Part shown: positions 1-60,546 of the stretch, in pieces
Numbering within the stretch: the stretch's first letter is position 1
How the letters are laid out: every line of letters begins with the position of its first letter
Virus record (IMG/VR): IMGVR_UViG_3300028024_000009
Coordinates: 1-60,546 of that record
Length of the DNA: 60,546 nucleotides
Strand: one strand, 5' to 3'
From: a virus
Notes under the pieces: generated by a model
Databases searched by the model: none
What the model was told of the DNA's origin: nothing
What the model saw: the letters and a program-made list of their open reading frames with translations, nothing else
Program-made: the position numbers and the translations under genes

Positions 1-68
1 CTCCTCCCTGAAAACGAGCGCACTCGACTGTGGAGAAAATACAGCGATGCTTTCGCGGAGCTGACCCC

Positions 69-554
69 ATGAGATTGATTCGAACGCGTTCGACCGAAAC
101 GTATACGATGGGGTACTTCGAGCTGTCGAACGACCGACGCATCTACTCGCTAGAACGGCCGTGGGTTGCATGTACTCGAGGCAGTGCCAGTAATCTCCTG
201 CGGGGAATTCCTCCGTGCGGCGTGAAAGGCGTCTCGTGCGTTCCTCCCGGGCGTTATCTGCTCGAAAGGCACGAGTCGGAAGATCATCCAGGTACGCTCG
301 CGCTGGTGAATCCCGAGCTGTGGGTTTATCATCAGGAGTTTTTCGTGCCGAAGCCACAGCGGGGGATCGCGCGCACGGCAGTGCTGATCCACCCTGCCAA
401 CTGGCCCGAGCAGTTGCGCGGCTGTATCGCTCCGGGTCTAATTCAGGGGATCGGATATGTCGAGAATTCCCGTACGGCAACCGCACTTCTGTACAAGGAG
501 CTGACAGACGGCGATACCCTCGAGATCGTTTACGACCCGGCGCAATTGGTATGA
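69..554 (+). CDS. DUF5675 family protein
   Basis: A 161-residue protein that fits the DUF5675 pattern: an early T-x-G stretch, the Leu-Glu-Arg-Pro-Trp motif near residue 30, a Pro-Pro-Gly-Arg-Tyr motif, then Val-Leu-Ile-His-Pro-Ala-Asn and a Gly-Cys-Ile motif. The family is common in phages and its biochemical role is not established. I chose ATG at 69, which has GGAG eight bases upstream, over an in-frame GTG at 30. The next gene starts three bases after the stop. No endolysin is recognisable elsewhere, but nothing here shows that this protein is one. Confidence 0.75.
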   Translation: MRLIRTRSTETYTMGYFELSNDRRIYSLERPWVACTRGSASNLLRGIPPCGVKGVSCVPPGRYLLERHESEDHPGTLALVNPELWVYHQEFFVPKPQRGIARTAVLIHPANWPEQLRGCIAPGLIQGIGYVENSRTATALLYKELTDGDTLEIVYDPAQLV

Positions 555-557
555 GAT

Positions 558-785
558 ATGTTCATCAGCTTCACGATTGCCATCGTTCTGCTCGGTACGA
601 TCTATGGCGGAATGCTGTGGGAGGTGCGTCGGTTGCGGGAGAGAGTCCACGACCAGCAGAATCAGATCACGTGGTGCATGGCGGTGATCTCCCTGATCGC
701 AGTTCAAATTGGTATGTCCTTACCCAAAACCCCGGAGCAATGGAAAAATGAGCGGGACCCCTCGCAAGATGCAGGTGACCTTTGA
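558..785 (+). CDS. Small single-pass membrane protein
   Basis: A 75-residue protein with a hydrophobic N-terminal segment (about residues 2-20), a charged Arg/Glu-rich helix, a second hydrophobic stretch near residues 35-50 and a polar acidic tail. It could be a lysis accessory or an early membrane peptide, but the sequence does not decide. It lies between the DUF5675 gene and a gene whose start overlaps its end by 38 bases. Confidence 0.6.
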   Translation: MFISFTIAIVLLGTIYGGMLWEVRRLRERVHDQQNQITWCMAVISLIAVQIGMSLPKTPEQWKNERDPSQDAGDL

Positions 786-933
786 AGAATTCTCTGCCGA
801 GCGGACTTCGATCACCGTTGAGGTGGAAGTCTCGGGAGACGGGGCCGACGCGATCTCCCAAGCTTGTCAGAAGCTCGATTCTTCTTCATTCTGGGTGGCC
901 ACTGGAGTAGTCGAATGTCCAACGACAAAGTAG
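748..933 (+). CDS. Small hypothetical protein
   Basis: A 61-residue protein beginning Met-Ser-Gly-Thr-Pro. ATG at 748 is preferred to the in-frame upstream start at 709 because it shortens the overlap with the preceding gene. The protein is beta-rich, with alternating Val/Glu residues (about 17-30). Family not recognised. Confidence 0.55.
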   Translation: MSGTPRKMQVTFEEFSAERTSITVEVEVSGDGADAISQACQKLDSSSFWVATGVVECPTTK

Positions 934-1115
934 TCTACTTGAAGTTCAAGAACGATAACGCACCGATTCAGGAGGCTGTCTGCTACACCGGCTGTGCGAT
1001 CTGTCACAATAAGACATTTGTCATCATTGAGGACAATCCAGTCGGGAAGTATCCGATGGTTCGCTGCGCGTGTTGCGGGGCTGACATTGGCCGAGTCGGG
1101 TGGGCGCCGGATTGA
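915..1115 (+). CDS. Small zinc-ribbon-like protein
   Basis: A 66-residue protein with two Cys-x-x-Cys knuckles (Cys-Ala-Ile-Cys and Cys-Ala-Cys-Cys), separated by about 26 residues and consistent with one zinc ribbon. The start at 915 overlaps the previous gene by 19 bases; the upstream in-frame ATG at 864 would deepen that overlap. Function unknown; a nucleic-acid or protein adaptor role is only a guess. Confidence 0.6.
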   Translation: MSNDKVVYLKFKNDNAPIQEAVCYTGCAICHNKTFVIIEDNPVGKYPMVRCACCGADIGRVGWAPD

Positions 1116-1175
1116 CTTCGAACGAATAGCCTTGGGTGGCTCGTTTGGTCGATAATGCGGCATCGGAGGTGCTAT

Positions 1176-1448
1176 ATGATCCATCCCCCGTTGAGGATAA
1201 AGTGGAAGGACGGTTCGCTCGTTACGGTCGCGGAAGCCGCGCGACGGATCGGGATCACCCAATGCGGGCTGTGGCATCGTCTTGAGATCGGTGTCCCCCG
1301 CGACCAGCTGTTCTTGCCCGGTACCGGATCGCGGGCCGCGCGAGTGGCCCAGATTCTGAAAGACGGCTCCCCGTTCATCGGGGCAATATCCGGCGAGATG
1401 ACACCCGAAGAGTATCTCGAAAACGACACGGGCCCGAAGAAACGATGA
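1176..1448 (+). CDS. Small HTH-like protein
   Basis: A 90-residue protein. Residues of about 12-40 read as a phage-type helix-turn-helix: Thr-Val-Ala-Glu-Ala-Ala-Arg-Arg-Ile-Gly-Ile-Thr, then a Trp-His-Arg-Leu-Glu-x-Gly recognition segment. This resembles the common TVAEAARRLGI-type phage DNA-binding helices. ATG at 1176 has GGAGGT six bases upstream, which favours it over the in-frame ATG at 1155. A regulatory role in the left arm is inferred. Confidence 0.6.
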   Translation: MIHPPLRIKWKDGSLVTVAEAARRIGITQCGLWHRLEIGVPRDQLFLPGTGSRAARVAQILKDGSPFIGAISGEMTPEEYLENDTGPKKR

Positions 1449-1573
1449 TTTACGGTCCCGTCATTTCGTTCGGCTACTGCTTCCAATGGCGCAAAGGTCG
1501 TTGGATTGCTAAACCCCTGAAACACATCTACGCTGCAAAGGAATTCTACCGGTGGGACCGTACCTTTGGCTGA
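1445..1573 (+). CDS. 42-residue hypothetical protein
   Basis: Starts on ATGA, overlapping the stop of the preceding gene by four bases, which implies translational coupling. It is rich in aromatic and basic residues (Phe, Tyr, Trp, Lys, Arg) and no family is recognised. Its end overlaps the next gene by 22 bases. Confidence 0.5.
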   Translation: MIYGPVISFGYCFQWRKGRWIAKPLKHIYAAKEFYRWDRTFG

Positions 1574-1722
1574 TCAGCGCCACGCTCCTCGTGGTGCTCG
1601 GAGTCGTCGAGATCTCTTCCAACCCCCACGCTTTCCTCGGTTGGGGCGCTTTGATTGTGGCCGGAGTGCATCTCTTAGTGTTCTGTCTCCGAATCAGATA
1701 TGATCGTATGAGGATTCGCTGA
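1552..1722 (+). CDS. 56-residue membrane protein (GTG start)
   Basis: GTG at 1552 follows an AAAGGA ribosome-binding site at a normal distance. The product has two hydrophobic segments (about residues 3-19 and 26-45) and a basic C-terminal tail, so it is probably a two-pass membrane peptide. The stop overlaps the next start in a TGATG arrangement. Confidence 0.5.
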   Translation: MGPYLWLISATLLVVLGVVEISSNPHAFLGWGALIVAGVHLLVFCLRIRYDRMRIR

Positions 1723-2000
1723 TGCGCTGGAAGAAAGGGGAAACCTTTAAGAAGATGCCGCCGCTCGCGATGATCCAATCGATCACGGTCGAGTATACCA
1801 AGGGATGCCTAGCGCCGGCTCAGCTGGTCAATCTGTCGATGTATGCCGGCATGCGTCGCGACAATCAGAGGATCCCTCCGGGGCAATTCTACTTCTATAT
1901 GGATTTCGATAACAACCCGTCCGGGTTGCACATCTACCCCACCCCTGAGAAACAACTGAACGTGCGCGTGCGCTATCTGCCAAAGGTGCAAGAAATATGA
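1722..2000 (+). CDS. Hypothetical protein
   Basis: A 92-residue soluble protein with mixed alpha/beta composition, coupled to its upstream neighbour (TGATG) and to its downstream neighbour (ATGA). A Phe-Tyr-Phe-Tyr-Met-Asp segment sits in the middle. Family not recognised. Confidence 0.6.
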   Translation: MRWKKGETFKKMPPLAMIQSITVEYTKGCLAPAQLVNLSMYAGMRRDNQRIPPGQFYFYMDFDNNPSGLHIYPTPEKQLNVRVRYLPKVQEI

Positions 2001-2257
2001 TTACGGATCTGCTTCGACGGCTCGGGTATCTCAAGGTCGATTACGGCTTCTCCTGCGGCCGTCACTTCATCGAGATCGACGGGAAAATCATCGCGCAGAC
2101 GAACGGCAACGACGTTTGGATGCGTGACGAGGACATCTCGACCCTGGGACGCGCTGTAATTCCGGGATGCGCCGCGCATTGGCAACGGCCGGTGCGCGAC
2201 CGGCAGTCGTCGGTCTTCTCGAAACTCGATCCATACCGTAGTGAGGATTTAGTATGA
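1997..2257 (+). CDS. Hypothetical protein
   Basis: An 86-residue soluble protein, start-stop coupled (ATGA) with both neighbours. Residues 20-45 contain an Ile-Glu-Ile-Asp-Gly-Lys-Ile strand pattern. No family recognised. Confidence 0.6.
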   Translation: MITDLLRRLGYLKVDYGFSCGRHFIEIDGKIIAQTNGNDVWMRDEDISTLGRAVIPGCAAHWQRPVRDRQSSVFSKLDPYRSEDLV

Positions 2258-2487
2258 GATCGATTCGCTGGTACGCTTCGGCGACGACCCTCATCGTTTT
2301 CTACTCGGTGATCGTAGCGTTCCTCCTCTACCTGATCTTCTGGGTCGGAGTTGTCGAATGGTTATTCCCGAAGCTGCTCGGGCTGGATCGGTACGATTGG
2401 TTCGGGCTCGGGATTCTCGTCGGGTCTATTCTGTTAGGTTGGTGGATTTATGTCGCGCATAAAACGATCATGGAAGCAGACGATTAA
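2254..2487 (+). CDS. Two-pass membrane protein
   Basis: 77 residues with two strong hydrophobic segments (about 8-33 and 48-68) and a short charged C-terminus. It is coupled by ATGA to the upstream gene and overlaps the next gene by 38 bases. A holin-like function is possible but unsupported; another holin-like gene is at 24670. Confidence 0.6.
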   Translation: MRSIRWYASATTLIVFYSVIVAFLLYLIFWVGVVEWLFPKLLGLDRYDWFGLGILVGSILLGWWIYVAHKTIMEADD

Positions 2488-2674
2488 GATTGATTTCCGG
2501 GAGATGCCGGACTATACGCGGTCCGAGCGCTATTTCGAACGTCGGTACAACCGACGACATTACGAGGCCGATCCCCGCGATTGGGATGCCGAGGAGATCT
2601 GCGAAATGAACGATCTGTACTCGTCCGGCGACCCGTGGGGAGGCGACGCCTCGATTTGGGAGTTAGATACGTGA
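2450..2674 (+). CDS. Hypothetical protein
   Basis: A 74-residue protein, strongly basic in its first half (Arg/Lys/Tyr-rich) and acidic in its second. It begins inside the preceding membrane-protein gene and ends in a GTGA overlap with the next. No family recognised. Confidence 0.55.
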   Translation: MSRIKRSWKQTIKIDFREMPDYTRSERYFERRYNRRHYEADPRDWDAEEICEMNDLYSSGDPWGGDASIWELDT

Positions 2675-2904
2675 GAATATTCGAGATAGACAACCATTTC
2701 ATCGACCTCGAGTCGATTACGGCAATCACCCCTGTACAGGAGGCGAAGCAGGGGTGGGGGTGCTGGGGATTCGCCGTGCATTGCAAGCTGCACGAGCGGC
2801 CGATGTGGATCGGCGACAGCATCGAGACGGATCACTGGAGGACGAAGGAGCAGATTTGGGATATCCGTGCCACTCTGATCAACGCATGGAAGGAGGGTGC
2901 ATGA
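2671..2904 (+). CDS. Hypothetical protein (GTG start)
   Basis: A 77-residue protein. GTG at 2671 overlaps the preceding stop as GTGA, and the reading frame upstream of it shows no coding character. It contains a Trp-Gly-Cys-Trp-Gly-Phe segment and a predicted C-terminal helix. Family not recognised. Confidence 0.55.
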   Translation: MRIFEIDNHFIDLESITAITPVQEAKQGWGCWGFAVHCKLHERPMWIGDSIETDHWRTKEQIWDIRATLINAWKEGA

Positions 2905-3182
2905 TTCCCGAGAAGAAACCGTGCCCGTGTGGATACGTTTCACCGACGACCGGTAAAGGCTGCCCGCAGGTGATCCTGTCAGGATTCGGTAATCCGATGG
3001 ACGTCGAGACGGCTGACGAGATTATCGAGACATACAAGGACGCCGCACGGTTGAACTTTCTGCTTGCGAATCCGGGCGTATGCGCTACGCTCCAATTTCA
3101 GCTCGCACGCAAGCGGCGTGAGTGGATCGATTATCAGATGACGAAGCCGGGGAGGAAGAAACGTGCCAAAGAAACAGAGTAA
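2901..3182 (+). CDS. Small protein with Cys-rich N-terminus
   Basis: A 93-residue protein whose ATG at 2901 overlaps the previous stop and follows a GGAGGG site. The N-terminus carries Lys-Pro-Cys-Pro-Cys-Gly and a later Gly-Cys-Pro, possibly half of a zinc knuckle; the C-terminus is strongly basic. Function unknown. Confidence 0.55.
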   Translation: MIPEKKPCPCGYVSPTTGKGCPQVILSGFGNPMDVETADEIIETYKDAARLNFLLANPGVCATLQFQLARKRREWIDYQMTKPGRKKRAKETE

Positions 3183-3336
3183 GAATACGGTCACCGCCGT
3201 AATCTCGCAGATTCAGAACGACATCGACGATACGACCCGAGACCTCTCGGACGCCGAATATCTCGAGGTTCTCGAGGATATCGAGGGCTATATCAAATCA
3301 TGCATCGAAGCCAAGAAAGAGGAGATGGAGAAATGA
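3163..3336 (+). CDS. 57-residue helical protein (GTG start)
   Basis: GTG at 3163 follows GGAGGAAG at a good distance. The product is largely helical and charged (an Asp-Asp-Thr-Thr-Arg-Asp-Leu-Ser pattern and a C-terminal Lys-Lys-Glu-Glu run). Its stop overlaps the next start (ATGA). Confidence 0.5.
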   Translation: MPKKQSKNTVTAVISQIQNDIDDTTRDLSDAEYLEVLEDIEGYIKSCIEAKKEEMEK

Positions 3337-3575
3337 TTCCAGTAGTTGGTCAGTGGTACGAGGATCTGTCAACGAAGTTCAAGGTGACTTTCGTTGATCA
3401 CGACGACGGTCGGGTTGAGGTCGAATACCAGGACGGAAGCTCCGGCGAGATGGATATCGATGAATGGGATGAGGAGGATATCGCGCAGATCGAAGCCCCG
3501 CTCGACGATGAAGACGAGGACGCAGAGGACGAAGACGACGTAGAAGATGAGGACGAGGAGTACGACGATGTCTGA
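3333..3575 (+). CDS. DUF6763-like protein with acidic tail
   Basis: 80 residues. The N-terminal half (Val-Val-Gly-Gln-Trp-Tyr, then Phe-x-Val-x-Phe-Val-Asp-His-Asp-Asp-Gly, Val-Glu-Tyr-Gln-Asp-Gly and Met-Asp-Ile-Asp-Glu-Trp) resembles my recollection of DUF6763, a small uncharacterised bacterial family. The last 30 residues are nearly all Asp/Glu, as in a DNA mimic or a solubility tail. The gene is coupled to both neighbours by short overlaps. Confidence 0.6.
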   Translation: MIPVVGQWYEDLSTKFKVTFVDHDDGRVEVEYQDGSSGEMDIDEWDEEDIAQIEAPLDDEDEDAEDEDDVEDEDEEYDDV

Positions 3576-3690
3576 GTGGGCAGTCCAAAATCCGAATGGA
3601 TTCGGGTTTATCCTGTTTTGCGCCATTGCATCGGTTACGATCATCGGCGTGGCCTTTGCGATTGCCATCTCTGAGAGGAGAAGACAATGA
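3568..3690 (+). CDS. 40-residue membrane peptide
   Basis: One hydrophobic segment (residues 12-34) with a Glu-Arg-Arg-Arg-Gln tail; probably single-pass with a cytoplasmic C-terminus. It starts eight bases before the previous stop and overlaps the thyX start by four bases. Confidence 0.5.
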   Translation: MSEWAVQNPNGFGFILFCAIASVTIIGVAFAIAISERRRQ

Positions 3691-4682
3691 TCCGCTTGCT
3701 CGACCACGGATTCGTTCGTCTCGTTTCCTACGTTCAGCCAGCGCCCGATTTCTCGGCCGTTGATAACCCCGAGTACGGAGGAAGTTCGGCTGACGTGATT
3801 CTCGATGCGCATAGCAAGTGGACGGGGGATCTGGAAATCATCCGCAACGCGCGCGTGTCGTACGATGCCGATTGGCGTAATGACGGAACGGTCCTGCACG
3901 AGCCGCATTGCCCGTCGATCCTGCCGCCGATGTCGAACGGAGAGCCTCGGCCCTGCAATTGCGTTCCACGTACGGTCTCGGACTCGCGCCTGATGGAGTA
4001 TCTCTACTCCCATATCCATTCGACGCCGTTCGAGGCGATGATCTTCACGTTCGAGGTGCAGGCACCGATCTTCGTCTTCCGGCAGTGGCATCGGCATCGC
4101 ACGTGGTCATATAACGAGGTGAGCGCGCGTTATACGGAGCTGCCGAGCACGTACTACGTTCCGGCCCCGGAGGATATCGGAACGCAAGACCCGAAAAACA
4201 AGCAAGGGCGTTCCTTCGTCCAAACCATGTCACAGGGCTATGCCGAACGCGAGCGGCAGCGGCTGATGGTTGAGGGGTTCGATATCGAAGCTTCCCACGC
4301 ACATCGGACGTACCAGGATCGACTGGGAGAGGGCGTGCCGCGCGAGATCGCACGGATCAACCTACCCCTGTCAACGTACTCCCGGATGTTCGGTACGGTA
4401 GATTTGTGGAACCTCTTCGGCTTCCTATCCCTGAGGGACCACCCGCATGCGCAGTACGAGATTCGAGTCTACGCGCAGGCGCTGAAAGAGCTGATCCGTC
4501 CAATCGTGCCGGAGGCGATGCGCGCGTACGACCGGTTCAAACGGACGATGATCGACACTGAGCATGAGTTTGTTGCGGATGTCAGGAACCTCGCACAGAC
4601 GATCACGGTCAACGGAAAAGAGTATATCGTGCAGGTCACGCCGGTGCCGTCTGACGACATGCTGATGCCAAAGGTGCGATAA
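3687..4682 (+). CDS. thyX: Flavin-dependent thymidylate synthase
   Basis: A 331-residue ThyX, which makes dTMP from dUMP using FAD, NADPH and methylene-tetrahydrofolate. The diagnostic RHRxxSxNExSxRY motif is complete at about residues 136-149, following the Phe-Arg-Gln-Trp segment that normally precedes it. The protein is longer than typical bacterial ThyX because of an N-terminal extension and an internal Cys-rich loop (residues 72-95). It is coupled to neighbouring small genes. The right arm encodes a dCMP deaminase that would supply dUMP, and also a ThyA-family homologue. Confidence 0.95.
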   Translation: MIRLLDHGFVRLVSYVQPAPDFSAVDNPEYGGSSADVILDAHSKWTGDLEIIRNARVSYDADWRNDGTVLHEPHCPSILPPMSNGEPRPCNCVPRTVSDSRLMEYLYSHIHSTPFEAMIFTFEVQAPIFVFRQWHRHRTWSYNEVSARYTELPSTYYVPAPEDIGTQDPKNKQGRSFVQTMSQGYAERERQRLMVEGFDIEASHAHRTYQDRLGEGVPREIARINLPLSTYSRMFGTVDLWNLFGFLSLRDHPHAQYEIRVYAQALKELIRPIVPEAMRAYDRFKRTMIDTEHEFVADVRNLAQTITVNGKEYIVQVTPVPSDDMLMPKVR

Positions 4683-4906
4683 TGCGCAAGAAATTTACGA
4701 ATCAGGAGAAAAAGGAAGCGTGGAATCGCGGGGGATCGCTGCGACCCCGTACCCTGCTTCTGGAGGAGAAGATCAAGGAGCACGCGGCACGTACGGTTGA
4801 TAAGAGTGATGCCAGCAATCATCCTTTCATCGAGGGTTGGCATCGTAGAGTTTTGAAGGATTACGAGAAATGGAGAGAAAAGAATGGCAAAGGGTCGAAC
4901 TCCTGA
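4682..4906 (+). CDS. Small basic helical protein
   Basis: 74 residues, highly charged (Lys, Glu, Arg) and mostly helical. It begins on the last base of the thyX stop (TAATG) and overlaps the next gene by 23 bases. No family recognised. Confidence 0.6.
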   Translation: MRKKFTNQEKKEAWNRGGSLRPRTLLLEEKIKEHAARTVDKSDASNHPFIEGWHRRVLKDYEKWREKNGKGSNS

Positions 4907-5093
4907 CTTCGAGATGAAGGCGATGAATAAAGGAACCGAACGCGCGCACCGCGTCGGCGCCGCATGGATGAATCGGGACAAGGAGGGGAACATCACTAGT
5001 ATCTCAATCAACCTCGACGAGTTCGTCGTTCTGGAAGGTAAGAACAACGATCTCGCTCTTACACTATTTCCTTGGGAGGAGAAGAAAAAATGA
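4884..5093 (+). CDS. Hypothetical protein
   Basis: A 69-residue soluble protein. The middle carries a beta-hairpin-like Ile-Ser-Ile-Asn-Leu-Asp segment. It overlaps the next gene by four bases. Family not recognised. Confidence 0.6.
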   Translation: MAKGRTPDFEMKAMNKGTERAHRVGAAWMNRDKEGNITSISINLDEFVVLEGKNNDLALTLFPWEEKKK

Positions 5094-5503
5094 CTAGATA
5101 TGACGACGAGCCGAACGTCGGCGTTTGGATGGTTGTCGGGATTGTGATCCTCGCTCTCGTGATCGGACTTGCGATGGTCGGATGTCCTACGTACAACGTC
5201 TACACGGCCCAGAAAGCGGGTGAGGCTGAGCTGGCTCAAGCGACGCAGAATCGGCAGATCGCGATCAACGAGGCGCAAGCGAAGATGGAGTCTGCCAAGC
5301 TCCTTGCCCAGGCGGAGGTCGAACGGGCCAAGGGAGTCGCCGAGGCGAACAAGATCATCGCGGAGGGTCTCAAAGGCCATGACGAATACCTTCGATATCT
5401 CTGGATCACGGAAGTTGCCGCTGTCGGAAAAGACGGCAAGACTGTTGTTTATGTTCCGACGGAAGCGAATCTACCAATCCTCGAAGCGGGAGCGCGCAAA
5501 TGA
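5090..5503 (+). CDS. Membrane-anchored coiled-coil protein
   Basis: 137 residues. Residues 11-31 form a strong transmembrane or signal segment ending in Val-Gly-Cys, which could be a lipobox. A long Ala/Glu/Gln/Lys coiled coil (about 38-105) and a short globular end follow. Similar proteins in phages are often annotated as membrane or SPFH-like proteins. ATG at 5090 is used instead of the in-frame ATG at 5072 because it makes an ATGA-type overlap and follows GGAGGAG. Role unknown; periplasmic or membrane scaffolding is inferred. Confidence 0.65.
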   Translation: MTRYDDEPNVGVWMVVGIVILALVIGLAMVGCPTYNVYTAQKAGEAELAQATQNRQIAINEAQAKMESAKLLAQAEVERAKGVAEANKIIAEGLKGHDEYLRYLWITEVAAVGKDGKTVVYVPTEANLPILEAGARK

Positions 5504-5649
5504 CCGGCCAAGAGCTGTACGAGCGATACCAGCAGCATTGCCACGGACGGATTGACTGCGTGGTCGAAGACTGGGACGATCTCTCCGAAGCAGACCAATC
5601 GACGTGGAATGCGCTCGGGTCCGAAGTTCATTGGATGGTACCAGAGTAG
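5500..5649 (+). CDS. 49-residue hypothetical protein
   Basis: Starts on ATGA at the end of the preceding gene and ends with TAG. It is acidic and rich in Trp, His and Asp, with a Tyr-Glu-Arg-Tyr-Gln-Gln-His-Cys N-terminal helix. Family not recognised. The intact coupled frame supports it as real. Confidence 0.5.
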   Translation: MTGQELYERYQQHCHGRIDCVVEDWDDLSEADQSTWNALGSEVHWMVPE

Positions 5650-5683
5650 CCTTCGAAGGCAATTCTGTCGTATGCTATCCGGC

Positions 5684-5884
5684 ATGAACCTCCCCGATTT
5701 TGAAAGCCCCGAGTGGAATGCGGAACGCGAGCGGCTGCAAGAGCAGATGGCGGCCGCTGTGGTCGCTCTCGTTACGCACATGAGCGGCCCCGGGCCCCTC
5801 TGCGGCAAATTTGATCTCCAGGACCCGTCCGGGCGTCCTATCTCCCTGACAATCGATGCGGGCGCACGCCCGCGGCCAAACTAA
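5684..5884 (+). CDS. Small hypothetical protein
   Basis: 66 residues from ATG at 5684; an in-frame ATG at 5672 is equally possible and no strong ribosome-binding site decides. An N-terminal amphipathic helix (Pro-Glu-Trp-Asn-Ala-Glu-Arg-Glu-Arg) is followed by a Gly/Pro-rich region. The stop overlaps the next start as TAATG. Confidence 0.5.
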   Translation: MNLPDFESPEWNAERERLQEQMAAAVVALVTHMSGPGPLCGKFDLQDPSGRPISLTIDAGARPRPN

Positions 5885-6243
5885 TGCGCTCGTTAGCTGA
5901 TAGCCGCAAGGCGTGGGAAGGTAGCTCGGTTCACACCACATTCACCGCGAACTGTGCATGCGGAGCGGAAGGCTATATCCAGGGAATTGATATCGAATTC
6001 GAGTCTCTGCGCCGCAAACTGAGTGTGGGGGGCTGGCGCTTTAACGATGCCGGCGACCGCTGCATCTGCCCGAAGTGCGGTCCGAAGAAATATCCGGAGC
6101 TGTACGTTCCTAACTCTCACTACAAAGCTAAACCAGATGGCAGTGTCAGTAATTCTCCGCGTGTCGTGCGACGCGTCGGTCAATCGGGAAGGAAGCAAGC
6201 TGAAAAAAAAGTGCTCGCGCCACGACGAATTCGAAAGCTCTAA
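5884..6243 (+). CDS. Zinc-finger protein, member A of a tandem pair
   Basis: 119 residues with Cys-Ala-Cys-Gly near residue 24 and Cys-Ile-Cys-Pro-Lys-Cys-Gly near residue 59, a likely zinc ribbon built around a Gly-Trp-x-Phe segment. The last 40 residues are basic and low in complexity. It overlaps the next gene by 107 bases, an unusually long overlap in this arm. The neighbour repeats the CPxCGP finger, which suggests gene duplication. Confidence 0.6.
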   Translation: MRSLADSRKAWEGSSVHTTFTANCACGAEGYIQGIDIEFESLRRKLSVGGWRFNDAGDRCICPKCGPKKYPELYVPNSHYKAKPDGSVSNSPRVVRRVGQSGRKQAEKKVLAPRRIRKL

Positions 6244-6373
6244 TATCTTCGCTTCGAAGAAGATGGCGACCGACGCGGGCTGGTGCTTTACGATGCGCTA
6301 CACGAAAGACATTATTCTCTGCCCCGACTGCGGGCCAGAAATCATGCCACACTACTACGCGAGGCGAACATGA
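6137..6373 (+). CDS. Zinc-finger protein, member B of a tandem pair
   Basis: 78 residues if ATG 6137 is used. The informative part is residues 25-72, where Cys, a Gly-Trp-Cys-Phe segment and Cys-Pro-Asp-Cys-Gly-Pro match the preceding protein. The start is uncertain because the N-terminal 25 residues lie entirely inside the upstream gene and have a weak ribosome-binding site. The true start may be further downstream, near 6203. Confidence 0.5.
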   Translation: MAVSVILRVSCDASVNREGSKLKKKCSRHDEFESSNIFASKKMATDAGWCFTMRYTKDIILCPDCGPEIMPHYYARRT

Positions 6374-6465
6374 CCTGCTCAGATTGGCTTGAAAAGAACT
6401 TCTGGTGGTTCTGTCCAATGGTCGGGATAACTCTCGCTGGAATCATAATTTGGTTCCTCGGGTGA
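6370..6465 (+). CDS. 31-residue membrane peptide
   Basis: Starts on ATGA at the end of the zinc-finger gene. It has a Trp-Phe-Trp-Trp-Phe-Cys motif and one transmembrane segment (about residues 10-30). It is the last protein gene before the long noncoding region. Confidence 0.45.
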   Translation: MTCSDWLEKNFWWFCPMVGITLAGIIIWFLG

Positions 6466-6473
6466 TCTTCGGG

Positions 6474-6503
6474 TTGCAGCCGCTGATCGTTCTGTTTTAA
6501 GCT
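6474..6503 (+). promoter_or_regulatory. Candidate promoter of the large RNA
   Basis: TTGCAG (6474-6479), an 18-base spacer and TAAGCT (6498-6503). The -35 hexamer is identical to that of the candidate at 15122. The -10 box is weak. It is placed to transcribe the structured noncoding region that follows. Confidence 0.35.
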
Positions 6504-7153
6504 ATCGTTCGTCGCTCGGGTTGTTCGTTCGATCCCGTGCGGTGGGGTTTACGAAGCTACTGCTCCTTCACGGCTTCTCGCAAGAGAAGTCCCCGGTTAC
6601 GGGGATAAGGAGAAACGCTCCCCGGAACCCCCGGGTCGCAGCCGCTCCCTGCTAAAGTCCGTGTTTCCCCACAGTTACCTGGACTCCCTGGTATAGCGGC
6701 TACGGTCCTTCGCGAAGATTTCCGGATGGCTCTCCTCGGGTCGTCGTGCATTAGCCAGCGGACTCTCGGATGCCGGAAATCTTCGCAAAGGATCGAGCCC
6801 CGGTGCGCACACATCGAGGTTCGTTCGAAAAGGAATGCGGTCGGCGTGGTCAGACACGCAGCAGCCAAGCCCGTATGCTAGGTTTACGCGGGACAGCTTC
6901 GTCGGGGAGAGCCTAGAAAGTTCCCGTCGCTGGTGAAAGAAGTCTTAGTAACGCGTCCAAGAGGCTCCCGGTTTACCGGTACAGCTCTATCCGGGACTAC
7001 CAAGCGAATCCAGCACCGCAGACGATGAATAGGGGAAGATCGTTAAGAGCTTCGGCTCGCGACTGGTGAGCTCAAAGTCACAGACAACGAGCTAACTTAC
7101 CAGCCAGCTAAGATCCTTAGCGGGATCGTCGCTGAAGAGCTTCCCCGGCGCCG

Positions 7154-7223
7154 ACGAGATTAGCTCAGTGGTAGAGTGCGGGACTAGGTCCCGAGGTCGA
7201 GGGTTCGAATCCCTCATCTCGTC
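7154..7223 (+). tRNA. tRNA-like element with shortened anticodon loop
   Basis: Acceptor ACGAGAT/ATCTCGT (extendable to 8 bp by G7153-C7223), TA at positions 8-9, D arm GCTC-AGTGGTA-GAGT, and T arm GAGGG-TTCGAAT-CCCTC are all canonical. The anticodon arm is not: CGGGA-CTAGG-TCCCG gives a 5-base loop, two short of normal. Melting one pair gives a 7-base loop with central TAG but C instead of the invariant T before it. No amino acid can be assigned. It may be a decayed tRNA or a structural tRNA mimic within the large RNA. No CCA is encoded. Confidence 0.55.
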
Positions 7224-7485
7224 CTTTTCAGGTTGCGCCCGAGCCGAGGCACAATGAGTATCGGCCCGCATTTCTGGGAGCTTGCGTAATCCGTACCCAG
7301 CGCATCCGAGTCTGCGACAGTGCGTTCGGCCGTGTCATCCCTGCGGAATCAGGGATGGGTCCTTTTCTCGAGGGCCCTGGGAATGCTGCCGTGACTACAT
7401 TCTAGGTTATGACGTCACGGCTAATCTTCGTCGCAGGGTCCTCGAGAAAAGCAGGTGCAAGAGCATGATCCAGACGAAGAGGATC

Positions 7486-7502
7486 GCCGGTTCGAATCCG
7501 GC
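7486..7502 (+). other. T-arm-like hairpin
   Basis: GCCGG-TTCGAAT-CCGGC is a perfect tRNA T arm, loop consensus included. No matching acceptor, D or anticodon arm could be assembled around it; GATCC/GGATC (7468-7485) just upstream gives a 9-base loop without the expected T. It may be a tRNA fragment or a tertiary-contact module of the large RNA. Confidence 0.45.
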
Positions 7503-7789
7503 CTGTGGAGGCGGGGGTGCGCAATCGTACACGCACAGTGTCTTTTCGAAGGCGCAGTGATAAAAATCGAGGGCAGGTAGCTACTCTCCGCTTCATGCAC
7601 GCATGGGGGACTACGGAGAAACAGTACCTCGGTGGAATCCAATTGGGCAACTCCTCACTGCGCCCCCGAAAGGGGTTGACGTTTGCCCGAACGTTCTGCT
7701 ATTGAGGGTTCTGTTTACTCAGCTCGGAGCCTTCGAAGTACGGCAAGCGTCAACTCCCCTTTTTTCTCAACCAACCGCTCGACCTATTG

Positions 7790-7821
7790 CCCCGTTTAAG
7801 CTACGCTTATTCGGGGTTTTT
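7790..7821 (+). terminator. Intrinsic terminator after the large RNA
   Basis: CCCCG (7790-7794) pairs with CGGGG (7812-7816). An inner AAGC/GCTT stem is closed by a TAC loop, and five T follow. It ends the noncoding transcript just before the KGG gene. Confidence 0.75.
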
Positions 7822-7835
7822 CTTTGGAGCAGAAA

Positions 7836-8189
7836 ATGTCGAAATCTAATCGAGGGTTTGCGTCGATGAGCGCGGAACGGCAACGTGAGATTGCGAGCAT
7901 GGGCGGGAAAGCCGTACCGGCGGAGCAGCGTTCGTTTTCGCGGAACCGGGGGCTCGCAGCGGCGGCGGGCGCAAAGGGGGGTAAAAGCGTGCCCGCAAAC
8001 GAACGGAGCTTCTTTAAGGACCGCGATTTAGCTCGGGCGGCGGGGTCGTCCGGGGGTAAAGCCGTACCGGCCGATAAACGCTCCTTCGCGCAAAACGCGA
8101 GCTTGGCAGCAGAGGCTGGTCGGAAAGGTGGTTTGGCCCCGAGAACACCCACTGAGGAGAAGACCGATGCTAAGCCAAGCAACGAGTGA
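7836..8189 (+). CDS. KGG-repeat stress-type protein
   Basis: 117 residues built from three to four copies of a unit of about 25 residues containing GGKAVPAxxRSFxxxxxLAxxAG, typical of the KGG domain of stress-induced GsiB/YciG-type proteins. Such proteins are hydrophilic and largely disordered. ATG at 7836 follows GGAGCAG, and the terminator upstream makes a separate transcription start likely. The role in a phage is unknown; protection of proteins or DNA is inferred. Confidence 0.75.
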   Translation: MSKSNRGFASMSAERQREIASMGGKAVPAEQRSFSRNRGLAAAAGAKGGKSVPANERSFFKDRDLARAAGSSGGKAVPADKRSFAQNASLAAEAGRKGGLAPRTPTEEKTDAKPSNE

Positions 8190-8358
8190 GGAACAGGCAT
8201 GGGTTTTGGTCTATGGAATCTCACTGGCGATCGGCATGCTCGGGAGGAAAGGGGCCGCTCCGGGATTCGAAGAGAGGTTCGCGGACAAAATCGACTCACA
8301 AGCTCGGGCCGTTGCGGACCAAGCTGTCACCACCCTGAAAGAGAAGGGAGTCCTGTGA
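8167..8358 (+). CDS. Small hypothetical protein
   Basis: 63 residues with a hydrophobic N-terminal helix (Ala-Trp-Val-Leu-Val-Tyr-Gly-Ile-Ser-Leu-Ala-Ile-Gly) and a polar C-terminal half. ATG at 8167 has GAGGAG upstream. It overlaps the KGG gene by 23 bases and couples to the MazG gene by GTGA. Confidence 0.55.
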   Translation: MLSQATSEEQAWVLVYGISLAIGMLGRKGAAPGFEERFADKIDSQARAVADQAVTTLKEKGVL

Positions 8359-8855
8359 ATAAGCAGAAACAGCTCGAAAAACTTCTTCTGGGGTGTCCAA
8401 CGTGTGCGTACGAGGAAGCGGATGGGGTACTCTATCGCCACTGCAACAAATGCCAGTTCGACATCTCAAAGCTTGCGTACGAGATCGTGATCGAGAACAA
8501 AACAACCCTCGGTGCTTCCGGTTTCCGCAATGGATTGACCGATGCTGAGGAGGAGATGCTTCAGATTGCGGAGGAGGAGTGCGCCGAGCTGATTCAGGCC
8601 ATCTCGAAGATTCGCCGACACGGAATCGATCGGGAGGAAGTAGGGCAGAAGGGAGAGGAACCTCTCGAGGAGGGCCCCCGGATTCAAAATCTCCACGAAG
8701 AGTGCGGCGACGTGATCGCGTGTATCGCGATCCTCTCCCACAACAAACTCATCGAGATTGGTCGGGTCAACAAAGTCGCACGACAGAAACTCGATCGCCT
8801 CAAGGTTCCCGGCAACACGCGGGTTCATTTCATGGTTCCTCACATGATTCCGTAG
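8355..8855 (+). CDS. MazG-like NTP pyrophosphohydrolase with zinc knuckle
   Basis: 166 residues from GTG at 8355 (GTGA overlap). The N-terminus has Cys-Pro-Thr-Cys and Cys-Asn-Lys-Cys, a small zinc knuckle. A MazG-type all-alpha metal site follows: Glu-Glu-Glu-Cys-Ala-Glu-Leu and Leu-His-Glu-Glu-Cys-Gly-Asp-Val-Ile-Ala (ExxE...ExxD pattern). These enzymes hydrolyse (d)NTPs to monophosphates; phage versions sanitise nucleotide pools or lower ppGpp. A second MazG-like enzyme is at 51827-52327. Confidence 0.75.
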   Translation: MNKQKQLEKLLLGCPTCAYEEADGVLYRHCNKCQFDISKLAYEIVIENKTTLGASGFRNGLTDAEEEMLQIAEEECAELIQAISKIRRHGIDREEVGQKGEEPLEEGPRIQNLHEECGDVIACIAILSHNKLIEIGRVNKVARQKLDRLKVPGNTRVHFMVPHMIP

Positions 8856-9041
8856 GAGGTGATGCGTTCAATGAGTCCGGAAGATCAAGAAGACCTCGAC
8901 CGGAGGAGTAGGAAACCATAAACGCGGGGGCTCGCATCCGCGCAAACACGAGAGGAGGTGATGTCCAGTGATTACGCCCTATGAGCCGGGCAAAATGCCC
9001 CCAGGGATAGTCCGGGGGTAGCAGCATCCGGCGAACAACAC
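8856..9041 (+). other. Short gene-free stretch
   Basis: Contains only tiny frames with good ribosome-binding sites: a 16-residue frame from ATG 8871 and a 17-residue frame from GTG 8968, each after GGAGGTG. They could be leader peptides. No family can be assigned. Confidence 0.35.
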
Positions 9042-9071
9042 TCGACATCTATGGGGGAGACGTGGTAGCAT
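9042..9071 (+). promoter_or_regulatory. Candidate promoter before terL
   Basis: TCGACA (9042-9047), an 18-base spacer and TAGCAT (9066-9071). The -10 box matches the candidate on the minus strand at 52910. The predicted transcript would start inside the terL-proximal hairpin, leaving a very short leader. Confidence 0.45.
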
Positions 9072-9083
9072 GCCTCCCCCATA
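9050..9083 (+). promoter_or_regulatory. Perfect inverted repeat abutting the terL start codon
   Basis: TATGGGGGAG (9050-9059) pairs perfectly with CTCCCCCATA (9074-9083), and the terL ATG is the next base. The left arm holds the only purine-rich ribosome-binding-like sequence. The hairpin could control terL translation or serve as an operator over the -10 box. Confidence 0.6.
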
Positions 9084-10589
9084 ATGTCCACCGCTCTAGC
9101 CAAGCTTGATCTCTCCGACCCCGGATCGCTGCGGAAGCAGCTAGCCGCATTCAATACGGAGGACCTAATCCTCCTGCGCTGGAAGATGCTATGGAAAGCC
9201 CAAGCCCGGCGCAAACAAATTCCCCCCACCCTGTTACCGAGCGGCAAGCCGTGGAAAGTCTTCGGCGTGCGCTCCGGTCGCGGCTTCGGCAAAACTCTGA
9301 TGGGAGCGAATTGGCTCGGGCAGGCTGCCGCAAGCGATCCCGGGAGCTACAATTTCGTTATCGCTCCGACGCACGACGACGTACGATATACGTGCTTCGA
9401 AGGTCCTACGGGGCTCTTTTCGGTTATCCCCCCGCAGCTCATCGCCGATTGCAATTTGACGCTCCCGTCGATAACCCTGACGAACAGGTCGATCATCAGA
9501 GGATTCGCGGCCGTCGCTCCCGAGCGCTTGCGCGGTCCGCAGAGCAATCGCATCTGGGCGGATGAGGTTGCGTCTTGGCGCGAGCCTAATAAGTCCTGGG
9601 ACAACCTGATGTTCGGGTTGCGCCTCGGTCCGCATCCGCAGATCTTCTGGACTGGCACGCCGAAGCCAACCCCGTTCGTCACCAAGCTGTGCAAATATCT
9701 CACCGACATTCTGGTGTTGGGATCCACATACGAGAATCGGGAAAATCTGGCCGACTCGTTCTACGAGAACGTTGCAAAGTACGAAGGGACGAAGATCGGT
9801 CGTCAGGAACTCTATGGGGAGCTGATCGATCCCGAAGAGTCTGGATTCGTCAAGCGTTCCGATTGGAGGCTTTGGCCGGCGGGCAAGCCGCTGCCTCGCT
9901 TTAAGTTCATCCTCCTCTCCCTGGACACCGCTTTTACTGAGAAAACGTTCGATAAAAAGGAACAGGAGAACGATCCGACTGCCTGTTCCGTTTGGGGTAT
10001 GTTCGAATACGAGCGCAAAGAGCACGTGATGCTGCTCGACTGCTGGGAAGAGCACCTCGGGTTCCCCGAGCTGATCCGCCGTACCAAGCGGGAGATGAAG
10101 AAAACGTACGGAGATGCCGACGAACCCCTGATCAAGGTCGTTCTCCCCGGACAGATTACTCCACACCACGGACGCAAGCCTGATTTGATCTTGATCGAGG
10201 ATAAAGGCAGCGGTATTTCTCTGCGCCAATCTCTGGCAATGGAAAATATATTCGCTGAGCCATATAATCCGGGCCGCATGGATAAGCTCTCCCGGCTCCA
10301 TGCGGTATCTCCCCTCTTCCCCCACAAGCGGGTATGGGCAGTGGAGAGCCGGAACAATCGGGGGAACCCGGTTTCGTGGGCCGATCCGATCATCACTCAG
10401 GTTTGCTCGTATGTCGGCGAGGGTTCTCTCGAGCACGATGACCTTCTCGACACCGCGACACAGGCATTGAAGTTTTTGATGGATAAGTTCCGGATGACGT
10501 TTACGAACAAGGTCGATCCCGACGAGAAGACTAAACAGGCGGCCGATAAGCTCCGACAGAAAAAGGCAGGTAACCCCTATGATCAATGA
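9084..10589 (+). CDS. terL: Terminase large subunit
   Basis: A 501-residue DNA-packaging motor. The ATPase domain has Walker A Ser-Gly-Arg-Gly-Phe-Gly-Lys-Thr (residues 64-71) and Walker B Ile-Trp-Ala-Asp-Glu-Val near residue 160, followed by a Thr-Gly-Thr-Pro coupling motif. The C-terminal RNase-H-like nuclease shows acidic residues in Leu-Ser-Leu-Asp-Thr-Ala, Leu-Ile-Glu-Asp-Lys-Gly-Ser-Gly and His-Asp-Asp-Leu-Leu-Asp. It cuts concatemers and pumps DNA through the portal encoded at 11187. No small terminase was identified; one of the small upstream genes may fill that role. Confidence 0.93.
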   Translation: MSTALAKLDLSDPGSLRKQLAAFNTEDLILLRWKMLWKAQARRKQIPPTLLPSGKPWKVFGVRSGRGFGKTLMGANWLGQAAASDPGSYNFVIAPTHDDVRYTCFEGPTGLFSVIPPQLIADCNLTLPSITLTNRSIIRGFAAVAPERLRGPQSNRIWADEVASWREPNKSWDNLMFGLRLGPHPQIFWTGTPKPTPFVTKLCKYLTDILVLGSTYENRENLADSFYENVAKYEGTKIGRQELYGELIDPEESGFVKRSDWRLWPAGKPLPRFKFILLSLDTAFTEKTFDKKEQENDPTACSVWGMFEYERKEHVMLLDCWEEHLGFPELIRRTKREMKKTYGDADEPLIKVVLPGQITPHHGRKPDLILIEDKGSGISLRQSLAMENIFAEPYNPGRMDKLSRLHAVSPLFPHKRVWAVESRNNRGNPVSWADPIITQVCSYVGEGSLEHDDLLDTATQALKFLMDKFRMTFTNKVDPDEKTKQAADKLRQKKAGNPYDQ

Positions 10590-10839
10590 GCAAGGTACGT
10601 ATATCAGTCGACCCGTGGAGATCGAGGCTTTCCACTGGAATGGTGAGCCTCCTGTCGAGTGGCCGGCTTGGGCTCGAGACAGTCTCTCGATCCGCTACGA
10701 GATTTCGTGTCTTCAGGTTGATACGGAGGAAGGAACGATGCGAGCCAATCGCGGGGACTGGATTATCAAAGGAACAATCGGAGAAGTCTATCCCTGCAAA
10801 GACCAAGTCTTTCGGAAGAAGTATGACAAAGTCGACTAG
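10579..10839 (+). CDS. Conserved phage protein (PGDWI-type)
   Basis: 86 residues with the pattern found in many phage genomes: Arg-Pro-Val-Glu-Ile-Glu-Ala-x-x-Trp, then Gly-Asp-Trp-Ile-Ile-Lys-Gly-x-x-Gly-Glu-x-Tyr-Pro-Cys-Lys and Phe-x-x-x-Tyr. Function unknown. It overlaps the end of terL by 11 bases. Confidence 0.7.
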   Translation: MINEQGTYISRPVEIEAFHWNGEPPVEWPAWARDSLSIRYEISCLQVDTEEGTMRANRGDWIIKGTIGEVYPCKDQVFRKKYDKVD

Positions 10840-11008
10840 CGCTCGCGCGTATCGGCGCCTGGTGAAAAAGGGTATGATCGATGAGATCAAGCGACGCACT
10901 GGCCGAGATGCGTCGAGTTCGTCTGAGGTTCGGAAAATGATCCAGGAGCGAATCTTGGAGAAGGAACGTAAAGAGGCGCTTCCGGATGTGGATATTCCCC
11001 GCCAATGA
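10823..11008 (+). CDS. Small basic helical protein
   Basis: 61 residues, ATG at 10823 after GGAAGAAG. Lys/Arg-rich helices (Tyr-Arg-Arg-Leu-Val-Lys-Lys; Ile-Lys-Arg-Arg). It overlaps both neighbours by a few bases. No family recognised; a packaging accessory role is possible from position only. Confidence 0.5.
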   Translation: MTKSTSARAYRRLVKKGMIDEIKRRTGRDASSSSEVRKMIQERILEKERKEALPDVDIPRQ

Positions 11009-11184
11009 CTCCAGCTGAGTACATCGAATTCATTGAGGAGAATATGGGATTCCCCGAAACGGGTATCGGACAGGATCCCGATAATCTCCTCTACTGCACT
11101 AAAGAACAGTGCGAAGCGCTGGCGAAGGCTCACACCGAGTATGTCGCCGCTGTTGAGAAAATCCTTTTCCCTGAGGGGAGATAA
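11005..11184 (+). CDS. 59-residue hypothetical protein
   Basis: An intact frame from ATG (ATGA overlap) to TAA, followed two bases later by the portal gene. Acidic and helical, with one Cys pair. No family recognised. Confidence 0.5.
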   Translation: MTPAEYIEFIEENMGFPETGIGQDPDNLLYCTKEQCEALAKAHTEYVAAVEKILFPEGR

Positions 11185-11186
11185 GA

Positions 11187-13790
11187 ATGGCTACCGCTGA
11201 AGGTGAAGTGCTACCCGTAGAGTCCGACGACGAGGATCCAATCGAAACTGATGATGGCGGAGCCATTCTCAAGCTTCAAAAGGACGAGAAGGAATCCTCA
11301 CCCCCGGCTAATGAGACCGAATTCTATCGGAATCTGGCGGAGGAGATTCCAGACTACTATCTGGTCCAGCTCGGCGAGCAGCTGAAGAAGGCTATCGAGC
11401 AAGACAAGAAGGACCGCGAGGAACGCGACAAACAGCAGGCCGAGTCGATCAAGAGAACCGGATTCGGGGGCGAGGCTCCAGGCGGTGCCTCTTTCATGGG
11501 CGCGTCGAAGGCGGTTCACCCGATGCTCGGGAAGGCTGCAATTGACTTTGGCTCACGCATGATCGCTGAGCTGTTCCCCCCTGAAGGCCCCGTGAGGGAT
11601 TACATCCCCGGCGAAGCAACCCAGGAACGCGTTGATAAGGCACGGCGCAAATGCGCCTACATGAATTGGCAGTTCAAGGTTCAGATGCCGGAGGCCTACA
11701 ACCAGACTGAGCAGATGCTGGTTCAAGATGTGATGGGAGGCTCTCAGTACATCCGAATCGTGTGGGACGAGCGTCGCCGGCGTCCGGTTTATCAGTTCAT
11801 TCCGATTGATGAAGTCTACCTGCCATCGGCCGCTAGCGACTACTACACGTCGGAGCGTATCACTTACGCGGAGACCATCACGCAGCTCGAGTTCGAAAAT
11901 CGCGTTCGTGCCAAGATCTATCTGAAGGTCAAGGATCCGCCGCCATCGCAGGCTCCCGAGCGCACTGAATCGCAAAAGGCTACGGACAGAATCGCGGGCA
12001 ACAAGCCGGAGCAGCTGAATCAGTCGGGCTCGAGAATGGTGTATCTGTCGGAAACCTTCCTCGAGATCGAGCAGAATGGTAGACTTCGCATTCCGGGTGA
12101 GGAGCGCGGCGAAGGGTCTCCCGAGATGCTCGAGGTCGATCCACTACCGTACCTCATCTCGGTCGATGCCCAGACCGGTAAGATTCTGTCGATCGTTCGT
12201 AATTGGGAAGAGGAGGACAAGAACTACGAGCCCATCCGCTGGATGACTGATTTCCCGTTCCTTGTATGGAGGGGTGCTGTCGGTGCGTCTCTCGGACAAA
12301 TCATCGGATCTCTCAGTGGCGCTGCTACTGGTGCTCTACGAGCTTTGCTGGATAGCGCTCATATTAACAACATTCCAACCCTGCTGAAGTTGAAGGGTGC
12401 GAATATGCCTGGCCAGTCTATCGAGACTGGGGTTGGGCAGATCATCGAGATCGAGGGCGGAGTGGCTCCCGATCAGGATATCCGGAAGCTGTTGATGGCC
12501 ATCCCGTACAATGAGCCGTCCTTGACTCTCTTACAGCTCCTTGGCTTCCTGGGCGACGCAGGGGAAGGCGTCGTGCAGATGACGTTCACGAAGTTCGTCG
12601 AATCGGGTCGTCCAGACATGCCCGTCGGGACCACTCTCGCCCTCATTGAGCAGGGAATGAAAGTCCTTGCCGGCATCCATAAGCGGATGCACTCTTCGAT
12701 GGACAAGTTGATTCGACACTTGCATCGTATCAACCGAATGTACGTTACGGACGACGAGATCAAGAACGACACGGGGGAGATGCTCGCGCTCCGGTCTGAC
12801 TTCGAAGGACCGCTTGATGTGGTTCCGATCTCCGATCCGGAAGTGTTTTCGGACGTGCAGCGGTTCGCTCAACTCCAGCTAATCTCACAGCGGGCGATGA
12901 CACTGCCGATGCTCTATGACCTGAGGAAGGTCGAGGAGCTGATCCTCTCCCGTACAAAGGTTCCGAACGCCAAGGAGTTGTTGCTCCCGTCAAACACTCC
13001 GAAGGAGATGAATGCCGTCAACGAGAACATGGCGATGGCGCTCGGTCAGGGGGTCGCGGCGTTCCCGGAGCAAGATCATCTTGCACATATTCAAGTCCAC
13101 GTCGACTTCTGGAACAATCCATTCCTCGGCAAACAGAACCCGGTACTGGTGCAAAAGCTCGCGCCGAAGTTCGTCCAACACCTGATGGAGCATATTCTCC
13201 TATGGTACGTAAGTCATACGGTGGAGATCGTCTCAAAGGAGGCCGGTAAAGACGTCGGGGCACTATTGAAGTACCGTGATCCGGAGACTCGTGCGGAGCT
13301 TGATCGCACGCTCGCGGCAGCCTCGGCCGGGGTACTCCTCGACGTGAATGAGAAATTTGCTAAGTTGCCCCCGATCATCGACGAGGCCTGGCAGATCGCT
13401 CAGAAGATTGCATCCTCCCAGATGCCACAGGATCCCGCTTCGGCTGCTGCGGTTCAGATCGCTCAGATGGACAACGCGACCAAGGCGAAGAAGATCGACA
13501 CGGATGCGCAGATCGCTTCGATGAAGCACGGTGGAGAACAGCAGAAGGTTCAGGCGGAACTCGGAGATCGACAGCTGGCACGTATTGCCGAGGCTGCGAA
13601 TGAGCAGCGGCGTCAGGAGGGCGACGACCGACGCACACAGCTCGACAACGCAACGAAGGAGCGTACGAATCTCCAGGACAACATGACCGCTCTCACTATC
13701 GCGGACGCCGAAGTGCAGAGCAAAGAGAAAGTAGCGGTTTCAAAAGGCACCGGGGTCAATCCCGGATCAAAGCAACCAAGCGGAGAATAA
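11187..13790 (+). CDS. Portal protein
   Basis: An 867-residue head-tail connector of podovirus type: an acidic N-terminus, a conserved core (about 110-560) with Phe-Met-Gly-Ala-Ser-Lys-Ala-Val-His-Pro, and a Gln/Ala-rich C-terminal coiled coil (about 740-830) like a portal barrel. It follows terL and precedes scaffold and capsid genes. Twelve copies normally form the DNA channel at one capsid vertex. Its length is similar to the larger podoviral portals. Confidence 0.88.
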   Translation: MATAEGEVLPVESDDEDPIETDDGGAILKLQKDEKESSPPANETEFYRNLAEEIPDYYLVQLGEQLKKAIEQDKKDREERDKQQAESIKRTGFGGEAPGGASFMGASKAVHPMLGKAAIDFGSRMIAELFPPEGPVRDYIPGEATQERVDKARRKCAYMNWQFKVQMPEAYNQTEQMLVQDVMGGSQYIRIVWDERRRRPVYQFIPIDEVYLPSAASDYYTSERITYAETITQLEFENRVRAKIYLKVKDPPPSQAPERTESQKATDRIAGNKPEQLNQSGSRMVYLSETFLEIEQNGRLRIPGEERGEGSPEMLEVDPLPYLISVDAQTGKILSIVRNWEEEDKNYEPIRWMTDFPFLVWRGAVGASLGQIIGSLSGAATGALRALLDSAHINNIPTLLKLKGANMPGQSIETGVGQIIEIEGGVAPDQDIRKLLMAIPYNEPSLTLLQLLGFLGDAGEGVVQMTFTKFVESGRPDMPVGTTLALIEQGMKVLAGIHKRMHSSMDKLIRHLHRINRMYVTDDEIKNDTGEMLALRSDFEGPLDVVPISDPEVFSDVQRFAQLQLISQRAMTLPMLYDLRKVEELILSRTKVPNAKELLLPSNTPKEMNAVNENMAMALGQGVAAFPEQDHLAHIQVHVDFWNNPFLGKQNPVLVQKLAPKFVQHLMEHILLWYVSHTVEIVSKEAGKDVGALLKYRDPETRAELDRTLAAASAGVLLDVNEKFAKLPPIIDEAWQIAQKIASSQMPQDPASAAAVQIAQMDNATKAKKIDTDAQIASMKHGGEQQKVQAELGDRQLARIAEAANEQRRQEGDDRRTQLDNATKERTNLQDNMTALTIADAEVQSKEKVAVSKGTGVNPGSKQPSGE

Positions 13791-13796
13791 CGGGTT

Positions 13797-14006
13797 ATGA
13801 AAGATTACCAGCAGCGAGTAGTCGACGAGAAGAAAGAACTCGACGGCAGACTCGCGAAGCTTGACGACTTCATCGAGAATGCCCCCCTCTTCGGGACAGT
13901 GGACCCCCCTGAGCAGTATCGTCTGCGGAAGCAGCGTGCGCTCATGAGAGATCTCTCGGAGCTGTTGGGGGATCGTATCGCGGCCTTTCCGAAGGAGGTC
14001 GCATGA
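13797..14006 (+). CDS. Conserved small phage protein
   Basis: 69 residues of a type often seen in phages: Tyr-Gln-Gln-Arg-Val-Val-Asp-Glu-Lys-x-Glu-Leu-Asp, an Asp-Phe-Ile segment, and Gln-Tyr-Arg-Leu-Arg-x-Gln near the middle. Helical, function unknown. It is coupled to the next gene (ATGA), the sponge candidate, and this pairing may be functional. Confidence 0.65.
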   Translation: MKDYQQRVVDEKKELDGRLAKLDDFIENAPLFGTVDPPEQYRLRKQRALMRDLSELLGDRIAAFPKEVA

Positions 14007-14293
14007 GCACTCCAGCCCCGGGTGATACCAAGGTCGCCAGCACCTCCGACGAGCGCACGGCGAACAACGCCATGCGACACAACTACCGGACTCTCTCCGA
14101 GGAAGAGAAGGCTTATATGCAGGAGATCAAGGACATGGGAGCCGATTTCACCCGGCTGCTGCATCGGGTCGGTCGTACCAGCTCCCCCAATGACCCGACC
14201 CAGGACCATCGGTTCGCATCGGCCGATCTCACTCTCGCGTTCCGGCATATGGAAGATGCTGTCATGCGCGCTGTCAAGCACATCACTCGGTGA
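14003..14293 (+). CDS. Acb2/Tad1-type hairpin protein, candidate anti-CBASS/Thoeris sponge
   Basis: 96 residues. The pattern Tyr-Arg-x-Leu-Ser-x-x-Glu-x-x-x-Met-x-x-Ile-Lys-x-x-Gly, a variable loop, then Ala-Phe-Arg-His-Met-Glu-Asp-Ala-Val-Met-Arg-Ala-Val-Lys-His-Ile-Thr-Arg matches the two-helix Acb2/Tad1 hairpin family. Known members bind cyclic oligonucleotide or gcADPR-like signals and block CBASS or Thoeris immunity. The activity of this homologue is inferred. Its position in the virion module, beside the portal, is a site where such genes are often found. Confidence 0.72.
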   Translation: MSTPAPGDTKVASTSDERTANNAMRHNYRTLSEEEKAYMQEIKDMGADFTRLLHRVGRTSSPNDPTQDHRFASADLTLAFRHMEDAVMRAVKHITR

Positions 14294-14296
14294 TCC

Positions 14297-14935
14297 ATGA
14301 AATACCTCGTCTCAGCTCTCATTCTTCTGTTCGGGTTCTCGAGCATGGCTTCGGCCGAGAACCTCAAATTCACGGTCGGCCAGCAGGTGAACACCAACGG
14401 CTCGGTCACCCCCACTCTGACATGGTGTACCGAGCAAGTGACTTCTCCGGGACTCACCTGCGCGGGAAGCGCTCCAGCGAGTGCCTGTACCGCTTCCGGT
14501 GATTGGAGCGGGTCGAAAGCCGCCTCTGGCTCCGAGACCTTGGCAGCGGTATCAACCACGAAAACGTACAGTCTCCAGTGCTCGTGGCCCGGTTCGGATC
14601 AGTTTACCGTCAAGTGGACTCCACCGACGACTAACTCGGACGGCTCCCCCCTGACTGACTTGAAAGGATTTCATGTCTATTACTCGACCTCGAGTTCGAT
14701 GTCGCAGAATCAGCTTAAGGATGTTCAGAATCCAGCGGCGGGGAGTGTGATCATCGGACCGGGACTCGCGCCTGCTACTTACTATGTGGTCGTAAGCGCG
14801 TATAACGTGCCGGGCGCGGAGTCGACTAAGGTGCCAAGCCCACCTCTGAGTCGAGCCGTTTCATCCGGAGCGGTCGTCGGCCAAACTGTTAAGGTCACGT
14901 TTCCGGCCGCCCCGACTAACCTTACCGTCGAATGA
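14297..14935 (+). CDS. Secreted fibronectin type III-like protein
   Basis: 212 residues. N-terminal Sec signal peptide (hydrophobic residues 4-18, cleavage after Ala-Ser-Ala). Two beta domains follow: a Cys-containing Ig/FN3-like region (about 25-95, with paired Cys) and a clearer FN3-like domain (about 96-180: Thr-Val-Lys-Trp-Thr-Pro-Pro, Leu-Lys-Gly-Phe-His-Val-Tyr-Tyr, Tyr-Tyr-Val-Val-Val-Ser-Ala-Tyr). Such domains in phages usually act in surface adhesion. Export of a capsid-cluster protein is unusual. Confidence 0.7.
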   Translation: MKYLVSALILLFGFSSMASAENLKFTVGQQVNTNGSVTPTLTWCTEQVTSPGLTCAGSAPASACTASGDWSGSKAASGSETLAAVSTTKTYSLQCSWPGSDQFTVKWTPPTTNSDGSPLTDLKGFHVYYSTSSSMSQNQLKDVQNPAAGSVIIGPGLAPATYYVVVSAYNVPGAESTKVPSPPLSRAVSSGAVVGQTVKVTFPAAPTNLTVE

Positions 14936-14945
14936 GGAGAACACC

Positions 14946-15113
14946 ATGGCAGACGAAGCGACCAGGCAGCACTACCGGTATGCCACCGGCTCGGGGGGGC
15001 TCGACAAAACCCCCGCGAAAACAGCCGGAACTCCCGGCTTTCGCAAGGGCGGGACCGTCCGCAAGCAGGCCGGAGGCTCCACGTACCGCAAGGGCGGGAA
15101 GCCCAGTAAGTAA
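14946..15113 (+). CDS. Small basic Gly-rich protein
   Basis: 55 residues with an Arg-Lys-Gly-Gly repeat (Phe-Arg-Lys-Gly-Gly and Tyr-Arg-Lys-Gly-Gly) and a high Lys/Arg/Gly content. ATG at 14946 follows GAGGAGA. It may be a minor virion or DNA-associated protein. The RKGG unit recalls the [FY]AxGG motif of the internal virion proteins. Confidence 0.55.
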   Translation: MADEATRQHYRYATGSGGLDKTPAKTAGTPGFRKGGTVRKQAGGSTYRKGGKPSK

Positions 15114-15121
15114 CCTGGGCT

Positions 15122-15150
15122 TTGCAGCCGACCGGAGACAGTGGTAGTAT
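15122..15150 (+). promoter_or_regulatory. Candidate sigma70-type promoter
   Basis: TTGCAG (15122-15127), a 17-base spacer and TAGTAT (15145-15150). The -10 box overlaps the ATG used for the next gene, so transcripts from here would serve the GroES, scaffold and capsid genes rather than the gene starting at 15149. Confidence 0.5.
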
Positions 15151-15361
15151 GGCACCCCTCGAACCCGACAAGTATCTGAGAAAGCTTCGAGAGCTACGCC
15201 AAAAACATGCCTGGGAATCCACGACTAGCCCGCAACTCTCGAGCCGATTCAATCTCGGCGAAGCGTATGCGTATGTCTTGGGTTTCCAGGCGGGTTTGGA
15301 CCAAGCAGAGAAGCTCGTACACGAGATACTGACCGCATTAGAGAAGGACTTTAGCGAATGA
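15149..15361 (+). CDS. Small helical protein
   Basis: 70 residues, strongly helical (Lys-Leu-Arg-Glu-Leu-Arg-Gln-Lys; Leu-Asp-Gln-Ala-Glu-Lys-Leu). Start at ATG 15149, with a moderately placed GGAGA upstream; the earlier in-frame ATG at 15122 lies in the promoter. It couples to the GroES-like gene by ATGA. Confidence 0.55.
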   Translation: MAPLEPDKYLRKLRELRQKHAWESTTSPQLSSRFNLGEAYAYVLGFQAGLDQAEKLVHEILTALEKDFSE

Positions 15362-15792
15362 GCGCTCGAATCATCCCCATCCTTGCTTACGGATCTCTCG
15401 AAGAGGCATACCCGGATGTAGATCCGGAGTTTCGCTGTTTCGGGAATCGCGTGTGCGTCCAGCTCCGGACGCCGAAGAACATGACAGCCGGTGGAATAGC
15501 TCTCCCCGAGACAGCCGCTCTCGAAGAGTTCGCCCAATGGAATACGCAGATCGCAAAACTCATTTCGGTGGGTCCGGTCGCATTCCGTGATCGCGATACT
15601 CTCAAGCCGTGGCCGGAAGGGGATTGGGCAACCCCCGGTCTGTTCGTCCGCGTTCCAATGCACGGAGGCGACCGCTGGTGGAAGCCAGTGCCGGGTCGAA
15701 CGGATCATCGGGCTCTCTTCGCCGTCTACCAAGACGTTGATCTGAAAGGCGAGTACACCGGCGACCCGCTGAAGATCGACGCATTCCTCTGA
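15358..15792 (+). CDS. GroES-like co-chaperonin
   Basis: 144 residues. Residues of about 24-140 follow the GroES (Cpn10) pattern: Gly-Asn-Arg-Val-Cys-Val-Gln-Leu, the mobile-loop motif Thr-Ala-Gly-Gly-Ile-Ala-Leu-Pro-Glu, Ala-Lys-Leu-Ile-Ser-Val-Gly-Pro, and a late Ala-Leu-Phe-Ala-Val. It is longer than bacterial GroES (about 97 residues), as are T4 Gp31 and similar phage co-chaperonins. It probably caps the host GroEL to fold the capsid protein encoded at 18179. Confidence 0.8.
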   Translation: MSARIIPILAYGSLEEAYPDVDPEFRCFGNRVCVQLRTPKNMTAGGIALPETAALEEFAQWNTQIAKLISVGPVAFRDRDTLKPWPEGDWATPGLFVRVPMHGGDRWWKPVPGRTDHRALFAVYQDVDLKGEYTGDPLKIDAFL

Positions 15793-15802
15793 GGAAACCC
15801 AC

Positions 15803-16849
15803 ATGGCGAAAGAAGATCAGAAAGAAGACGAGAAGCTCGTCCCGGTCGGGGATAGCGTCGAGACTTCTGAGAAAGAAGAAGAGTCGAAGAAACCAGCGAA
15901 ATCCGCCGCTGACGAAGACTCGGATGAGAAGGTTGGACATGCGGAGGAGGCCAGCGACGACGAAGAGGACGACGAAGAGGGTGAGGTCAGCCCCGAGCGT
16001 CAGAGGATCCGCGAACGTCGCAAGCGCGAGAAACTCAACCGACAGCGTCGGATCAGCAGCGACCGGCGTGAACTCGACTTCCTGCGCAAGCGGAACGAGC
16101 AGGTGGAGCAGGAACTCTCGAAGGTTCGGCTGCGTCAGGATAAGGTTGAAGATGCCTCCGTCGATGGTCGAATCGGGATTCTCGAGGGTCAGATTCGAGA
16201 AGCCGAGGAGATACACGGCAAAGCGGTCGACGCGAAGGACGGTGCGACCGCGACCGAGGCTCTCAGGGTCCGCGATCAGCTCCGGGACGCACTCGGGCAG
16301 CTGAAAGGCGGAAAGGAGACTCGACAGAAGGAACGTAAGGAGGAGCAGCAGCGAGCGGCTCAGGCCGACAGCGCTCCTGACACCGAAGCCGTGATTCTCG
16401 GGCGCGAATGGGTCAGTAAGAATGGATGGTTCGACCCGAAGCTCGGAGATGAAGATTCGTTCCTCGTTCGTGCGATTGAGGAGCGCATGGCCCGAGAGGG
16501 TCGGCTCGATCCTGCCACCCCTGAGTACTGGGAGGAGTTTGATCGTCGCATCGACAAGAAGTTTCCCAATCTCCGCAAGGAGAAAACGGCCAAGGACGCC
16601 GACGATGAAGACGTCGAGTGGGATGAGGACGACGAGAAGCCCCAGAAGAAGACTCCGGAGAAGAAGCGAGGTGGCCCTCGCATCGCGATTGGAGGTAAGA
16701 CTCGATCCTTGAAACCGAACGAGGTTTACCTCAGTGAACAGAGAATCCAAGCTTTGAAGGAAGCGGGTGTCTACGACGACCCCGAGAAACTTCAGAGATA
16801 TTTGAAAGCCTACAAGCGCTATGATGAAGAAGCGCTTCGTAACAGCTGA
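15803..16849 (+). CDS. Capsid scaffolding protein
   Basis: 348 residues, highly charged. An acidic disordered N-terminus (1-70), a long Arg/Glu coiled coil (about 70-190), a short globular part, a second acidic stretch (about 255-285) and a basic C-terminal helix that usually docks on the capsid protein. Its position between portal and capsid genes and its composition fit a scaffold; no protease domain is seen. Confidence 0.8.
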   Translation: MAKEDQKEDEKLVPVGDSVETSEKEEESKKPAKSAADEDSDEKVGHAEEASDDEEDDEEGEVSPERQRIRERRKREKLNRQRRISSDRRELDFLRKRNEQVEQELSKVRLRQDKVEDASVDGRIGILEGQIREAEEIHGKAVDAKDGATATEALRVRDQLRDALGQLKGGKETRQKERKEEQQRAAQADSAPDTEAVILGREWVSKNGWFDPKLGDEDSFLVRAIEERMAREGRLDPATPEYWEEFDRRIDKKFPNLRKEKTAKDADDEDVEWDEDDEKPQKKTPEKKRGGPRIAIGGKTRSLKPNEVYLSEQRIQALKEAGVYDDPEKLQRYLKAYKRYDEEALRNS

Positions 16850-16870
16850 AACTCGCTGAAGGAGTGAGTG

Positions 16871-17482
16871 ATGGCACGTCAAGTTAAGAGAGATGCAGTC
16901 CTCGGCCGAAAAGGAACGATTCGGAGAGAGCGTACCGCGACCAGCGAACGCTCCAAGAGTCGTGAGATGTCGGATGATGAGCGCGTCGATATGTTGAGGA
17001 TGTCGTTTTTCCAGTCAGCCCTTCCGGATTTGCCTCAAATCGAGGGTTACCATGTTTGCTGGCTTACGACGAACAATTCGCGTGATCCAATCATCGGACG
17101 AGAGCGTCTCGGCTATCAGCTGATCCGGGCATCCGAACTCCCTGAGTTCGAGTTCCCGTCGCAGAAGGGTGGTCAATACGATGGTTGTATCATGGTGAAT
17201 GAGATGATTGCCGCGAAGATTCCGCTGCGTCTCTATCAGCGGTTCATGGCGAACAACCATCATCAGGAACCTCTCCGCGAGGAAGAGCGAATTGCGTACG
17301 ACAATCAGGCCAAGAAGGCTGATGCTGCATCTCATGGTGGCGTTCTGATCGAGGCACCCGCGATGGTTGCACTGGGCAAGGACCCCGGTACTCCCAACTT
17401 CACGGCTCCTCCGCCCTCTTCTTTACCGATGTCTCCTAACCAGAAATTCGATGAGGATTGGTCGGATTACCGTCCGGAGTAA
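16871..17482 (+). CDS. Conserved head-region protein
   Basis: 203 residues. ATG at 16871 is favoured over the adjacent GTG at 16868 by the spacing to AAGGAG. A basic N-terminus (1-40), a folded middle with Met-Val-Asn-Glu-Met-Ile-Ala-Ala-Lys-Ile-Pro, and a Pro-rich tail. Its position between scaffold and capsid genes suggests a head-assembly role, but the family is not identified. Confidence 0.6.
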   Translation: MARQVKRDAVLGRKGTIRRERTATSERSKSREMSDDERVDMLRMSFFQSALPDLPQIEGYHVCWLTTNNSRDPIIGRERLGYQLIRASELPEFEFPSQKGGQYDGCIMVNEMIAAKIPLRLYQRFMANNHHQEPLREEERIAYDNQAKKADAASHGGVLIEAPAMVALGKDPGTPNFTAPPPSSLPMSPNQKFDEDWSDYRPE

Positions 17483-17525
17483 GTGTGCTCGGGGGTTTGT
17501 TCCGTTCCACGAGGAGTAAGCCCTC

Positions 17526-18155
17526 ATGTCAAATGTCTTCGCGCCTTTCGGCCTCAGGCCTGCGCTCCATATCTCGGGAATCGTCCGCCCGTGGTCTGGA
17601 ACAATCGTTTCTGGACTGGCTCAGAACATCTACCAGAATGCTCCGGTCATCATCAGCAACGCTGCTGGTGCGGGTTCCGGGTGTCTCGAGGTGGCCCCGG
17701 CGGCCGGTCGGGCCATCGGCACCTTCCAGGGTGTCGAGTATACCCTGACGGCCACGGGACGGCGCACCGTCGCGAACTGGTGGGCTTCCGGCATCGTAGC
17801 CACGGACATCGTCGCCTACTACACTCGGGACGCCTGGGTTACGTACGAGATCCAGGCCAACGGTCCAATCAACCAGGTCGACGTGGGAAACCAGGCAAAC
17901 TGGACTCTCAACGACGGCTCGGCTGGTACGGGGAACCAGGTCACTGGACTCTCTACGGTCGCGCTCGATACGGCAACCCTCGTTTCCGGCTCCGGAGGTG
18001 CCGGCGACGTGAAGGGACTCCGCATCATCGGCTTTTCGCCGTACATCGGGAATGGCCCAGCCAATCTCGATCCAGCGAACGAGCTGTTCACCATCGTTCT
18101 GGTTGAGATCTCTCAGCATCAGAACGTGGCGAATCAGCAGGCCTACGGCGGTTAA
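17526..18155 (+). CDS. Candidate head decoration protein
   Basis: 209 residues, beta-rich and Gly/Ala/Asn-rich with few charges. It begins with Asn-Val-Phe-Ala-Pro-Phe-Gly-Leu-Arg-Pro, often seen in proteins encoded just before phage major capsid genes. The role as decoration or cement protein is inferred from that position. Confidence 0.6.
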   Translation: MSNVFAPFGLRPALHISGIVRPWSGTIVSGLAQNIYQNAPVIISNAAGAGSGCLEVAPAAGRAIGTFQGVEYTLTATGRRTVANWWASGIVATDIVAYYTRDAWVTYEIQANGPINQVDVGNQANWTLNDGSAGTGNQVTGLSTVALDTATLVSGSGGAGDVKGLRIIGFSPYIGNGPANLDPANELFTIVLVEISQHQNVANQQAYGG

Positions 18156-18178
18156 CGAGAGTCTGAAGGAGAAAAGAA

Positions 18179-19108
18179 ATGGCAGTTCCCATGCGGAGTA
18201 CAGACTTTCGTTCAATCGTCGAACCGATCATGAACGAGAGCTTCGACGGCATCTGGACCCAGAGGGCCGACGAATACAAGATGATCTTCACGGTGCGCCC
18301 GGGCACCCCACGCAACTACCACGAAGAGCCGGTTCTCTTCGGGTTCGGCGCGGCCCCGGCACTGCCGGACGGCCAGCCGGTCACCTACCAGTCGGGCGGT
18401 GTGATCTACATCGCGCGATACGTTTATCAGGTCTTCGGTCTGGCGTTCGCGCTGACCAAGGTCCTGGTCGAGGACGGTGATCACATCTCGATTGGTACCA
18501 CGTACGCAGAACACCTCGCGATGTCTCTCATCGAGACGAAGGAGCTGATCTGCGCGAACATCATGAACCGCTCGTTCAATGCCGCGTATCGAGGCGGCGA
18601 CGGGCAGGCTCTGGTGTCCACGGCTCATCCGATCATCGCTCAGTCGGGTGGTCCGAGCACGTACAGCAACCAGCTGACAACGCCTGCGGCTCTGTCGCAG
18701 ACTTCCCTGGAGCAGATGTTGATCCAGATCCGCAACGCCTACGACGATACGGGACGGCGCATCCGCCTCGTGCCGAAGAAGATTGTGGCGGGACCGAGCA
18801 ACGTCTTCCAGGCCGAAGTGCTGCTGAAGAGCGTGCTGCGCACGGGAAGCGCTAACAACGACATCAACCCTGTGAAGTCAATGGGGATGCTGCCGGATGG
18901 TCAGGCGAATCTCTCGCGCATCACGAGCACCACGGCGTGGTGGATCCAAACGGACGCTCCTCGCGGTCTCCAGCTGCTGACGCGCCGGAAACTCGAGAAG
19001 AGCATGGAAGGTGACTTCGAAACCGACTCCATGCGCTACAAGGCGACCGAGCGCTACATCCCGGGCTGGACCAACGCACGTACGGTGTACGGTACTCCCG
19101 GTATCTAA
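18179..19108 (+). CDS. Major capsid protein
   Basis: 309 residues, HK97-fold type of the Mu gpT-like group by pattern: the N-arm, Met-Ser-Leu-Ile-Glu-Thr-Lys-Glu near residue 118, Ala-Asn-Ile-Met-Asn-Arg-Ser-Phe, a Gly-Gly-Asp-Gly-Gln-Ala-Leu loop with Ser-Thr-Ala-His-Pro, Pro-Lys-Lys-Ile-Val-Ala-Gly-Pro, and a C-terminal Tyr-Ile-Pro-Gly-Trp-Thr. It follows the scaffold gene and has a strong ribosome-binding site (GAAGGAG). No prohead protease gene was recognised. Confidence 0.87.
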   Translation: MAVPMRSTDFRSIVEPIMNESFDGIWTQRADEYKMIFTVRPGTPRNYHEEPVLFGFGAAPALPDGQPVTYQSGGVIYIARYVYQVFGLAFALTKVLVEDGDHISIGTTYAEHLAMSLIETKELICANIMNRSFNAAYRGGDGQALVSTAHPIIAQSGGPSTYSNQLTTPAALSQTSLEQMLIQIRNAYDDTGRRIRLVPKKIVAGPSNVFQAEVLLKSVLRTGSANNDINPVKSMGMLPDGQANLSRITSTTAWWIQTDAPRGLQLLTRRKLEKSMEGDFETDSMRYKATERYIPGWTNARTVYGTPGI

Positions 19109-19256
19109 AGAGTTCGGGGGGTTCCCAACCGCGAGTCTCGGCCGGGCGTCGTAGACTTTCGGGAGGAGGGCCCCCCGACCTTCCAAGGCGAGATCCGGAG
19201 GTAAACGGGTCTCTAATCGATCCGTAGGCAATCGGATCATCCTTTAGGAGAATTCT
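19109..19256 (+). promoter_or_regulatory. Structured gap after the capsid gene
   Basis: TCGGGGGG (19114-19121) pairs with CCCCCCGA (19171-19178), and GATCCG pairs with CGGATC just before the AGGAGAA ribosome-binding site of the next gene. There is no T run, so this is more likely an mRNA-stabilising or processing element than a terminator. Confidence 0.45.
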
Positions 19257-19970
19257 ATGCCTCTTGCAGACCTGACGACGACTCGCTACCCGAACGGCGT
19301 GACCAATGTCAACGAAACCGTTCTCACCGCTTCCCTGAAGAAGATGGATCCTCTTCTCTTCCAGGATTTCCTGGACGACTTCGTCGACTTCGTTCCGACG
19401 GCGTGGACGGTCACTGAGACTCAGGCCGGTGCTACCCAGGCGACCAGCGCCGGTGCTGGTGGCCTCCTCTCCCTGGTCAACTCGGCGGCCGACAACGACG
19501 TCAACCAGATTCAGAAGGCGTTCGGTTCCTTTCTGCCGGTAGCGGGCAAGAAGACCTTCTGCCGCTGCCGCTTTCAACTCTCGGATGCGACTCAGTCGGA
19601 CTTTGCCATCGGTTTCGCGACGGTATCCGCCGACGCCACAGTCCTGGCGAACTCGCTGGACGGAATCTTCTTCCTCAAGGCCGACGATGCCGCAACGATC
19701 TCTCTCTACTCTCGAAAGGACAACGCGGCGGGTTCGATCAGCGTTGTGGTTGCGACGCTAGTCAACGCCACGATGATCGAGCTGGGTTTCTTCTACGACG
19801 GCGGGGATCGACTCTACTACGAGGTGAATGGAGCCGTTCAGGGTTACATCACAGTCTCGGCGGCGACGTTGCCGGACGCGGTTGGCGCCCCGGTCATCTC
19901 CCTGAAGAACGGCGATGCGAACGCGAGAACCGCTATCGTCGACTACCTCTGGATCGCCCAGGAGCGTTAA
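19257..19970 (+). CDS. Beta-rich virion protein
   Basis: 237 residues beginning with a Thr-Thr-Thr-Arg-Tyr-Pro-Asn-Gly-Val-Thr-Asn-Val segment that recurs in capsid-adjacent phage proteins. Alternating hydrophobic strands suggest a jelly-roll or lectin-like fold. Probably a capsid fibre or surface protein; the assignment is positional. Confidence 0.55.
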   Translation: MPLADLTTTRYPNGVTNVNETVLTASLKKMDPLLFQDFLDDFVDFVPTAWTVTETQAGATQATSAGAGGLLSLVNSAADNDVNQIQKAFGSFLPVAGKKTFCRCRFQLSDATQSDFAIGFATVSADATVLANSLDGIFFLKADDAATISLYSRKDNAAGSISVVVATLVNATMIELGFFYDGGDRLYYEVNGAVQGYITVSAATLPDAVGAPVISLKNGDANARTAIVDYLWIAQER

Positions 19971-19973
19971 TCC

Positions 19974-20312
19974 ATGCGTCCGATCACACAGACGTTGTCG
20001 GATGCCAGCGGGGGCGCGAAAGCGACTCCCGTCATTCCTTTGGACATCTACCCCACCCCGTTCAACGTGTCTCTGCAAGCGAATGTCACGGGTGCAGCTA
20101 CGTTCACCGTGGAGTTCACCAATGACGATGTTTTCGCCGTGGGATACGATCCCAACGCGGGAACCTCCCTGTGGACTCCCATTACTGGGATGACGGCTGC
20201 CTCCGCCGACGCGAATGCCACCCTCATCTCGCCGGTGACGGCTGTTCGCATGCGATTGACCGCAGGAGCTGGGAGTGTAGTTCTGAGGATCACTCAATCG
20301 GGGATCCAGTGA
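19974..20312 (+). CDS. Small beta-sandwich virion protein
   Basis: 112 residues, almost all beta strands, Thr/Val/Ala-rich, with Val-Glu-Phe-Thr-Asn-Asp-Asp. The order of its segments suggests one immunoglobulin-like or sandwich domain. Its final codon overlaps the next gene's start. Confidence 0.55.
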   Translation: MRPITQTLSDASGGAKATPVIPLDIYPTPFNVSLQANVTGAATFTVEFTNDDVFAVGYDPNAGTSLWTPITGMTAASADANATLISPVTAVRMRLTAGAGSVVLRITQSGIQ

Positions 20313-20848
20313 TGAAGAAGATACTCCTTTGTCTTCTTGGTCTCCTCTCGATTCCGATCGCTCTCTCCCAGACGGGGGGTGGGATCCAGGGAGGGATCAA
20401 CCTGACGACCGGTATCATTACCGGAAGTCTCGGAGTCGTGAATGGAGGGACGGGGCTTACTGCAGCAGCCGATGACAATCTACTAGTTGGAAATGGAACC
20501 GTATGGCAATCCAAGGCAGTTCCGGATTGCCAGGATACCTCAGGGAGCCATCTCAACTATACGGCCTCTACCAACGCCTTTTCCTGTGGGGTGAGCGGCT
20601 CGTTCAGCGGAACGAGCGTTTCCCTAGGGGGCGGGGCTCTTCTCGCGGGGGCCTGCGCATCGAACACGACGACCGTGACCGGGGCAACGACTTCTATGGC
20701 TGCTGTGGCAAGCCCGAATACCTACCCCGGCGATGGCTCTACGTGGTCGGCTCAAGTCACTTCGGCGAACACCGTAACCACTCGAGTCTGCGCTGTCGTA
20801 GCGCTCACTCCGACGGCTTCCACATACAACATTCGGGTCATCCGCTAG
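20312..20848 (+). CDS. Signal-peptide fibre-like protein
   Basis: 178 residues. The N-terminal signal peptide (Lys-Lys-Ile, then Leu/Ile-rich to about residue 20) ends before a Gly-rich linker. Residues of about 40-90 contain Asn-Gly-Gly-Thr-Gly-Leu and a unit with Gly-Asn-Gly-Thr-x-Trp-Gln-Ser-Lys-Ala that reappears in the protein at 23179-24657. This is a tail-fibre shaft-type sequence. ATG at 20312 overlaps the preceding stop. Confidence 0.6.
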   Translation: MKKILLCLLGLLSIPIALSQTGGGIQGGINLTTGIITGSLGVVNGGTGLTAAADDNLLVGNGTVWQSKAVPDCQDTSGSHLNYTASTNAFSCGVSGSFSGTSVSLGGGALLAGACASNTTTVTGATTSMAAVASPNTYPGDGSTWSAQVTSANTVTTRVCAVVALTPTASTYNIRVIR

Positions 20849-20857
20849 GAGAATCCC

Positions 20858-21229
20858 ATGAAAGGCTTCAAGAACTCAACCCGGATGCGTTCGGGTTTCA
20901 CCTACCCAACCTCGGCGGGCTTTACCACTTCGACTGGCAAGGTGCAGAATATCTCATATTCTCGCAAGACTCCCCGTCGAGGGCCGGCCAAGTTCGCCGA
21001 GGGGGGGCAGATCGATTCATCGCTGCATTCCTTCAAAGGCGACAGTCAACTGAATGTCGAGCACGGGCCAAGCGGGGGGCTTCGACCGGGATTCACCAGA
21101 GGGGGTTATGCCGCCAAATATGCGAAGGGAGGCCAGATCCCTTCGGCAAAAGTTGCCGCTCGGGAAGCGGTCGCAAAGCATGTGGCGACCCCGGCTCCGA
21201 AAGGTCACAAAGGCCTGAAGAGTTGCTAA
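20858..21229 (+). CDS. Basic protein with AxGGQI motifs
   Basis: 123 residues, strongly basic. It has Lys-Phe-Ala-Glu-Gly-Gly-Gln-Ile near residue 45 and Lys-Tyr-Ala-Lys-Gly-Gly-Gln-Ile near residue 88, the same motif as in the large internal virion proteins. It ends with Lys-Ser-Cys. Probably a minor virion protein. Confidence 0.6.
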   Translation: MKGFKNSTRMRSGFTYPTSAGFTTSTGKVQNISYSRKTPRRGPAKFAEGGQIDSSLHSFKGDSQLNVEHGPSGGLRPGFTRGGYAAKYAKGGQIPSAKVAAREAVAKHVATPAPKGHKGLKSC

Positions 21230-21251
21230 TCCGCCACAGCTAGCGTAGTAT
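21223..21251 (+). promoter_or_regulatory. Candidate sigma70-type promoter
   Basis: TTGCTA (21223-21228), a 17-base spacer and TAGTAT (21246-21251). It lies in the only sizeable gap in this part of the virion operon and could drive the tail genes. TCCCGG/CCGGGA (21251-21256/21269-21274) would form a hairpin at the 5' end of the transcript. Confidence 0.55.
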
Positions 21252-21336
21252 CCCGGGCTGGTAACGGTCCGGGATCTCTCCTTCACCTAAGCCGGCTGCA
21301 CAAAGTAGGCTGTCAACATGCTCCGAGAAGGCATCG

Positions 21337-22392
21337 ATGGCTACCAGCGGCACAATCTCTACAACGGTTTTCAAGACCCGTAAGGTCATCGATCACGCCT
21401 TCCGGCGTACCAAGCTCGCACCTCAACAGATTACGGCCGAGTATATCGAAACGGCCAACGATCTGTTGTACCTCTACCTGTCCACTCTCACGAGTAAGGG
21501 GATCGCGCTATGGTGCATCGAGAAGCAGATTCTGCCGATGTACGAGAATGTTCAGACAGTCCCGTGCCCGCGTGGCACTGTCGATATTCTGAATGCCAAT
21601 CTGAGAACTTCCAATCGATTCGGGGGCACTGCCTCAGCGAGCGAAGGAGATGCAGAGAATGCCTTCGACGGGGACATCGACACCGAGTGTGTTCAATCTG
21701 CACCAGCTGGATGGATCCAGCTTGCGCTAGATAGTGGGGCTCAAGCTTCGGTCTTTGGAATTCTGCCCGGAACGAGCGGTGAATGGGATTTCTCCATTCA
21801 GGGATCGACGGATGGCGTTACATGGACCGAGCTGTACACCGCGACCGCCCAAGCGATGGTCGACGGAGAATGGCTCTGGGTAGATATCGAGGGAGTGCTA
21901 GCCTACGCTTTCTATCGACTCAAGGCGAACAACACGACAGTGCTCGATGTGCGTGAGTTCTACTTCGGGAACTTACTCGATGAGATCCCCATCGCCAAGA
22001 TCAACCGGGACGACTACGCGAATCTTCCGAATAAGTTTTTCGCGGGACGACCGGTCCAGTTCTGGTATGACAAGCAGCGAACGACCCCCCTGATGACGCT
22101 TTGGCCGGCGCCCGAGGCTCAGTACACGTTCTCGCAGCTTGTGGTCTATCGACAGCGCTACGTCCAGGACGTTGGGACGATGACGCAGGAGCTGGATATC
22201 CCCCAGCGTTGGTACCTTGCAATCGTGATGGAACTCGCGTTGCAGCTCTGCAATGAGATCCCGGAGGTTGAACCCGGGCGGTGGGCGGAGCTGAAGCCCG
22301 AGGCGGATGAGAAACTGCGGGAGGCCTGGGACTCCGAGACGGACTCGTCTCCTTCATACATCCTCCCGAATATCTCCTGCTACACTAGGTAG
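21337..22392 (+). CDS. Head-tail adaptor protein with inserted discoidin-like domain
   Basis: 351 residues. Residues 1-80 and about 205-345 are helical adaptor-like halves (Thr-Ala-Glu-Tyr-Ile-Glu-Thr-Ala-Asn-Asp-Leu-Leu; Leu-Asp-Ile-Pro-Gln-Arg-Trp-Tyr). Residues of about 85-205 are an F5/8 type C (discoidin) module: Ala-Ser-Glu-Gly-Asp-Ala-Glu-Asn-Ala-Phe-Asp-Gly-Asp, Trp-Ile-Gln-Leu-Ala-Leu, Phe-Ser-Ile-Gln-Gly-Ser-Thr-Asp-Gly-Val-Thr-Trp, and Tyr-Arg-Leu-Lys. The inserted lectin-type module would project from the connector and might bind glycans. Confidence 0.7.
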   Translation: MATSGTISTTVFKTRKVIDHAFRRTKLAPQQITAEYIETANDLLYLYLSTLTSKGIALWCIEKQILPMYENVQTVPCPRGTVDILNANLRTSNRFGGTASASEGDAENAFDGDIDTECVQSAPAGWIQLALDSGAQASVFGILPGTSGEWDFSIQGSTDGVTWTELYTATAQAMVDGEWLWVDIEGVLAYAFYRLKANNTTVLDVREFYFGNLLDEIPIAKINRDDYANLPNKFFAGRPVQFWYDKQRTTPLMTLWPAPEAQYTFSQLVVYRQRYVQDVGTMTQELDIPQRWYLAIVMELALQLCNEIPEVEPGRWAELKPEADEKLREAWDSETDSSPSYILPNISCYTR

Positions 22393-22394
22393 CC

Positions 22395-22718
22395 ATGCCG
22401 ATCTACCTCGACACGCGCGGTCGATCCACCCTCGGGATCGGGATTTGTGCCCGGTGCTCTCGCAAGATGTCGCTTGAGGATCTCTATTCGGACCCGAACT
22501 CCCCAGGCCTGATGGTATGTAAAGATGACCTCGACCAACTCGACCCCTACAGATTGCCTGCTCGACAGACAGAGCGTATCAACCTTGATTTTGTCCGTCC
22601 AGACTTACCTCTTACGGGAGTGGGTCCTTCCACAAATCTGCTCAGCTATGATTGGGCAACTGAAGATGGACGGTTCTTCGGAACCGAAGACGGAAACTAC
22701 TTTCAGGTAGAACCATGA
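22395..22718 (+). CDS. Small zinc-knuckle tail-region protein
   Basis: 107 residues with Cys-Ala-Arg-Cys near residue 18 and a later Cys (Val-Cys-Lys-Asp-Asp-Leu), then a Pro/Asp-rich half. This Cys pattern is common in small proteins beside adaptor genes in podoviruses; function unknown. It couples to the next gene by ATGA. Confidence 0.6.
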   Translation: MPIYLDTRGRSTLGIGICARCSRKMSLEDLYSDPNSPGLMVCKDDLDQLDPYRLPARQTERINLDFVRPDLPLTGVGPSTNLLSYDWATEDGRFFGTEDGNYFQVEP

Positions 22719-23182
22719 CCATACCCGTTCCAGTCCCCGTAAGTCAGTTTCCGGATGCGACGATCCCTCTCACGGGGAGCGAGCTGGTTCCGCTCGTTCA
22801 GGGGGGGATTACGAAGAAGACGACCGCTTCGACCTTTGCGGTCTTCGCAACCCTGCTGCTTCCGGAAATCTTCAGAGCGATCCCGGCGGGCAACTCGAAC
22901 AATGTTAGCGCGAAGGGGGCTCTTCGGTTGTTCTTGGATACGGCTGCCGGGGATGCTACGGTCACGGGATTCTACCCCACGGATGATCCTCTGGTTCTAT
23001 GGCGGGATGGACAGATTCTGATCGTGGCCAACTCCGGGGGGGCGAATGCTCTGACCCTAGCGGTCGGGATCGGCTCGATCCCCGCGAACCAGATCTACGG
23101 AGTAACGGATATCACACTGCCCCCCCACGGTTCCCAGATGCTTGTTTATAGCGGTACTCTCCAAAAGCTGGTAATGGTATGA
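22715..23182 (+). CDS. Beta-rich tail or fibre protein
   Basis: 155 residues with a Pro-Val repeat at the N-terminus, a short segment typical of fibre attachment regions (Gly-Ser-Glu-Leu-Val-Pro-Leu-Val-Gln-Gly-Gly), and a beta domain. It is probably a fibre adaptor that precedes the fibre gene at 23179. Confidence 0.55.
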   Translation: MTIPVPVPVSQFPDATIPLTGSELVPLVQGGITKKTTASTFAVFATLLLPEIFRAIPAGNSNNVSAKGALRLFLDTAAGDATVTGFYPTDDPLVLWRDGQILIVANSGGANALTLAVGIGSIPANQIYGVTDITLPPHGSQMLVYSGTLQKLVMV

Positions 23183-24657
23183 ACATTCGAACCCAGATCA
23201 AGAACTTTCTCATCGGTCTTACAGTCGCGGCCAGTGGGGTCGCGGTTGCGGCAACGTTCAATCTTTTCTCGCCGGCGACCGGTGTCCTCAAGGGCAACGC
23301 GAGCACGTACGTCACGACGGCCGCGAACTCGGCGGATATCCGAGGCCTGTGGACTGGCTCGTGTGATATCACCAAATTCTTGCGCGGAGATGGAGCGTGC
23401 GCTCAAGTCTCGCTGACGACGAATGTCACGGGGATCTTGCCAGTTCCGAATGGGGGCACCGGAGCCGCGACCCTCACGGGACTGATGCAAGGGAACGGTG
23501 CGAGCCCGATCACGAGCGTTGCCCAGGTGTCGGGAGGTATTCCCTATTTCAATACGGTCTCGACGATGGCGAGTTCGGCCGCTCTGACCGCCAATGCCCT
23601 GATGCTCGGGGGCGGGGTCGGTTCGTCTCCTACCACCCTGGGATCTCTCGGAACCACGACGACGGTTCTGCACGGTAATGCGGCAGGCGCTCCGACATTC
23701 GGAGCCGTTGCTCTGACAACCGACGTCAGCGGAGTTCTGCCCGTTGCGAACGGTGGCACCAACCTGAATGTCTCGGCCGACGACAACGTGATGGTTGGCA
23801 ACGGCACGACGTGGCAATCCAAAGCTCTGCCGACGTGCACGGACACCGGCGGTAATCATCTCAATTACGACATCTCGACGAATACCTTTTCGTGCGGCAC
23901 ATCGGCGCCCGGGGGCTTGACCGGATTCGCGAATCCGACCGCCTCCGTGGGCCTTAGCGCCGTCAACGGCGTCGCGACGACCGCGATGCGCTCCGATGCG
24001 GCACCGGCACTTTCTCAGTCGATCGCCCCGACGTGGACGGGGATCCACACGTTCAGCGCCAACAATGCGGCTCCACTGACCGTAACGAACTCGTTCACGG
24101 GATCCTACACGGTCAACGTAACCAACACGAGTACCGTCAGCGGTGACACATCGCGGTATACCCTTGCTGCTGGCTCTACCGCGGTTGCGCTATTCGCTGC
24201 GAATCAAAACCAGGCCGCAGCGATTGTCACTGGGGGGCCTACCGGGCCGCAGTTCGTGTTGCGTACGTTGGGGGCCTCCACTCCCCTCGTGTTCGGTACC
24301 GCCAACACCGAGCGCATGCGGATCAGCGATACGGGAGTAACGATTGGCGGTGCGCCTGTTCCTACATGGAAATTCACTTGGGCAAAATTCGATACAGCGG
24401 GAGCCGCCTGCGTTGTGGTGGCTGGTACTGGGTCATCCAATGTGAGTTCATGCACCTATAGCGGCGTTGGTGCATATACCGTAAATTTTACGGCTAACTA
24501 TCCCTCCGCGCCCACCTGTACCGCTACTTCTGCTTCGGCAACGCGGTATATCACCGTGGGGTCATCGACCAGTCAGGCGATTCTAGCTCAAGCTATTTTT
24601 CCGGGGGGCGGTGCAGGCGACGGCATTTTCAGTCTCACCTGTATCGGCAACCCTTAA
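23179..24657 (+). CDS. Tail fibre-like protein
   Basis: 492 residues. The N-terminal hydrophobic segment (about 8-24) looks like a signal peptide. The shaft consists of Pro-x-x-Asn-Gly-Gly-Thr repeats and the unit shared with 20312-20848 (Gly-Asn-Gly-Thr-Thr-Trp-Gln-Ser-Lys-Ala, about 215-250). The C-terminal 85 residues have four Cys and a compact beta pattern like a receptor-binding tip. It is likely a host-recognition fibre; specificity cannot be read from sequence. Confidence 0.7.
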   Translation: MNIRTQIKNFLIGLTVAASGVAVAATFNLFSPATGVLKGNASTYVTTAANSADIRGLWTGSCDITKFLRGDGACAQVSLTTNVTGILPVPNGGTGAATLTGLMQGNGASPITSVAQVSGGIPYFNTVSTMASSAALTANALMLGGGVGSSPTTLGSLGTTTTVLHGNAAGAPTFGAVALTTDVSGVLPVANGGTNLNVSADDNVMVGNGTTWQSKALPTCTDTGGNHLNYDISTNTFSCGTSAPGGLTGFANPTASVGLSAVNGVATTAMRSDAAPALSQSIAPTWTGIHTFSANNAAPLTVTNSFTGSYTVNVTNTSTVSGDTSRYTLAAGSTAVALFAANQNQAAAIVTGGPTGPQFVLRTLGASTPLVFGTANTERMRISDTGVTIGGAPVPTWKFTWAKFDTAGAACVVVAGTGSSNVSSCTYSGVGAYTVNFTANYPSAPTCTATSASATRYITVGSSTSQAILAQAIFPGGGAGDGIFSLTCIGNP

Positions 24658-24669
24658 AAGGAGATCGAG

Positions 24670-24873
24670 ATGCTGAACGAACATGGTACAAAGATCCTCG
24701 GTGTAGTCATCGCGCTACTCGGCTCGGTAATGCTGCTGACCCCCGAGCAGATCACGGCAATCATGGGGGAGCGAGGTCCGGGAATCATGACAGCGATTGC
24801 GGGACTCCTCACGGTGCTCCGAGGTTTCCAGAATTCCGGCAGTCTGCCGGGTGGTCCTAAGAAGGAGGAATGA
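24670..24873 (+). CDS. Holin-like membrane protein
   Basis: 67 residues with two hydrophobic helices (about 8-24 and 37-53) and a basic/acidic tail (Gly-Gly-Pro-Lys-Lys-Glu-Glu). Size and topology match small phage holins. It is directly followed by a lipoprotein gene, a common lysis-cassette layout. The identity is inferred. Confidence 0.6.
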   Translation: MLNEHGTKILGVVIALLGSVMLLTPEQITAIMGERGPGIMTAIAGLLTVLRGFQNSGSLPGGPKKEE

Positions 24874-25211
24874 TGAAAGCTCTACGGGTTGGACTCTTCG
24901 GAGTCATTTTCGTTCTGTTGGCGGCGTGCGCGAGTTCGCCACTGGCAGTCCCGACCACTTTTCAGGGGCGCGTCGACTATGCCGACAGCACCCTGACCGC
25001 CGTGGTTAACGCAACGACCGTCTCTCTTTCGGCCGGTCAGCTGTCGGTGAACGAGGCGAAGTCGGTCCGCGACATTGCGGAGCAGGCTCGAACGCTTCTG
25101 GACGCGGCACGAGCGGCTAGCGGCACTCCGGTCGGTGATCAGAACCTGACCTTGGCGATTGGAGTGCTGCAGAATATCCAAACATACCTGAACAAGAGGA
25201 ACCCCGGATGA
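24873..25211 (+). CDS. Lipoprotein, possible outer spanin
   Basis: 112 residues; two adjacent ATG codons (24870, 24873) are possible starts. The signal peptide ends in a clear lipobox Leu-Ala-Ala-Cys (Cys near residue 19), and the mature part is helical. With the holin-like gene upstream it could be an outer spanin, but no matching inner spanin is obvious; the helical 63-residue protein downstream lacks a membrane segment. Confidence 0.6.
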   Translation: MKALRVGLFGVIFVLLAACASSPLAVPTTFQGRVDYADSTLTAVVNATTVSLSAGQLSVNEAKSVRDIAEQARTLLDAARAASGTPVGDQNLTLAIGVLQNIQTYLNKRNPG

Positions 25212-25399
25212 AAGTCCAAGTAGCGCTGAATCTCGCAGTCGAGCTTCTCATCCAGGCTCAGAAGTTGTCCGCACTCGTTCATGCCGCGCAGATGAAGGGT
25301 AAAACCGATCTGACGGAAGAGGAGACGGCACAGCTCCTCTCGGATCGCGATGCCGCCTTCGACCGCCTGGACCAGGCGATCAAGAACGCGGAGGGGTAA
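25208..25399 (+). CDS. Small helical protein
   Basis: 63 residues, almost entirely helical (Leu-Ala-Val-Glu-Leu-Leu-Ile-Gln-Ala-Gln; Glu-Glu-Glu-Thr-Ala-Gln-Leu-Leu). It starts on ATGA after the lipoprotein gene. Not recognised. Confidence 0.55.
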   Translation: MKVQVALNLAVELLIQAQKLSALVHAAQMKGKTDLTEEETAQLLSDRDAAFDRLDQAIKNAEG

Positions 25400-25404
25400 G
25401 TCCC

Positions 25405-26064
25405 ATGGCCGAGTCAATGACCTTTACGAGCCTCAAGGAAGACATGCGTCGTTATCTCGAGAGAGGTAATGCGGCGGACACGGAGGTGTTTGCGCAGATC
25501 CCCCGCTTGATCACGCTCGCCGAAAGGTCGTTGGCTCGCGCCATTAAGGTTCAGGGATTCATCGTCCCGTACATCACAACCCTGCAAGCGGGAGTATCCG
25601 TCTACGCGAAACCCGCTCGGTGGCGTGAGACGGTCTCGATGAACTACGGCGGCAATGCGGCATTCACGGACGCAGGTAACAACCGACGCCAGTTGTTCCC
25701 GCGTGTGCTCGAATATCTGCGAACTTACTGGCCGAACTCGGACGAGCGCGATGTCCCAGAATTCTTCGCCGATTACGATTACAACCACTGGCTGATTGCC
25801 CCGACACCGGTCGCAGCGTTCAACTGGGAAGTGGTTCTCTACCAGCTGCCACCCCTGTTGGGGGATGACAACGGGACGAACTGGCTGACTGACTACGCAC
25901 CGAACGCGTTGCTATACAGATGTCTTCTCGAGGCCTCTCCGTTCCTGAAGAACGACGAGCGCATTCAGACTTGGCAAAATCTTTACACCGCGGAGCTGGG
26001 GGCTTTGGACACCGAAGACCTCCAGAACATCGCCAACCGGGAGTCGGTAAGGACCGAGAACTAA
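25405..26064 (+). CDS. Adaptor-like virion protein
   Basis: 219 residues. The N-terminal helical region (Leu-Lys-Glu-Asp-Met-Arg-Arg-Tyr-Leu-Glu-Arg-Gly, Ile-Pro-Arg-Leu-Ile-Thr-Leu-Ala-Glu-Arg) and a late Tyr-Arg-Cys-Leu-Leu-Glu-Ala resemble phage adaptor proteins of the DUF6682 kind, which sit under the portal. It is the second adaptor-like gene after 21337. Confidence 0.6.
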   Translation: MAESMTFTSLKEDMRRYLERGNAADTEVFAQIPRLITLAERSLARAIKVQGFIVPYITTLQAGVSVYAKPARWRETVSMNYGGNAAFTDAGNNRRQLFPRVLEYLRTYWPNSDERDVPEFFADYDYNHWLIAPTPVAAFNWEVVLYQLPPLLGDDNGTNWLTDYAPNALLYRCLLEASPFLKNDERIQTWQNLYTAELGALDTEDLQNIANRESVRTEN

Positions 26065-26065
26065 C

Positions 26066-27667
26066 ATGCCGTTCAATGAAGTATTCGGCGGCAACGCCAT
26101 CTATCCGGCCTCCCCAACGTTCTTGGAGTTGACTCTCGTCGAGAACACTCAGCTCGAATGGCCTCTCGAGCAGAACATGGCGGGCGGCACGATTCTGGCG
26201 ACTGAGATCGAGATTTTTCCGGCCGGCCCCGGTCTCTCCGTGATGATGCCGGATGCGACACAGGGGTCACCCGGATACACGACGACTTTCTTCAATGCCG
26301 CAGCCGATACGTTCACCGTTAAGAGTTCGACCGGAGTGACGCTCGCAACCGTGGCCTCCGGGGATGCCTGGACCATATGGCTTCGAGATAACACCACGCC
26401 TTCTGGCCTCTGGCGTGTCTTTCAGATGGGCGTGGGGATCTCCAACGCGAATGCCGCTGATCTGGCGGGTGCCGGCCTCGTCGCGATCTCGACTACCCTG
26501 AATGAGGAAATCGAGGTCTCCAGTCAGGTGGTTGATTACGGGATCGTCAATCTCGATCGCGCTCGACTGATTCAATGGCTCGGAGGCGTCGGAAATCTCA
26601 CGCTCCCGGATGCGGCGACGGTCGGAGCGAACTGGTTCGTCTCGATCAAGAATTCTGGCTCCGGGATCGTTACGGTCTTGCCTCAAGGCGGCGCCACGAT
26701 TGATGGACAAGCGTCGTTGCCGCTGAGTCTCGAGGATTCCTCCTGGCTCGTAACGAACGGGGTCAATTGGTTCACACTCGGCTTCGGTCAATCAAATCCC
26801 AGCGTCTTCGACTTCCTTGCGATGTCAGTCGCCGGATCGGGGAGTTCCGCTCTCACAGGGTCGCAGCTTAACCGCGTGTCGTATGAGTTCACCGGGGTAC
26901 TGACGGGCAACCGGAGTATCATCGTTCCGAACACGGTCCAGCAGTACTGGGTCTTCAACAACACTACGGGCCCGTTCACGCTCACTATCAAGACGGCGGC
27001 GAATCCGGGTGTGACGGTTCCCCAGGGAACTCGCATTATTCTCTACTGCAATGGTACGGATGTCGTCAACGCAGAGACGAATACCGCGAGCCTCCCTGCG
27101 GTTGTTCAGGGAGATACACTGTACGGTTCGGCTCCGGGAATTCTCACCGCGCTGCCGAAGACCCCATCGCTGTATCAGGTGCTGAAGAATTCTGGAGCAT
27201 CGAACAACCCCGCCTGGGGGGCCCCGCCGTTCCTCGCGGCTAAGGTGACTCGCATCGGTACTCAGGCGGCTGCCAGCGGATCGCCCACAATCATCTCTTG
27301 GAATGCGGAGGTAACCGACGAGGGGGCGTGGCATGATAATGTTACTAATCCCACTCGGCTGACGGTTCCTCCCGGGGTCAATTGGTACAAAGCCGAAGCT
27401 CTGGTCATCATCAATCTGACGAGTGCGAACGTTCCGTTCACGGTTCAGCTCTTCGCCCTGATTAACGGCTCGGGGGGAAACTCCCCGGTCGCTCAGGCTT
27501 ATTTCCCCTCCCTCCCTGGAGCGTCTCTATCGATCCCGATGTACGTCTCGACCGGTTGGGAAGCTTGCGTTCCGGGCCAGTACATCGAGTTTGAGGTGAT
27601 CGTTACCGGAACCGGCGGGGGAACCATTCAAGGAACTTCCATCGGCATGATCGAGGGTCGCCCCTAA
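26066..27667 (+). CDS. Large beta-rich tail protein
   Basis: 533 residues, low in charge and made of repeated strand pairs (Gly-Asn-Leu-Thr-Leu-Pro-Asp-Ala; Phe-Thr-Leu-Thr-Ile-Lys-Thr). The final 130 residues look like a separate C1q/TNF-like sandwich. Probably a tail spike or fibre component; no catalytic motif is visible. Confidence 0.55.
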   Translation: MPFNEVFGGNAIYPASPTFLELTLVENTQLEWPLEQNMAGGTILATEIEIFPAGPGLSVMMPDATQGSPGYTTTFFNAAADTFTVKSSTGVTLATVASGDAWTIWLRDNTTPSGLWRVFQMGVGISNANAADLAGAGLVAISTTLNEEIEVSSQVVDYGIVNLDRARLIQWLGGVGNLTLPDAATVGANWFVSIKNSGSGIVTVLPQGGATIDGQASLPLSLEDSSWLVTNGVNWFTLGFGQSNPSVFDFLAMSVAGSGSSALTGSQLNRVSYEFTGVLTGNRSIIVPNTVQQYWVFNNTTGPFTLTIKTAANPGVTVPQGTRIILYCNGTDVVNAETNTASLPAVVQGDTLYGSAPGILTALPKTPSLYQVLKNSGASNNPAWGAPPFLAAKVTRIGTQAAASGSPTIISWNAEVTDEGAWHDNVTNPTRLTVPPGVNWYKAEALVIINLTSANVPFTVQLFALINGSGGNSPVAQAYFPSLPGASLSIPMYVSTGWEACVPGQYIEFEVIVTGTGGGTIQGTSIGMIEGRP

Positions 27668-29197
27668 ATGTACACCCCAACCCTCATTCGCTCGCAACCG
27701 GGGATCAAACGGGACGGAACCGAGTTCGAAGGCGATTTTTACACGGACGGGCAGTGGTGCCGATTTCAGCGTGGGCTGCCGCGTAAGATCGGCGGTTATC
27801 GGAACACCACCCCCCGACTGCGCGAGAAAGTCTACGGGATGTCATCGTTCTCCGCTGACCTCCTAAACTATGTCGCTTGTGGTGAGGGAAGTTTTCTCGA
27901 GCAGGTGTCCATCGACCAGAACGGCAACCCGACCGCGATCTCTGATCGCACTCCAGTCGCATTCGTGCCGAACGTGAACAATGTCTGGCAATTTGCGAAT
28001 CTCCCGAGTGCGGTCGCCTCAGCGACTGACTTGATCGCGCACGGAGCCCCGAATCTCGCGGATATCGCTAATCAGACTTCGACTCAGATCTGGTACGGCC
28101 AAGCCGACCTCGGAACTCCGCTAGTAGCTACGGGGCTCGATCCCCAGAGCGGCGGGGCGTGCGCTATCGGTCCGTACCTCTTCGGTTATGGCAATGCGGG
28201 CTTCGTTCAGTGGACGGCGCCGAACGATCCCACGACGTTCCAGAACGAGGCGAGGGTGACAGGCCAGAAGATCGTTTACGGTCGCGAGTTGCGCGGCGGG
28301 GGGAACGGCCCCGCTGGAATCTTCTGGTCCCTCGATTCTCTGCTTCGAGCCACATTCATCGCCGGAGTGACTGATCCGGCCGCAGACCCAGTCTTCGCGT
28401 TCGATACACTGGCAAGTGATCTCTCGATTCTCTCGTCCCGGGGAGTCGTCGAATACGACGGTGTCTACTACTGGTGGGATACCGGTCGCCCCTTGATGTT
28501 CAACGGTGTCGTGCGCGAAGTGCCGAATACCATGAACATCAACTACTTTCTGGACGGACTGAATTTCTCGCAGCGGCAGAAGATCTTCGCGATGAAGGTT
28601 CCTCGGTTCGGGGAGATCTGGTGGTGCTATCCTCGAGGCAATGCGACCGAGTGCACTCACGCCATCATCCTAAACGTGAGGGAGAACACGTGGTATGACA
28701 CGGAGCTTCCGCCGTCGATGCGAACCTCCGGAATTTACGCATCTGTCTACCCGAAACCGTTCATGACCGATGCGACGGAGTCACCCACTGGATTCGGCTT
28801 ATGGCAGCACGAGACGGGGGTCGATGAAGTCTCTAGCTCGCTAGTCAACCCAATCCCCTCGTTCTTCCAGACAGCGGATATCGCCATGATGACTACTGAG
28901 AAGCCGACCAATCAGAGTCTAAGCGTGGCAGTGATCGAGCCCGACTTCGTTCAAGTGGGGAACATGACCGTTACCGTCACAGGTAAGGCGAACGCTCGCG
29001 CTCCGATCCAGGAGAGTGCGGCCAAGACGTTCGTCCCGGATACGGGGTCTCTCACTGCCGATGAGCAGATTGTAAGACTCAAGGAAGAGCGACGTGAGCT
29101 GCGGTTTAAGTTCGAAACGAACACTCCGAATGGCGACTACCAGATGGGCCAGCCTCTCGTGCACCTCGAACCGACCGACTCGAGGGTGACCACATGA
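27668..29197 (+). CDS. P22 gp10-like packaged-DNA stabilisation protein
   Basis: 509 residues starting one base after the previous stop. The pattern Leu-Ile-Arg-Ser-Gln-Pro-Gly-Ile-Lys-Arg-Asp-Gly-Thr, Cys-Arg-Phe-Gln-Arg-Gly-Leu-Pro-Arg-Lys, Trp-Arg-like aromatic repeats and Ile-Trp-Trp-Cys-Tyr-Pro fits the beta-propeller hub that plugs the podovirus tail (phage stabilisation protein family). It would close the portal after packaging. Confidence 0.7.
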   Translation: MYTPTLIRSQPGIKRDGTEFEGDFYTDGQWCRFQRGLPRKIGGYRNTTPRLREKVYGMSSFSADLLNYVACGEGSFLEQVSIDQNGNPTAISDRTPVAFVPNVNNVWQFANLPSAVASATDLIAHGAPNLADIANQTSTQIWYGQADLGTPLVATGLDPQSGGACAIGPYLFGYGNAGFVQWTAPNDPTTFQNEARVTGQKIVYGRELRGGGNGPAGIFWSLDSLLRATFIAGVTDPAADPVFAFDTLASDLSILSSRGVVEYDGVYYWWDTGRPLMFNGVVREVPNTMNINYFLDGLNFSQRQKIFAMKVPRFGEIWWCYPRGNATECTHAIILNVRENTWYDTELPPSMRTSGIYASVYPKPFMTDATESPTGFGLWQHETGVDEVSSSLVNPIPSFFQTADIAMMTTEKPTNQSLSVAVIEPDFVQVGNMTVTVTGKANARAPIQESAAKTFVPDTGSLTADEQIVRLKEERRELRFKFETNTPNGDYQMGQPLVHLEPTDSRVTT

Positions 29198-29421
29198 TCG
29201 ATCCCACCTTCATGGAAGCCGTCGAGTGGACCGATCGGATGGCGATGCTGCTTCCCCGAATCCAACCGATCAAGATCAATCGGGAGGAGGATTGGAAAGC
29301 GTGGGCTCGGCACGTTCTCCAGTCGGCGGAGATTTCGAGACACAATCCTCCCAACCCTGAGGCCTTCTCCGACTGGAGAGAGTGGGCCTCTCGTTTTAAT
29401 GAGACGGTTCCAACATTATGA
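29194..29421 (+). CDS. Small hypothetical protein
   Basis: 75 residues, rich in Trp, with a Glu-Asp-Trp-Lys-Ala-Trp-Ala-Arg helix. It is coupled by ATGA to both large neighbours. Many podoviruses have a small Trp-rich gene at this position; function unknown. Confidence 0.6.
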   Translation: MIDPTFMEAVEWTDRMAMLLPRIQPIKINREEDWKAWARHVLQSAEISRHNPPNPEAFSDWREWASRFNETVPTL

Positions 29422-30779
29422 GTATCCTGCGCCATCTCGCCCGTCGTAAGTTCGCCCAGGGTGGAGATTCCCGAGTTACGCTAAATGATCCGTACCTCAC
29501 GGGGATGTCGGATCCTCGACCGAATCTCCAGACCTCGGGGGACTCCTCCGCCGGTGGCCGACAATACCATCCGATGGCCGAGGATGCGTACTACACCTAC
29601 GGGCAGACCGGAGGGGAGCATCAGTTCTTCACGGGCAAGTTGCCCGTAGCTCCCCTGAAACCCAACAACCTCCCTTCGGGCGGGGGCGGTTCATCCGGAG
29701 GGGGCGGTGGGGCTGGGGTGCTCGGAGATCTCGTACAACTTGCGGGAGCTGCGAAGAATGCCGGCGCGCTTGCGAATATGGCCGGTATCGATAATCAGTA
29801 TACCCAGGCGATGCAGAATCCTATTGGGGCCCTAAAGGATGCGTATGGGAACTACCAGCTGAACAACAACGTCGGTTCGGGTCAATACGCGAACAACGCT
29901 CTCAACGATGCGGGATACGGTTCGAGCTGGACGACTCCGGCTCTCACGGGTCTCGGAGCGGCCGGCGCAGCCTCGACCGGTCTCGGAAGCGGCGTGACGG
30001 CAACGATCACCCCTGAACTGATCGGGGAAGGTGCGGCGGGTGCGGCTGGAGCTGCCGGCGCTGGTGCGGGTGCTGCCGAGGTCGGGTCGGCTGCAGGAGC
30101 AGGCTCAACGGCCGGTGCCGGGGCTGCTGGAGCGGGTGCCGGAAGCTCCGGGCTCGGCGCGACGCTCGCCTCAAGCGGGATCGCCACCGCATTGCCGATT
30201 GCCGCCATCGGTTGGGCTGTCGCCGATGCGGCCAATAAGTCCGGGGACATCAAATCGGGAGCAACCTCCGATCTGCTGAAGTCACTTCAGGGGAGCGGAT
30301 TTATCACTCTGATGGATCCTCGGACGCAGACCTACAAGCTCGCAGACGGTCGGATGGTGCGTGCAGACCAGGGAGCCCGTGCGGTCTCTGAAGCGCTCCG
30401 AAAGGGGGATCAGGCGGGAGCGCAGGCTGCGTTCGAGGCGTGGATCAATGGAGCGAAATCTCCGGGAGGTCATGCTTCGGGGGGTCGATCGTTCGAGACG
30501 GGCAAGCCCGGAGTGCTCGCCTACGCGACTGACCCAAAGTACGTCGGGCCCGTTCGGGGCAAAGGGACCGGGAGATCGGATGAGATCCCCGCCCGTCTTT
30601 CGGACGGTGAGTACGTGATGGACGCCGAGACGGTTGCGATGCTCGGTGATGGCTCGACGGATGCTGGCGCAAAGAAACTGGATGAGATGAGAGCGCGGTT
30701 GCGATCTCACAAGGGTAAGAAGCTTGCTCAAGGCAAGTTCTCCGATAATGCCAAAGACCCGATGGAGTACGTCAAGTGA
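29418..30779 (+). CDS. Gly/Ala-rich internal virion protein with FAQGG motif
   Basis: 453 residues. It opens with Arg-Lys-Phe-Ala-Gln-Gly-Gly. Residues of about 85-260 are dominated by Gly/Ala (many Ala-Gly-Ala repeats and two hydrophobic stretches that could cross a membrane). The C-terminal third has Ser-Gly-Gly-Arg-Ser-Phe and Leu-Ser-Asp-Gly-Glu-Tyr-Val-Met-Asp-Ala-Glu-Thr-Val, typical of phage head or ejection proteins. Likely injected with the DNA. Confidence 0.6.
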   Translation: MSILRHLARRKFAQGGDSRVTLNDPYLTGMSDPRPNLQTSGDSSAGGRQYHPMAEDAYYTYGQTGGEHQFFTGKLPVAPLKPNNLPSGGGGSSGGGGGAGVLGDLVQLAGAAKNAGALANMAGIDNQYTQAMQNPIGALKDAYGNYQLNNNVGSGQYANNALNDAGYGSSWTTPALTGLGAAGAASTGLGSGVTATITPELIGEGAAGAAGAAGAGAGAAEVGSAAGAGSTAGAGAAGAGAGSSGLGATLASSGIATALPIAAIGWAVADAANKSGDIKSGATSDLLKSLQGSGFITLMDPRTQTYKLADGRMVRADQGARAVSEALRKGDQAGAQAAFEAWINGAKSPGGHASGGRSFETGKPGVLAYATDPKYVGPVRGKGTGRSDEIPARLSDGEYVMDAETVAMLGDGSTDAGAKKLDEMRARLRSHKGKKLAQGKFSDNAKDPMEYVK

Positions 30780-31789
30780 GCAGCGGAGTTCTCGGATTTC
30801 TCTTCGACGGGAAACCCCCGCCATCGGTCACCACTTACGGCTCGACTACGTCGAATGTTCCCCAGTGGATGAGCGATTACACCCAGGGGGTCCTCAATCA
30901 GGCGAACGCGGTCGCCGGACAGGATTATCAGCCGTACGAAGGACCGCGCATTGCGGGCTTCTCTCCGGAGCAGCAGCAAGCCTTCCAGTTGGCTGAGGGG
31001 AACGTCGGTAGCTGGTATCCCGGGGTGACCGGGGGGATGAACCAGACCCAGGGAATCCTCGGTCAGCTGACACCCACTATCGGTCAGAATCTTCAGACAG
31101 CGGGGGGAACGTTCACGGGTGCGAATGTCGATAAGTACATGAACCCGTACATTCAGAACGTCACGAAGCAGGCTCAGAATCTCGCGAATCGAAATTTCAA
31201 CGAGAATTTGATGCCGAGCATTCAGAACACGTTCACGCGTGCCGGGCAGTACGGCTCTACGCGCATGGCGAACGCAGTCGGCAATGCGGCTCGAAACACC
31301 TCCGAAAGTCTGCAATCGGCGGCCGATGCCTCTCTCGCGCAGGGATACAATACTGCGGGTCAGATGTTCGGAGCGGATGCGAGTCGGGCCGGCATACTCG
31401 CACAGCTCGGAGTGCAGTCCGGACTGACGGGAGCTAATCAGATGTCCGCGCTCGGTGAGACACTCAGCCGACTCGGTCTCAGCGACGCTGCTACTCTGGA
31501 GAATATCGGGCAGCAGAAGCAAGGTCTGCAGCAGAAGAGCCTCGATCAGGCGTACTCGGACTTCACCGCTCAGCGCGACTATCCGAAGCAGCAGACCGAC
31601 TGGCTATCGAACATCATTCGAGGCATCCCGAACTCGGCAGTTCCGACGAGCACGACGCGAACGGAGACGGGCCCGTACCAAGGGGACATGCAGTCGGGTC
31701 TCGTAGGCTCGCTGGGCTCACTGCTCTCCCTCTGGCAAGGCATTCAGAAAGATACTGGTACTCCCGCAGCTACCACCAAGCAGCCCTAA
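30776..31789 (+). CDS. Internal virion/ejection protein
   Basis: 337 residues; Gln/Ala/Asn-rich helices. The N-terminal Val-Pro-Gln-Trp-Met-x-Asp-Tyr-x-x-x-Val-Leu, Tyr-Gln-Pro-Tyr-x-Gly-Pro-Arg-Ile-Ala-Gly-Phe-Ser-x-x-Gln-Gln-Gln-Ala-Phe pattern is widespread among phage virion proteins that precede ejection proteins. Exact function unknown. Confidence 0.6.
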   Translation: MSSGVLGFLFDGKPPPSVTTYGSTTSNVPQWMSDYTQGVLNQANAVAGQDYQPYEGPRIAGFSPEQQQAFQLAEGNVGSWYPGVTGGMNQTQGILGQLTPTIGQNLQTAGGTFTGANVDKYMNPYIQNVTKQAQNLANRNFNENLMPSIQNTFTRAGQYGSTRMANAVGNAARNTSESLQSAADASLAQGYNTAGQMFGADASRAGILAQLGVQSGLTGANQMSALGETLSRLGLSDAATLENIGQQKQGLQQKSLDQAYSDFTAQRDYPKQQTDWLSNIIRGIPNSAVPTSTTRTETGPYQGDMQSGLVGSLGSLLSLWQGIQKDTGTPAATTKQP

Positions 31790-31802
31790 TTCGGAGACGA
31801 CG

Positions 31803-34800
31803 ATGGAAGACGATGAACTGGATCAAGACTCGGTCGGGACGCTCGGTGCGATCCGTGACCAGCTTGGGGAATTGGTTGATCCGTCGACTACCCTCGAGGC
31901 GCAGGGTTACGCTCGGAAGTTCCTTGACAAACAGCTAGCCTCCCCTCTGGGCACGACCCAGAAGGAAATTTTGACTCAAATGGAGAAGGAGTCGAAAGCG
32001 GCACAAGAAACGCTGAGGGCTGCGCGCGAGAAATTACTGGCTCGTCGGTACAACCCGGCCGATAAGTGGTACACTCTCGCCAAGGCCCTCGGCGCCCCTA
32101 CTCGGGTCGGCGGCGTCGGGGAGCTGGCATCACGAGCGGCGGGTGCTCTCGGGGAGTCCCGTCAGCGTCAGGAAACCTTCGATGAGACCCAACAGAAGGA
32201 AGCGCTCGGCTACGACAAGGATATCTCCGGGCTGGGAATGGATCTTCTCAAGCTGAAGTCCGCTGTTGGACTTTCGCAGGGCAAGATCGACGCCCAGCTT
32301 GCCCAAGAGGCTCTCAAAACCCTGGGAAAGAGAGTTAACTCGCAGCAGACTGGGGTGGATAAGGCGCAGCAGGCTCTCGACCGCGCTTACGCTCCCGAGT
32401 ACCTCGATTGGGTTCAGAACGGTTCCTCGGTCGCGAATAAATCCCTCAGCGAACTGGCACAAGCCCGCGACCGGTTGAGAGGCTATCGAGAAGGGCCCGA
32501 CGGTGAGAAAGTTCCGATCAGCGAAGGCGATTTCGCCACGCGGCAGCTCGGACCGACCGGTCCCGTCATCGGTTCGGTGGCGACGGTTCCGTTTGTCGGC
32601 AAGGCAATTCAGGACGTACTCGCTCCGGGGTCGGCGGACATCCGCGAGCTAGTCGAGTCGACCGTCCAATCCTCCCTGAGACCGATTCTCGGAGCGCAGT
32701 TCACGGAGAAGGAAGGCGAGCGACTCATCTCTCGCGTATACAACCCTCGGCTGCGACCAGAAGTCAACGCCGCGCGTGTCGGCCGTCTTCTGCAGCAGGT
32801 GCAGACCGCTGCCGCGAACAAGACAGCCGCTGCGAAATACTACGAAGCCAACGGGACCCTCAAGGGCTTTACGGGGAAGTTCAAATACACCATCGACGAC
32901 TTCATGCCGGCGGCGACCAACGAGCTGGCCCCCCATAGCTCACAACCCCAAACGCATGGAACGGATGACTTCGGGCATGCGTATGATGGGCCGCCGAATC
33001 CCTACGCCGGGACGGCCGAGGAGAATACGGCTCCCGCCGGCGGTGGCCCACGGACCTTCGAAGGCAAGAAAGTCATCAGGCTGCAAGATCTCCCAAAGAG
33101 GGGGTTTGCTGAGGGAGGCGCGGTCGGGGCTCCAGACCCCGATACTGACCAGGTTATGGTCGAGCTTCCGGACGGTCGGATGATCCCGATGCCGGCTAAT
33201 GCGACCCAGGAGGACGTCCAAGCAGCTATGGGCGGGGGGGATAGCGCCGGGGCATACGATCCCGCCATGTCGCGCACGGCATTGGCCGGATTGGGTGCTG
33301 GAGCGGGGTATGCGGGGGGGAAATTGCTCTCGGGCTTGGGCTCGTCCGTATCCGACCTTAGGCCGGGCAATAAGGAAACCCCGGCGCAAGCTCGACTGTT
33401 AAGATTGATGGAGCGCTCGAAACTGCCGCCGCAGCAGATCACGCAGTTCCAGCGTCGCTTCGGCCGTCTCGGCGTGCCGACGATGCCCTTCGACTTCGAC
33501 CCGAATCTGCGAGCGGTCACTGAAACCGCGCTCCCTCAGGGGGGAGCCGAGTCCGTTGATATGATGGATCGGTTGAAGGCTCGTCAGGCCGAGGCTCGCG
33601 CTCGTGCTCTCGAGCAAGTCAATAAGGGACTCAAGCCGGACGATTACTTCGATAAGGAAGAGGAAGTTAAGACTAAGCTGTACGGCAATCGCGCGAAGCA
33701 GATCGAGTCTGAATCGGGCCCATTGTATCGAGCGGCGTTCGATGCCAACCCAGCGGTCGCATCGGCGCAGCTCGGAAAGCTGATGGATACTCCCAGCGGT
33801 CAGAAGGCCGTCAAGAACGCAATGAAGACGATGAAGGATAAGGGGATTCCCATCGGTAAAGTCAACCAGGTGACCGGGGCCGTCATGAAGCCCTCCCTGG
33901 AATTCCTCAACCAGGTTAAGATCGAGATGGACAATCTCGTCGGAGCCGCGAGAACGGCCGGTAAGGACGCGAAGGCTCGAGACGTCGGTAATCTGCGAAC
34001 TTCGTTCCGCAACGAACTCGACACGGCCACGACCGATCCGGCCACCGGCACATCGCCTTATAAGGAGGCCCGGGGAGTCTACGACGAGCGCAAGGCCCAG
34101 CTCGATGCGCTCCAAAGCGGTCGTGAGAATTTCGGTCGCATGCAACCCCAAGAGGTCTCGCGGGCCGTGGCCGGGATGAACTTCGAGCAGAAAGACGCGT
34201 TCCGGACGGGCGTGGCTCAAAGCATTCGCCAGATGCTCGAGACTCCCTCAACCGATATCAACGCAGCCAAGCGACTGATTGGTTCGCCGGCGATGTCCGC
34301 GAAACTCGAAGCACTGTTCGATAGTCCCCATGAGTTCGAGGTCTTCAAGACCGCGCTCAATAAGGAGGTCGAGACGTTCGAGAACTCCCAGAAGCTCCTG
34401 AATCGCGAGACGACAGTACGCCAGCGGGGAGCCGAGCCCCCGAAGAGCCGTATCGAACGGGGAGCTGAGAAAGCCCCCGCACTCGGCGTCTTCTCTCCCA
34501 CCCATTGGGCTCTCAAGATCCTGCGCAGCAAGCCGGAGATGAAACCCGAGGAGGCGTCCGAGATCATCAAGCTGATGAAATCCTCCACCCCTGAGGAAAT
34601 CACCGCGTTCGATAAGGCTCTCGGAAACAAGTTCGGTCGCGCGGCAGCTCGCAAAACCCGAGGCAGTCGAATGGGGATGGCGGGAGCGGCTTTAGGAGCG
34701 CTCACCGGAGCTTTGACGGGCGGCAAGGAAGAAGAGGAGCCCGCCCCTCAGGACGACGCGATCCTCAGTGGTCTTACGCCCGAGGAACGGGAGATGGCCT

Positions 34801-35333
34801 TGCGTCCCGCGAAAGCGAAGGGCGGCAAGATCGAAGCGGTCAAAGAGCTAGTCGAGGATCTAAAATCGCGCATGGCGAATATGGATCTCCAGCAAGTGTC
34901 CGATCAGATCAGTAACATTGCGGTTAAAACGGGTCAGCTTCCTCACGATATCTGGAAGATGATCTCGGATAAGCCGTTTCCAGGCGCGCAAGGCCCCGAT
35001 CTGTCTCGAACGGCTTCTGCGGCACCGATCACTCAAGTGCCGGCACAGCCCGAGCGGTTGGCGCCGTTCGCCCGGTCGATGGATTTCGAAAAGGCTCGCC
35101 TTGATGCGATCCGGCAGTCTATTGTCAATTCTCAAGGGATGAACCCCGCTCAAGCAAAATCGCTACAGCCAGTCACTTCCGCAGCTGACATGGCTTATCA
35201 GCGAATGATGAGCGACCCGACTTATGAGAACATGCAGCACCTCTCCGAGCTAGTCCGAAATCTCCAGCTGCAATCGAAGCGCCGAGGGGGCCGGATCTCC
35301 CGGCAATTCGGGGGCATGACAAATCATGGCTAA
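31803..35333 (+). CDS. Very large internal virion protein
   Basis: 1176 residues. Long helical segments, two Gly-rich hydrophobic stretches (about 490-515 and 955-975, both before acidic Glu-Glu-Glu runs), a Gly-Phe-Ala-Glu-Gly-Gly-Ala-Val motif near residue 435, a Lys-Gly-Gly-Lys-Ile motif near residue 1005 and a C-terminal Arg-Gly-Gly-Arg-Ile-Ser. The C-terminal half resembles large phage ejection proteins with coiled coils. No lysozyme or transglycosylase motif was found. It probably helps form the channel that delivers DNA across the host envelope. Confidence 0.6.
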   Translation: MEDDELDQDSVGTLGAIRDQLGELVDPSTTLEAQGYARKFLDKQLASPLGTTQKEILTQMEKESKAAQETLRAAREKLLARRYNPADKWYTLAKALGAPTRVGGVGELASRAAGALGESRQRQETFDETQQKEALGYDKDISGLGMDLLKLKSAVGLSQGKIDAQLAQEALKTLGKRVNSQQTGVDKAQQALDRAYAPEYLDWVQNGSSVANKSLSELAQARDRLRGYREGPDGEKVPISEGDFATRQLGPTGPVIGSVATVPFVGKAIQDVLAPGSADIRELVESTVQSSLRPILGAQFTEKEGERLISRVYNPRLRPEVNAARVGRLLQQVQTAAANKTAAAKYYEANGTLKGFTGKFKYTIDDFMPAATNELAPHSSQPQTHGTDDFGHAYDGPPNPYAGTAEENTAPAGGGPRTFEGKKVIRLQDLPKRGFAEGGAVGAPDPDTDQVMVELPDGRMIPMPANATQEDVQAAMGGGDSAGAYDPAMSRTALAGLGAGAGYAGGKLLSGLGSSVSDLRPGNKETPAQARLLRLMERSKLPPQQITQFQRRFGRLGVPTMPFDFDPNLRAVTETALPQGGAESVDMMDRLKARQAEARARALEQVNKGLKPDDYFDKEEEVKTKLYGNRAKQIESESGPLYRAAFDANPAVASAQLGKLMDTPSGQKAVKNAMKTMKDKGIPIGKVNQVTGAVMKPSLEFLNQVKIEMDNLVGAARTAGKDAKARDVGNLRTSFRNELDTATTDPATGTSPYKEARGVYDERKAQLDALQSGRENFGRMQPQEVSRAVAGMNFEQKDAFRTGVAQSIRQMLETPSTDINAAKRLIGSPAMSAKLEALFDSPHEFEVFKTALNKEVETFENSQKLLNRETTVRQRGAEPPKSRIERGAEKAPALGVFSPTHWALKILRSKPEMKPEEASEIIKLMKSSTPEEITAFDKALGNKFGRAAARKTRGSRMGMAGAALGALTGALTGGKEEEEPAPQDDAILSGLTPEEREMALRPAKAKGGKIEAVKELVEDLKSRMANMDLQQVSDQISNIAVKTGQLPHDIWKMISDKPFPGAQGPDLSRTASAAPITQVPAQPERLAPFARSMDFEKARLDAIRQSIVNSQGMNPAQAKSLQPVTSAADMAYQRMMSDPTYENMQHLSELVRNLQLQSKRRGGRISRQFGGMTNHG

Positions 35334-38142
35334 GGGAAGCAAAGTATCGACTCTTGACGCGGCCCTTCAGTACGTCAAGAACAAGCTGCCGCAAACGGGC
35401 TTCTTCTCTACCCTGGACGAGCTGATCGGACAAGCTCCGTTCGAGAAGGCCCCGTTCGAGCAATGGCAGAATTATCTCAAGCCCGGCCGCACGTTCGAAC
35501 GCGAAGGCGTCCGCTTCCCCCTGAAACAGGAGGAACTAGATTATACGTTTGGTCATCCCCATGCCCAAGACCCCCACGGGGACATCTATCGTTCCCCTGA
35601 CACGGTGATGACGAAGGACGAACTGCGGGATTGGATTCGGGAACTGCGTCCGGATTTCTCATTGAAAGTGGGGGCTACCAGTCCAACTGGAGCTGCTCGA
35701 CTCAAAGACCGCTTCCCGGAGGAGTGGGAACTTGGCTATCAGAATAATCCAGATGCCCCCCTGGAAGAGGTGCGAGCAGTTCTCCCTCGGGTGGATACTG
35801 CGAGATATGGAAGCTATGCTCACGAGACCGAGTCCCCGCACTCTTATGAAGAGAGCGCAACCCGCTCGACTGATTTTGGCCCCACAAATCACGCCGACCA
35901 TTTCGGACCGGATGTAATCTCACACTCGCGTACGACGATTCAACCGACCCTGGTCAGTCCGAATACTGCCGATATGGAGGTCAACGAAAGCAGCGGCGAT
36001 GTTCGACAGCGCATGATGCGCTTGATCGAGGAGATTCAATCGGATCGCCATCAAGCTGCGGCCGAAAGGGTTCCGATAGAGATAGAGCAGTTGCGGGCCG
36101 TAGCTACTCCTGAAGAACTAGAAAACCTCGATGAGATCAGGGGACGTCCAGGGCCTCTGGGGGCCGACTGGGATGAGATCTCGGAGAAGCTCAAGGGACG
36201 AATTCCTCCCCAACGTCGAGGTTATCGGACCCCCGGACTCGAGGAAGATTTAAGACGGAGAATCAACGAGCTAGTTGAACAATCCCCAAACTCTCAGTCC
36301 CTGGACAGTCCCGGATACAAAGAATTCCTGCGTAAATGGACTCCCCTGAATGAGGGGATCTTACGGGAGATGAATGCCGTTAATGACGCACCCTTCAAGA
36401 ATCCGGCCGATTATGGACTTCTCGAATTGAAGATGCAAATGTTGAATGCCGCTAAGCAAGGACAGGACTACCTCGGGCTAGTTCGTGGTAAGGATGTCTC
36501 TGATCGTTTCTCGCAAGATGCGGGGGAAGCCGCGGGAACCTCACACATCTACGACAAGGTTTATCCGTCGGTCATGCGCAAGCTCGCGTCACAGTACGGC
36601 GCCGAAGTTCGCGACGTTCCGACTACCCTCAAATCGAGCATTGATGTCGCTACTCCTAGCATGCGAGATCTGAATCAGGAAACTATCTCAGATGCTGTCA
36701 GGATGTCTCGAGATATGGCTGACGATAGTTCAGACCCGGATGAGTATATCAACGCGCTAGATCATCTGCACGGAATCAAGGAGGAGCTGAAAGACCAAGA
36801 CCCCCACTTCGCAAAGAAGGTGGATGAGCACCTCGGGACTCTCTATAAACTGTATGATGCCGCGGTGACGGATCCTGAGATTGCGACGTCTCTAGGCCCC
36901 AAAATGGACGATGCTTGGGAGCTTCTCTCATTCAACTTGAATCAGCTGCACTTGAAATATGCTAAACAGAAGCGATTGGCCGCTGGAAGTTCCAAAGAGA
37001 ACAAGGCATTCCCGTCAATGGTATTGTCCCCCGAGGTTCGCGACCGAATCCTCAAAGCAGGAGTTCCGATTTGGGGTATGTCGGGGTTGACGGCAGGCGC
37101 GCTCGCGGGGCTCGGAGCGAATCAGGAAGAGGAGGGATTTGCCGACGGTGGAAAAGTCAAAGCGGTGATCGATGCCATCAAACGTTTCGCGCCGATGAAA
37201 GCTGAACGCGAAGAATTTCGAGCTGTCTCAGGGGGTCCGAACGCTACGCTGAAATCGTTGAGGGCGGCGCTCGAGGCTGGGCAAGCGAAACGAGACCAGC
37301 TGAAAGAGGGGATGGAAGAGACTCGACCGGACTGGATGGGACCCGTGGATAAGGCCGAGGGGGGCGAAGTGGGCGGAATCGATAGACTCAAGCAATTAGC
37401 TGAGAACGTCGGAACGGAAGACACCGTTGACCGACGCAAACGCATTCTCTCAGGGATGGCATCGCAGCTCTACGGCGTCAATCCGGACACGAACGAAGTC
37501 GAGCTGTTCGGGGGCATGTCGCTCTTGCCGAAGATTCGGTCGATTGACGAGGTTCGGGATCGCTACAAGCACTACGCCGAGACGGGCGAGGTCCCGCAGG
37601 ACGGGGGCCCCGGGCTCTTCGATGAGGTGCAGTCGATGTTCCTCGGTTCGGATCGCGCGAGCGAGGCGGATGCTCGACTCGCAGCCCTGAAGTCGCAGAT
37701 CAAGGAGAAGATGGGAATTGCAGAGCCTCAGGGGTTCCAAGAGAACTTCGACGAGGCGCTCGGTACGATGCTGGGTCAGCTCCCGGTCCCCGTCAGCCGG
37801 GGCAAGGCGGCCATCGAAGCGGCCACGAAACTCGAAAAGCTGAAGCAGATGCTGAAGGTAGCCCCCAGCGCCGTGGCCGAGTGGCTCACTCCGACCGTCG
37901 AGGCGAGCCCGGCGAACTATCTGATGGGAGCAACCGTCGGGGGCGGGCTCGGAACGCTGGCTGACACACCCCCTGAGATCGAACGGCCGATCAAGAAAGC
38001 CGAGGGAGGATCGGTCGAAGCCATCAAGCCCCTGCATGCTACCCTCGAAATGTGGAAGTCTCGGCTCTCCGAGCTGAGTTCTTCGCTTCCCTCCACACCG
38101 TCGTTCGGTGGTAATCTCGGTTTACAATCTCTGGATGAATAG
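35326..38142 (+). CDS. Large polyvalent virion protein with EIQSD module
   Basis: 938 residues. Residues of about 225-430 carry the module known from phage large polyvalent proteins: Glu-Glu-Ile-Gln-Ser-Asp-Arg-His-Gln, Asp-Ala-Pro-Phe-Lys, and Ile-Tyr-Asp-Lys-Val-Tyr-Pro-x-x-Met-Arg-Lys-Leu-Ala-x-x-Tyr-Gly-Ala. A hydrophobic Gly-rich segment (about 586-600) is followed by Gly-Phe-Ala-Asp-Gly-Gly-Lys-Val; two Lys-Ala-Glu-Gly-Gly motifs come later. It overlaps the upstream gene by eight bases. Possibly co-injected; activity unknown. Confidence 0.6.
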   Translation: MAKGSKVSTLDAALQYVKNKLPQTGFFSTLDELIGQAPFEKAPFEQWQNYLKPGRTFEREGVRFPLKQEELDYTFGHPHAQDPHGDIYRSPDTVMTKDELRDWIRELRPDFSLKVGATSPTGAARLKDRFPEEWELGYQNNPDAPLEEVRAVLPRVDTARYGSYAHETESPHSYEESATRSTDFGPTNHADHFGPDVISHSRTTIQPTLVSPNTADMEVNESSGDVRQRMMRLIEEIQSDRHQAAAERVPIEIEQLRAVATPEELENLDEIRGRPGPLGADWDEISEKLKGRIPPQRRGYRTPGLEEDLRRRINELVEQSPNSQSLDSPGYKEFLRKWTPLNEGILREMNAVNDAPFKNPADYGLLELKMQMLNAAKQGQDYLGLVRGKDVSDRFSQDAGEAAGTSHIYDKVYPSVMRKLASQYGAEVRDVPTTLKSSIDVATPSMRDLNQETISDAVRMSRDMADDSSDPDEYINALDHLHGIKEELKDQDPHFAKKVDEHLGTLYKLYDAAVTDPEIATSLGPKMDDAWELLSFNLNQLHLKYAKQKRLAAGSSKENKAFPSMVLSPEVRDRILKAGVPIWGMSGLTAGALAGLGANQEEEGFADGGKVKAVIDAIKRFAPMKAEREEFRAVSGGPNATLKSLRAALEAGQAKRDQLKEGMEETRPDWMGPVDKAEGGEVGGIDRLKQLAENVGTEDTVDRRKRILSGMASQLYGVNPDTNEVELFGGMSLLPKIRSIDEVRDRYKHYAETGEVPQDGGPGLFDEVQSMFLGSDRASEADARLAALKSQIKEKMGIAEPQGFQENFDEALGTMLGQLPVPVSRGKAAIEAATKLEKLKQMLKVAPSAVAEWLTPTVEASPANYLMGATVGGGLGTLADTPPEIERPIKKAEGGSVEAIKPLHATLEMWKSRLSELSSSLPSTPSFGGNLGLQSLDE

Positions 38143-38144
38143 TC

Positions 38145-38435
38145 ATGCCAAGTAAGTCAGACAAGCAGCACCGCTTGATGGAAGCCGTCAAACACAATCC
38201 GAAGTTCGCGAAGAAGGTCGGCATTCCGCAATCGGTCGGAGAGGATTTCGTAGCGGCCGATAAGCGGACGGGCCGCTATGCTCGGGGCGGTAGCGTGCTA
38301 AAGGCGCTTTCAAGCCCCCGGAAGCCCGTTATGCGTCCGATCCCGGACGTACGGAGCCCCGCCGAGGAGCTACGCTCCGCAGACCGTGCTATTGCGGGGG
38401 CTCGCGACCGCTTTAAGAGGATGAGAGGGAGTTAA
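38145..38435 (+). CDS. Conserved small basic phage protein
   Basis: 96 residues; the N-terminus Met-Pro-Ser-Lys-Ser-x-Lys-Gln-His-Arg-Leu-Met-x-Ala-Val, Asn-Pro-x-Phe-Ala-Lys-Lys, Ile-Pro-Gln-Ser-Val-Gly is a familiar phage motif of unknown function. It contains Tyr-Ala-Arg-Gly-Gly-Ser-Val, the same [FY]AxGG motif as its larger neighbours. Confidence 0.65.
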   Translation: MPSKSDKQHRLMEAVKHNPKFAKKVGIPQSVGEDFVAADKRTGRYARGGSVLKALSSPRKPVMRPIPDVRSPAEELRSADRAIAGARDRFKRMRGS

Positions 38436-38436
38436 C

Positions 38437-38868
38437 GTGGGAATAAAAGAGACCCTGACGAGTGGGATGTCACGTGAGGTGATTATCGTGATGGTACTTC
38501 TGGCAATGACCGGACTATGGGCTTGGGCTTTCGGCAAGGTACCGATAGACGGAGAGCACGGATTCGTCATGCGTGTGACTCTCTCTGACGACGTGAAAAC
38601 TATAGTCGGCAAGGACGTTGAGGGCCTCAAGAAGCAATCTCAGGAGACGTCTCAGAAGGTGGACAATATCAAGATTGCCCTCGACCGGATCCTGGCTGAT
38701 TACTACAGCAAACGGATCAAGGACGCAACTCGTCAGCGCTGCAAGCTCCCTCTAGGAGAAATCGCGGAACGCGACCGGCTCTGGGACCAAATCAACGGCG
38801 ACGTGAACCTGTACCGCCAGTATTCGGGTGACACGAGCTACCAGCGACCGACTTGCCAGGACGTTTGA
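38437..38868 (+). CDS. Membrane-anchored coiled-coil protein (GTG start)
   Basis: 143 residues from GTG at 38437. One transmembrane helix (about 15-33), then a coiled coil (about 55-95) and a charged C-terminus with two Cys. Topology fits an inner spanin or similar lysis protein, but that is inferred. It is the last gene of the plus-strand virion operon. Confidence 0.55.
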   Translation: MGIKETLTSGMSREVIIVMVLLAMTGLWAWAFGKVPIDGEHGFVMRVTLSDDVKTIVGKDVEGLKKQSQETSQKVDNIKIALDRILADYYSKRIKDATRQRCKLPLGEIAERDRLWDQINGDVNLYRQYSGDTSYQRPTCQDV

Positions 38869-38898
38869 TTCGGCGCCCGACCCAGTTGTAAGGGTCAC

Positions 38899-38939
38899 AG
38901 CGGCGCAGGCGTTCTAGTTCACTCCAGCCTGCCGCCGCT
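38899..38939. terminator. GC-rich hairpin between convergent operons
   Basis: AGCGGCG-CAGGC (38899-38910) pairs with GCCTG-C-CGCCGCT (38927-38939), 12 bp with one bulged C. It lies between the convergent ends at 38868 and 38995. The downstream T content is modest on both strands, so it may act as a weak bidirectional terminator. Confidence 0.5.
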
Positions 38940-38994
38940 GCTTCCTTGCGATGCTGCGTCAGCGGAGCGCGTACGACCTCGGGAAGAAGTACCA

Positions 38995-39165
38995 TTACGT
39001 TGGATAGGGATATTGAATGGTGAAGGAAATCATCAGAATTCCGATAAGAATCAGGATCACCCCGAGGAGCCATGCGACCCAATCTGCGAATGATCCTTTG
39101 TCCGTAGGCCCCTGAGCGGCTCCCGCAATCCCGAAGACAATGAGGATGATGCCGACGATGATCAT
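38995..39165 (-). CDS. Two-pass membrane peptide
   Basis: 56 residues from ATG at 39165 after AGGAAG. Two hydrophobic helices (about 1-15 and 29-48) flank an Asp-Lys-Gly-Ser turn. It is the last gene of the minus-strand operon. Possibly a holin or membrane effector; unproven. Confidence 0.6.
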   Translation of the reverse strand: MIIVGIILIVFGIAGAAQGPTDKGSFADWVAWLLGVILILIGILMISFTIQYPYPT

Positions 39166-39431
39166 TAGTGCTTCCTGCTCTGAACCAGCTGGATGAGCGG
39201 GGGGAGGGCCGCATCCTCTCCTACCCCTGACATATACTCGTCGATTGACGCGGTATCGGTCTCCTCCGTCCACTCAAGTAGTCTCGAGGCGAGATCGGGT
39301 CGACTACGTATGAACTCGAGCACCTGATGAGATTCCACGAACCGGGGCAGGTCTCGTGTACGAACGGGGACTCTGATCCCGGCGATTCTTTCGTACGGGA
39401 CAAAGACTGAGCTGGGGCGAGCGCGTTTCAC
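39165..39431 (-). CDS. Hypothetical protein (GTG start)
   Basis: 88 residues from GTG at 39431, overlapping the stop of the upstream gene as GTGA. Arg-rich N-terminus and acidic C-terminus. Not recognised. Confidence 0.55.
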   Translation of the reverse strand: MKRARPSSVFVPYERIAGIRVPVRTRDLPRFVESHQVLEFIRSRPDLASRLLEWTEETDTASIDEYMSGVGEDAALPPLIQLVQSRKH

Positions 39432-39616
39432 TCTCGGAATGCTCCATCACGCCACGACCATTTGTTCGGCTCGTTCTCCCGGCGGAGTCGAGCCATCTCG
39501 TTGCGATCCTTTTCGGTGATCACGCGGTCGTGCGCGCAACACCCCGGACCGTACATCATGTTCCCGCGAGCGCGCTTGGCCGCGTATCCTCGATCACGCT
39601 GTTTTCGCTTTGGCAT
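39428..39616 (-). CDS. Small basic protein
   Basis: 62 residues; the start at 39616 follows AAGGTG. The N-terminus is Lys/Arg-rich and there is a Cys-Cys-Ala-His segment. The in-frame upstream extension to 39742 is antisense-like and rejected. Function unknown. Confidence 0.5.
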   Translation of the reverse strand: MPKRKQRDRGYAAKRARGNMMYGPGCCAHDRVITEKDRNEMARLRRENEPNKWSWRDGAFRE

Positions 39617-39776
39617 CTGGCACCTTCTCTGCAACCTTACGTAGGTAGTAGTGAATTCCAACCCCAATTCCATGGGATGCTTGTATGATTCCTTCGGCGT
39701 GGAGAGCCTCGAGCACATCTGCTGCGGCCCGAAGTGTCTCACGTCGTCTCAAAACTCCCTTTTCCTCGGGTGTCAT
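39594..39776 (-). CDS. Small helical protein
   Basis: 60 residues; helical N-terminus (Glu-Lys-Gly-Val-Leu-Arg-Arg-Arg-Glu-Thr) and a His-Ala-Glu-Gly turn. It starts one base before the end of its upstream neighbour. Not recognised. Confidence 0.5.
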   Translation of the reverse strand: MTPEEKGVLRRRETLRAAADVLEALHAEGIIQASHGIGVGIHYYLRKVAEKVPDAKAKTA

Positions 39777-40031
39777 TCAATTCTCCTTTCCGAGGATGTG
39801 GGTATCTGAAGACAGGTACGGCTCGAGATCTTTCATCGCTTTCTGAAGCGTCGGACTCCAATGGATGATCATGGTTGTAAAGTGAGGCTTCGGATCAGAG
39901 GCCTTCGCGTGAGGGTTTCCCTTCATCATCTCCTCGATGTTGACAACGAGCGGACGACCTTCTTTGAGCAGCTTGATATTCTCGTCAGTGATGACGAGGC
40001 CAAGAGTAGTTCCGGCAGCGAAGCGGATCAT
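39777..40031 (-). CDS. Hypothetical protein
   Basis: 84 residues; beta-rich start (Leu-Gly-Leu-Val-Ile-Thr-Asp-Glu) and a helical end. It overlaps the upstream gene by four bases. Not recognised. Confidence 0.55.
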   Translation of the reverse strand: MIRFAAGTTLGLVITDENIKLLKEGRPLVVNIEEMMKGNPHAKASDPKPHFTTMIIHWSPTLQKAMKDLEPYLSSDTHILGKEN

Positions 40032-40273
40032 CGCTCATCCTCCCAAATATCGTCCGACCACGACGTCTGAGCGGCTTTAGGCGTTTTGCTTCCGACCCGA
40101 CTCCCTCGAATGCACTCGAGGACTGCTGATCCAGAAGTTCCGTCGGGGTATGTAACCTCGACGTCACCTAGCTCGCGGTCGATCCCTCGGACTTCGGCGA
40201 GTTGAAACTCATGAGAGTCCGGACCAGTTTCAACGGCAACGGTTGTGCCGATCTTCGGAAATTTCCATTTCAT
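40028..40273 (-). CDS. Small beta-barrel-like protein
   Basis: 81 residues; Lys-Ile-Gly-Thr-Thr-Val-Ala-Val-Glu-Thr, Val-Glu-Val-Thr-Tyr-Pro-Asp-Gly-Thr-Ser suggest an SH3 or Tudor-like barrel. Coupled at both ends by four-base overlaps. Function unknown. Confidence 0.55.
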   Translation of the reverse strand: MKWKFPKIGTTVAVETGPDSHEFQLAEVRGIDRELGDVEVTYPDGTSGSAVLECIRGSRVGSKTPKAAQTSWSDDIWEDER

Positions 40274-40908
40274 TTGAGAGCCGCTCGCACTTTGGCAATA
40301 TCATCGTACGGCGCGCGAAGCCCTGCCGCCCGGAGCAGCTTGCGGAGCTTAGTCGGTTCGAGCTGCAGCTCGGCCGCAATCGTCCGGATAACGTCGGCAC
40401 CGGCCGTCCGGGCGGGCCCCGTAACCGCTTTAGGAGGAGCTACGGGCGGCGATTTCGGCTTATCCGGCTTCGGGGAGCGGGCCGGGTGCATTATCGCATC
40501 TGCGAGCTTAGCGAACCCGTCCGGGGTTGCTTTCGATTGCGGACGGACGGTCTTTGATTCGACGGATGCTTCCCCCGGCAGAATATCAGGGGGCAACGGT
40601 TCGTTATCCTCGACCCCGCCTTCAAGCGCACGCTTGAGGAAGTATTGCGCACGCAAGGTGATCCCCTTGCGCTTACCGATATCTTCGAACCGCTTGACGA
40701 ACAGATCGATGGGGTATTCCCGTCGACCGAGCCCGACCGGACCCATGACGATAGGAGCATCGTCGTGATCTTTGACCGGGATATGCGAAATCGCGCGGAT
40801 GCACGTTTCGTCGTTGATTACGGCGTGGGCTTGGTTCCGACCCCGGAAGCACAACACCGGTTTGATTGCTCTTCTCTCAATTCTCAAAAAACGGATCGAC
40901 GTTTCCAT
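40270..40908 (-). CDS. Protein with C-terminal LRKLLRxAGL mini-domain
   Basis: 212 residues. The N-terminal half is mixed alpha/beta (Ile-Val-Met-Gly-Pro-Val-Gly), and a Pro-rich linker lies at about 120-165. The last 45 residues form an HTH-like unit (Ile-Ala-Ala-Glu-Leu-Gln-Leu-Glu-Pro-Thr-Lys-Leu-Arg-Lys-Leu-Leu-Arg-Ala-Ala-Gly-Leu) shared with the proteins at 41411 and 59885. A DNA-associated role is inferred. Confidence 0.6.
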   Translation of the reverse strand: METSIRFLRIERRAIKPVLCFRGRNQAHAVINDETCIRAISHIPVKDHDDAPIVMGPVGLGRREYPIDLFVKRFEDIGKRKGITLRAQYFLKRALEGGVEDNEPLPPDILPGEASVESKTVRPQSKATPDGFAKLADAIMHPARSPKPDKPKSPPVAPPKAVTGPARTAGADVIRTIAAELQLEPTKLRKLLRAAGLRAPYDDIAKVRAALK

Positions 40909-40985
40909 GCTGAAGACCCTTCGTTCGTTTTGTTGGACCCGCAGCTATTATAGCTCAGCTAGCGCTCGTGAAAGCGATTTTTTCT
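40909..40985 (-). promoter_or_regulatory. Intergenic gap with candidate minus-strand promoter
   Basis: A perfect TATAAT -10 box reads on the minus strand at 40953-40948. No good -35 hexamer is seen at 17 bases. It would drive the seven small genes from 40908 down to 38995. Confidence 0.45.
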
Positions 40986-41414
40986 CTAGAGGAAAAGCTG
41001 AAACTCTTTCACCCGATCCTTGGTGAGCTTCCGCTTCTCGAGGATGACAGTGCTGTTCCTCATGAACTCCGCTCGTCCCCAGCCATTGAAGACCGGAGCG
41101 AACTTACCTCGGATCATACAGATGTGCTTCCCAATATCTGCGACAATCCAGACCGATCCCCCCAGCGCCAATTCCTCGCGAATCCAAATCATCTGGTCTC
41201 GGTTGAGACCTTCTTCTCCGAAGGGGGGGTTCTTCTTCCGAAGGAATTTCAGCTCGAGGGCTCCAGTGTGAGAGATGCCGGTCTCGTGTCTCACCGTATA
41301 GTGGACATCAGGAAACCCGGCGGAGATTCCATTCTCCACTCGGGTTGCATGGATATCGCGCGGGAGCAGTTTGTCCCGCACGTATCTCCAGAGGGCCCCA
41401 GAGCCCTCGCTCAT
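40986..41414 (-). CDS. PD-(D/E)xK nuclease, VRR-NUC or resolvase-like
   Basis: 142 residues from ATG at 41414 (ATGA overlap with the upstream gene). The fold signature is Glu-Asn-Gly-Ile-Ser-Ala-Gly-Phe-Pro-Asp-Val-His-Tyr, then Ala-Leu-Glu-Leu-Lys-Phe: the PD...ExK catalytic set of small phage nucleases. Arg-Asp-Gln-Met near the middle matches the Q/M position of VRR-NUC. Likely cuts branched or flap DNA during replication or packaging. Confidence 0.7.
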   Translation of the reverse strand: MSEGSGALWRYVRDKLLPRDIHATRVENGISAGFPDVHYTVRHETGISHTGALELKFLRKKNPPFGEEGLNRDQMIWIREELALGGSVWIVADIGKHICMIRGKFAPVFNGWGRAEFMRNSTVILEKRKLTKDRVKEFQLFL

Positions 41415-41743
41415 TCGATGCCCAGCGCCTTGCGAGCATCCTTCAGGGACTTGCTGCCGGGTTCCCACGCCCAGCGGCCTTCGCGCGAGAGTTCGGCGTC
41501 GCGAAGCTTGCGACGAGCCGCAGCCGTCGTAATGCCCGCCTCGCCGCAAAGCTCGGCCAGGGTGACCTTGCCGTCGCTGTCGCTCTTCGCAGCGGACTTG
41601 CCGTTCGCCTTCTTCGCAACCTTCTTCACGCTCTTCTTTGCTTTCGCCACTTTCTTCACCTTTTTGGGTTTTTCGGACGCTTCTTCCGGTTCCTTCCCGA
41701 GGTCGGTTTCAACGTCGTTGAGGGTTCGTTCGAGTTTTTCCAC
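41411..41743 (-). CDS. Lys-rich protein with C-terminal LRxAxL mini-domain
   Basis: 110 residues from GTG at 41743, preceded by GGAG; an upstream TTG at 41785 is possible. A long Lys/Ala-rich linker (Lys-Lys-Val-Ala-Lys repeats) precedes an HTH-like C-terminal unit (Ala-Ala-Arg-Arg-Lys-Leu-Arg-Asp-Ala and Gly-Arg-Trp-Ala-Trp). It overlaps the helicase gene by 35 bases. DNA binding is inferred from charge and motif. Confidence 0.55.
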   Translation of the reverse strand: MEKLERTLNDVETDLGKEPEEASEKPKKVKKVAKAKKSVKKVAKKANGKSAAKSDSDGKVTLAELCGEAGITTAAARRKLRDAELSREGRWAWEPGSKSLKDARKALGIE

Positions 41744-43067
41744 TTGTCGGTCTCCGTCTGTATCTGTCGAGCACCAAGCTGACAAAATCTCTCTTTCTTC
41801 GGGCTGACGCGTAAATCAACTCGTCAATCGTATCACAGGCGAGGAGATAATGAAATGATGCGAATGGCTTATGCAGGTTGAGCACCCGAAACCGCATCTG
41901 CTCATGGTTGATGTGGCTGTAGTCCCACGAGTATAGGAGGATGTGATCGGCAGCCGACATATCGACCGCGACACCGGACTGGACTTGTATGACCACCCCG
42001 TCCTCGACAAACTTATGGTTATACGGCCTCCCCCCTGAAACGACTTGAACTGTAATTCCGCGCGATTTCAATCTAGCACAGATGCGTTCGATTTCGTATA
42101 GAAATCGACACACGATCACAAACTTTTTTCTCTCGGATTTAAGCTTCCGTACGATTTTCAATAGCTTGCGGAGTTTCTCGTTGCCGACGATCTCGGGACC
42201 TTCCTCCGTATTAACGAACCCCCCGCATAGTTGCTGGAGCTTCATCGAAAGCGCAATCACAACCTTAGCTTTTACCCGCTTCTTGTTAACCTCGACCTCG
42301 AGCTTTTCCTCCAGCTCGTCGTAGAGTTCTCGAGTCGATTGGTCGAGTTCGAATTTCTCCTGAGAAAATCGCAGCATCAGCGGGCGATCCTTACCGCGAG
42401 CCTCCCGCAGGGTGATTCGATACGAGTGTCGTCGGACGATCTCGAAAAACTCTTCCTCACGCTGGGTTCCGACAACCTTGAGATTGCGCCAGCCCCCCAT
42501 GATCAAATATCGATCCTTGAATCCTTTCTCGATAATCGCTCCGGTCTGATCATCGAGCAGGGAATCGAATCTTCCAAAAACCGATGGATCCGCGAAATCG
42601 AACTGCGGCCATAGTTCGGCCGTAACCTTATCCATCGGAGTCCCGGTAAGTCCGAGACGCCATCGGGCCATCTTAGCGATATGCCGCATGGCTCGGGATA
42701 CCTGAGTACCGCGCTTGCGCATTCCTTTGTGCAGCTCGTCTCCGATGATGAAGCAGTCCGAACCGATCTCGCGCATCCTCTTGTAGTAATTTCGTCGCTT
42801 CTTACGCGAGGCAAGCTCCTCGTGATTCATGATGACGAGCTTGCATTTCCAGTCGACCTTGAGATGCTCAGCTATCTGTTTAGTCCATACGGGGATGGCA
42901 TTGATCGGGCAGATGATCCACAGATGCTTCGGCTTCCTCTTATCCACAATCGAAAGCGCGGTTAGAGTCTTGCCAGTGCGCTGCTCCATGAATAACAGGA
43001 AGCCGTCAAAAGGAAGCGCTCTTTCGAGCGCCTCCTCTTGGTACCAGTTGAGCTTGGTTCGAATCAC
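41709..43067 (-). CDS. SNF2/superfamily 2 DNA helicase
   Basis: 452 residues from GTG at 43067 (GTGA overlap). Motif I Glu-Gln-Arg-Thr-Gly-Lys-Thr near residue 30, motif II Asp-Glu-Leu-His near 115, motif III Leu-Thr-Gly-Thr-Pro-Met near 145, and C-terminal motifs including Ser-Ala-Ala-Asp-His-Ile and Gln-Met-Arg-Phe-Arg. The Q-motif-like Tyr-Gln-Glu-Glu-Ala-Leu sits at the N-terminus. Similar phage helicases act in replication or recombination. Confidence 0.85.
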   Translation of the reverse strand: MIRTKLNWYQEEALERALPFDGFLLFMEQRTGKTLTALSIVDKRKPKHLWIICPINAIPVWTKQIAEHLKVDWKCKLVIMNHEELASRKKRRNYYKRMREIGSDCFIIGDELHKGMRKRGTQVSRAMRHIAKMARWRLGLTGTPMDKVTAELWPQFDFADPSVFGRFDSLLDDQTGAIIEKGFKDRYLIMGGWRNLKVVGTQREEEFFEIVRRHSYRITLREARGKDRPLMLRFSQEKFELDQSTRELYDELEEKLEVEVNKKRVKAKVVIALSMKLQQLCGGFVNTEEGPEIVGNEKLRKLLKIVRKLKSERKKFVIVCRFLYEIERICARLKSRGITVQVVSGGRPYNHKFVEDGVVIQVQSGVAVDMSAADHILLYSWDYSHINHEQMRFRVLNLHKPFASFHYLLACDTIDELIYASARRKRDFVSLVLDRYRRRPTSGKTRTNPQRR

Positions 43068-43828
43068 TGAAGTTCGAGAGCATCGAGCGGAACTTCCCAC
43101 TCGGTGCCTTTCTTATCCTCGACCTTCGCAACGTCGTCTTCGATATCGGTCACTGTGCCTTTGACGAGCTTGTCGTCATCGTCGGTGAACTGGACCTTCG
43201 AACCCTCCTTGATCTTTGGGGTCTTGCCGACCTTCGGATCCTTCTTGCCGGTCGGCTTCTTCGGCTTCTCCTCTTCCTCCTCGTCGTCATCGTCATCATC
43301 GCCATCCGTGTCGTCGTCATCGTCCGTGTCGTCGTCATCGTCGTCTTTCGAGGGCTTGGCCGGCTTCTTGCCAGGCTTCTTCGCGGGCTCGTCTTCTTCT
43401 TCCTCTTCGACCTCGGTCTCCTCGCCGCCGAAGCCGGTGATCCGGGCCTGGTCCTTGCCCTGGTACTTCTCGTTGGTGATCTCGCAGACGATCTCGTGGT
43501 CTTCCCCAACGAAGTCGTCCGGATCGACCTCGATCACGCCATCCGGAACGTCCATGTCCATCGTCTCCATGAGAGTCTTCAGACGCCAAAGCGCCTGCGG
43601 AGTCAGGGAGACGTTATCCCAAACGACCGCGCCGGAGTCCGGACCGGAAGTCACCTTCCAGCGGAACTTGAACATGTCGTTGCCGGTGCTCGACTCGACC
43701 AGCTCGCACGAGGTAGGATACATCTTCCAGCGACCGTCGCGACACGGACGACCGCCTCCGGATTCGACTCCCGACATATCGACCGAAACGCCGCTACCCC
43801 GCTTCTTCGGATTCTTCTTCACAACCAT
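43064..43828 (-). CDS. DUF669-like ssDNA-binding protein with acidic linker and Tudor-like tail
   Basis: 254 residues. Residues 30-130 (Tyr-Pro-Thr-Ser-Cys-Glu-Leu, Phe-Arg-Trp-Lys-Val-Thr, Leu-Thr-Pro-Gln-Ala-Leu-Trp-Arg-Leu-Lys) resemble the DUF669/SSB-like phage family. Then comes an extreme acidic run (Asp/Glu, about 140-190) in a Lys-containing linker, and a last 45 residues that look like a small barrel (Gly-Ser-Lys-Val-Gln-Phe-Thr, Val-Lys-Gly-Thr-Val-Thr). It sits between helicase and recombinase genes, typical of the phage replication module. Confidence 0.72.
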   Translation of the reverse strand: MVVKKNPKKRGSGVSVDMSGVESGGGRPCRDGRWKMYPTSCELVESSTGNDMFKFRWKVTSGPDSGAVVWDNVSLTPQALWRLKTLMETMDMDVPDGVIEVDPDDFVGEDHEIVCEITNEKYQGKDQARITGFGGEETEVEEEEEDEPAKKPGKKPAKPSKDDDDDDTDDDDDTDGDDDDDDEEEEEKPKKPTGKKDPKVGKTPKIKEGSKVQFTDDDDKLVKGTVTDIEDDVAKVEDKKGTEWEVPLDALELQ

Positions 43829-43831
43829 GGT

Positions 43832-44626
43832 TTACTTCCTCTTGATCTTCGAAATGGCCTCCCCTCGAGAAAGCTTCATGATCTTCTCGAAGGTAGGGTT
43901 AACGAGTACATCCGGCACGTCGACTGAGCCGGGCGGAACTCGAATCTTAGAGCGGTATGACCCGTGAGGGCCGAGCCGCATGCAATACGAAACTTCACGT
44001 TCCTTCGTCTTCTTATCCGTCCTCTCCCTGATGAACGTGTTGCCGATCACGGAAACGGCTCCGTTCATGAAATCCTCGACCGAGGGGGACAACCGAGCCC
44101 CGACGTGGGGAGCGATCTGGTTGTTTTCCCCTTCCTCGGTATCGAACGCTCGCTGGTGAGCGAGGAAAAGAATATGTTTCTCCCCGTTGAAAAGATTGCG
44201 GTAGTTGAGCAGCCACGTCTGCATCATCCCAGATAGCCGACCCCAATCGCGCTGCGTGAACGTGTCCTTCTCCTCGTAATTGTTATCCTCCCTGATCTTC
44301 TGCATGGCGATGCCCTGGAGGGAGGTGATCTGATCGAGGATGATCGTCCGATACTCGTCGTCGTCCTTCAGCTCCCAATAGACCGCTTCGAACTCCTGCC
44401 ACGTGTCGATCTCGAGGACCTTGATGTCCGGGACCTTGGCAATTGTTTCCGTTCCCTTCTCACGGAGATCGAGCAGGATGGCCGGTTTCGGGCAGGTCGA
44501 GGCGAACGCGGTCTTGCCCGTTCCGGATGCGCCATAGATCAGCATCGACGTATAGTTTTCGATCTCACCCACGGGCTTGGCTCGGTCGAGGAGCTTGCTA
44601 CTCGACTTTTTCTTTACGATTTTCAT
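43832..44626 (-). CDS. Sak4-like RecA-fold ATPase
   Basis: 264 residues from ATG at 44626. Walker A Gly-Ala-Ser-Gly-Thr-Gly-Lys-Thr near residue 33, Walker B Thr-Ile-Ile-Leu-Asp near 95, and the AAA_24 type Leu-x-Leu-Arg-Glu-Lys-Gly-Thr-Glu. These phage ATPases promote single-strand annealing or recombination with the adjacent SSB. It overlaps the upstream nuclease gene by 29 bases. Confidence 0.78.
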   Translation of the reverse strand: MKIVKKKSSSKLLDRAKPVGEIENYTSMLIYGASGTGKTAFASTCPKPAILLDLREKGTETIAKVPDIKVLEIDTWQEFEAVYWELKDDDEYRTIILDQITSLQGIAMQKIREDNNYEEKDTFTQRDWGRLSGMMQTWLLNYRNLFNGEKHILFLAHQRAFDTEEGENNQIAPHVGARLSPSVEDFMNGAVSVIGNTFIRERTDKKTKEREVSYCMRLGPHGSYRSKIRVPPGSVDVPDVLVNPTFEKIMKLSRGEAISKIKRK

Positions 44627-45572
44627 CACGAACCTCGAAGTGCGTCTTGCGAACGAAGTCGGCGTCGAGGCCGCGCAGCTCCGCATGACAGAGTTTATAG
44701 AATTCGCAATCCCACGAGCAATTCTTCGTCAGGTTGCGTGCTTTGAGATTTAATCCGTACTCGTCGATCAGGATGGCCGTCTCGCGAGCGTCATCGACTA
44801 CGGATTTTACCATCTCCGGGGAGGGTGTTGGCAATCTGATTCGCTGAAAAAAATCGGTCGTCCCGCGCCTTTTCAGATCAACCAGAAACCCCTGATAAGG
44901 CTTCGGATCCAGCCGGAGCCGGGAGATCTCCGCGAGGTAAGTATGATAATCCGTAGCGATACTCTTGGCCTGGGAGAGTCCTCCATTCTTAAGCTGATCG
45001 GGGATCGTCGGAGGCTTGCTGCGGATATAATCCCATAACACACCGTCGAGGTCGGCTTTGGGCTTGCGCTGATTCTCGGCCCAGTAGTATAGCACGAGCT
45101 GAATATCGGAGAATCGATCCTTTTCCTCTGGGATGGATTTGCACGTCTTGTGATCCATCAGCCAACGCCGGCCCTCGGGATCGATTGCGATCTTATCGAT
45201 GATATAAATCAGCTCGATTTTCTTCTTGACGAGCACGACTCGGAACTCCTCCTCGCTGCGCTCGTATTTCAGCTTATCATCCTTGTAGGTCCGCTTGTAC
45301 GCTTCGAAGATACGCTCGATCTCCGAAATGAAATCGTCGCCATACTCCTCACGCTGCTCCCTGAATAGCTGTTTGTATTGCTTGGCGTATTTGACTGTAA
45401 CGTTGAAGGGATCCTTGTGATCCACCATCGCGTCGATCATCTCGTGGATGATCGTTCCTTTCAGCAGCGGGGCCGGCTTCGCTTTGACCGCGAGGCGCTG
45501 ATTGTAGCGGTAATCGTGCTTCTTGAAGCACCGGCGGAACGTCTTGATCCTTGAATGTGATACACTGATCAT
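44598..45572 (-). CDS. RecB/Cas4-like PD-(D/E)xK exonuclease
   Basis: 324 residues. Gly-Thr-Ile-Ile-His-Glu near residue 40, Ile-Asp-Lys-Ile-Ala-Ile-Asp with Met-Asp-His-Lys-Thr near 135-150 (catalytic D...DxK), Gln-Leu-Val-Leu-Tyr-Tyr near 170, and late Cys residues (Cys-Ser-Trp-Asp-Cys, Leu-Cys-His) that could hold an Fe-S cluster as in Cas4/AddB. It likely resects ends for recombination. Confidence 0.8.
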   Translation of the reverse strand: MISVSHSRIKTFRRCFKKHDYRYNQRLAVKAKPAPLLKGTIIHEMIDAMVDHKDPFNVTVKYAKQYKQLFREQREEYGDDFISEIERIFEAYKRTYKDDKLKYERSEEEFRVVLVKKKIELIYIIDKIAIDPEGRRWLMDHKTCKSIPEEKDRFSDIQLVLYYWAENQRKPKADLDGVLWDYIRSKPPTIPDQLKNGGLSQAKSIATDYHTYLAEISRLRLDPKPYQGFLVDLKRRGTTDFFQRIRLPTPSPEMVKSVVDDARETAILIDEYGLNLKARNLTKNCSWDCEFYKLCHAELRGLDADFVRKTHFEVRDENRKEKVE

Positions 45573-48094
45573 AATGTTATTGCCTTTCCGGCACCCCAGG
45601 GGCCGATTTCGAGTTCCGCGACGAGCGGGATGGATAAATCGATTTTGAAGTCGTCGAAGAGAGCCGGTCTCTCCATGATACGCTTGACACGCCGGAGGGA
45701 AGGCAGCATTGAAGGCCCTTTGCGGACGATCATCAAGATAGCATCGTGGTGCTCACCAACAACCTTCAGGTCGGTATGCGGGACAGTCTCGTGGATTTCT
45801 ACCATCGCCATAGCCTTGATGTCCCCAATAACCCCCTGGACCGGAGAGTTTATTGCCTGCCGCTCGCACTCGCTCCGTAGCATACGATCCGAGGAGGCGA
45901 TCCCAGGCAGCCGACGTACCCGACCGCTCAAGCTCCTCACGAAACCATCCAAAGCTACAAGCTTTTTCTGCTTCTCGTGCCACGGGTGGAGCCCTCGATA
46001 GAGCGCGAAATACGCGCGCTTGAATTCGGCTGCTTCTTCGAACGTCGGCTCGAACCCGTACTTGGTCTTGCACGTTTGGATGAACTTGTTTTCGAACATC
46101 CCGTAGAGGAATCCGAAGTTGATAGCTTTGGCCCGCTTGCGCGCTTCCTTCCAGATCTTGTCGATTTCGATGCAGGCATCGTGTCCAGCCCTTCGAAGAA
46201 CTTCAATCGCTTCCGCGAGTCGAATACCAGCTCGTCCAGCGAGACGTCCTGCAGTGACAAGAGCCGGTTCGAGGTATGTGTCGGATGCTCCCGACTCGAT
46301 GGTGTGGAGGAGAGTGGACCAGTGGACATCAGGTCCGCCAGGAGAGAAGCAGCGACGTAGCTCGAGATCTCCAGACAACTCTGCAGCGATCCGAAGCTCT
46401 GCCTGAGAGAAATCCCCCTGGAGGAATTCCCATCCGGGCGGGGCAATCGCAAGATTGCGGATCTTGCCGTCTCGAGGGACTGAATGCAATCTCGAAGAGT
46501 ATCGACCCGTAACTGTGCCGTGGATTTTGTACGAGATGTAGAGCTTGTCATCGACCATTAACTCCTCGAAGCCCTCGATGTAGGTCGAGTGGAACTTCGC
46601 GCATTCTCGATATTTCAGCAACGCGTCGACGACCGGATGTTTCCCTTTGAGGGCGAGCAAGCTCTCCTCCGAGGTCGAGGGGGCTCCTTTCGCGGTAAGC
46701 ATCGCGGGCTTTAACCCCGCTTCCTTGAATAACACCTTAGCGACTTGCGGAGGCGAGTTCCAATTCGTTGTGCGGTGGATCCCCCGCCGGTCTTTGCGCA
46801 GATCGCGAACAGCGTTATTCAGGGATCGCTCGAGGTCGTCTCGCTCAGCGGCAATTTCGATTCCGGTTTGTTTGAACTTTGGGACATCGATTGTAAGGCC
46901 ATGCTCTTCAATTCCCAGTAGCTCGGCTGTTCCTCCAAGTGCTCGAGAGGCACGCATCTGCAGCTTGTAGAAAAGCTTTCGAAGATCGGGTTCCTTCGCA
47001 AACATCTCGTGGAAAACATGTTTGAGTCTCAGGGTGTATACGGCGTCCCGTCCGGTATAGTCGAAGAAGCGCGGTAGATCTGTGGGCCACTGCTTCTCGC
47101 GGAGGGGAATATCATACTTGGGGGCTTCGAGGTAGTAGTGGCTGAGATACTCCAAGTCCTGGGGCGTATTCTCGTTAAGCACGTGGTGTGCCAACATGGT
47201 GTCGAACCGAAGGTCAAATCGCACTCCGAGTTTGGCCCAAAGAAAATGGTTGTCGAATTTTCCATTGTGTGCGATCCCCGATTTACCTTTGGCGAGGAGC
47301 ATCAGCAGCTTCCCCATCCGCCGCTGAGCGTCCGGTCGAAGCAGATATGGACTCTTCTGCATCTGCATGGGAATGATCCATGCCTTATCGTCGAGTCCGA
47401 TGTTGATAGAGGTAATAGTCGAGCTAGGTTTGAACCAATGCAGAGACGACGTCTCGAGGTCGAACGAGAACTCCTCTACCGCTAGGAACTCGTCGACGAA
47501 ACGCCGAATTGTCTTCGCAGTAACAAGCTCCCATTCGACCTCGACACGCTTCTCGCGCCCCTCGAGCGCATCTTTGAGCCTCCGAAGAGCTTTACGGAAG
47601 TCCGGCAGCTTGCTTGGGTCCCGGCCGACGTACGCGGGGTGGAAAGCCGGGACACCCTTAAAGGCTAGGGGCTGCCAGCGCTTGGGGGCCTCGAGCACTT
47701 GCCCGTTGACCTGCGTGATTTTCGCATTCCCTAAGACTTCTTTCGTCGCAGGCTTGCCGAGGGTGAGTACAAACCGAGGCTTAATCGTCGCAAGCTCCTC
47801 CTCCAGATACGGCCGGCATGCCTTAATTTCTTCCGGAGTAGGATCCCGATTATCAGGAGGACGACACTTGACAATGTTCGTAATATAGACATCGTCGAGG
47901 TCCGCGTTCTTGAGTTCTCCTCGTAGCAGCTGACCACTACGGCCCATGAAAGGTCGTCCAGTTTTCGCTTCAGCCTGTCCCGGCGCTTCTCCGATTGCAA
48001 CCACGCTCGCAGTAGTGGGCCCGTCACCCCATACGCAGACATTGACAGCTCCTTTCCACAACCCGCAGTTGCGGCAATCCTTATTACGGGGCAT
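45569..48094 (-). CDS. Uracil-DNA glycosylase-DNA polymerase I fusion
   Basis: 841 residues with three parts. Residues 1-170 form a family-4-type UDG: Cys7-x-x-Cys10, Gly-Glu-Ala-Pro-Gly-Gln near 35-40, Ile-Thr-Asn-Ile-Val-Lys-Cys77-Arg-Pro-Pro and Cys93, the four Fe-S ligands. A 3'-5' exonuclease domain has Phe-Asp-Leu-Glu-Thr near 213. The C-terminal polymerase A domain has Gly-Asp-Phe-Ser-Gln-Ala-Glu-Leu-Arg, Ala-Ile-Asn-Phe-Gly-Phe-Leu-Tyr-Gly and Gly-Glu-His-His-Asp-Ala. It replicates phage DNA; the UDG part may remove or sense uracil ahead of synthesis. Confidence 0.9.
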   Translation of the reverse strand: MPRNKDCRNCGLWKGAVNVCVWGDGPTTASVVAIGEAPGQAEAKTGRPFMGRSGQLLRGELKNADLDDVYITNIVKCRPPDNRDPTPEEIKACRPYLEEELATIKPRFVLTLGKPATKEVLGNAKITQVNGQVLEAPKRWQPLAFKGVPAFHPAYVGRDPSKLPDFRKALRRLKDALEGREKRVEVEWELVTAKTIRRFVDEFLAVEEFSFDLETSSLHWFKPSSTITSINIGLDDKAWIIPMQMQKSPYLLRPDAQRRMGKLLMLLAKGKSGIAHNGKFDNHFLWAKLGVRFDLRFDTMLAHHVLNENTPQDLEYLSHYYLEAPKYDIPLREKQWPTDLPRFFDYTGRDAVYTLRLKHVFHEMFAKEPDLRKLFYKLQMRASRALGGTAELLGIEEHGLTIDVPKFKQTGIEIAAERDDLERSLNNAVRDLRKDRRGIHRTTNWNSPPQVAKVLFKEAGLKPAMLTAKGAPSTSEESLLALKGKHPVVDALLKYRECAKFHSTYIEGFEELMVDDKLYISYKIHGTVTGRYSSRLHSVPRDGKIRNLAIAPPGWEFLQGDFSQAELRIAAELSGDLELRRCFSPGGPDVHWSTLLHTIESGASDTYLEPALVTAGRLAGRAGIRLAEAIEVLRRAGHDACIEIDKIWKEARKRAKAINFGFLYGMFENKFIQTCKTKYGFEPTFEEAAEFKRAYFALYRGLHPWHEKQKKLVALDGFVRSLSGRVRRLPGIASSDRMLRSECERQAINSPVQGVIGDIKAMAMVEIHETVPHTDLKVVGEHHDAILMIVRKGPSMLPSLRRVKRIMERPALFDDFKIDLSIPLVAELEIGPWGAGKAITL

Positions 48095-48500
48095 AGTTTC
48101 TCACTTGGACTCCGGCGTGATAAAGCATTCTCAGCGGATCCTTATCGCGATATTCCCGCAGATATAAGAACCGAATGATCCCCGCGTTGATGATCGCTTC
48201 CGCGCATGTCTTACAGGGAGAATCGGTGCAATACATATCTGCGCCTTCGGTTGCGATGCCATGACGAGCGGCGAAGTAGATCGCGTTTGCTTCGGCATGG
48301 ACCGTAGCATAGCAAGGTTTGTCGGGGCCGCATGTATCCGGAGTGCAATGCTCGAATCCGGTCGGGCTTCCATTGTAGCCTGTCGCGATGATTCGACCAT
48401 TCCGAGCGAGGACGGCCCCGACGTTCAGCCGGAGACACGTAGAGCGCTTCGCGGCCAGCTTTGCGGCGTCCATCAAGTACTCGTCTCGGGTGATTCTCAT
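48084..48500 (-). CDS. dCMP deaminase
   Basis: 138 residues from ATG at 48500. Zinc motifs His-Ala-Glu-Ala-Asn-Ala-Ile and Ser-Pro-Cys-Lys-Thr-Cys-Ala, plus the extra Cys/His site near Gly-Phe-Glu-His-Cys seen in dCMP deaminases of the T4 type. It supplies dUMP for ThyX. It overlaps the polymerase gene by 11 bases. Confidence 0.9.
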   Translation of the reverse strand: MRITRDEYLMDAAKLAAKRSTCLRLNVGAVLARNGRIIATGYNGSPTGFEHCTPDTCGPDKPCYATVHAEANAIYFAARHGIATEGADMYCTDSPCKTCAEAIINAGIIRFLYLREYRDKDPLRMLYHAGVQVRNYAP

Positions 48501-49066
48501 TTGCTGAACACCTTTTGCAATTTGGGAAACAGCTTCTCGTTCGAGTTCCCCTTCAATGCGAAGATATGCGCTCGGGCTGCGAGGATCGTCAATCGGCGCC
48601 ACTCGAGATCGAGGCTGTTTCCGAGCCGCTCGATGAGCACGAGGTCATATCCGAATCCGCCGATAAGCTCGAGTGATCGGTACATGAGTGTGAGATCGGC
48701 TCGGGCCCCGTCGGAAAGGAGTGATATTGATCCCCCCACGAGGCAGAAGTCCCCTCGCTCCCCGTGGTATCCATGGCCCGATTTCGCAGCTCCGAACCGT
48801 ATTGAGGAATCTTTCTCGCGGCTAATTCTCTGCCCCACTCGCGAGAGTTCCTCGGGGATGAAATAGTTGGTGCAGCGATTGGTCGCTCTCTTCTCCGAAA
48901 TAGTCGAGATATCCAGCGCATATTTATCCTCCCATTGTTGAATCTGAATGACGACCGGTGAGTAGACGGCGGAACGATACTCAGGAACCATGATCTTCCA
49001 TGCTTGAGCAACGTCCCGCGCCTCGAGCAGAAACGGCTTAGGCATTTGATACCGGCTGATGTCCAT
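48497..49066 (-). CDS. Remote ThyA-like protein (candidate)
   Basis: 189 residues, no clear family hit by eye. Residues of about 108-170 follow the ThyA core order: Gly-Asp-Phe-Cys, a strand, Met-Tyr-Arg-Ser-Leu-Glu-Leu, Gly-Phe-Gly-Tyr-Asp-Leu, and Ala-Arg-Ala-His-Ile-Phe. It overlaps the DnaQ-like gene by 29 bases. The call is inference; it could equally be an unrelated phage family. Confidence 0.45.
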   Translation of the reverse strand: MDISRYQMPKPFLLEARDVAQAWKIMVPEYRSAVYSPVVIQIQQWEDKYALDISTISEKRATNRCTNYFIPEELSRVGQRISREKDSSIRFGAAKSGHGYHGERGDFCLVGGSISLLSDGARADLTLMYRSLELIGGFGYDLVLIERLGNSLDLEWRRLTILAARAHIFALKGNSNEKLFPKLQKVFSK

Positions 49067-49634
49067 CCAGATAGGTCTTCATCCCCCGTAAATTTCGAAG
49101 AATGATCTGGCAGCGGCGGGCCTGCCTAATGCAGTCGCTCAGGGGGTTATGAGCCTCGAACCCCTCGAATTTCTCACCGGAGTAATCGATACCGAGCTGA
49201 TCGGCGAGTCGGGAGAGGGTTGTCAGATCTCGTCCCATCCGCCAATCCCACGGCAACGACAATCCCTGATCTCGGTACCACGTCTTCAGGATAGAGAGAT
49301 CGAACGTATTCGGACCGGCCCAGACCCAATGACCGCCGTCGGCCTCAGGAGCGAAGGAAGCCATCCATCTGAGGATTTCCCCGGAGACTTGGGTCTCTCG
49401 TGCCGTACCGGACCAAACCTGCCAGGCGAGATCGGGGGATTTCGTGATCTGTTCGTTCCACCAATCGAGAGTCGAAGTATCGCGGCGACCTGAAGCAAAG
49501 CGAGGGTCGATCAGCCAGATCTTCTGTTGGCGAATGTTATCGAGGTCGAACTCGACCGCACCGATGGCGATGATAGCCGCATCGTTCTCGGTCGAAAGGG
49601 TCTCGAGATCGATCATCACGTGTTTGTTATGCAT
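49038..49634 (-). CDS. DnaQ-like 3'-5' exonuclease
   Basis: 198 residues. Exo I Met-Ile-Asp-Leu-Glu-Thr, Exo II around Trp-Ala-Gly-Pro-Asn-Thr-Phe-Asp, Exo III in Ala-His-Asn-Pro-Leu-Ser-Asp. It is similar to the phage 3'-5' exoribonuclease (Rv2179c-like) group, which may act on DNA or RNA. Separate from the polymerase's own exonuclease domain. Confidence 0.78.
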   Translation of the reverse strand: MHNKHVMIDLETLSTENDAAIIAIGAVEFDLDNIRQQKIWLIDPRFASGRRDTSTLDWWNEQITKSPDLAWQVWSGTARETQVSGEILRWMASFAPEADGGHWVWAGPNTFDLSILKTWYRDQGLSLPWDWRMGRDLTTLSRLADQLGIDYSGEKFEGFEAHNPLSDCIRQARRCQIILRNLRGMKTYLDGHQPVSNA

Positions 49635-50478
49635 GTTTTTCCTTCAGCTGTTGGTAATCGTTGACGAACATGTGGAGACTTCCGATATTCATCTTGAAGA
49701 GCCCTGGCTTTACGTCCCCCCACTTATGGTCCATTCCGCGCAACCTTTCGAGTACCCATAGCAGGAGTCTGACCGTGAAATAGCAATCGTCTCGGAAGTG
49801 GCGGACAAAATCGCACGAGCGGATGCTGTATTCAACGTGGAGATAATCATGTCGCAGGAGGAAATGATAACCGAGGGAGCACGGTAGGCGACCGCCGTGG
49901 ACGGCACCCGTGTCTTCGGGGAACCATACTGGAAGATACGCTTGTCGTGTAAGAGGTTCTCGACGCAGGAGTTCCACGACATCACTGAGGTCTCCATAAG
50001 GATAGCGAATTCCGTGGTTCCCGTATGCAGCCGCCATGCAGTTGGCATCGCACGAGGATTCGGGGCCACAAGAACCTTCGTGGCTTGGCTCGGGGCGTCC
50101 GGCATGCTTCGGCCAGAATCGCTCCTGGTAAGTGTGGGTGAACTTTCCTCCCTCCGTTCGATGAGCGTCCGCAGCGTTCCCCCAAGGCCAGATCTTCCAA
50201 GCTTCCCCAGGATTGCTTGGTACTCCCGAAACCCGCTCGGCAAAGTGAACATCCGCGAAAGGTAAGTTTGGTCGAATATCATTCTGCCAATGCTCCAGCG
50301 CTTCGAGTCCCCGCAACGGGATCGAAAATGAGTAATGGAGAAGTTCTCGCATTCTCGCCTCGGGCTTGCGCGAGATATCCACCCCCTGCCATTTCTCCGT
50401 GTGCACCTCGTGGGCCTGCTCGAGGAAAAACTTCTCGAGCCGCTTGCACACCTCAGTGAACGAGACGACGATGCTCAT
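49627..50478 (-). CDS. ThyA-family enzyme, candidate deoxycytidylate hydroxymethylase
   Basis: 283 residues from ATG at 50478. It aligns by eye with the C-terminal ThyA core: Asp-Leu-Ser-Asp-Val-Val-Glu-Leu-Leu with Pro-Leu-Thr-Arg-Gln, catalytic Pro-Cys in Arg-Leu-Pro-Cys-Ser, Ile-Arg-Ser-Cys-Asp (the RSCD signature) and a final Leu-His-Met-Phe. In a gapless segment the substrate-reading Asn of ThyA corresponds to Asp, as in T4 dCMP hydroxymethylase. ThyX already provides dTMP, so this enzyme probably makes a modified pyrimidine; the N-terminal 90 residues are phage-specific. Confidence 0.68.
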   Translation of the reverse strand: MSIVVSFTEVCKRLEKFFLEQAHEVHTEKWQGVDISRKPEARMRELLHYSFSIPLRGLEALEHWQNDIRPNLPFADVHFAERVSGVPSNPGEAWKIWPWGNAADAHRTEGGKFTHTYQERFWPKHAGRPEPSHEGSCGPESSCDANCMAAAYGNHGIRYPYGDLSDVVELLRREPLTRQAYLPVWFPEDTGAVHGGRLPCSLGYHFLLRHDYLHVEYSIRSCDFVRHFRDDCYFTVRLLLWVLERLRGMDHKWGDVKPGLFKMNIGSLHMFVNDYQQLKEKHA

Positions 50479-50864
50479 GCGTATCTCGGAATCACGGTGA
50501 GATCGTCCCACATTCCATCGGAACCGACGAGGTCGCTGTACTTGTACACCATCTTGCCATTCATCTGCGCCCAGACGATTTCCCGGCGCGTCGACTCCCC
50601 GATGTACGGAACCTCATTGTGCGTCACCGGATCCTCGACCGTACCGACGACCACGATGGCATCGGAATTAAGGATCTTGGCGAGATGGACGAGATCGAGA
50701 TTTTCCTTCGTGATCCGATCCATTTTGATCCCGGGGGTCGCGGCTGATTCGTCCTCCTTCGCCCAAGAAACCGTATAGACAACGTGGCCCGCTTGCGAAA
50801 GCCTCGTATTTGCTTCCTGGTATTCTTGTTTGAAGCGGGTCGAACCGCACAGAGTAATTCTCAT
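50475..50864 (-). CDS. Nucleoside 2-deoxyribosyltransferase-like enzyme
   Basis: 129 residues. Begins with Ile-Thr-Leu-Cys-Gly-Ser-Thr-Arg-Phe and has an Asp-Ala-Ile-Val-Val-Val-Gly strand and a Tyr-Ile-Gly-Glu-Ser-Thr-Arg-Arg-Glu-Ile catalytic Glu segment, all features of the deoxyribosyltransferase/Rcl fold. Family members cleave or exchange the N-glycosidic bond of deoxynucleotides. Next to the ThyA-like gene, it may process modified or host nucleotides. Confidence 0.7.
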   Translation of the reverse strand: MRITLCGSTRFKQEYQEANTRLSQAGHVVYTVSWAKEDESAATPGIKMDRITKENLDLVHLAKILNSDAIVVVGTVEDPVTHNEVPYIGESTRREIVWAQMNGKMVYKYSDLVGSDGMWDDLTVIPRYA

Positions 50865-51031
50865 GGTATCCTCTCGTTTTCTCTGAAGGCGTCGATCACG
50901 TCGCGGACTGCTCGCTCGTAGTCGCGCCGGACTTCTGGGTAATCGTCATCAACGATGGGCGTGAATTCGATTCGTCGGTATTGTTTGGCTAGCTCGGCGA
51001 CCTTATCGAATTCATTCTTCTGCGTCTGCAT
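50861..51031 (-). CDS. Small hypothetical protein
   Basis: 56 residues from ATG at 51031. Pattern Glu-Phe-x-Pro-Ile-Val-Asp-Asp-Asp-Tyr-Pro-Glu-Val-Arg-x-Asp-Tyr-Glu, a small phage family of unknown role. The longer upstream frame is antisense noise. It is coupled by ATGA to the gene downstream. Confidence 0.55.
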   Translation of the reverse strand: MQTQKNEFDKVAELAKQYRRIEFTPIVDDDYPEVRRDYERAVRDVIDAFRENERIP

Positions 51032-51830
51032 CTTGTCTTTTGCCACGGGGGATATACTCGCCTTTTTGGTGGTGGATTTTGGCCCAATCGAGGGGTCCGA
51101 ATCGCTTGTGCTCTTTGATAAGATATTCCCGGATGCGCTTGAATTGCTTCGGGGGAATATGGGACCATGCAAATCGATGCGCGACGTTCTCGGGGGAGTA
51201 CGGGAAGAATTGATCCTTCTCCATCGAACTCCGGAGAAAAAATCGCGTGGCATGCTTGAAAAACTCGAGATCTGATTCGAAGACATCAGCTAGAAGATCG
51301 AGCGGATCATCAGCGAAGGTAACGAGATAGGGCAAATATACGCCACTCAAGTAGCAGTTAGCGAATCGAAAAGTCACCGTCTGTGGATCAACTCCAAGCT
51401 GCTCGAATACCCATGGCAAGAAAACGAGATCTCCGCCGAACTTTAGTGTGAGTTCGGTCGAACGGTACTGCACTTCAACTCGTTCCTCTTTCTTCGTGCG
51501 CGTAACGACCACGGAGAGGATGCAATGACCCATCGAGCGATTGCCCTTCGACGCTCCACGCATGGAGCACGCCACGGAAGTGAAGCTCTGATCTTTACGA
51601 CGGTCGAGGACGGCACGAACCCGGGCAAGCTCTTCTTCGTTGACATAATTTCGCACCAGCTGCTTGAATTTGTTCTTACCGTACCCGAGATCAGAGAACG
51701 TGACAGGCGTCTCCGTAATCGAGTTCGACATCTCCCAAGTCATTCCGTTGATGATCTTCCTTACCCCCTGATATGCGATGGGTTTTGCGTCGAGAGCTTT
51801 CCGTGCAATCTGGATGAGAGGGTGGCTCAT
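51012..51830 (-). CDS. Remote ThyA-like protein (candidate)
   Basis: 272 residues from ATG at 51830. Its middle shows Gly-His-Cys-Ile-Leu-Ser-Val-Val-Val, Val-Glu-Val-Gln-Tyr-Arg-Ser-Thr-Glu-Leu, Gly-Gly-Asp-Leu-Val-Phe-Leu-Pro and Phe-Arg-Phe-Ala-Asn-Cys-Tyr-Leu, in the order of the ThyA catalytic strand, RSxD helix and phosphate/His region. The C-terminal 90 residues are helical and basic. Remote homology is suspected, not proven. Confidence 0.5.
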   Translation of the reverse strand: MSHPLIQIARKALDAKPIAYQGVRKIINGMTWEMSNSITETPVTFSDLGYGKNKFKQLVRNYVNEEELARVRAVLDRRKDQSFTSVACSMRGASKGNRSMGHCILSVVVTRTKKEERVEVQYRSTELTLKFGGDLVFLPWVFEQLGVDPQTVTFRFANCYLSGVYLPYLVTFADDPLDLLADVFESDLEFFKHATRFFLRSSMEKDQFFPYSPENVAHRFAWSHIPPKQFKRIREYLIKEHKRFGPLDWAKIHHQKGEYIPRGKRQDADAEE

Positions 51831-52327
51831 ACGAGTCTGAAGCAATCGTCGCACTGGCACCCTTGGGGATGGGATTTCGAGGGTTTGCGGAACCCGTGCA
51901 CCACTTGGAATTCCCTGATCACACCATCGATATCCGGGGGTCGCCAGCCCTCGGGCTTTACGACCTCGAGCCCGGTCGTATTGCGAGGTTTGATCGGATC
52001 GCCCTCCTTCCATGGACGCTTCGTCATGTTTGCCCGGTGAACCTCTTCCCAAATAGCGTTGAAGGGGATTCCCATGTAGTGAGCAGTCCCGAGCACGATG
52101 TAGATGATATCTACGAGCGCATCGGAGACTCCCGCGAGATCTCCCCGACCTTGTGCGATCAGGAACTCCTTGATCTCCTCGAACAGGAAGCTCATGCGGT
52201 AATCGAGATCTTTGTCCTCGAGGAGCGCGGGGGGTCGGACGGCCCGATGATCCCGACAGCACCACTCGGCCGACAGAGGAAGCTTCATGCGCTCGTGGAA
52301 CGCGCCGACGTCATCGAAGTAGCTCAC
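51827..52327 (-). CDS. MazG-like pyrophosphohydrolase with CxCxxC tail
   Basis: 166 residues from GTG at 52327 (GTGA overlap). The all-alpha NTP pyrophosphohydrolase core is Phe-Leu-Phe-Glu-Glu-Ile-Lys-Glu and Leu-Val-Asp-Ile-Ile-Tyr-Ile-Val, with Ile-Trp-Glu-Glu-Val-His-Arg-Ala-Asn-Met. The last residues hold Gly-Cys-Gln-Cys-Asp-Asp-Cys, a zinc-knuckle motif seen in other proteins of this arm. Probably hydrolyses a canonical or modified dNTP. Confidence 0.75.
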   Translation of the reverse strand: MSYFDDVGAFHERMKLPLSAEWCCRDHRAVRPPALLEDKDLDYRMSFLFEEIKEFLIAQGRGDLAGVSDALVDIIYIVLGTAHYMGIPFNAIWEEVHRANMTKRPWKEGDPIKPRNTTGLEVVKPEGWRPPDIDGVIREFQVVHGFRKPSKSHPQGCQCDDCFRLV

Positions 52328-52863
52328 GTGTTGATCCCCCCAAAGAAGATATCCGCCAATGGACGAGTCTCAGTTGTGTAATCGTAGAGGTATACCGGAA
52401 CTCCAGATGCGCGTATTTTCACCATCGTCTGATCATAGGAATCGAGGAGATCGAGAATTTTTTCCTTAACCCCCGCGAGCTGAGGTTTATTATCGACATT
52501 CGCTATGATCGTATCGTCCGACGGACGACAGTAGATTACGCGCTCGACGGCTCGGAATAGCTCATCGAGTCGATCCTCCTCCTTCTTGAACTGCTGAGAT
52601 TCCTCGAAGAGATGTCCTCCACGAAGCAACGACCCGTAGATCGGCTCGCTTATCAAGGGGTGTCGGTCGGCGATGACGTCGAGACCGGCATGGTACGAGG
52701 TGAAGTTGGCAGCGCGCATGAACTGCGTTGCGTGGTGGAGAGCTAGAGGGCGGCACGAATGCCGGATGATTACGAAGTAGCGCTTGGGGATTTGGATCCG
52801 AGCATTCTCGAGGAGCGTAGATTTTCCACTAGCGTCTACGCCTTCGACTACGATAAGCGACAT
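52324..52863 (-). CDS. Thymidylate-kinase-like P-loop kinase
   Basis: 179 residues from ATG at 52863 after GGAGGG. Walker A Glu-Gly-Val-Asp-Ala-Ser-Gly-Lys-Ser-Thr at residues 6-15, the Asp-Arg-His near 62-64 and Val-Ile-Tyr-Cys-Arg segment of dTMP kinases. First gene of the long minus-strand operon. It may phosphorylate dTMP or another phage nucleotide. Confidence 0.75.
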   Translation of the reverse strand: MSLIVVEGVDASGKSTLLENARIQIPKRYFVIIRHSCRPLALHHATQFMRAANFTSYHAGLDVIADRHPLISEPIYGSLLRGGHLFEESQQFKKEEDRLDELFRAVERVIYCRPSDDTIIANVDNKPQLAGVKEKILDLLDSYDQTMVKIRASGVPVYLYDYTTETRPLADIFFGGINT

Positions 52864-52909
52864 TGGACAACCCTCCGGGCGACTGTTTATTTTTGACGAC
52901 GAGTTGCGC

Positions 52910-52938
52910 ATGCTAAGCCCGTGTTTGCCACTTGTAAA
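52910..52938 (-). promoter_or_regulatory. Candidate promoter of the replication operon
   Basis: On the minus strand TTTACA (52938-52933), 17-base spacer, TAGCAT (52915-52910). It lies just upstream of the kinase gene and shares the TAG[CT]AT -10 box with the candidates at 9066, 15145 and 21246. Confidence 0.6.
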
Positions 52939-52963
52939 TTTTTCTAATCACCGTCAGAAAAAT

Positions 52964-52981
52964 GGCGCTCCGAAGAGCGCC
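52964..52981. promoter_or_regulatory. GGCGCTC hairpin between divergent genes
   Basis: GGCGCTC-CGAA-GAGCGCC (52964-52981). Read on the minus strand it has a TTCG tetraloop followed by ATTTTTC, the form of an intrinsic terminator that would stop antisense transcription before the minus operon promoter. On the plus strand it lies in the leader of the primase gene. Confidence 0.6.
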
Positions 52982-53001
52982 GAAGAATTTTGGAGTCCAA
53001 C

Positions 53002-55170
53002 GTGATCAAGCGTAACGGAAAGTCGCATCCGAGTAAATTGTTTGATAGTGCGCGTGCCGCGCAATCGTGGTTAGATCTGGGGATCCTGACAATACCGCTG
53101 CATCCGCGTTCGAAAAAGCCGAAAGGCGAAGGTCGGGGGAACGGTGCGAAAGGTTGGCAGAAGATGCGATTGACGTCGGAGACTCTCAGCGAGTTCTTCG
53201 AGCGGGGAGATAATATCGGAGGTTTGTGGGGCGAGCCGAGTGGATGGATCATCGATGTCGATCTAGACTGCGAGGAAGCGATTGCCGCCGCTGACACTCT
53301 CCTACCGCCGACGTTTATGTACGGCAGACGCAATCGACCTGCCTCTCACTACCTGTATCGATGCGAGGGATTAGCGACATTCAAGCGGGCTGCATCTAAC
53401 GAGATGCTGCTCGAAGTTCGTTCGACGGGCAGTCAGTCAGTGCTTCCTCCGTCTATCCACCCTGAAGGAGATCGGTATGAAATCAACCATGATGTGGATT
53501 TTAAAACTATTAGCCGTCGCGAGCTGGAGCGGCGCTGTAACATGGTGGCTGCTGCCGCCGTCCTCGCCAAGAATTATCCCGAGTCTGGTAGCCGCCACGA
53601 TTTCGTGCATACTGTTTCCGGGTCTCTTCTTTGGGAGGGGTGGACCCCAGAAATCGTCCGGGAATTCATGACCGCGATGCTCGATGCGGCTGACAGGAAG
53701 GAAGACGACCGCCAACAACGCGAGCGCACCATCGAGAACACCATTGAGCACTTCGCCCGAGGTGACAGGATAAGCGGCTGGCGAACTCTCAGTCAATGGC
53801 TGCCTGCAAAGGATATGGAGAACGCCCGACTGTGGTTGCGGATCGGCAAGCAGCAAGATGAAGCCCCCGAGGCAGTCGAGCCTGAGAAGATCGTCTCTGA
53901 TTTGGATCCGAGCTTCTTGAAAGTCCCCGGTTTGGTGGGAGATATCGCTAAGTGGTGTGCGACACGATCGTTTACGGTCCAGCCGCTATTCGACCTCGCG
54001 GTAGGGCTATGCTCGGTAGCTCTCGCAGCGGGAAACAAGTACGTCGTCGACGGCTGGGAAACCCCACTGCAACCTTACTTCATGCTCCTCGCGCCGACCG
54101 CCTCGGGTAAGGAAAGCGCGCTCGACGGGGTTCACGAAGTGGCACGTAAGATCGGATTGGGCAACAATACTTTTCAAGGGTTTCAATCCTACCACGCGCT
54201 GTTAGATAAGCTCGGCGAGGCTCCTCACGCCGCCTGCTGGCTATGGGACGAGGCCGCACGCAAGTTGCGCTCGACCGGTAAGGCACAAGGGGGACAAGAC
54301 TACCAGATCGTTACGTATCTCCTCTCCCTGTACGGTAAGGCGGCATCGAGCGTGGCTGGCATGCCCGGGCGCAAGCAAAGCATCGAGGGAGTAGAGCATC
54401 CGTTCCTCACCATCTTCGCAGCCGCTCAACCTAACCAGATGATCGAAGCGATCACTGACTCCGATCTCTCGATGGGACTCATCAACCGCTTCGTTCTGTT
54501 CGACGCCGGAGACGAGCTACCAGACGCGAACCTAACCCGCCAGAACGTTTTCCCGGCACGGCTCGAAGAGGGGCTCAAAACCTTCCGCTCCATCGATCCG
54601 CCGAAAGGGGAATTTCCTTTCATACACATCAAGATGAATTCGACGGAGACGTACGCGATCTTTCGAGACTTCCACGAGCGTTGTCGGGAGCAATCAATCA
54701 AAGGCGGAGGATGGGAGATGTGGGGCCGGGCGAATCAGAACGCGTTGCTTCTCGCCGGGATCGTTTCGGTGGGTATCAACCCGAAGAATCCGGTGATTAC
54801 GGAGTCGCTCGCTCAGTGGGCTACCCGCTTCATGGATTGGGCTTCGCATCGCTGGACGCAACGAGTCGAGGAATGCTCGTCGCGGTCGGTTATCGAAACC
54901 GGGAGCAAGCTCGTAGAGCGCATTATACGCAATGCGGCGTCCTATACGGGGCGAACGGCGGGACGAGCGGCGGAAGCCGCAGCCGTCGGACGGGGGCTTA
55001 TGCCGCGATCCCTCCTTACGCGGCTATGCCGGCATATGCGCGGGCGTGATCTCGAGGACGCAATCGATTCCCTGATCTCGAGCGATTTGGTGGCGACCGG
55101 AGAGGCCGAGGGGATCGATTGCGTGTGGATTAAAACCCCTTCGCTCCAAGCGAACGCAGCAGACTCGTAG
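53002..55170 (+). CDS. Prim-Pol/DUF3987 primase-helicase
   Basis: 722 residues from GTG at 53002, with TTGGAG six bases upstream; an in-frame TTG at 52990 is the alternative. The N-terminal Prim-Pol domain (about 25-180) has Ile-Ile-Asp-Val-Asp-Leu-Asp and Leu-Pro-Pro-Ser-Ile-His, the metal and nucleotide motifs. The C-terminal half (about 290-620) fits the DUF3987 helicase family with Ala-Pro-Thr-Ala-Ser-Gly-Lys-Glu-Ser as a variant P loop and Leu-Trp-Asp-Glu-Ala. It is the only plus-strand gene in this arm and converges with the gene at 55130. Confidence 0.8.
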   Translation: MIKRNGKSHPSKLFDSARAAQSWLDLGILTIPLHPRSKKPKGEGRGNGAKGWQKMRLTSETLSEFFERGDNIGGLWGEPSGWIIDVDLDCEEAIAAADTLLPPTFMYGRRNRPASHYLYRCEGLATFKRAASNEMLLEVRSTGSQSVLPPSIHPEGDRYEINHDVDFKTISRRELERRCNMVAAAAVLAKNYPESGSRHDFVHTVSGSLLWEGWTPEIVREFMTAMLDAADRKEDDRQQRERTIENTIEHFARGDRISGWRTLSQWLPAKDMENARLWLRIGKQQDEAPEAVEPEKIVSDLDPSFLKVPGLVGDIAKWCATRSFTVQPLFDLAVGLCSVALAAGNKYVVDGWETPLQPYFMLLAPTASGKESALDGVHEVARKIGLGNNTFQGFQSYHALLDKLGEAPHAACWLWDEAARKLRSTGKAQGGQDYQIVTYLLSLYGKAASSVAGMPGRKQSIEGVEHPFLTIFAAAQPNQMIEAITDSDLSMGLINRFVLFDAGDELPDANLTRQNVFPARLEEGLKTFRSIDPPKGEFPFIHIKMNSTETYAIFRDFHERCREQSIKGGGWEMWGRANQNALLLAGIVSVGINPKNPVITESLAQWATRFMDWASHRWTQRVEECSSRSVIETGSKLVERIIRNAASYTGRTAGRAAEAAAVGRGLMPRSLLTRLCRHMRGRDLEDAIDSLISSDLVATGEAEGIDCVWIKTPSLQANAADS

Positions 55171-55660
55171 CGCGTCCTTCAACCGTCATGGCGAGGAGGT
55201 TACGAACCGCGTGACCTCCGTCGCTGTCGTCGAGACAAGCGGCATCGAGTTCGTTGTTCAGATGGTAAAGCTCGGGGTAGTCGATCGCATCATCAAGCAT
55301 GATGATCGAATGCGCCAGATGCCACAAGCACTTTTTCTTCTTCTTCGAATCGAGGTGCCGCGCATAGGGCTCGGGCAATACGAGAGCGACGAGCGCCCCG
55401 AAGGCATTCCACGTCATTGCATTGTAGAATCCCCCCCACGTTAGGTCGTCCGCGCTCTCCCCTTGATGTAGCAGAGATTCGCTATGAGACTTCGTATGTA
55501 TGAGGAGTTTAAGAAGCTCCGAGGTCTCGACCGACTTACCCTGCAGGAGCGTGCGGAGGATCGGACTCAACTCACGCATGCACTTGCGTCCCCTGAAATC
55601 ATCGATCTTCTCAAATCGGTCATCCAGCATTTTCGCCAGTTGCCGTATCGTCTCGCTCAT
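55130..55660 (-). CDS. Hypothetical helical protein
   Basis: 176 residues, helical, with a Lys-Lys-Lys-Lys-Lys run near residue 110 and an acidic Leu-Asp-Asp-Ser-Asp-Gly-Gly segment. Its 3' end overlaps the convergent primase gene by 41 bases. Not recognised. Confidence 0.6.
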   Translation of the reverse strand: MSETIRQLAKMLDDRFEKIDDFRGRKCMRELSPILRTLLQGKSVETSELLKLLIHTKSHSESLLHQGESADDLTWGGFYNAMTWNAFGALVALVLPEPYARHLDSKKKKKCLWHLAHSIIMLDDAIDYPELYHLNNELDAACLDDSDGGHAVRNLLAMTVEGRATSLLRSLGAKGF

Positions 55661-56226
55661 ATTCCAGCTTCCTTCTTAGCTTGGTTTAGTTCGGACATCT
55701 TTTCGTGTGATCCTCCCGGGCGATCGGGGTGATACTTCATCGCCAGGGATTGATATGCTTTCTTGCGTTGGGGTTTCGTAGAATTCGGCCGCACTCCGAG
55801 AATCTCATACCATTCACGCTTTTTATCTGTCTTCGGGGGCTTCTCTTCCCCTCGAAAGGATTCGTCGAAACCTCGCCATTTTTGGCGGAGAATTTCTTCC
55901 TCCCAGACCTTTTGCTGCTTCCGCCAGAACTCTTCGGAATCAAAATTGGTTTCGTTGAACCAGCGAGCTTCTTCTCGCCTGACTCCATCCCTCCAGTCGA
56001 ATTCGAATCCGCCTCGCGCCTCATTGCCTCGGTACGGCTCCTCGTAGTGACGCCCCCGACTCTCTCGACGAGACGGCTGCTCGACATCGTAGCCTTCGCG
56101 CTTGCGCAGGAGATCGAGAAACCACAACACTGACTCGATCAGCTCGGGATCGAGCGGGACGACGCGCCCTTTGTAAAAATCACTCAACACACGACGCAAC
56201 GCGAGCCGAACGGTATCTAATTTCAT
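55657..56226 (-). CDS. J-domain (DnaJ-like) protein
   Basis: 189 residues. The last 50 residues form a J domain: Trp-Tyr-Glu-Ile-Leu-Gly-Val, Lys-Lys-Ala-Tyr-Gln-Ser-Leu-Ala-Met-Lys-Tyr-His-Pro-Asp-Arg-Pro-Gly-Gly, with the invariant His-Pro-Asp near residue 170. The N-terminus is helical and the middle Arg/Glu/Trp-rich. It could recruit host DnaK for replication or virion assembly. Coupled to the next gene by ATGA. Confidence 0.75.
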   Translation of the reverse strand: MKLDTVRLALRRVLSDFYKGRVVPLDPELIESVLWFLDLLRKREGYDVEQPSRRESRGRHYEEPYRGNEARGGFEFDWRDGVRREEARWFNETNFDSEEFWRKQQKVWEEEILRQKWRGFDESFRGEEKPPKTDKKREWYEILGVRPNSTKPQRKKAYQSLAMKYHPDRPGGSHEKMSELNQAKKEAGI

Positions 56227-56390
56227 ATGCGGGAGATCAGGTATCCGAGGAAGCCGAAGCTAGCGACGAATGCTATCACATAGAGCACAGCCTTCCCCAG
56301 CCAATCGATCACCCTGAAAAGGTTAAGCATCGCCTGCGGCGCGACGGCTACCGCAATGATGAACAGAAAGAATACCATGAGGGCTTGCAT
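56223..56390 (-). CDS. Two-pass membrane peptide
   Basis: 55 residues from ATG at 56390; an adjacent ATG (56393) is possible. Two hydrophobic helices (about 2-18 and 28-52). It overlaps the J-domain gene start. Not recognised. Confidence 0.5.
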   Translation of the reverse strand: MQALMVFFLFIIAVAVAPQAMLNLFRVIDWLGKAVLYVIAFVASFGFLGYLISRI

Positions 56391-56557
56391 CATTCCTCCG
56401 GCTCGGGATCGTACCGATCCTCTCTGGGAGGGGTACGTCCAGGGTTGTTATCGTACGGAACATCACTGAGCGGATCCTTGCCGAGTCTCGGGCGTTCCCG
56501 CTCCTGTGGAGGACAGCGTTTACCTTTAAACTTCGGGCGACGTTTTTTGGTACGCAT
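56390..56557 (-). CDS. Small basic protein
   Basis: 55 residues from ATG at 56557; the N-terminus is Arg/Lys-rich (Lys-Lys-Arg-Arg-Pro-Lys-Phe-Lys) and the C-terminus Pro/Glu-rich. Not recognised; nucleic-acid contact is possible from charge. Confidence 0.5.
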   Translation of the reverse strand: MRTKKRRPKFKGKRCPPQERERPRLGKDPLSDVPYDNNPGRTPPREDRYDPEPEE

Positions 56558-57291
56558 CACTTCACCTGTCTGTCGAGAGAAACGGTTGCTCCATATTGCA
56601 TGCCGGCCCAACGGGCTGCGGCGTCGAGGTTTTCAAATGCGGGTCGGGGCGCGTCCGTAACCCCGAGCGCGTCGACGTATGCGGCATTTGCCGCTGCTTC
56701 GCGGTCGTATACGGTCGCTAGGACGATAGCCGAGCCCGGGGGCTGCGGGGTAGCGGGGTCGCTTTCGGCGCCCCGTACGGGGGCTTCTGCGGCCGCTTTA
56801 CGGAGCCGATCCGCCCGGAATGCGATTACGGCTGCCGCCCCGGTCGCGAACGAGCGGAAATAGGCATTCCCCGCCCCCGCATTCCGTTGCGCACGTCGGC
56901 CCTCGCGCGTAATCGACTCGACGAGAAATTCAGCGAGGATCGCCGCCGAGATGGCATTCGCGTGGCTTCCAACGAACACATGAAGAGTGTCTTTCGCCTT
57001 CGCCTTAGTGCTAAAGAGATAGCGGCAGAACATCAACTCCGCGACAGCCGTAGACACGAGCCTTGCCCACGGCCTCCCGTAGAATGTGGCTCGGTGCTCG
57101 ACACGCGGCTCGGCCTCCCCTCGTTTCTCAGGGGTGGATCCGATCGTTGCTAAGTCCAGATTGTACTTTGCCAGGGTTGCATGCGCCATTCGCAACGCAT
57201 TCTCCCTCTCACCCTCGCTCGCTCCAGTATCATTCGCCAGCGCGAGCATCTTGCGAATGCGCCCAATGACTTTGTCTGGAATTTCAGTCAT
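56557..57291 (-). CDS. DUF2786 family protein
   Basis: 244 residues. The N-terminal 45 residues fit DUF2786: Ile-Arg-Lys-Met-Leu-Ala-Leu-Ala-Asn-Asp-Thr-Gly-Ala-Ser-Glu-Gly-Glu-Arg-Glu-Asn-Ala-Leu. Then an Ala-rich helical region containing His-Val-Phe-Val-Gly. These proteins are common in phages and function is unknown. Confidence 0.72.
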   Translation of the reverse strand: MTEIPDKVIGRIRKMLALANDTGASEGERENALRMAHATLAKYNLDLATIGSTPEKRGEAEPRVEHRATFYGRPWARLVSTAVAELMFCRYLFSTKAKAKDTLHVFVGSHANAISAAILAEFLVESITREGRRAQRNAGAGNAYFRSFATGAAAVIAFRADRLRKAAAEAPVRGAESDPATPQPPGSAIVLATVYDREAAANAAYVDALGVTDAPRPAFENLDAAARWAGMQYGATVSLDRQVK

Positions 57292-57406
57292 CTCTGGATT
57301 TCCTTCTCAGTCGCTTGAACTGCCAGACCGCTGCCAACACCATCAGAGACATCGTCCAAGCCGCCCCGGCGAGAACTCCGATCCAGAACTCAGTCCCGAT
57401 CCTCAT
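57284..57406 (-). CDS. 40-residue membrane peptide
   Basis: From ATG at 57406 to TGA at 57284, overlapping the DUF2786 start by eight bases. One transmembrane segment (about 8-27), then an Arg/Lys tail. Similar peptides are scattered through both arms. Confidence 0.5.
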   Translation of the reverse strand: MRIGTEFWIGVLAGAAWTMSLMVLAAVWQFKRLRRKSRDD

Positions 57407-57612
57407 CTGACTGGTTCCCCGTAACGATCGGACACGCGGCCGGGGCCGGAGCGAATCCCATCACTCTCTGTCATATCGACCAGATTGCGGATCGCCTCAG
57501 CCTCGCTGTCTCCGGAGCCAGTCTTGCAGCCTTCGTCCGGATCGCCCCAGCACGCGCACCAGTACCGCTCGGCGCCATCGTGCCACGTGGTAATCGATAG
57601 TGTGTACGTCAT
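57403..57612 (-). CDS. Small hypothetical protein
   Basis: 69 residues from ATG at 57612 after GGAGG. Contains Trp-Cys-Ala-Cys-Trp-Gly-Asp and a Glu-Ala-Glu-Ala-Ile-Arg helix, resembling small phage proteins with a HicB-like strand-helix pattern. Unconfirmed. Confidence 0.5.
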   Translation of the reverse strand: MTYTLSITTWHDGAERYWCACWGDPDEGCKTGSGDSEAEAIRNLVDMTESDGIRSGPGRVSDRYGEPVR

Positions 57613-57613
57613 A

Positions 57614-58006
57614 TCAGCCTCCCACCCTGAGTCGGATTTCGTGTAGCTCGCCGAGGATTCGCAACATCTCCGGTTCCGCCATGAAGTCAACGTAGCGCTT
57701 GGCCTTGCGCGTCACGCGTCCGATGATCGCGACGAACTCTTTGCGGGACAGACGGGCGCGCTTGTTGGTCTGGCCGTAGATGTAGTCGAGCGCGATGACC
57801 TCGTACGCACGACCAACCTCATCATTAGTCGGGCATGGAGGCAGCTTCGGTGTGGGCCGAGATTGGACAGTAATCCGATAGATCGGCTTTCCTCCCTTGC
57901 GCGACTCAGTGACTCTGATCGGTGGCTTGCGATCCAGCTTCGCCAGCGTCTTCGCCATCCGCTTCTCGTGCGCGCGGATCAGCGCTGCGTCTGACTTGCG
58001 TTTCAT
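57614..58006 (-). CDS. Hypothetical basic protein
   Basis: 130 residues; N-terminal Lys/Arg helix, central Lys-Pro-Ile-Tyr-Arg-Ile-Thr-Val strand, helical C-terminus (Leu-Ser-Arg-Lys-Glu-Phe-Val-Ala-Ile-Ile-Gly-Arg). Coupled by ATGA. Not recognised. Confidence 0.55.
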   Translation of the reverse strand: MKRKSDAALIRAHEKRMAKTLAKLDRKPPIRVTESRKGGKPIYRITVQSRPTPKLPPCPTNDEVGRAYEVIALDYIYGQTNKRARLSRKEFVAIIGRVTRKAKRYVDFMAEPEMLRILGELHEIRLRVGG

Positions 58007-58305
58007 TGCGGGTCTCCCGGCTTCGGTGTGTCTGTTCCGAAATCAATGATGAGGGGGCCGCGCAAAGCGTGCCCGAGCACGAGCGATCCAAGCGGGTTTG
58101 CTACGGGGTTCGGCTTCGGCATGCCGGGGGGAGCATCGAACGGGTCGACGAAATACGCGGGCCGGCGCTTGCCGCCGTAATCGACCCCGAGGTGCTCGAC
58201 GTAGCCCCCCGCGAGCGATTGCAACGACGGAAGCGACGGCTCCTTCCCGACGTACGGTACGGCATCGATCCGCCCGTCCGGATAAATCACCAGCAGCGTT
58301 CCCAT
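58003..58305 (-). CDS. DUF3846-like small protein
   Basis: 100 residues: Leu-Leu-Val-Ile-Tyr-Pro-Asp-Gly, a Leu-Gln-Ser-Leu-Ala-Gly-Gly-Tyr-Val-Glu segment and late Asn-Pro-x-Ala-x-x-Leu like the DUF3846 family, which is uncharacterised. Coupled by ATGA. Confidence 0.5.
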   Translation of the reverse strand: MGTLLVIYPDGRIDAVPYVGKEPSLPSLQSLAGGYVEHLGVDYGGKRRPAYFVDPFDAPPGMPKPNPVANPLGSLVLGHALRGPLIIDFGTDTPKPGDPQ

Positions 58306-58308
58306 AAC

Positions 58309-58524
58309 TCACTCCTTTGGTTTGAGTTTTCCGTACAGTCGATTCAGCCGACGATGTTCGTTGAAAGTTGCGGCGGCAGCCTCGTCGCTGGCATCGTCGT
58401 CCATCTCACGCACCTCGTCCCACTGCGCGGTAGCCCGGTCGCTGAGAGCATTGAGCACGTCCCGAAGCTCCCCATCGGTGAGTTTGACGGTGTGTGTTTT
58501 TCCAGGCGCTTTTTTCTTAGCCAT
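58309..58524 (-). CDS. Small helical protein
   Basis: 71 residues from ATG at 58524. Lys-rich start, then Leu-Thr-Asp-Gly-Glu-Leu-Arg-Asp-Val-Leu-Asn-Ala-Leu and an acidic helix. Shares its start with the end of the upstream gene. Not recognised. Confidence 0.55.
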   Translation of the reverse strand: MAKKKAPGKTHTVKLTDGELRDVLNALSDRATAQWDEVREMDDDASDEAAAATFNEHRRLNRLYGKLKPKE

Positions 58525-58847
58525 TAGCGTCGGAAGCGTGCACGCTCCCACTCCTCGTCTGTGATTTCCTCAGGCCCACCCGAACACCTGTGAGTGTCGT
58601 TCAGGGGGGATCGGTGGAACGGGTCGTGCGCCCGGGATAGCGGCAGGCATTCGTCGCAGCCGCATTCCGGCCCGTGCCCATCCGTCAGCGTGGTGCATTC
58701 GCTGCAGGTGCAATCGCTCGGATGCGCGCTGATCTCGCTCCGCATGATTTCGACGGCCTCGACGTCACGCTGAGGATGCGTGCATTCGCGGCAGTCACAA
58801 TCGTCGGGGTGTTCGGGCGGTTCTTCGAGGTGTCGGTCGTGTGTCAT
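58524..58847 (-). CDS. Cys-rich protein with three CxCxxC units
   Basis: 107 residues with Asp-Cys-Asp-Cys-Arg-Glu-Cys, Asp-Cys-Thr-Cys-Ser-Glu-Cys and Glu-Cys-Gly-Cys-Asp-Glu-Cys. These are three evenly spaced units each preceded by His and acidic residues, plausible metal-binding knuckles. Function unknown. Confidence 0.6.
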   Translation of the reverse strand: MTHDRHLEEPPEHPDDCDCRECTHPQRDVEAVEIMRSEISAHPSDCTCSECTTLTDGHGPECGCDECLPLSRAHDPFHRSPLNDTHRCSGGPEEITDEEWERARFRR

Positions 58848-58861
58848 TTTCCATCCTCTGG

Positions 58862-59065
58862 TTATGGTGTGTAGTTGCGGACTATCTCAGCGAGATCGTC
58901 GATGGCGTCGCACAGCTTCAGCGTATTGTAAAGCTGCACCACGTTCTTGACCCGGTTCTCGGTCCACTCGCCATCGGCATTCGGATACTCGGTGCTGACG
59001 CAACGGGCGATCTCGTCCGCAACGTGCAGGGCTTCCTCAACCAGCTCGGTGTGTCGACGGGGCAT
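58862..59065 (-). CDS. Small helical protein
   Basis: 67 residues from ATG at 59065, helical (Thr-Glu-Leu-Val-Glu-Glu-Ala-Leu; Leu-Tyr-Asn-Thr-Leu-Lys). Not recognised. Confidence 0.55.
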   Translation of the reverse strand: MPRRHTELVEEALHVADEIARCVSTEYPNADGEWTENRVKNVVQLYNTLKLCDAIDDLAEIVRNYTP

Positions 59066-59076
59066 ACAATTTTCTC

Positions 59077-59403
59077 CTACCCATAAATATAGCAATTCAC
59101 CACGTCAGCGGTCGCCTGCACGATAGCGGCGACGTTGAATTTGGATTTCGGATGCGCACGAGCGAGGCGCGGGTCGCCGAACGTAAACGTTACGTGCGTC
59201 AGCAACGTCGCGGCGGCATCGATTGCGCCCCGGCACGATTTGCCGCATAGCGTCGCGATACTCATCGTCGCGGCGAGGTCGGTTCCCGTGCGGCGGTTGG
59301 CCGTGCCGGGCAATTCGTAGCCGAGCTGGTCCGCGAAATAATCAGCGACGCTCGGCGCGTCCGTGCACGGGATGCCGGTTTTCACCGTGCTATGCGAATC
59401 CAT
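59077..59403 (-). CDS. Hypothetical protein
   Basis: 108 residues, Ala/Thr-rich helices with Cys-Gly-Lys-Ser-Cys-Arg near the middle. Overlaps the upstream gene by 14 bases. Not recognised. Confidence 0.5.
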   Translation of the reverse strand: MDSHSTVKTGIPCTDAPSVADYFADQLGYELPGTANRRTGTDLAATMSIATLCGKSCRGAIDAAATLLTHVTFTFGDPRLARAHPKSKFNVAAIVQATADVVNCYIYG

Positions 59404-59647
59404 ATTTCCTCCAAAGCCAAGCGCGCAGCTGGGTGCCGTCCGATACGTAGTAATTCACCGCGTCCGTATAAACCAGCACGGTGCCCCCGCCGACCGTTTT
59501 AAAGCCCGTCGGTTGATGCTGCTTCGCCGCTCGCTTTAGCTCGGCGAGCGTTACCGATTGCGCGGGTTTCGGGGCCCGAGGTTCGGCACCCGGGGCGAAG
59601 CTGCATCGCAGGCAGCGGCACGTCGGTCCGTGCGTTTGATCGGGCAT
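59390..59647 (-). CDS. Small protein with CxCxxC motif
   Basis: 85 residues from ATG at 59647, preceded by GGAGAC. His-Gly-Pro-Thr-Cys-Arg-Cys-Leu-Arg-Cys is the same knuckle as at 58524 and 51827. The upstream gap contains the structured RNA element. Not recognised. Confidence 0.55.
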   Translation of the reverse strand: MPDQTHGPTCRCLRCSFAPGAEPRAPKPAQSVTLAELKRAAKQHQPTGFKTVGGGTVLVYTDAVNYYVSDGTQLRAWLWRKYGFA

Positions 59648-59884
59648 CGTCGTCTCCTTTATGTAAAGTGGGTCGCTACGAAAGGTCGGGGAACGGGCGG
59701 AACCGCTAGCTAATCGATGCATTGCCCGGAACTTACGGATTTCCACCAGCCGGCATCGAGCCCGTTTTGAAAGCCCCCCGCCTATTGGGGGGTTGGACGC
59801 ATATAACCTTTCGTAGCTTCCCGTACGCTCCCCGGGGGCTAGCCGGGGGCGTTTCGGCCGTTGCTAGCGGCCTCGTCAGCGGGA
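59648..59884 (-). ncRNA. Structured leader or small RNA element
   Basis: Nested perfect helices: CTACGAAAGGT (59676-59686)/ACCTTTCGTAG (59806-59816); AACGGGC (59692-59698)/GCCCGTT (59760-59766); TCGATGC (59714-59720)/GCATCGA (59753-59759), contiguous with the previous one on the 3' side; and CCCCCC/GGGGGG (59774-59779/59787-59792). It lies in the gap between the genes at 59885 and 59390. It could be a leader that controls the downstream gene or a stable small RNA. Strand is assumed from gene direction. Confidence 0.55.
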
Positions 59885-60175
59885 TTACTGCTTGGTCGGT
59901 TCGTCGGCAGCCTTCGCTTCGGGCTTCGCCTTCCCGGGCTTGAGGATTTCCCGAACCTTCGCAGCCTGCGCTTCGGTAAACGTCCAGCGCTCGCGGGCGG
60001 CGTGGAAGCTGAGGCCGGCCGCCTTGCGCAGCTTGCGGCGTGCGGCTTTCGGCTCGATGCGGAGCGCCTTGCAAATCGCCTTCAGCGGGGTCCGCTCGAT
60101 TTTCTTCCCGGTGCGGACCGCTTTCGCGGGCTTCGTGCTGGCAGCGGGGGCATTCGTCGTGGTCGTGGTTTCCAT
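59885..60175 (-). CDS. Basic protein with LRKAxGL mini-domain
   Basis: 96 residues. Thr-rich N-terminus, Lys/Arg-rich middle, and an HTH-like unit (Leu-Arg-Ile-Glu-Pro-Lys-Ala-Ala-Arg-Arg-Lys-Leu-Arg-Lys-Ala-Ala-Gly-Leu, Arg-Trp-Thr-Phe) also present at 40270 and 41411. GGAGATACGACG precedes ATG. Likely DNA-associated; possibly a regulator of the far right arm. Confidence 0.6.
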   Translation of the reverse strand: METTTTTNAPAASTKPAKAVRTGKKIERTPLKAICKALRIEPKAARRKLRKAAGLSFHAARERWTFTEAQAAKVREILKPGKAKPEAKAADEPTKQ

Positions 60176-60385
60176 CGTCGTATCTCCGTTTCGTCCGGGG
60201 GGCTTCCCCGGGGCTATGCGGTCCGTATCGACCGTGGAAGCATTATCGCCCGCCGGCAGCGAAAAAAAGGTCCGTTTTTACATAATCTGCAAATATTTCT
60301 TCTTTACATAATGCAGCGGGGGTTCGGGGTAAGCACGGGACGGGGCATTACGGCGTCCGATTTACCATAATGCCCCGGTTTTTCT
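60176..60385. promoter_or_regulatory. Gene-free stretch with AT-rich repeats and a hairpin
   Basis: Two direct copies of TTTACATAAT (60277-60286 and 60303-60312) flank an AT-rich segment, and an inverted near-copy (TTTATGTAAA) lies at 59658-59667. CGGGGCATTA (60341-60350) pairs with TAATGCCCCG (60368-60377), followed by five T: an intrinsic terminator on the plus strand directly after the partial gene at 60386 on the other strand. Confidence 0.5.
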
Positions 60386-60546
60386 TCACAACGGGCTGGC
60401 TTGCCCCGGGTCCTCGAGCGGATCGCGGCGAGGCTTATATAGCGCCTCGATGCGTTCCCGCGCGTCGGCCAGCTCGGTAGCTAGCTTGCTATTGATTTTG
60501 CATACGTAGCTTGCTAGCTTCCAGCAATCCGGGGAGACGTCGATCC
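60386..60546 (-). CDS. Partial hypothetical protein, runs off the window
   Basis: At least 52 residues, the C-terminal end of a gene whose start is outside the window. Helical Leu-Ala-Thr-Glu-Leu-Ala-Asp-Ala-Arg-Glu-Arg-Ile-Glu-Ala-Leu segment, then a Pro/Arg/Asp-rich tail. Joining the two window ends would not supply an in-frame start nearby. Confidence 0.5.
   Translation of the reverse strand, partial: IDVSPDCWKLASYVCKINSKLATELADARERIEALYKPRRDPLEDPGQASPL

Follow-up and report, generated by a model that had tools for sequence, protein, structure and literature searches.

The locus studied here raises the question of whether a long gene-free stretch in a densely coding phage genome encodes one large structured RNA, and whether such an RNA belongs to a known family. 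GOLLD and ROOL are RNA-only cages of unknown function that are often tied to phage tRNAs. In the window, the whole 60,546-nucleotide stretch of IMG/VR record IMGVR_UViG_3300028024_000009, a sequence-only reading had proposed a giant structured non-coding RNA, possibly a new member or relative of GOLLD/ROOL, in a gene-free 1.3 kb of a tightly packed phage arm.

The coding content was analysed with a codon-usage gene model trained on the genome's own long genes. The coding share of the 60.5-kb phage record was 90%. Genes were modelled up to 6373 and then again from 7824, leaving 6374-7822 as the sole gap of more than 500 nt; the second-longest non-coding gap of the genome measured 492 nt. The first 92 nt of the modelled gap belong to a 31-aa ORF, and the truly empty stretch is 6466-7823. 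The boundary and the region are as follows.

6370-6465, plus strand: 31-aa ORF with a hydrophobic stretch, read from the sequence, forming the boundary directly 5' of the region
6466-7823, plus strand: whole gene-free region, candidate long ncRNA (gene model, ORF scores, fold z about -5)

Inside the region, 14 ORFs of at least 40 aa were scored and gave -18.5 to +2.7 bits, compared to 6.8 to 254 bits for genes that were listed within the first 16 kb. Since all ORF scores were non-coding or near zero, protein coding was set aside for 6466-7823. The gene-free stretch was thus borne out by both the gene model and the ORF scores, and none of the 14 frames scored as a gene, which would have counted against an RNA. 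The genes for the terminase large subunit (9084-10589) and the portal protein (11187-13790) are both located downstream of the region. The product of the gene directly after it (7824-8189) is a KGG-repeat stress protein (PF10685), an unexpected find in a phage.

The strength of the fold was tested by comparing the predicted fold with 40 dinucleotide shuffles and is given as a z score. For 6485-7765 the z score was -5.1 and none of the 40 shuffles was as low; when the tRNA and the terminator were left out, it was still -4.4. The strongest part was the 3' domain at 7226-7765 (z -5.1). In a local scan of the whole genome with 200-nt windows, where the mean was -0.38 and the standard deviation 0.54, the run of windows from 6600 was the genome minimum with an 8-window mean of -2.38. 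For calibration, the genuine ROOL RNA of Lactobacillus phage Lb338-1 (L206:21866-22438) was folded in the same way and reached -4.0, whereas two phage tRNA-array stretches of about equal length reached -1.6 and -1.8. The fold excess is therefore at the level of a real large RNA and beyond what a tRNA cluster explains. With a fold far under the shuffled controls and no coding frame, the region fits the general kind of large structured phage ncRNAs. The minus strand of the region, compared with shuffles of its own, gave a z score of -4.8. Since it is equally unusual, the fold neither picks the strand nor proves an RNA function; it is the tRNA, the terminators and the orientation of the neighbouring genes that point to the plus strand. 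A strand test of G-U versus A-C gave a non-decisive 21:14.

The elements located in the predicted fold are listed below.

6485-7150, plus strand: 5' domain with a weak fold excess (z -2.4)
6573-6590, plus strand: 7-bp hairpin with a GCAA tetraloop at 6580-6583 (probability 0.91)
6703-6795, plus strand: long hairpin with arms 6703-6725/6773-6795 (23 nt, 91% complementary; core probability 1.00)
7047-7058, plus strand: UUCG-tetraloop hairpin, loop 7051-7054 (probability 0.82)
7226-7671, plus strand: 3' domain without the terminator stem (z -4.0, 0 of 40 shuffles as low)
7300-7522, plus strand: multibranched unit with a closing 8-bp helix 7300-7307/7515-7522 (probability 0.81)
7362-7451, plus strand: long hairpin with an outer stem of 18 bp and an inner stem of 8 bp (probability 0.99)
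7425-7432, plus strand: internal-loop segment UCUUCGUC with complementarity to the hairpin loop 7473-7480
7467-7485, plus strand: 5-bp hairpin with the 9-nt loop AGACGAAGA, partner of 7425-7432 (probability 0.99)
7544-7671, plus strand: stem-closed sub-domain with 17-nt arms 7544-7560/7655-7671 (88%; helix search and fold)
7672-7765, plus strand: 16-bp helix 7672-7687/7742-7757 with a large loop, followed by T6 at 7760-7765
7789-7822, plus strand: second, compact intrinsic terminator hairpin just 5' of the gene at 7824 (fold z -5.6)

The strong helices described from the sequence are present, as the 14-bp, 18-bp, 17-nt and 16-bp stems were all located. The perfect 14-bp stem (6712-6725/6773-6786) forms the core of the 6703-6795 hairpin, and the 18-bp stem with one G-U pair is at 7362-7379/7434-7451. 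These two had been called long-range helices; the stems are real, but the listed stems have only 47-94 nt between their arms and are not long-range. Where several GNRA or UUCG loops had been noted, the confident stems show a single clear loop of each type, GCAA at 6580-6583 for GNRA and UUCG at 7051-7054. The pairings that join the domains had probabilities of about 0.4-0.8. A pseudoknot between 7425-7432 and the loop 7473-7480 is possible, with weak support: 6 nt were fully unpaired on both sides, a result equalled by 6 of 100 shuffles. The intrinsic terminator expected at the end of the region was found as the 16-bp helix followed by T6, and the element 7672-7765 is probably an intrinsic terminator with a large loop. 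The 3' end of the candidate RNA was taken as either the U-tract 7760-7765 or the second terminator. A promoter-like site was sought for the candidate RNA and none was found. The loop of the terminator stem holds the self-complementary octamer GAACGTTC at 7689-7696, a possible dimer contact.

The middle of the region is occupied by a tRNA-like fold, and part of a second one is found in the 3' domain.

7154-7223, plus strand: tRNA-like domain with an abnormal anticodon arm (Rfam tRNA 60.8 bits, ARAGORN, folds)
7486-7502, plus strand: second T-arm/T-loop, GCCGG TTCGAAT CCGGC (matches to phage tRNA genes)

The embedded tRNA-like fold is real: it scored 60.8 bits against the Rfam tRNA model at a cut-off of 29, the cloverleaf is present, and ARAGORN found it and no other tRNA in the window. 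Visual reading shows the elbow positions U8, A14, G18-G19, A21 and the TTCGAAT loop to be intact. The anticodon arm departs from the standard arm with U33 and a 7-nt loop, having C33 and a distance from the D-stem to the anticodon that is one nucleotide short; the fold prediction prefers 6 pairs closing a UAG triloop. Among 98 tRNAs, U33 was present in 89 and C33 in 6 (mostly phage, with 7154-7223 included and some C33 possibly misread). Leucine tRNAs have a long variable arm. The anticodon of 7154-7223 is a leucine anticodon, yet the long variable arm is missing, which is a further mismatch. We conclude that the tRNA part likely has a non-decoding, tRNA-like role. The T-arm at 7486-7502 is similar to phage tRNA 3' halves; a 5' half of a split tRNA that would fit it was sought, and no convincing candidate was found.

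Odd tRNAs were also observed in related phages. One at L048:688-780 has an anticodon that ARAGORN did not name, an extra arm and mismatched acceptor pairs. At L022:5956-6160 (IMGVR_UViG_3300036859_000726, contig about 10,955-11,150), a tRNA-Ile(GAT)-like gene that was missed by ARAGORN has an apparent insert of about 130 nt in the D-loop (GCGGAATAGCTCAGGGGT ... AGAGCGCCAGCCTGATAAGCTGG ... TTCCGCTACCA).

Membership in a known family was tested with an Rfam 15 scan of 1.65 kb, using the gathering cut-offs and, with permissive filters, E<=10. At E<=10 no family except tRNA was above its cut-off, and HEARO, OLE and the group I and group II introns were not listed. The gathering scores are 150 bits for GOLLD (RF02032) and 99.1 bits for ROOL (RF03087). 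Neither covariance model matched at E<=10 in the Rfam scan or in a dedicated search, the GOLLD search being one without a GOLLD positive control; GOLLD was sought for this purpose in 121 genomes of one class and none was found. For ROOL, the same Rfam scan detected the RNA of Lactobacillus phage Lb338-1 at 213.5 bits. In that phage (NC_012530.1), the ROOL RNA at L206:21866-22438 is on the minus strand and overlaps the hypothetical proteins lb338_phage_47 and _48; since it overlaps both, they are probably not genes. The Infernal check with the GOLLD, ROOL and HEARO models thus gave no match at E<=10, and the proposal of a new member or relative of GOLLD/ROOL did not hold against a ROOL control of 213.5 bits. 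What stands of the giant structured ncRNA is a large structured non-coding region with a tRNA and a terminator, whereas the family name falls. The region does share one GOLLD trait, a location with phage tRNAs and sometimes a tRNA inside, as the tRNA 7154-7223 lies within it. The likeness to GOLLD/ROOL is one of kind, namely length, phage setting, tRNA inside and strong fold, and not of membership.

Relatives were searched for at several levels. A blastn search of 50,697 phage records gave no homologue of the region and matched only its tRNA-like parts; short matches to Gordonia, Corynebacterium and Vibrio phages were isolated, about 25-35 nt long, with E values of 0.06 or worse. The PLSDB plasmids (blastn) and two samples of 385 and 398 genomes (query in each case: one half of the region) contained no homologue. 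IMG/VR, searched with exact 18-nt and gapped patterns only, gave no matches or chance matches, and in those inspected the similarity ended at the pattern itself. About 100 further loci came from phages related through the portal or, at up to 65% identity, the terminase. Neither blastn nor nhmmer detected any similarity to the region in these loci, and single-sequence covariance models found no relative over 1.1 Mb of them; the model R1 of 7300-7522 found only itself. The related phages do not have the candidate region at the same place. The absence of relatives means "not found" within the searched sets, which may lack very close records.

Some related phages and prophages have other gaps near this position. 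MW202545.1 has a 1.37-kb annotation gap at the corresponding position (L032:3858-5231); it was rejected as a homologue, and several short, overlapping, unannotated ORFs that look coding were observed in it. Gaps in G001, G002 and others were also rejected, being repeat-rich, iteron-like and unrelated. Repeat-rich non-coding gaps upstream of the terminase were seen at L034:200-1340, L035:200-1200, L054:3033-3758, L078:3312-3805 and L138:4453-5671; their repeats (TAACCCTGT, GAGGGCCGAG, TGCAGCAT, AGGGTAAACCCTA) are probably origin-like iterons. The motif GTAAGTCCTTGATTTA is common to L034 (about 421-437) and L035 (about 481-497), which are otherwise different gaps.

The region is best read as an orphan among large structured phage ncRNAs, one that contains a tRNA-like domain and is laid out like GOLLD without being GOLLD. 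We infer that it is transcribed, that its parts act as one molecule and that it has a function, and give a probability of about 0.5 to the region being one functional RNA. Counted against one RNA are the weak 5' half (z -2.4), the uncertain domain-joining pairings and the minus-strand z score of -4.8, and further that no homologue and no promoter-like site were found and that the region is not in place in related phages. An ordinary intergenic region with one tRNA gene that is slightly degenerate, the remnant of a decayed tRNA (the T-arm at 7486) and independent hairpins and terminators, but no single large RNA, would account for the tRNA and T-arm relics, the z score of -2.4 in the 5' domain, the weak inter-domain pairing and the lack of conservation in relatives, and odd lone tRNAs do occur in other phages of the group. 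However, two phage tRNA arrays, intact and equally long, reach z scores of only -1.6 and -1.8, stems of 14-18 bp are no tRNA relics, and it would be unusual for a phage with 90% coding DNA to leave 1.3 kb unused. We regard this explanation as possible though doubtful; it keeps its weight owing to the weak structure of the 5' half and to a unity of the parts that is only presumed.

An element acting at the DNA level upstream of the terminase, such as a replication origin or a packaging site with cruciform hairpins, would fit with both strands being equally unusual in fold and with the iteron-array-like non-coding gaps upstream of the terminase in several related phages. Iteron-like direct repeats were sought in the region itself and none were found, and the tRNA and the U-tract terminators on the plus strand speak for transcription, which makes such an element quite unlikely. 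A highly diverged GOLLD or ROOL beyond recognition by the Rfam models is highly improbable: length, phage setting and the tRNA inside fit the described layout (PMC12286853), but the permissive scan of 1.65 kb and the dedicated searches gave no match at E<=10, and ROOL was detected in another phage at 213.5 bits, the GOLLD search having no such positive control.

If the region is one structured ncRNA, it would be about 1.25-1.3 kb long, transcribed from the plus strand along with the neighbouring genes and would end at 7765, with a looser 5' domain followed by the middle tRNA-like domain and a compact 3' domain. By analogy with GOLLD and ROOL, it would most likely act as an abundant, protein-independent RNA scaffold of lytic growth that displays or encloses the tRNA-like part. 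Since its anticodon arm seems unsuited to normal decoding, this part would more likely offer tRNA-binding enzymes a handle than serve in translation; examples are RNase P cleavage near 7153/7154, CCA addition and the occupation of a host tRNA nuclease. In an unlikely but specific form of this proposal, the RNA would represent a new class of giant phage RNAs, unrelated to GOLLD/ROOL, in which two structured domains flank a covalently attached tRNA mimic that does not decode; it would act either as an assembly made of RNA alone or as a decoy to host enzymes that target tRNAs. If an unrelated RNA of this kind has a built-in tRNA, repeated invention by phages would be suggested and the tRNA would be a clue to function. 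The candidate is at present a single unreplicated sequence and its weight is limited accordingly.

GOLLD forms a closed 14-mer RNA cage and has a conserved 3' domain with covariation support. Like the candidate, GOLLD (RF02032) is a large phage ncRNA with a variable part flanked by two structured domains, and a tRNA inside is known for its linkers; it differs in its length of about 0.8 kb versus about 1.3 kb here, and its covariance model does not match at E<=10. GOLLD linkers sometimes carry tRNAs, and both GOLLD and ROOL are often found near phage tRNAs (PMC12286853). ROOL (RF03087) is likewise a phage ncRNA of large size and strong fold that often lies close to tRNAs, with a similar z score (-4.0 in Lb338-1), whereas the region here is about twice as long, has its tRNA inside and not beside it, and is not matched by the ROOL model. 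The anticodon loops of phage tRNAs are often altered, possibly as a protection against host nucleases (PMC10264068); 7154-7223 shares the intact tRNA body and the altered loop, but sits inside a 1.3-kb structured region. Two further lncRNAs are described for phage K (PMC9241854). In vibriophage ICP1, a gene-free gap of about 1 kb between gp139 and gp140 gives rise to an unclassified ncRNA of about 800 nt, the most abundant ICP1 transcript (PMC7567579). The ICP1 RNA resembles the candidate in its gene-free gap of about 1 kb within a densely packed phage genome and in its position outside the named families. The phage ICP1 itself has no tRNAs, and its ncRNA was seen as a transcript by RNA-seq, whereas the candidate, which has no blastn similarity to any phage record, is predicted from its sequence.
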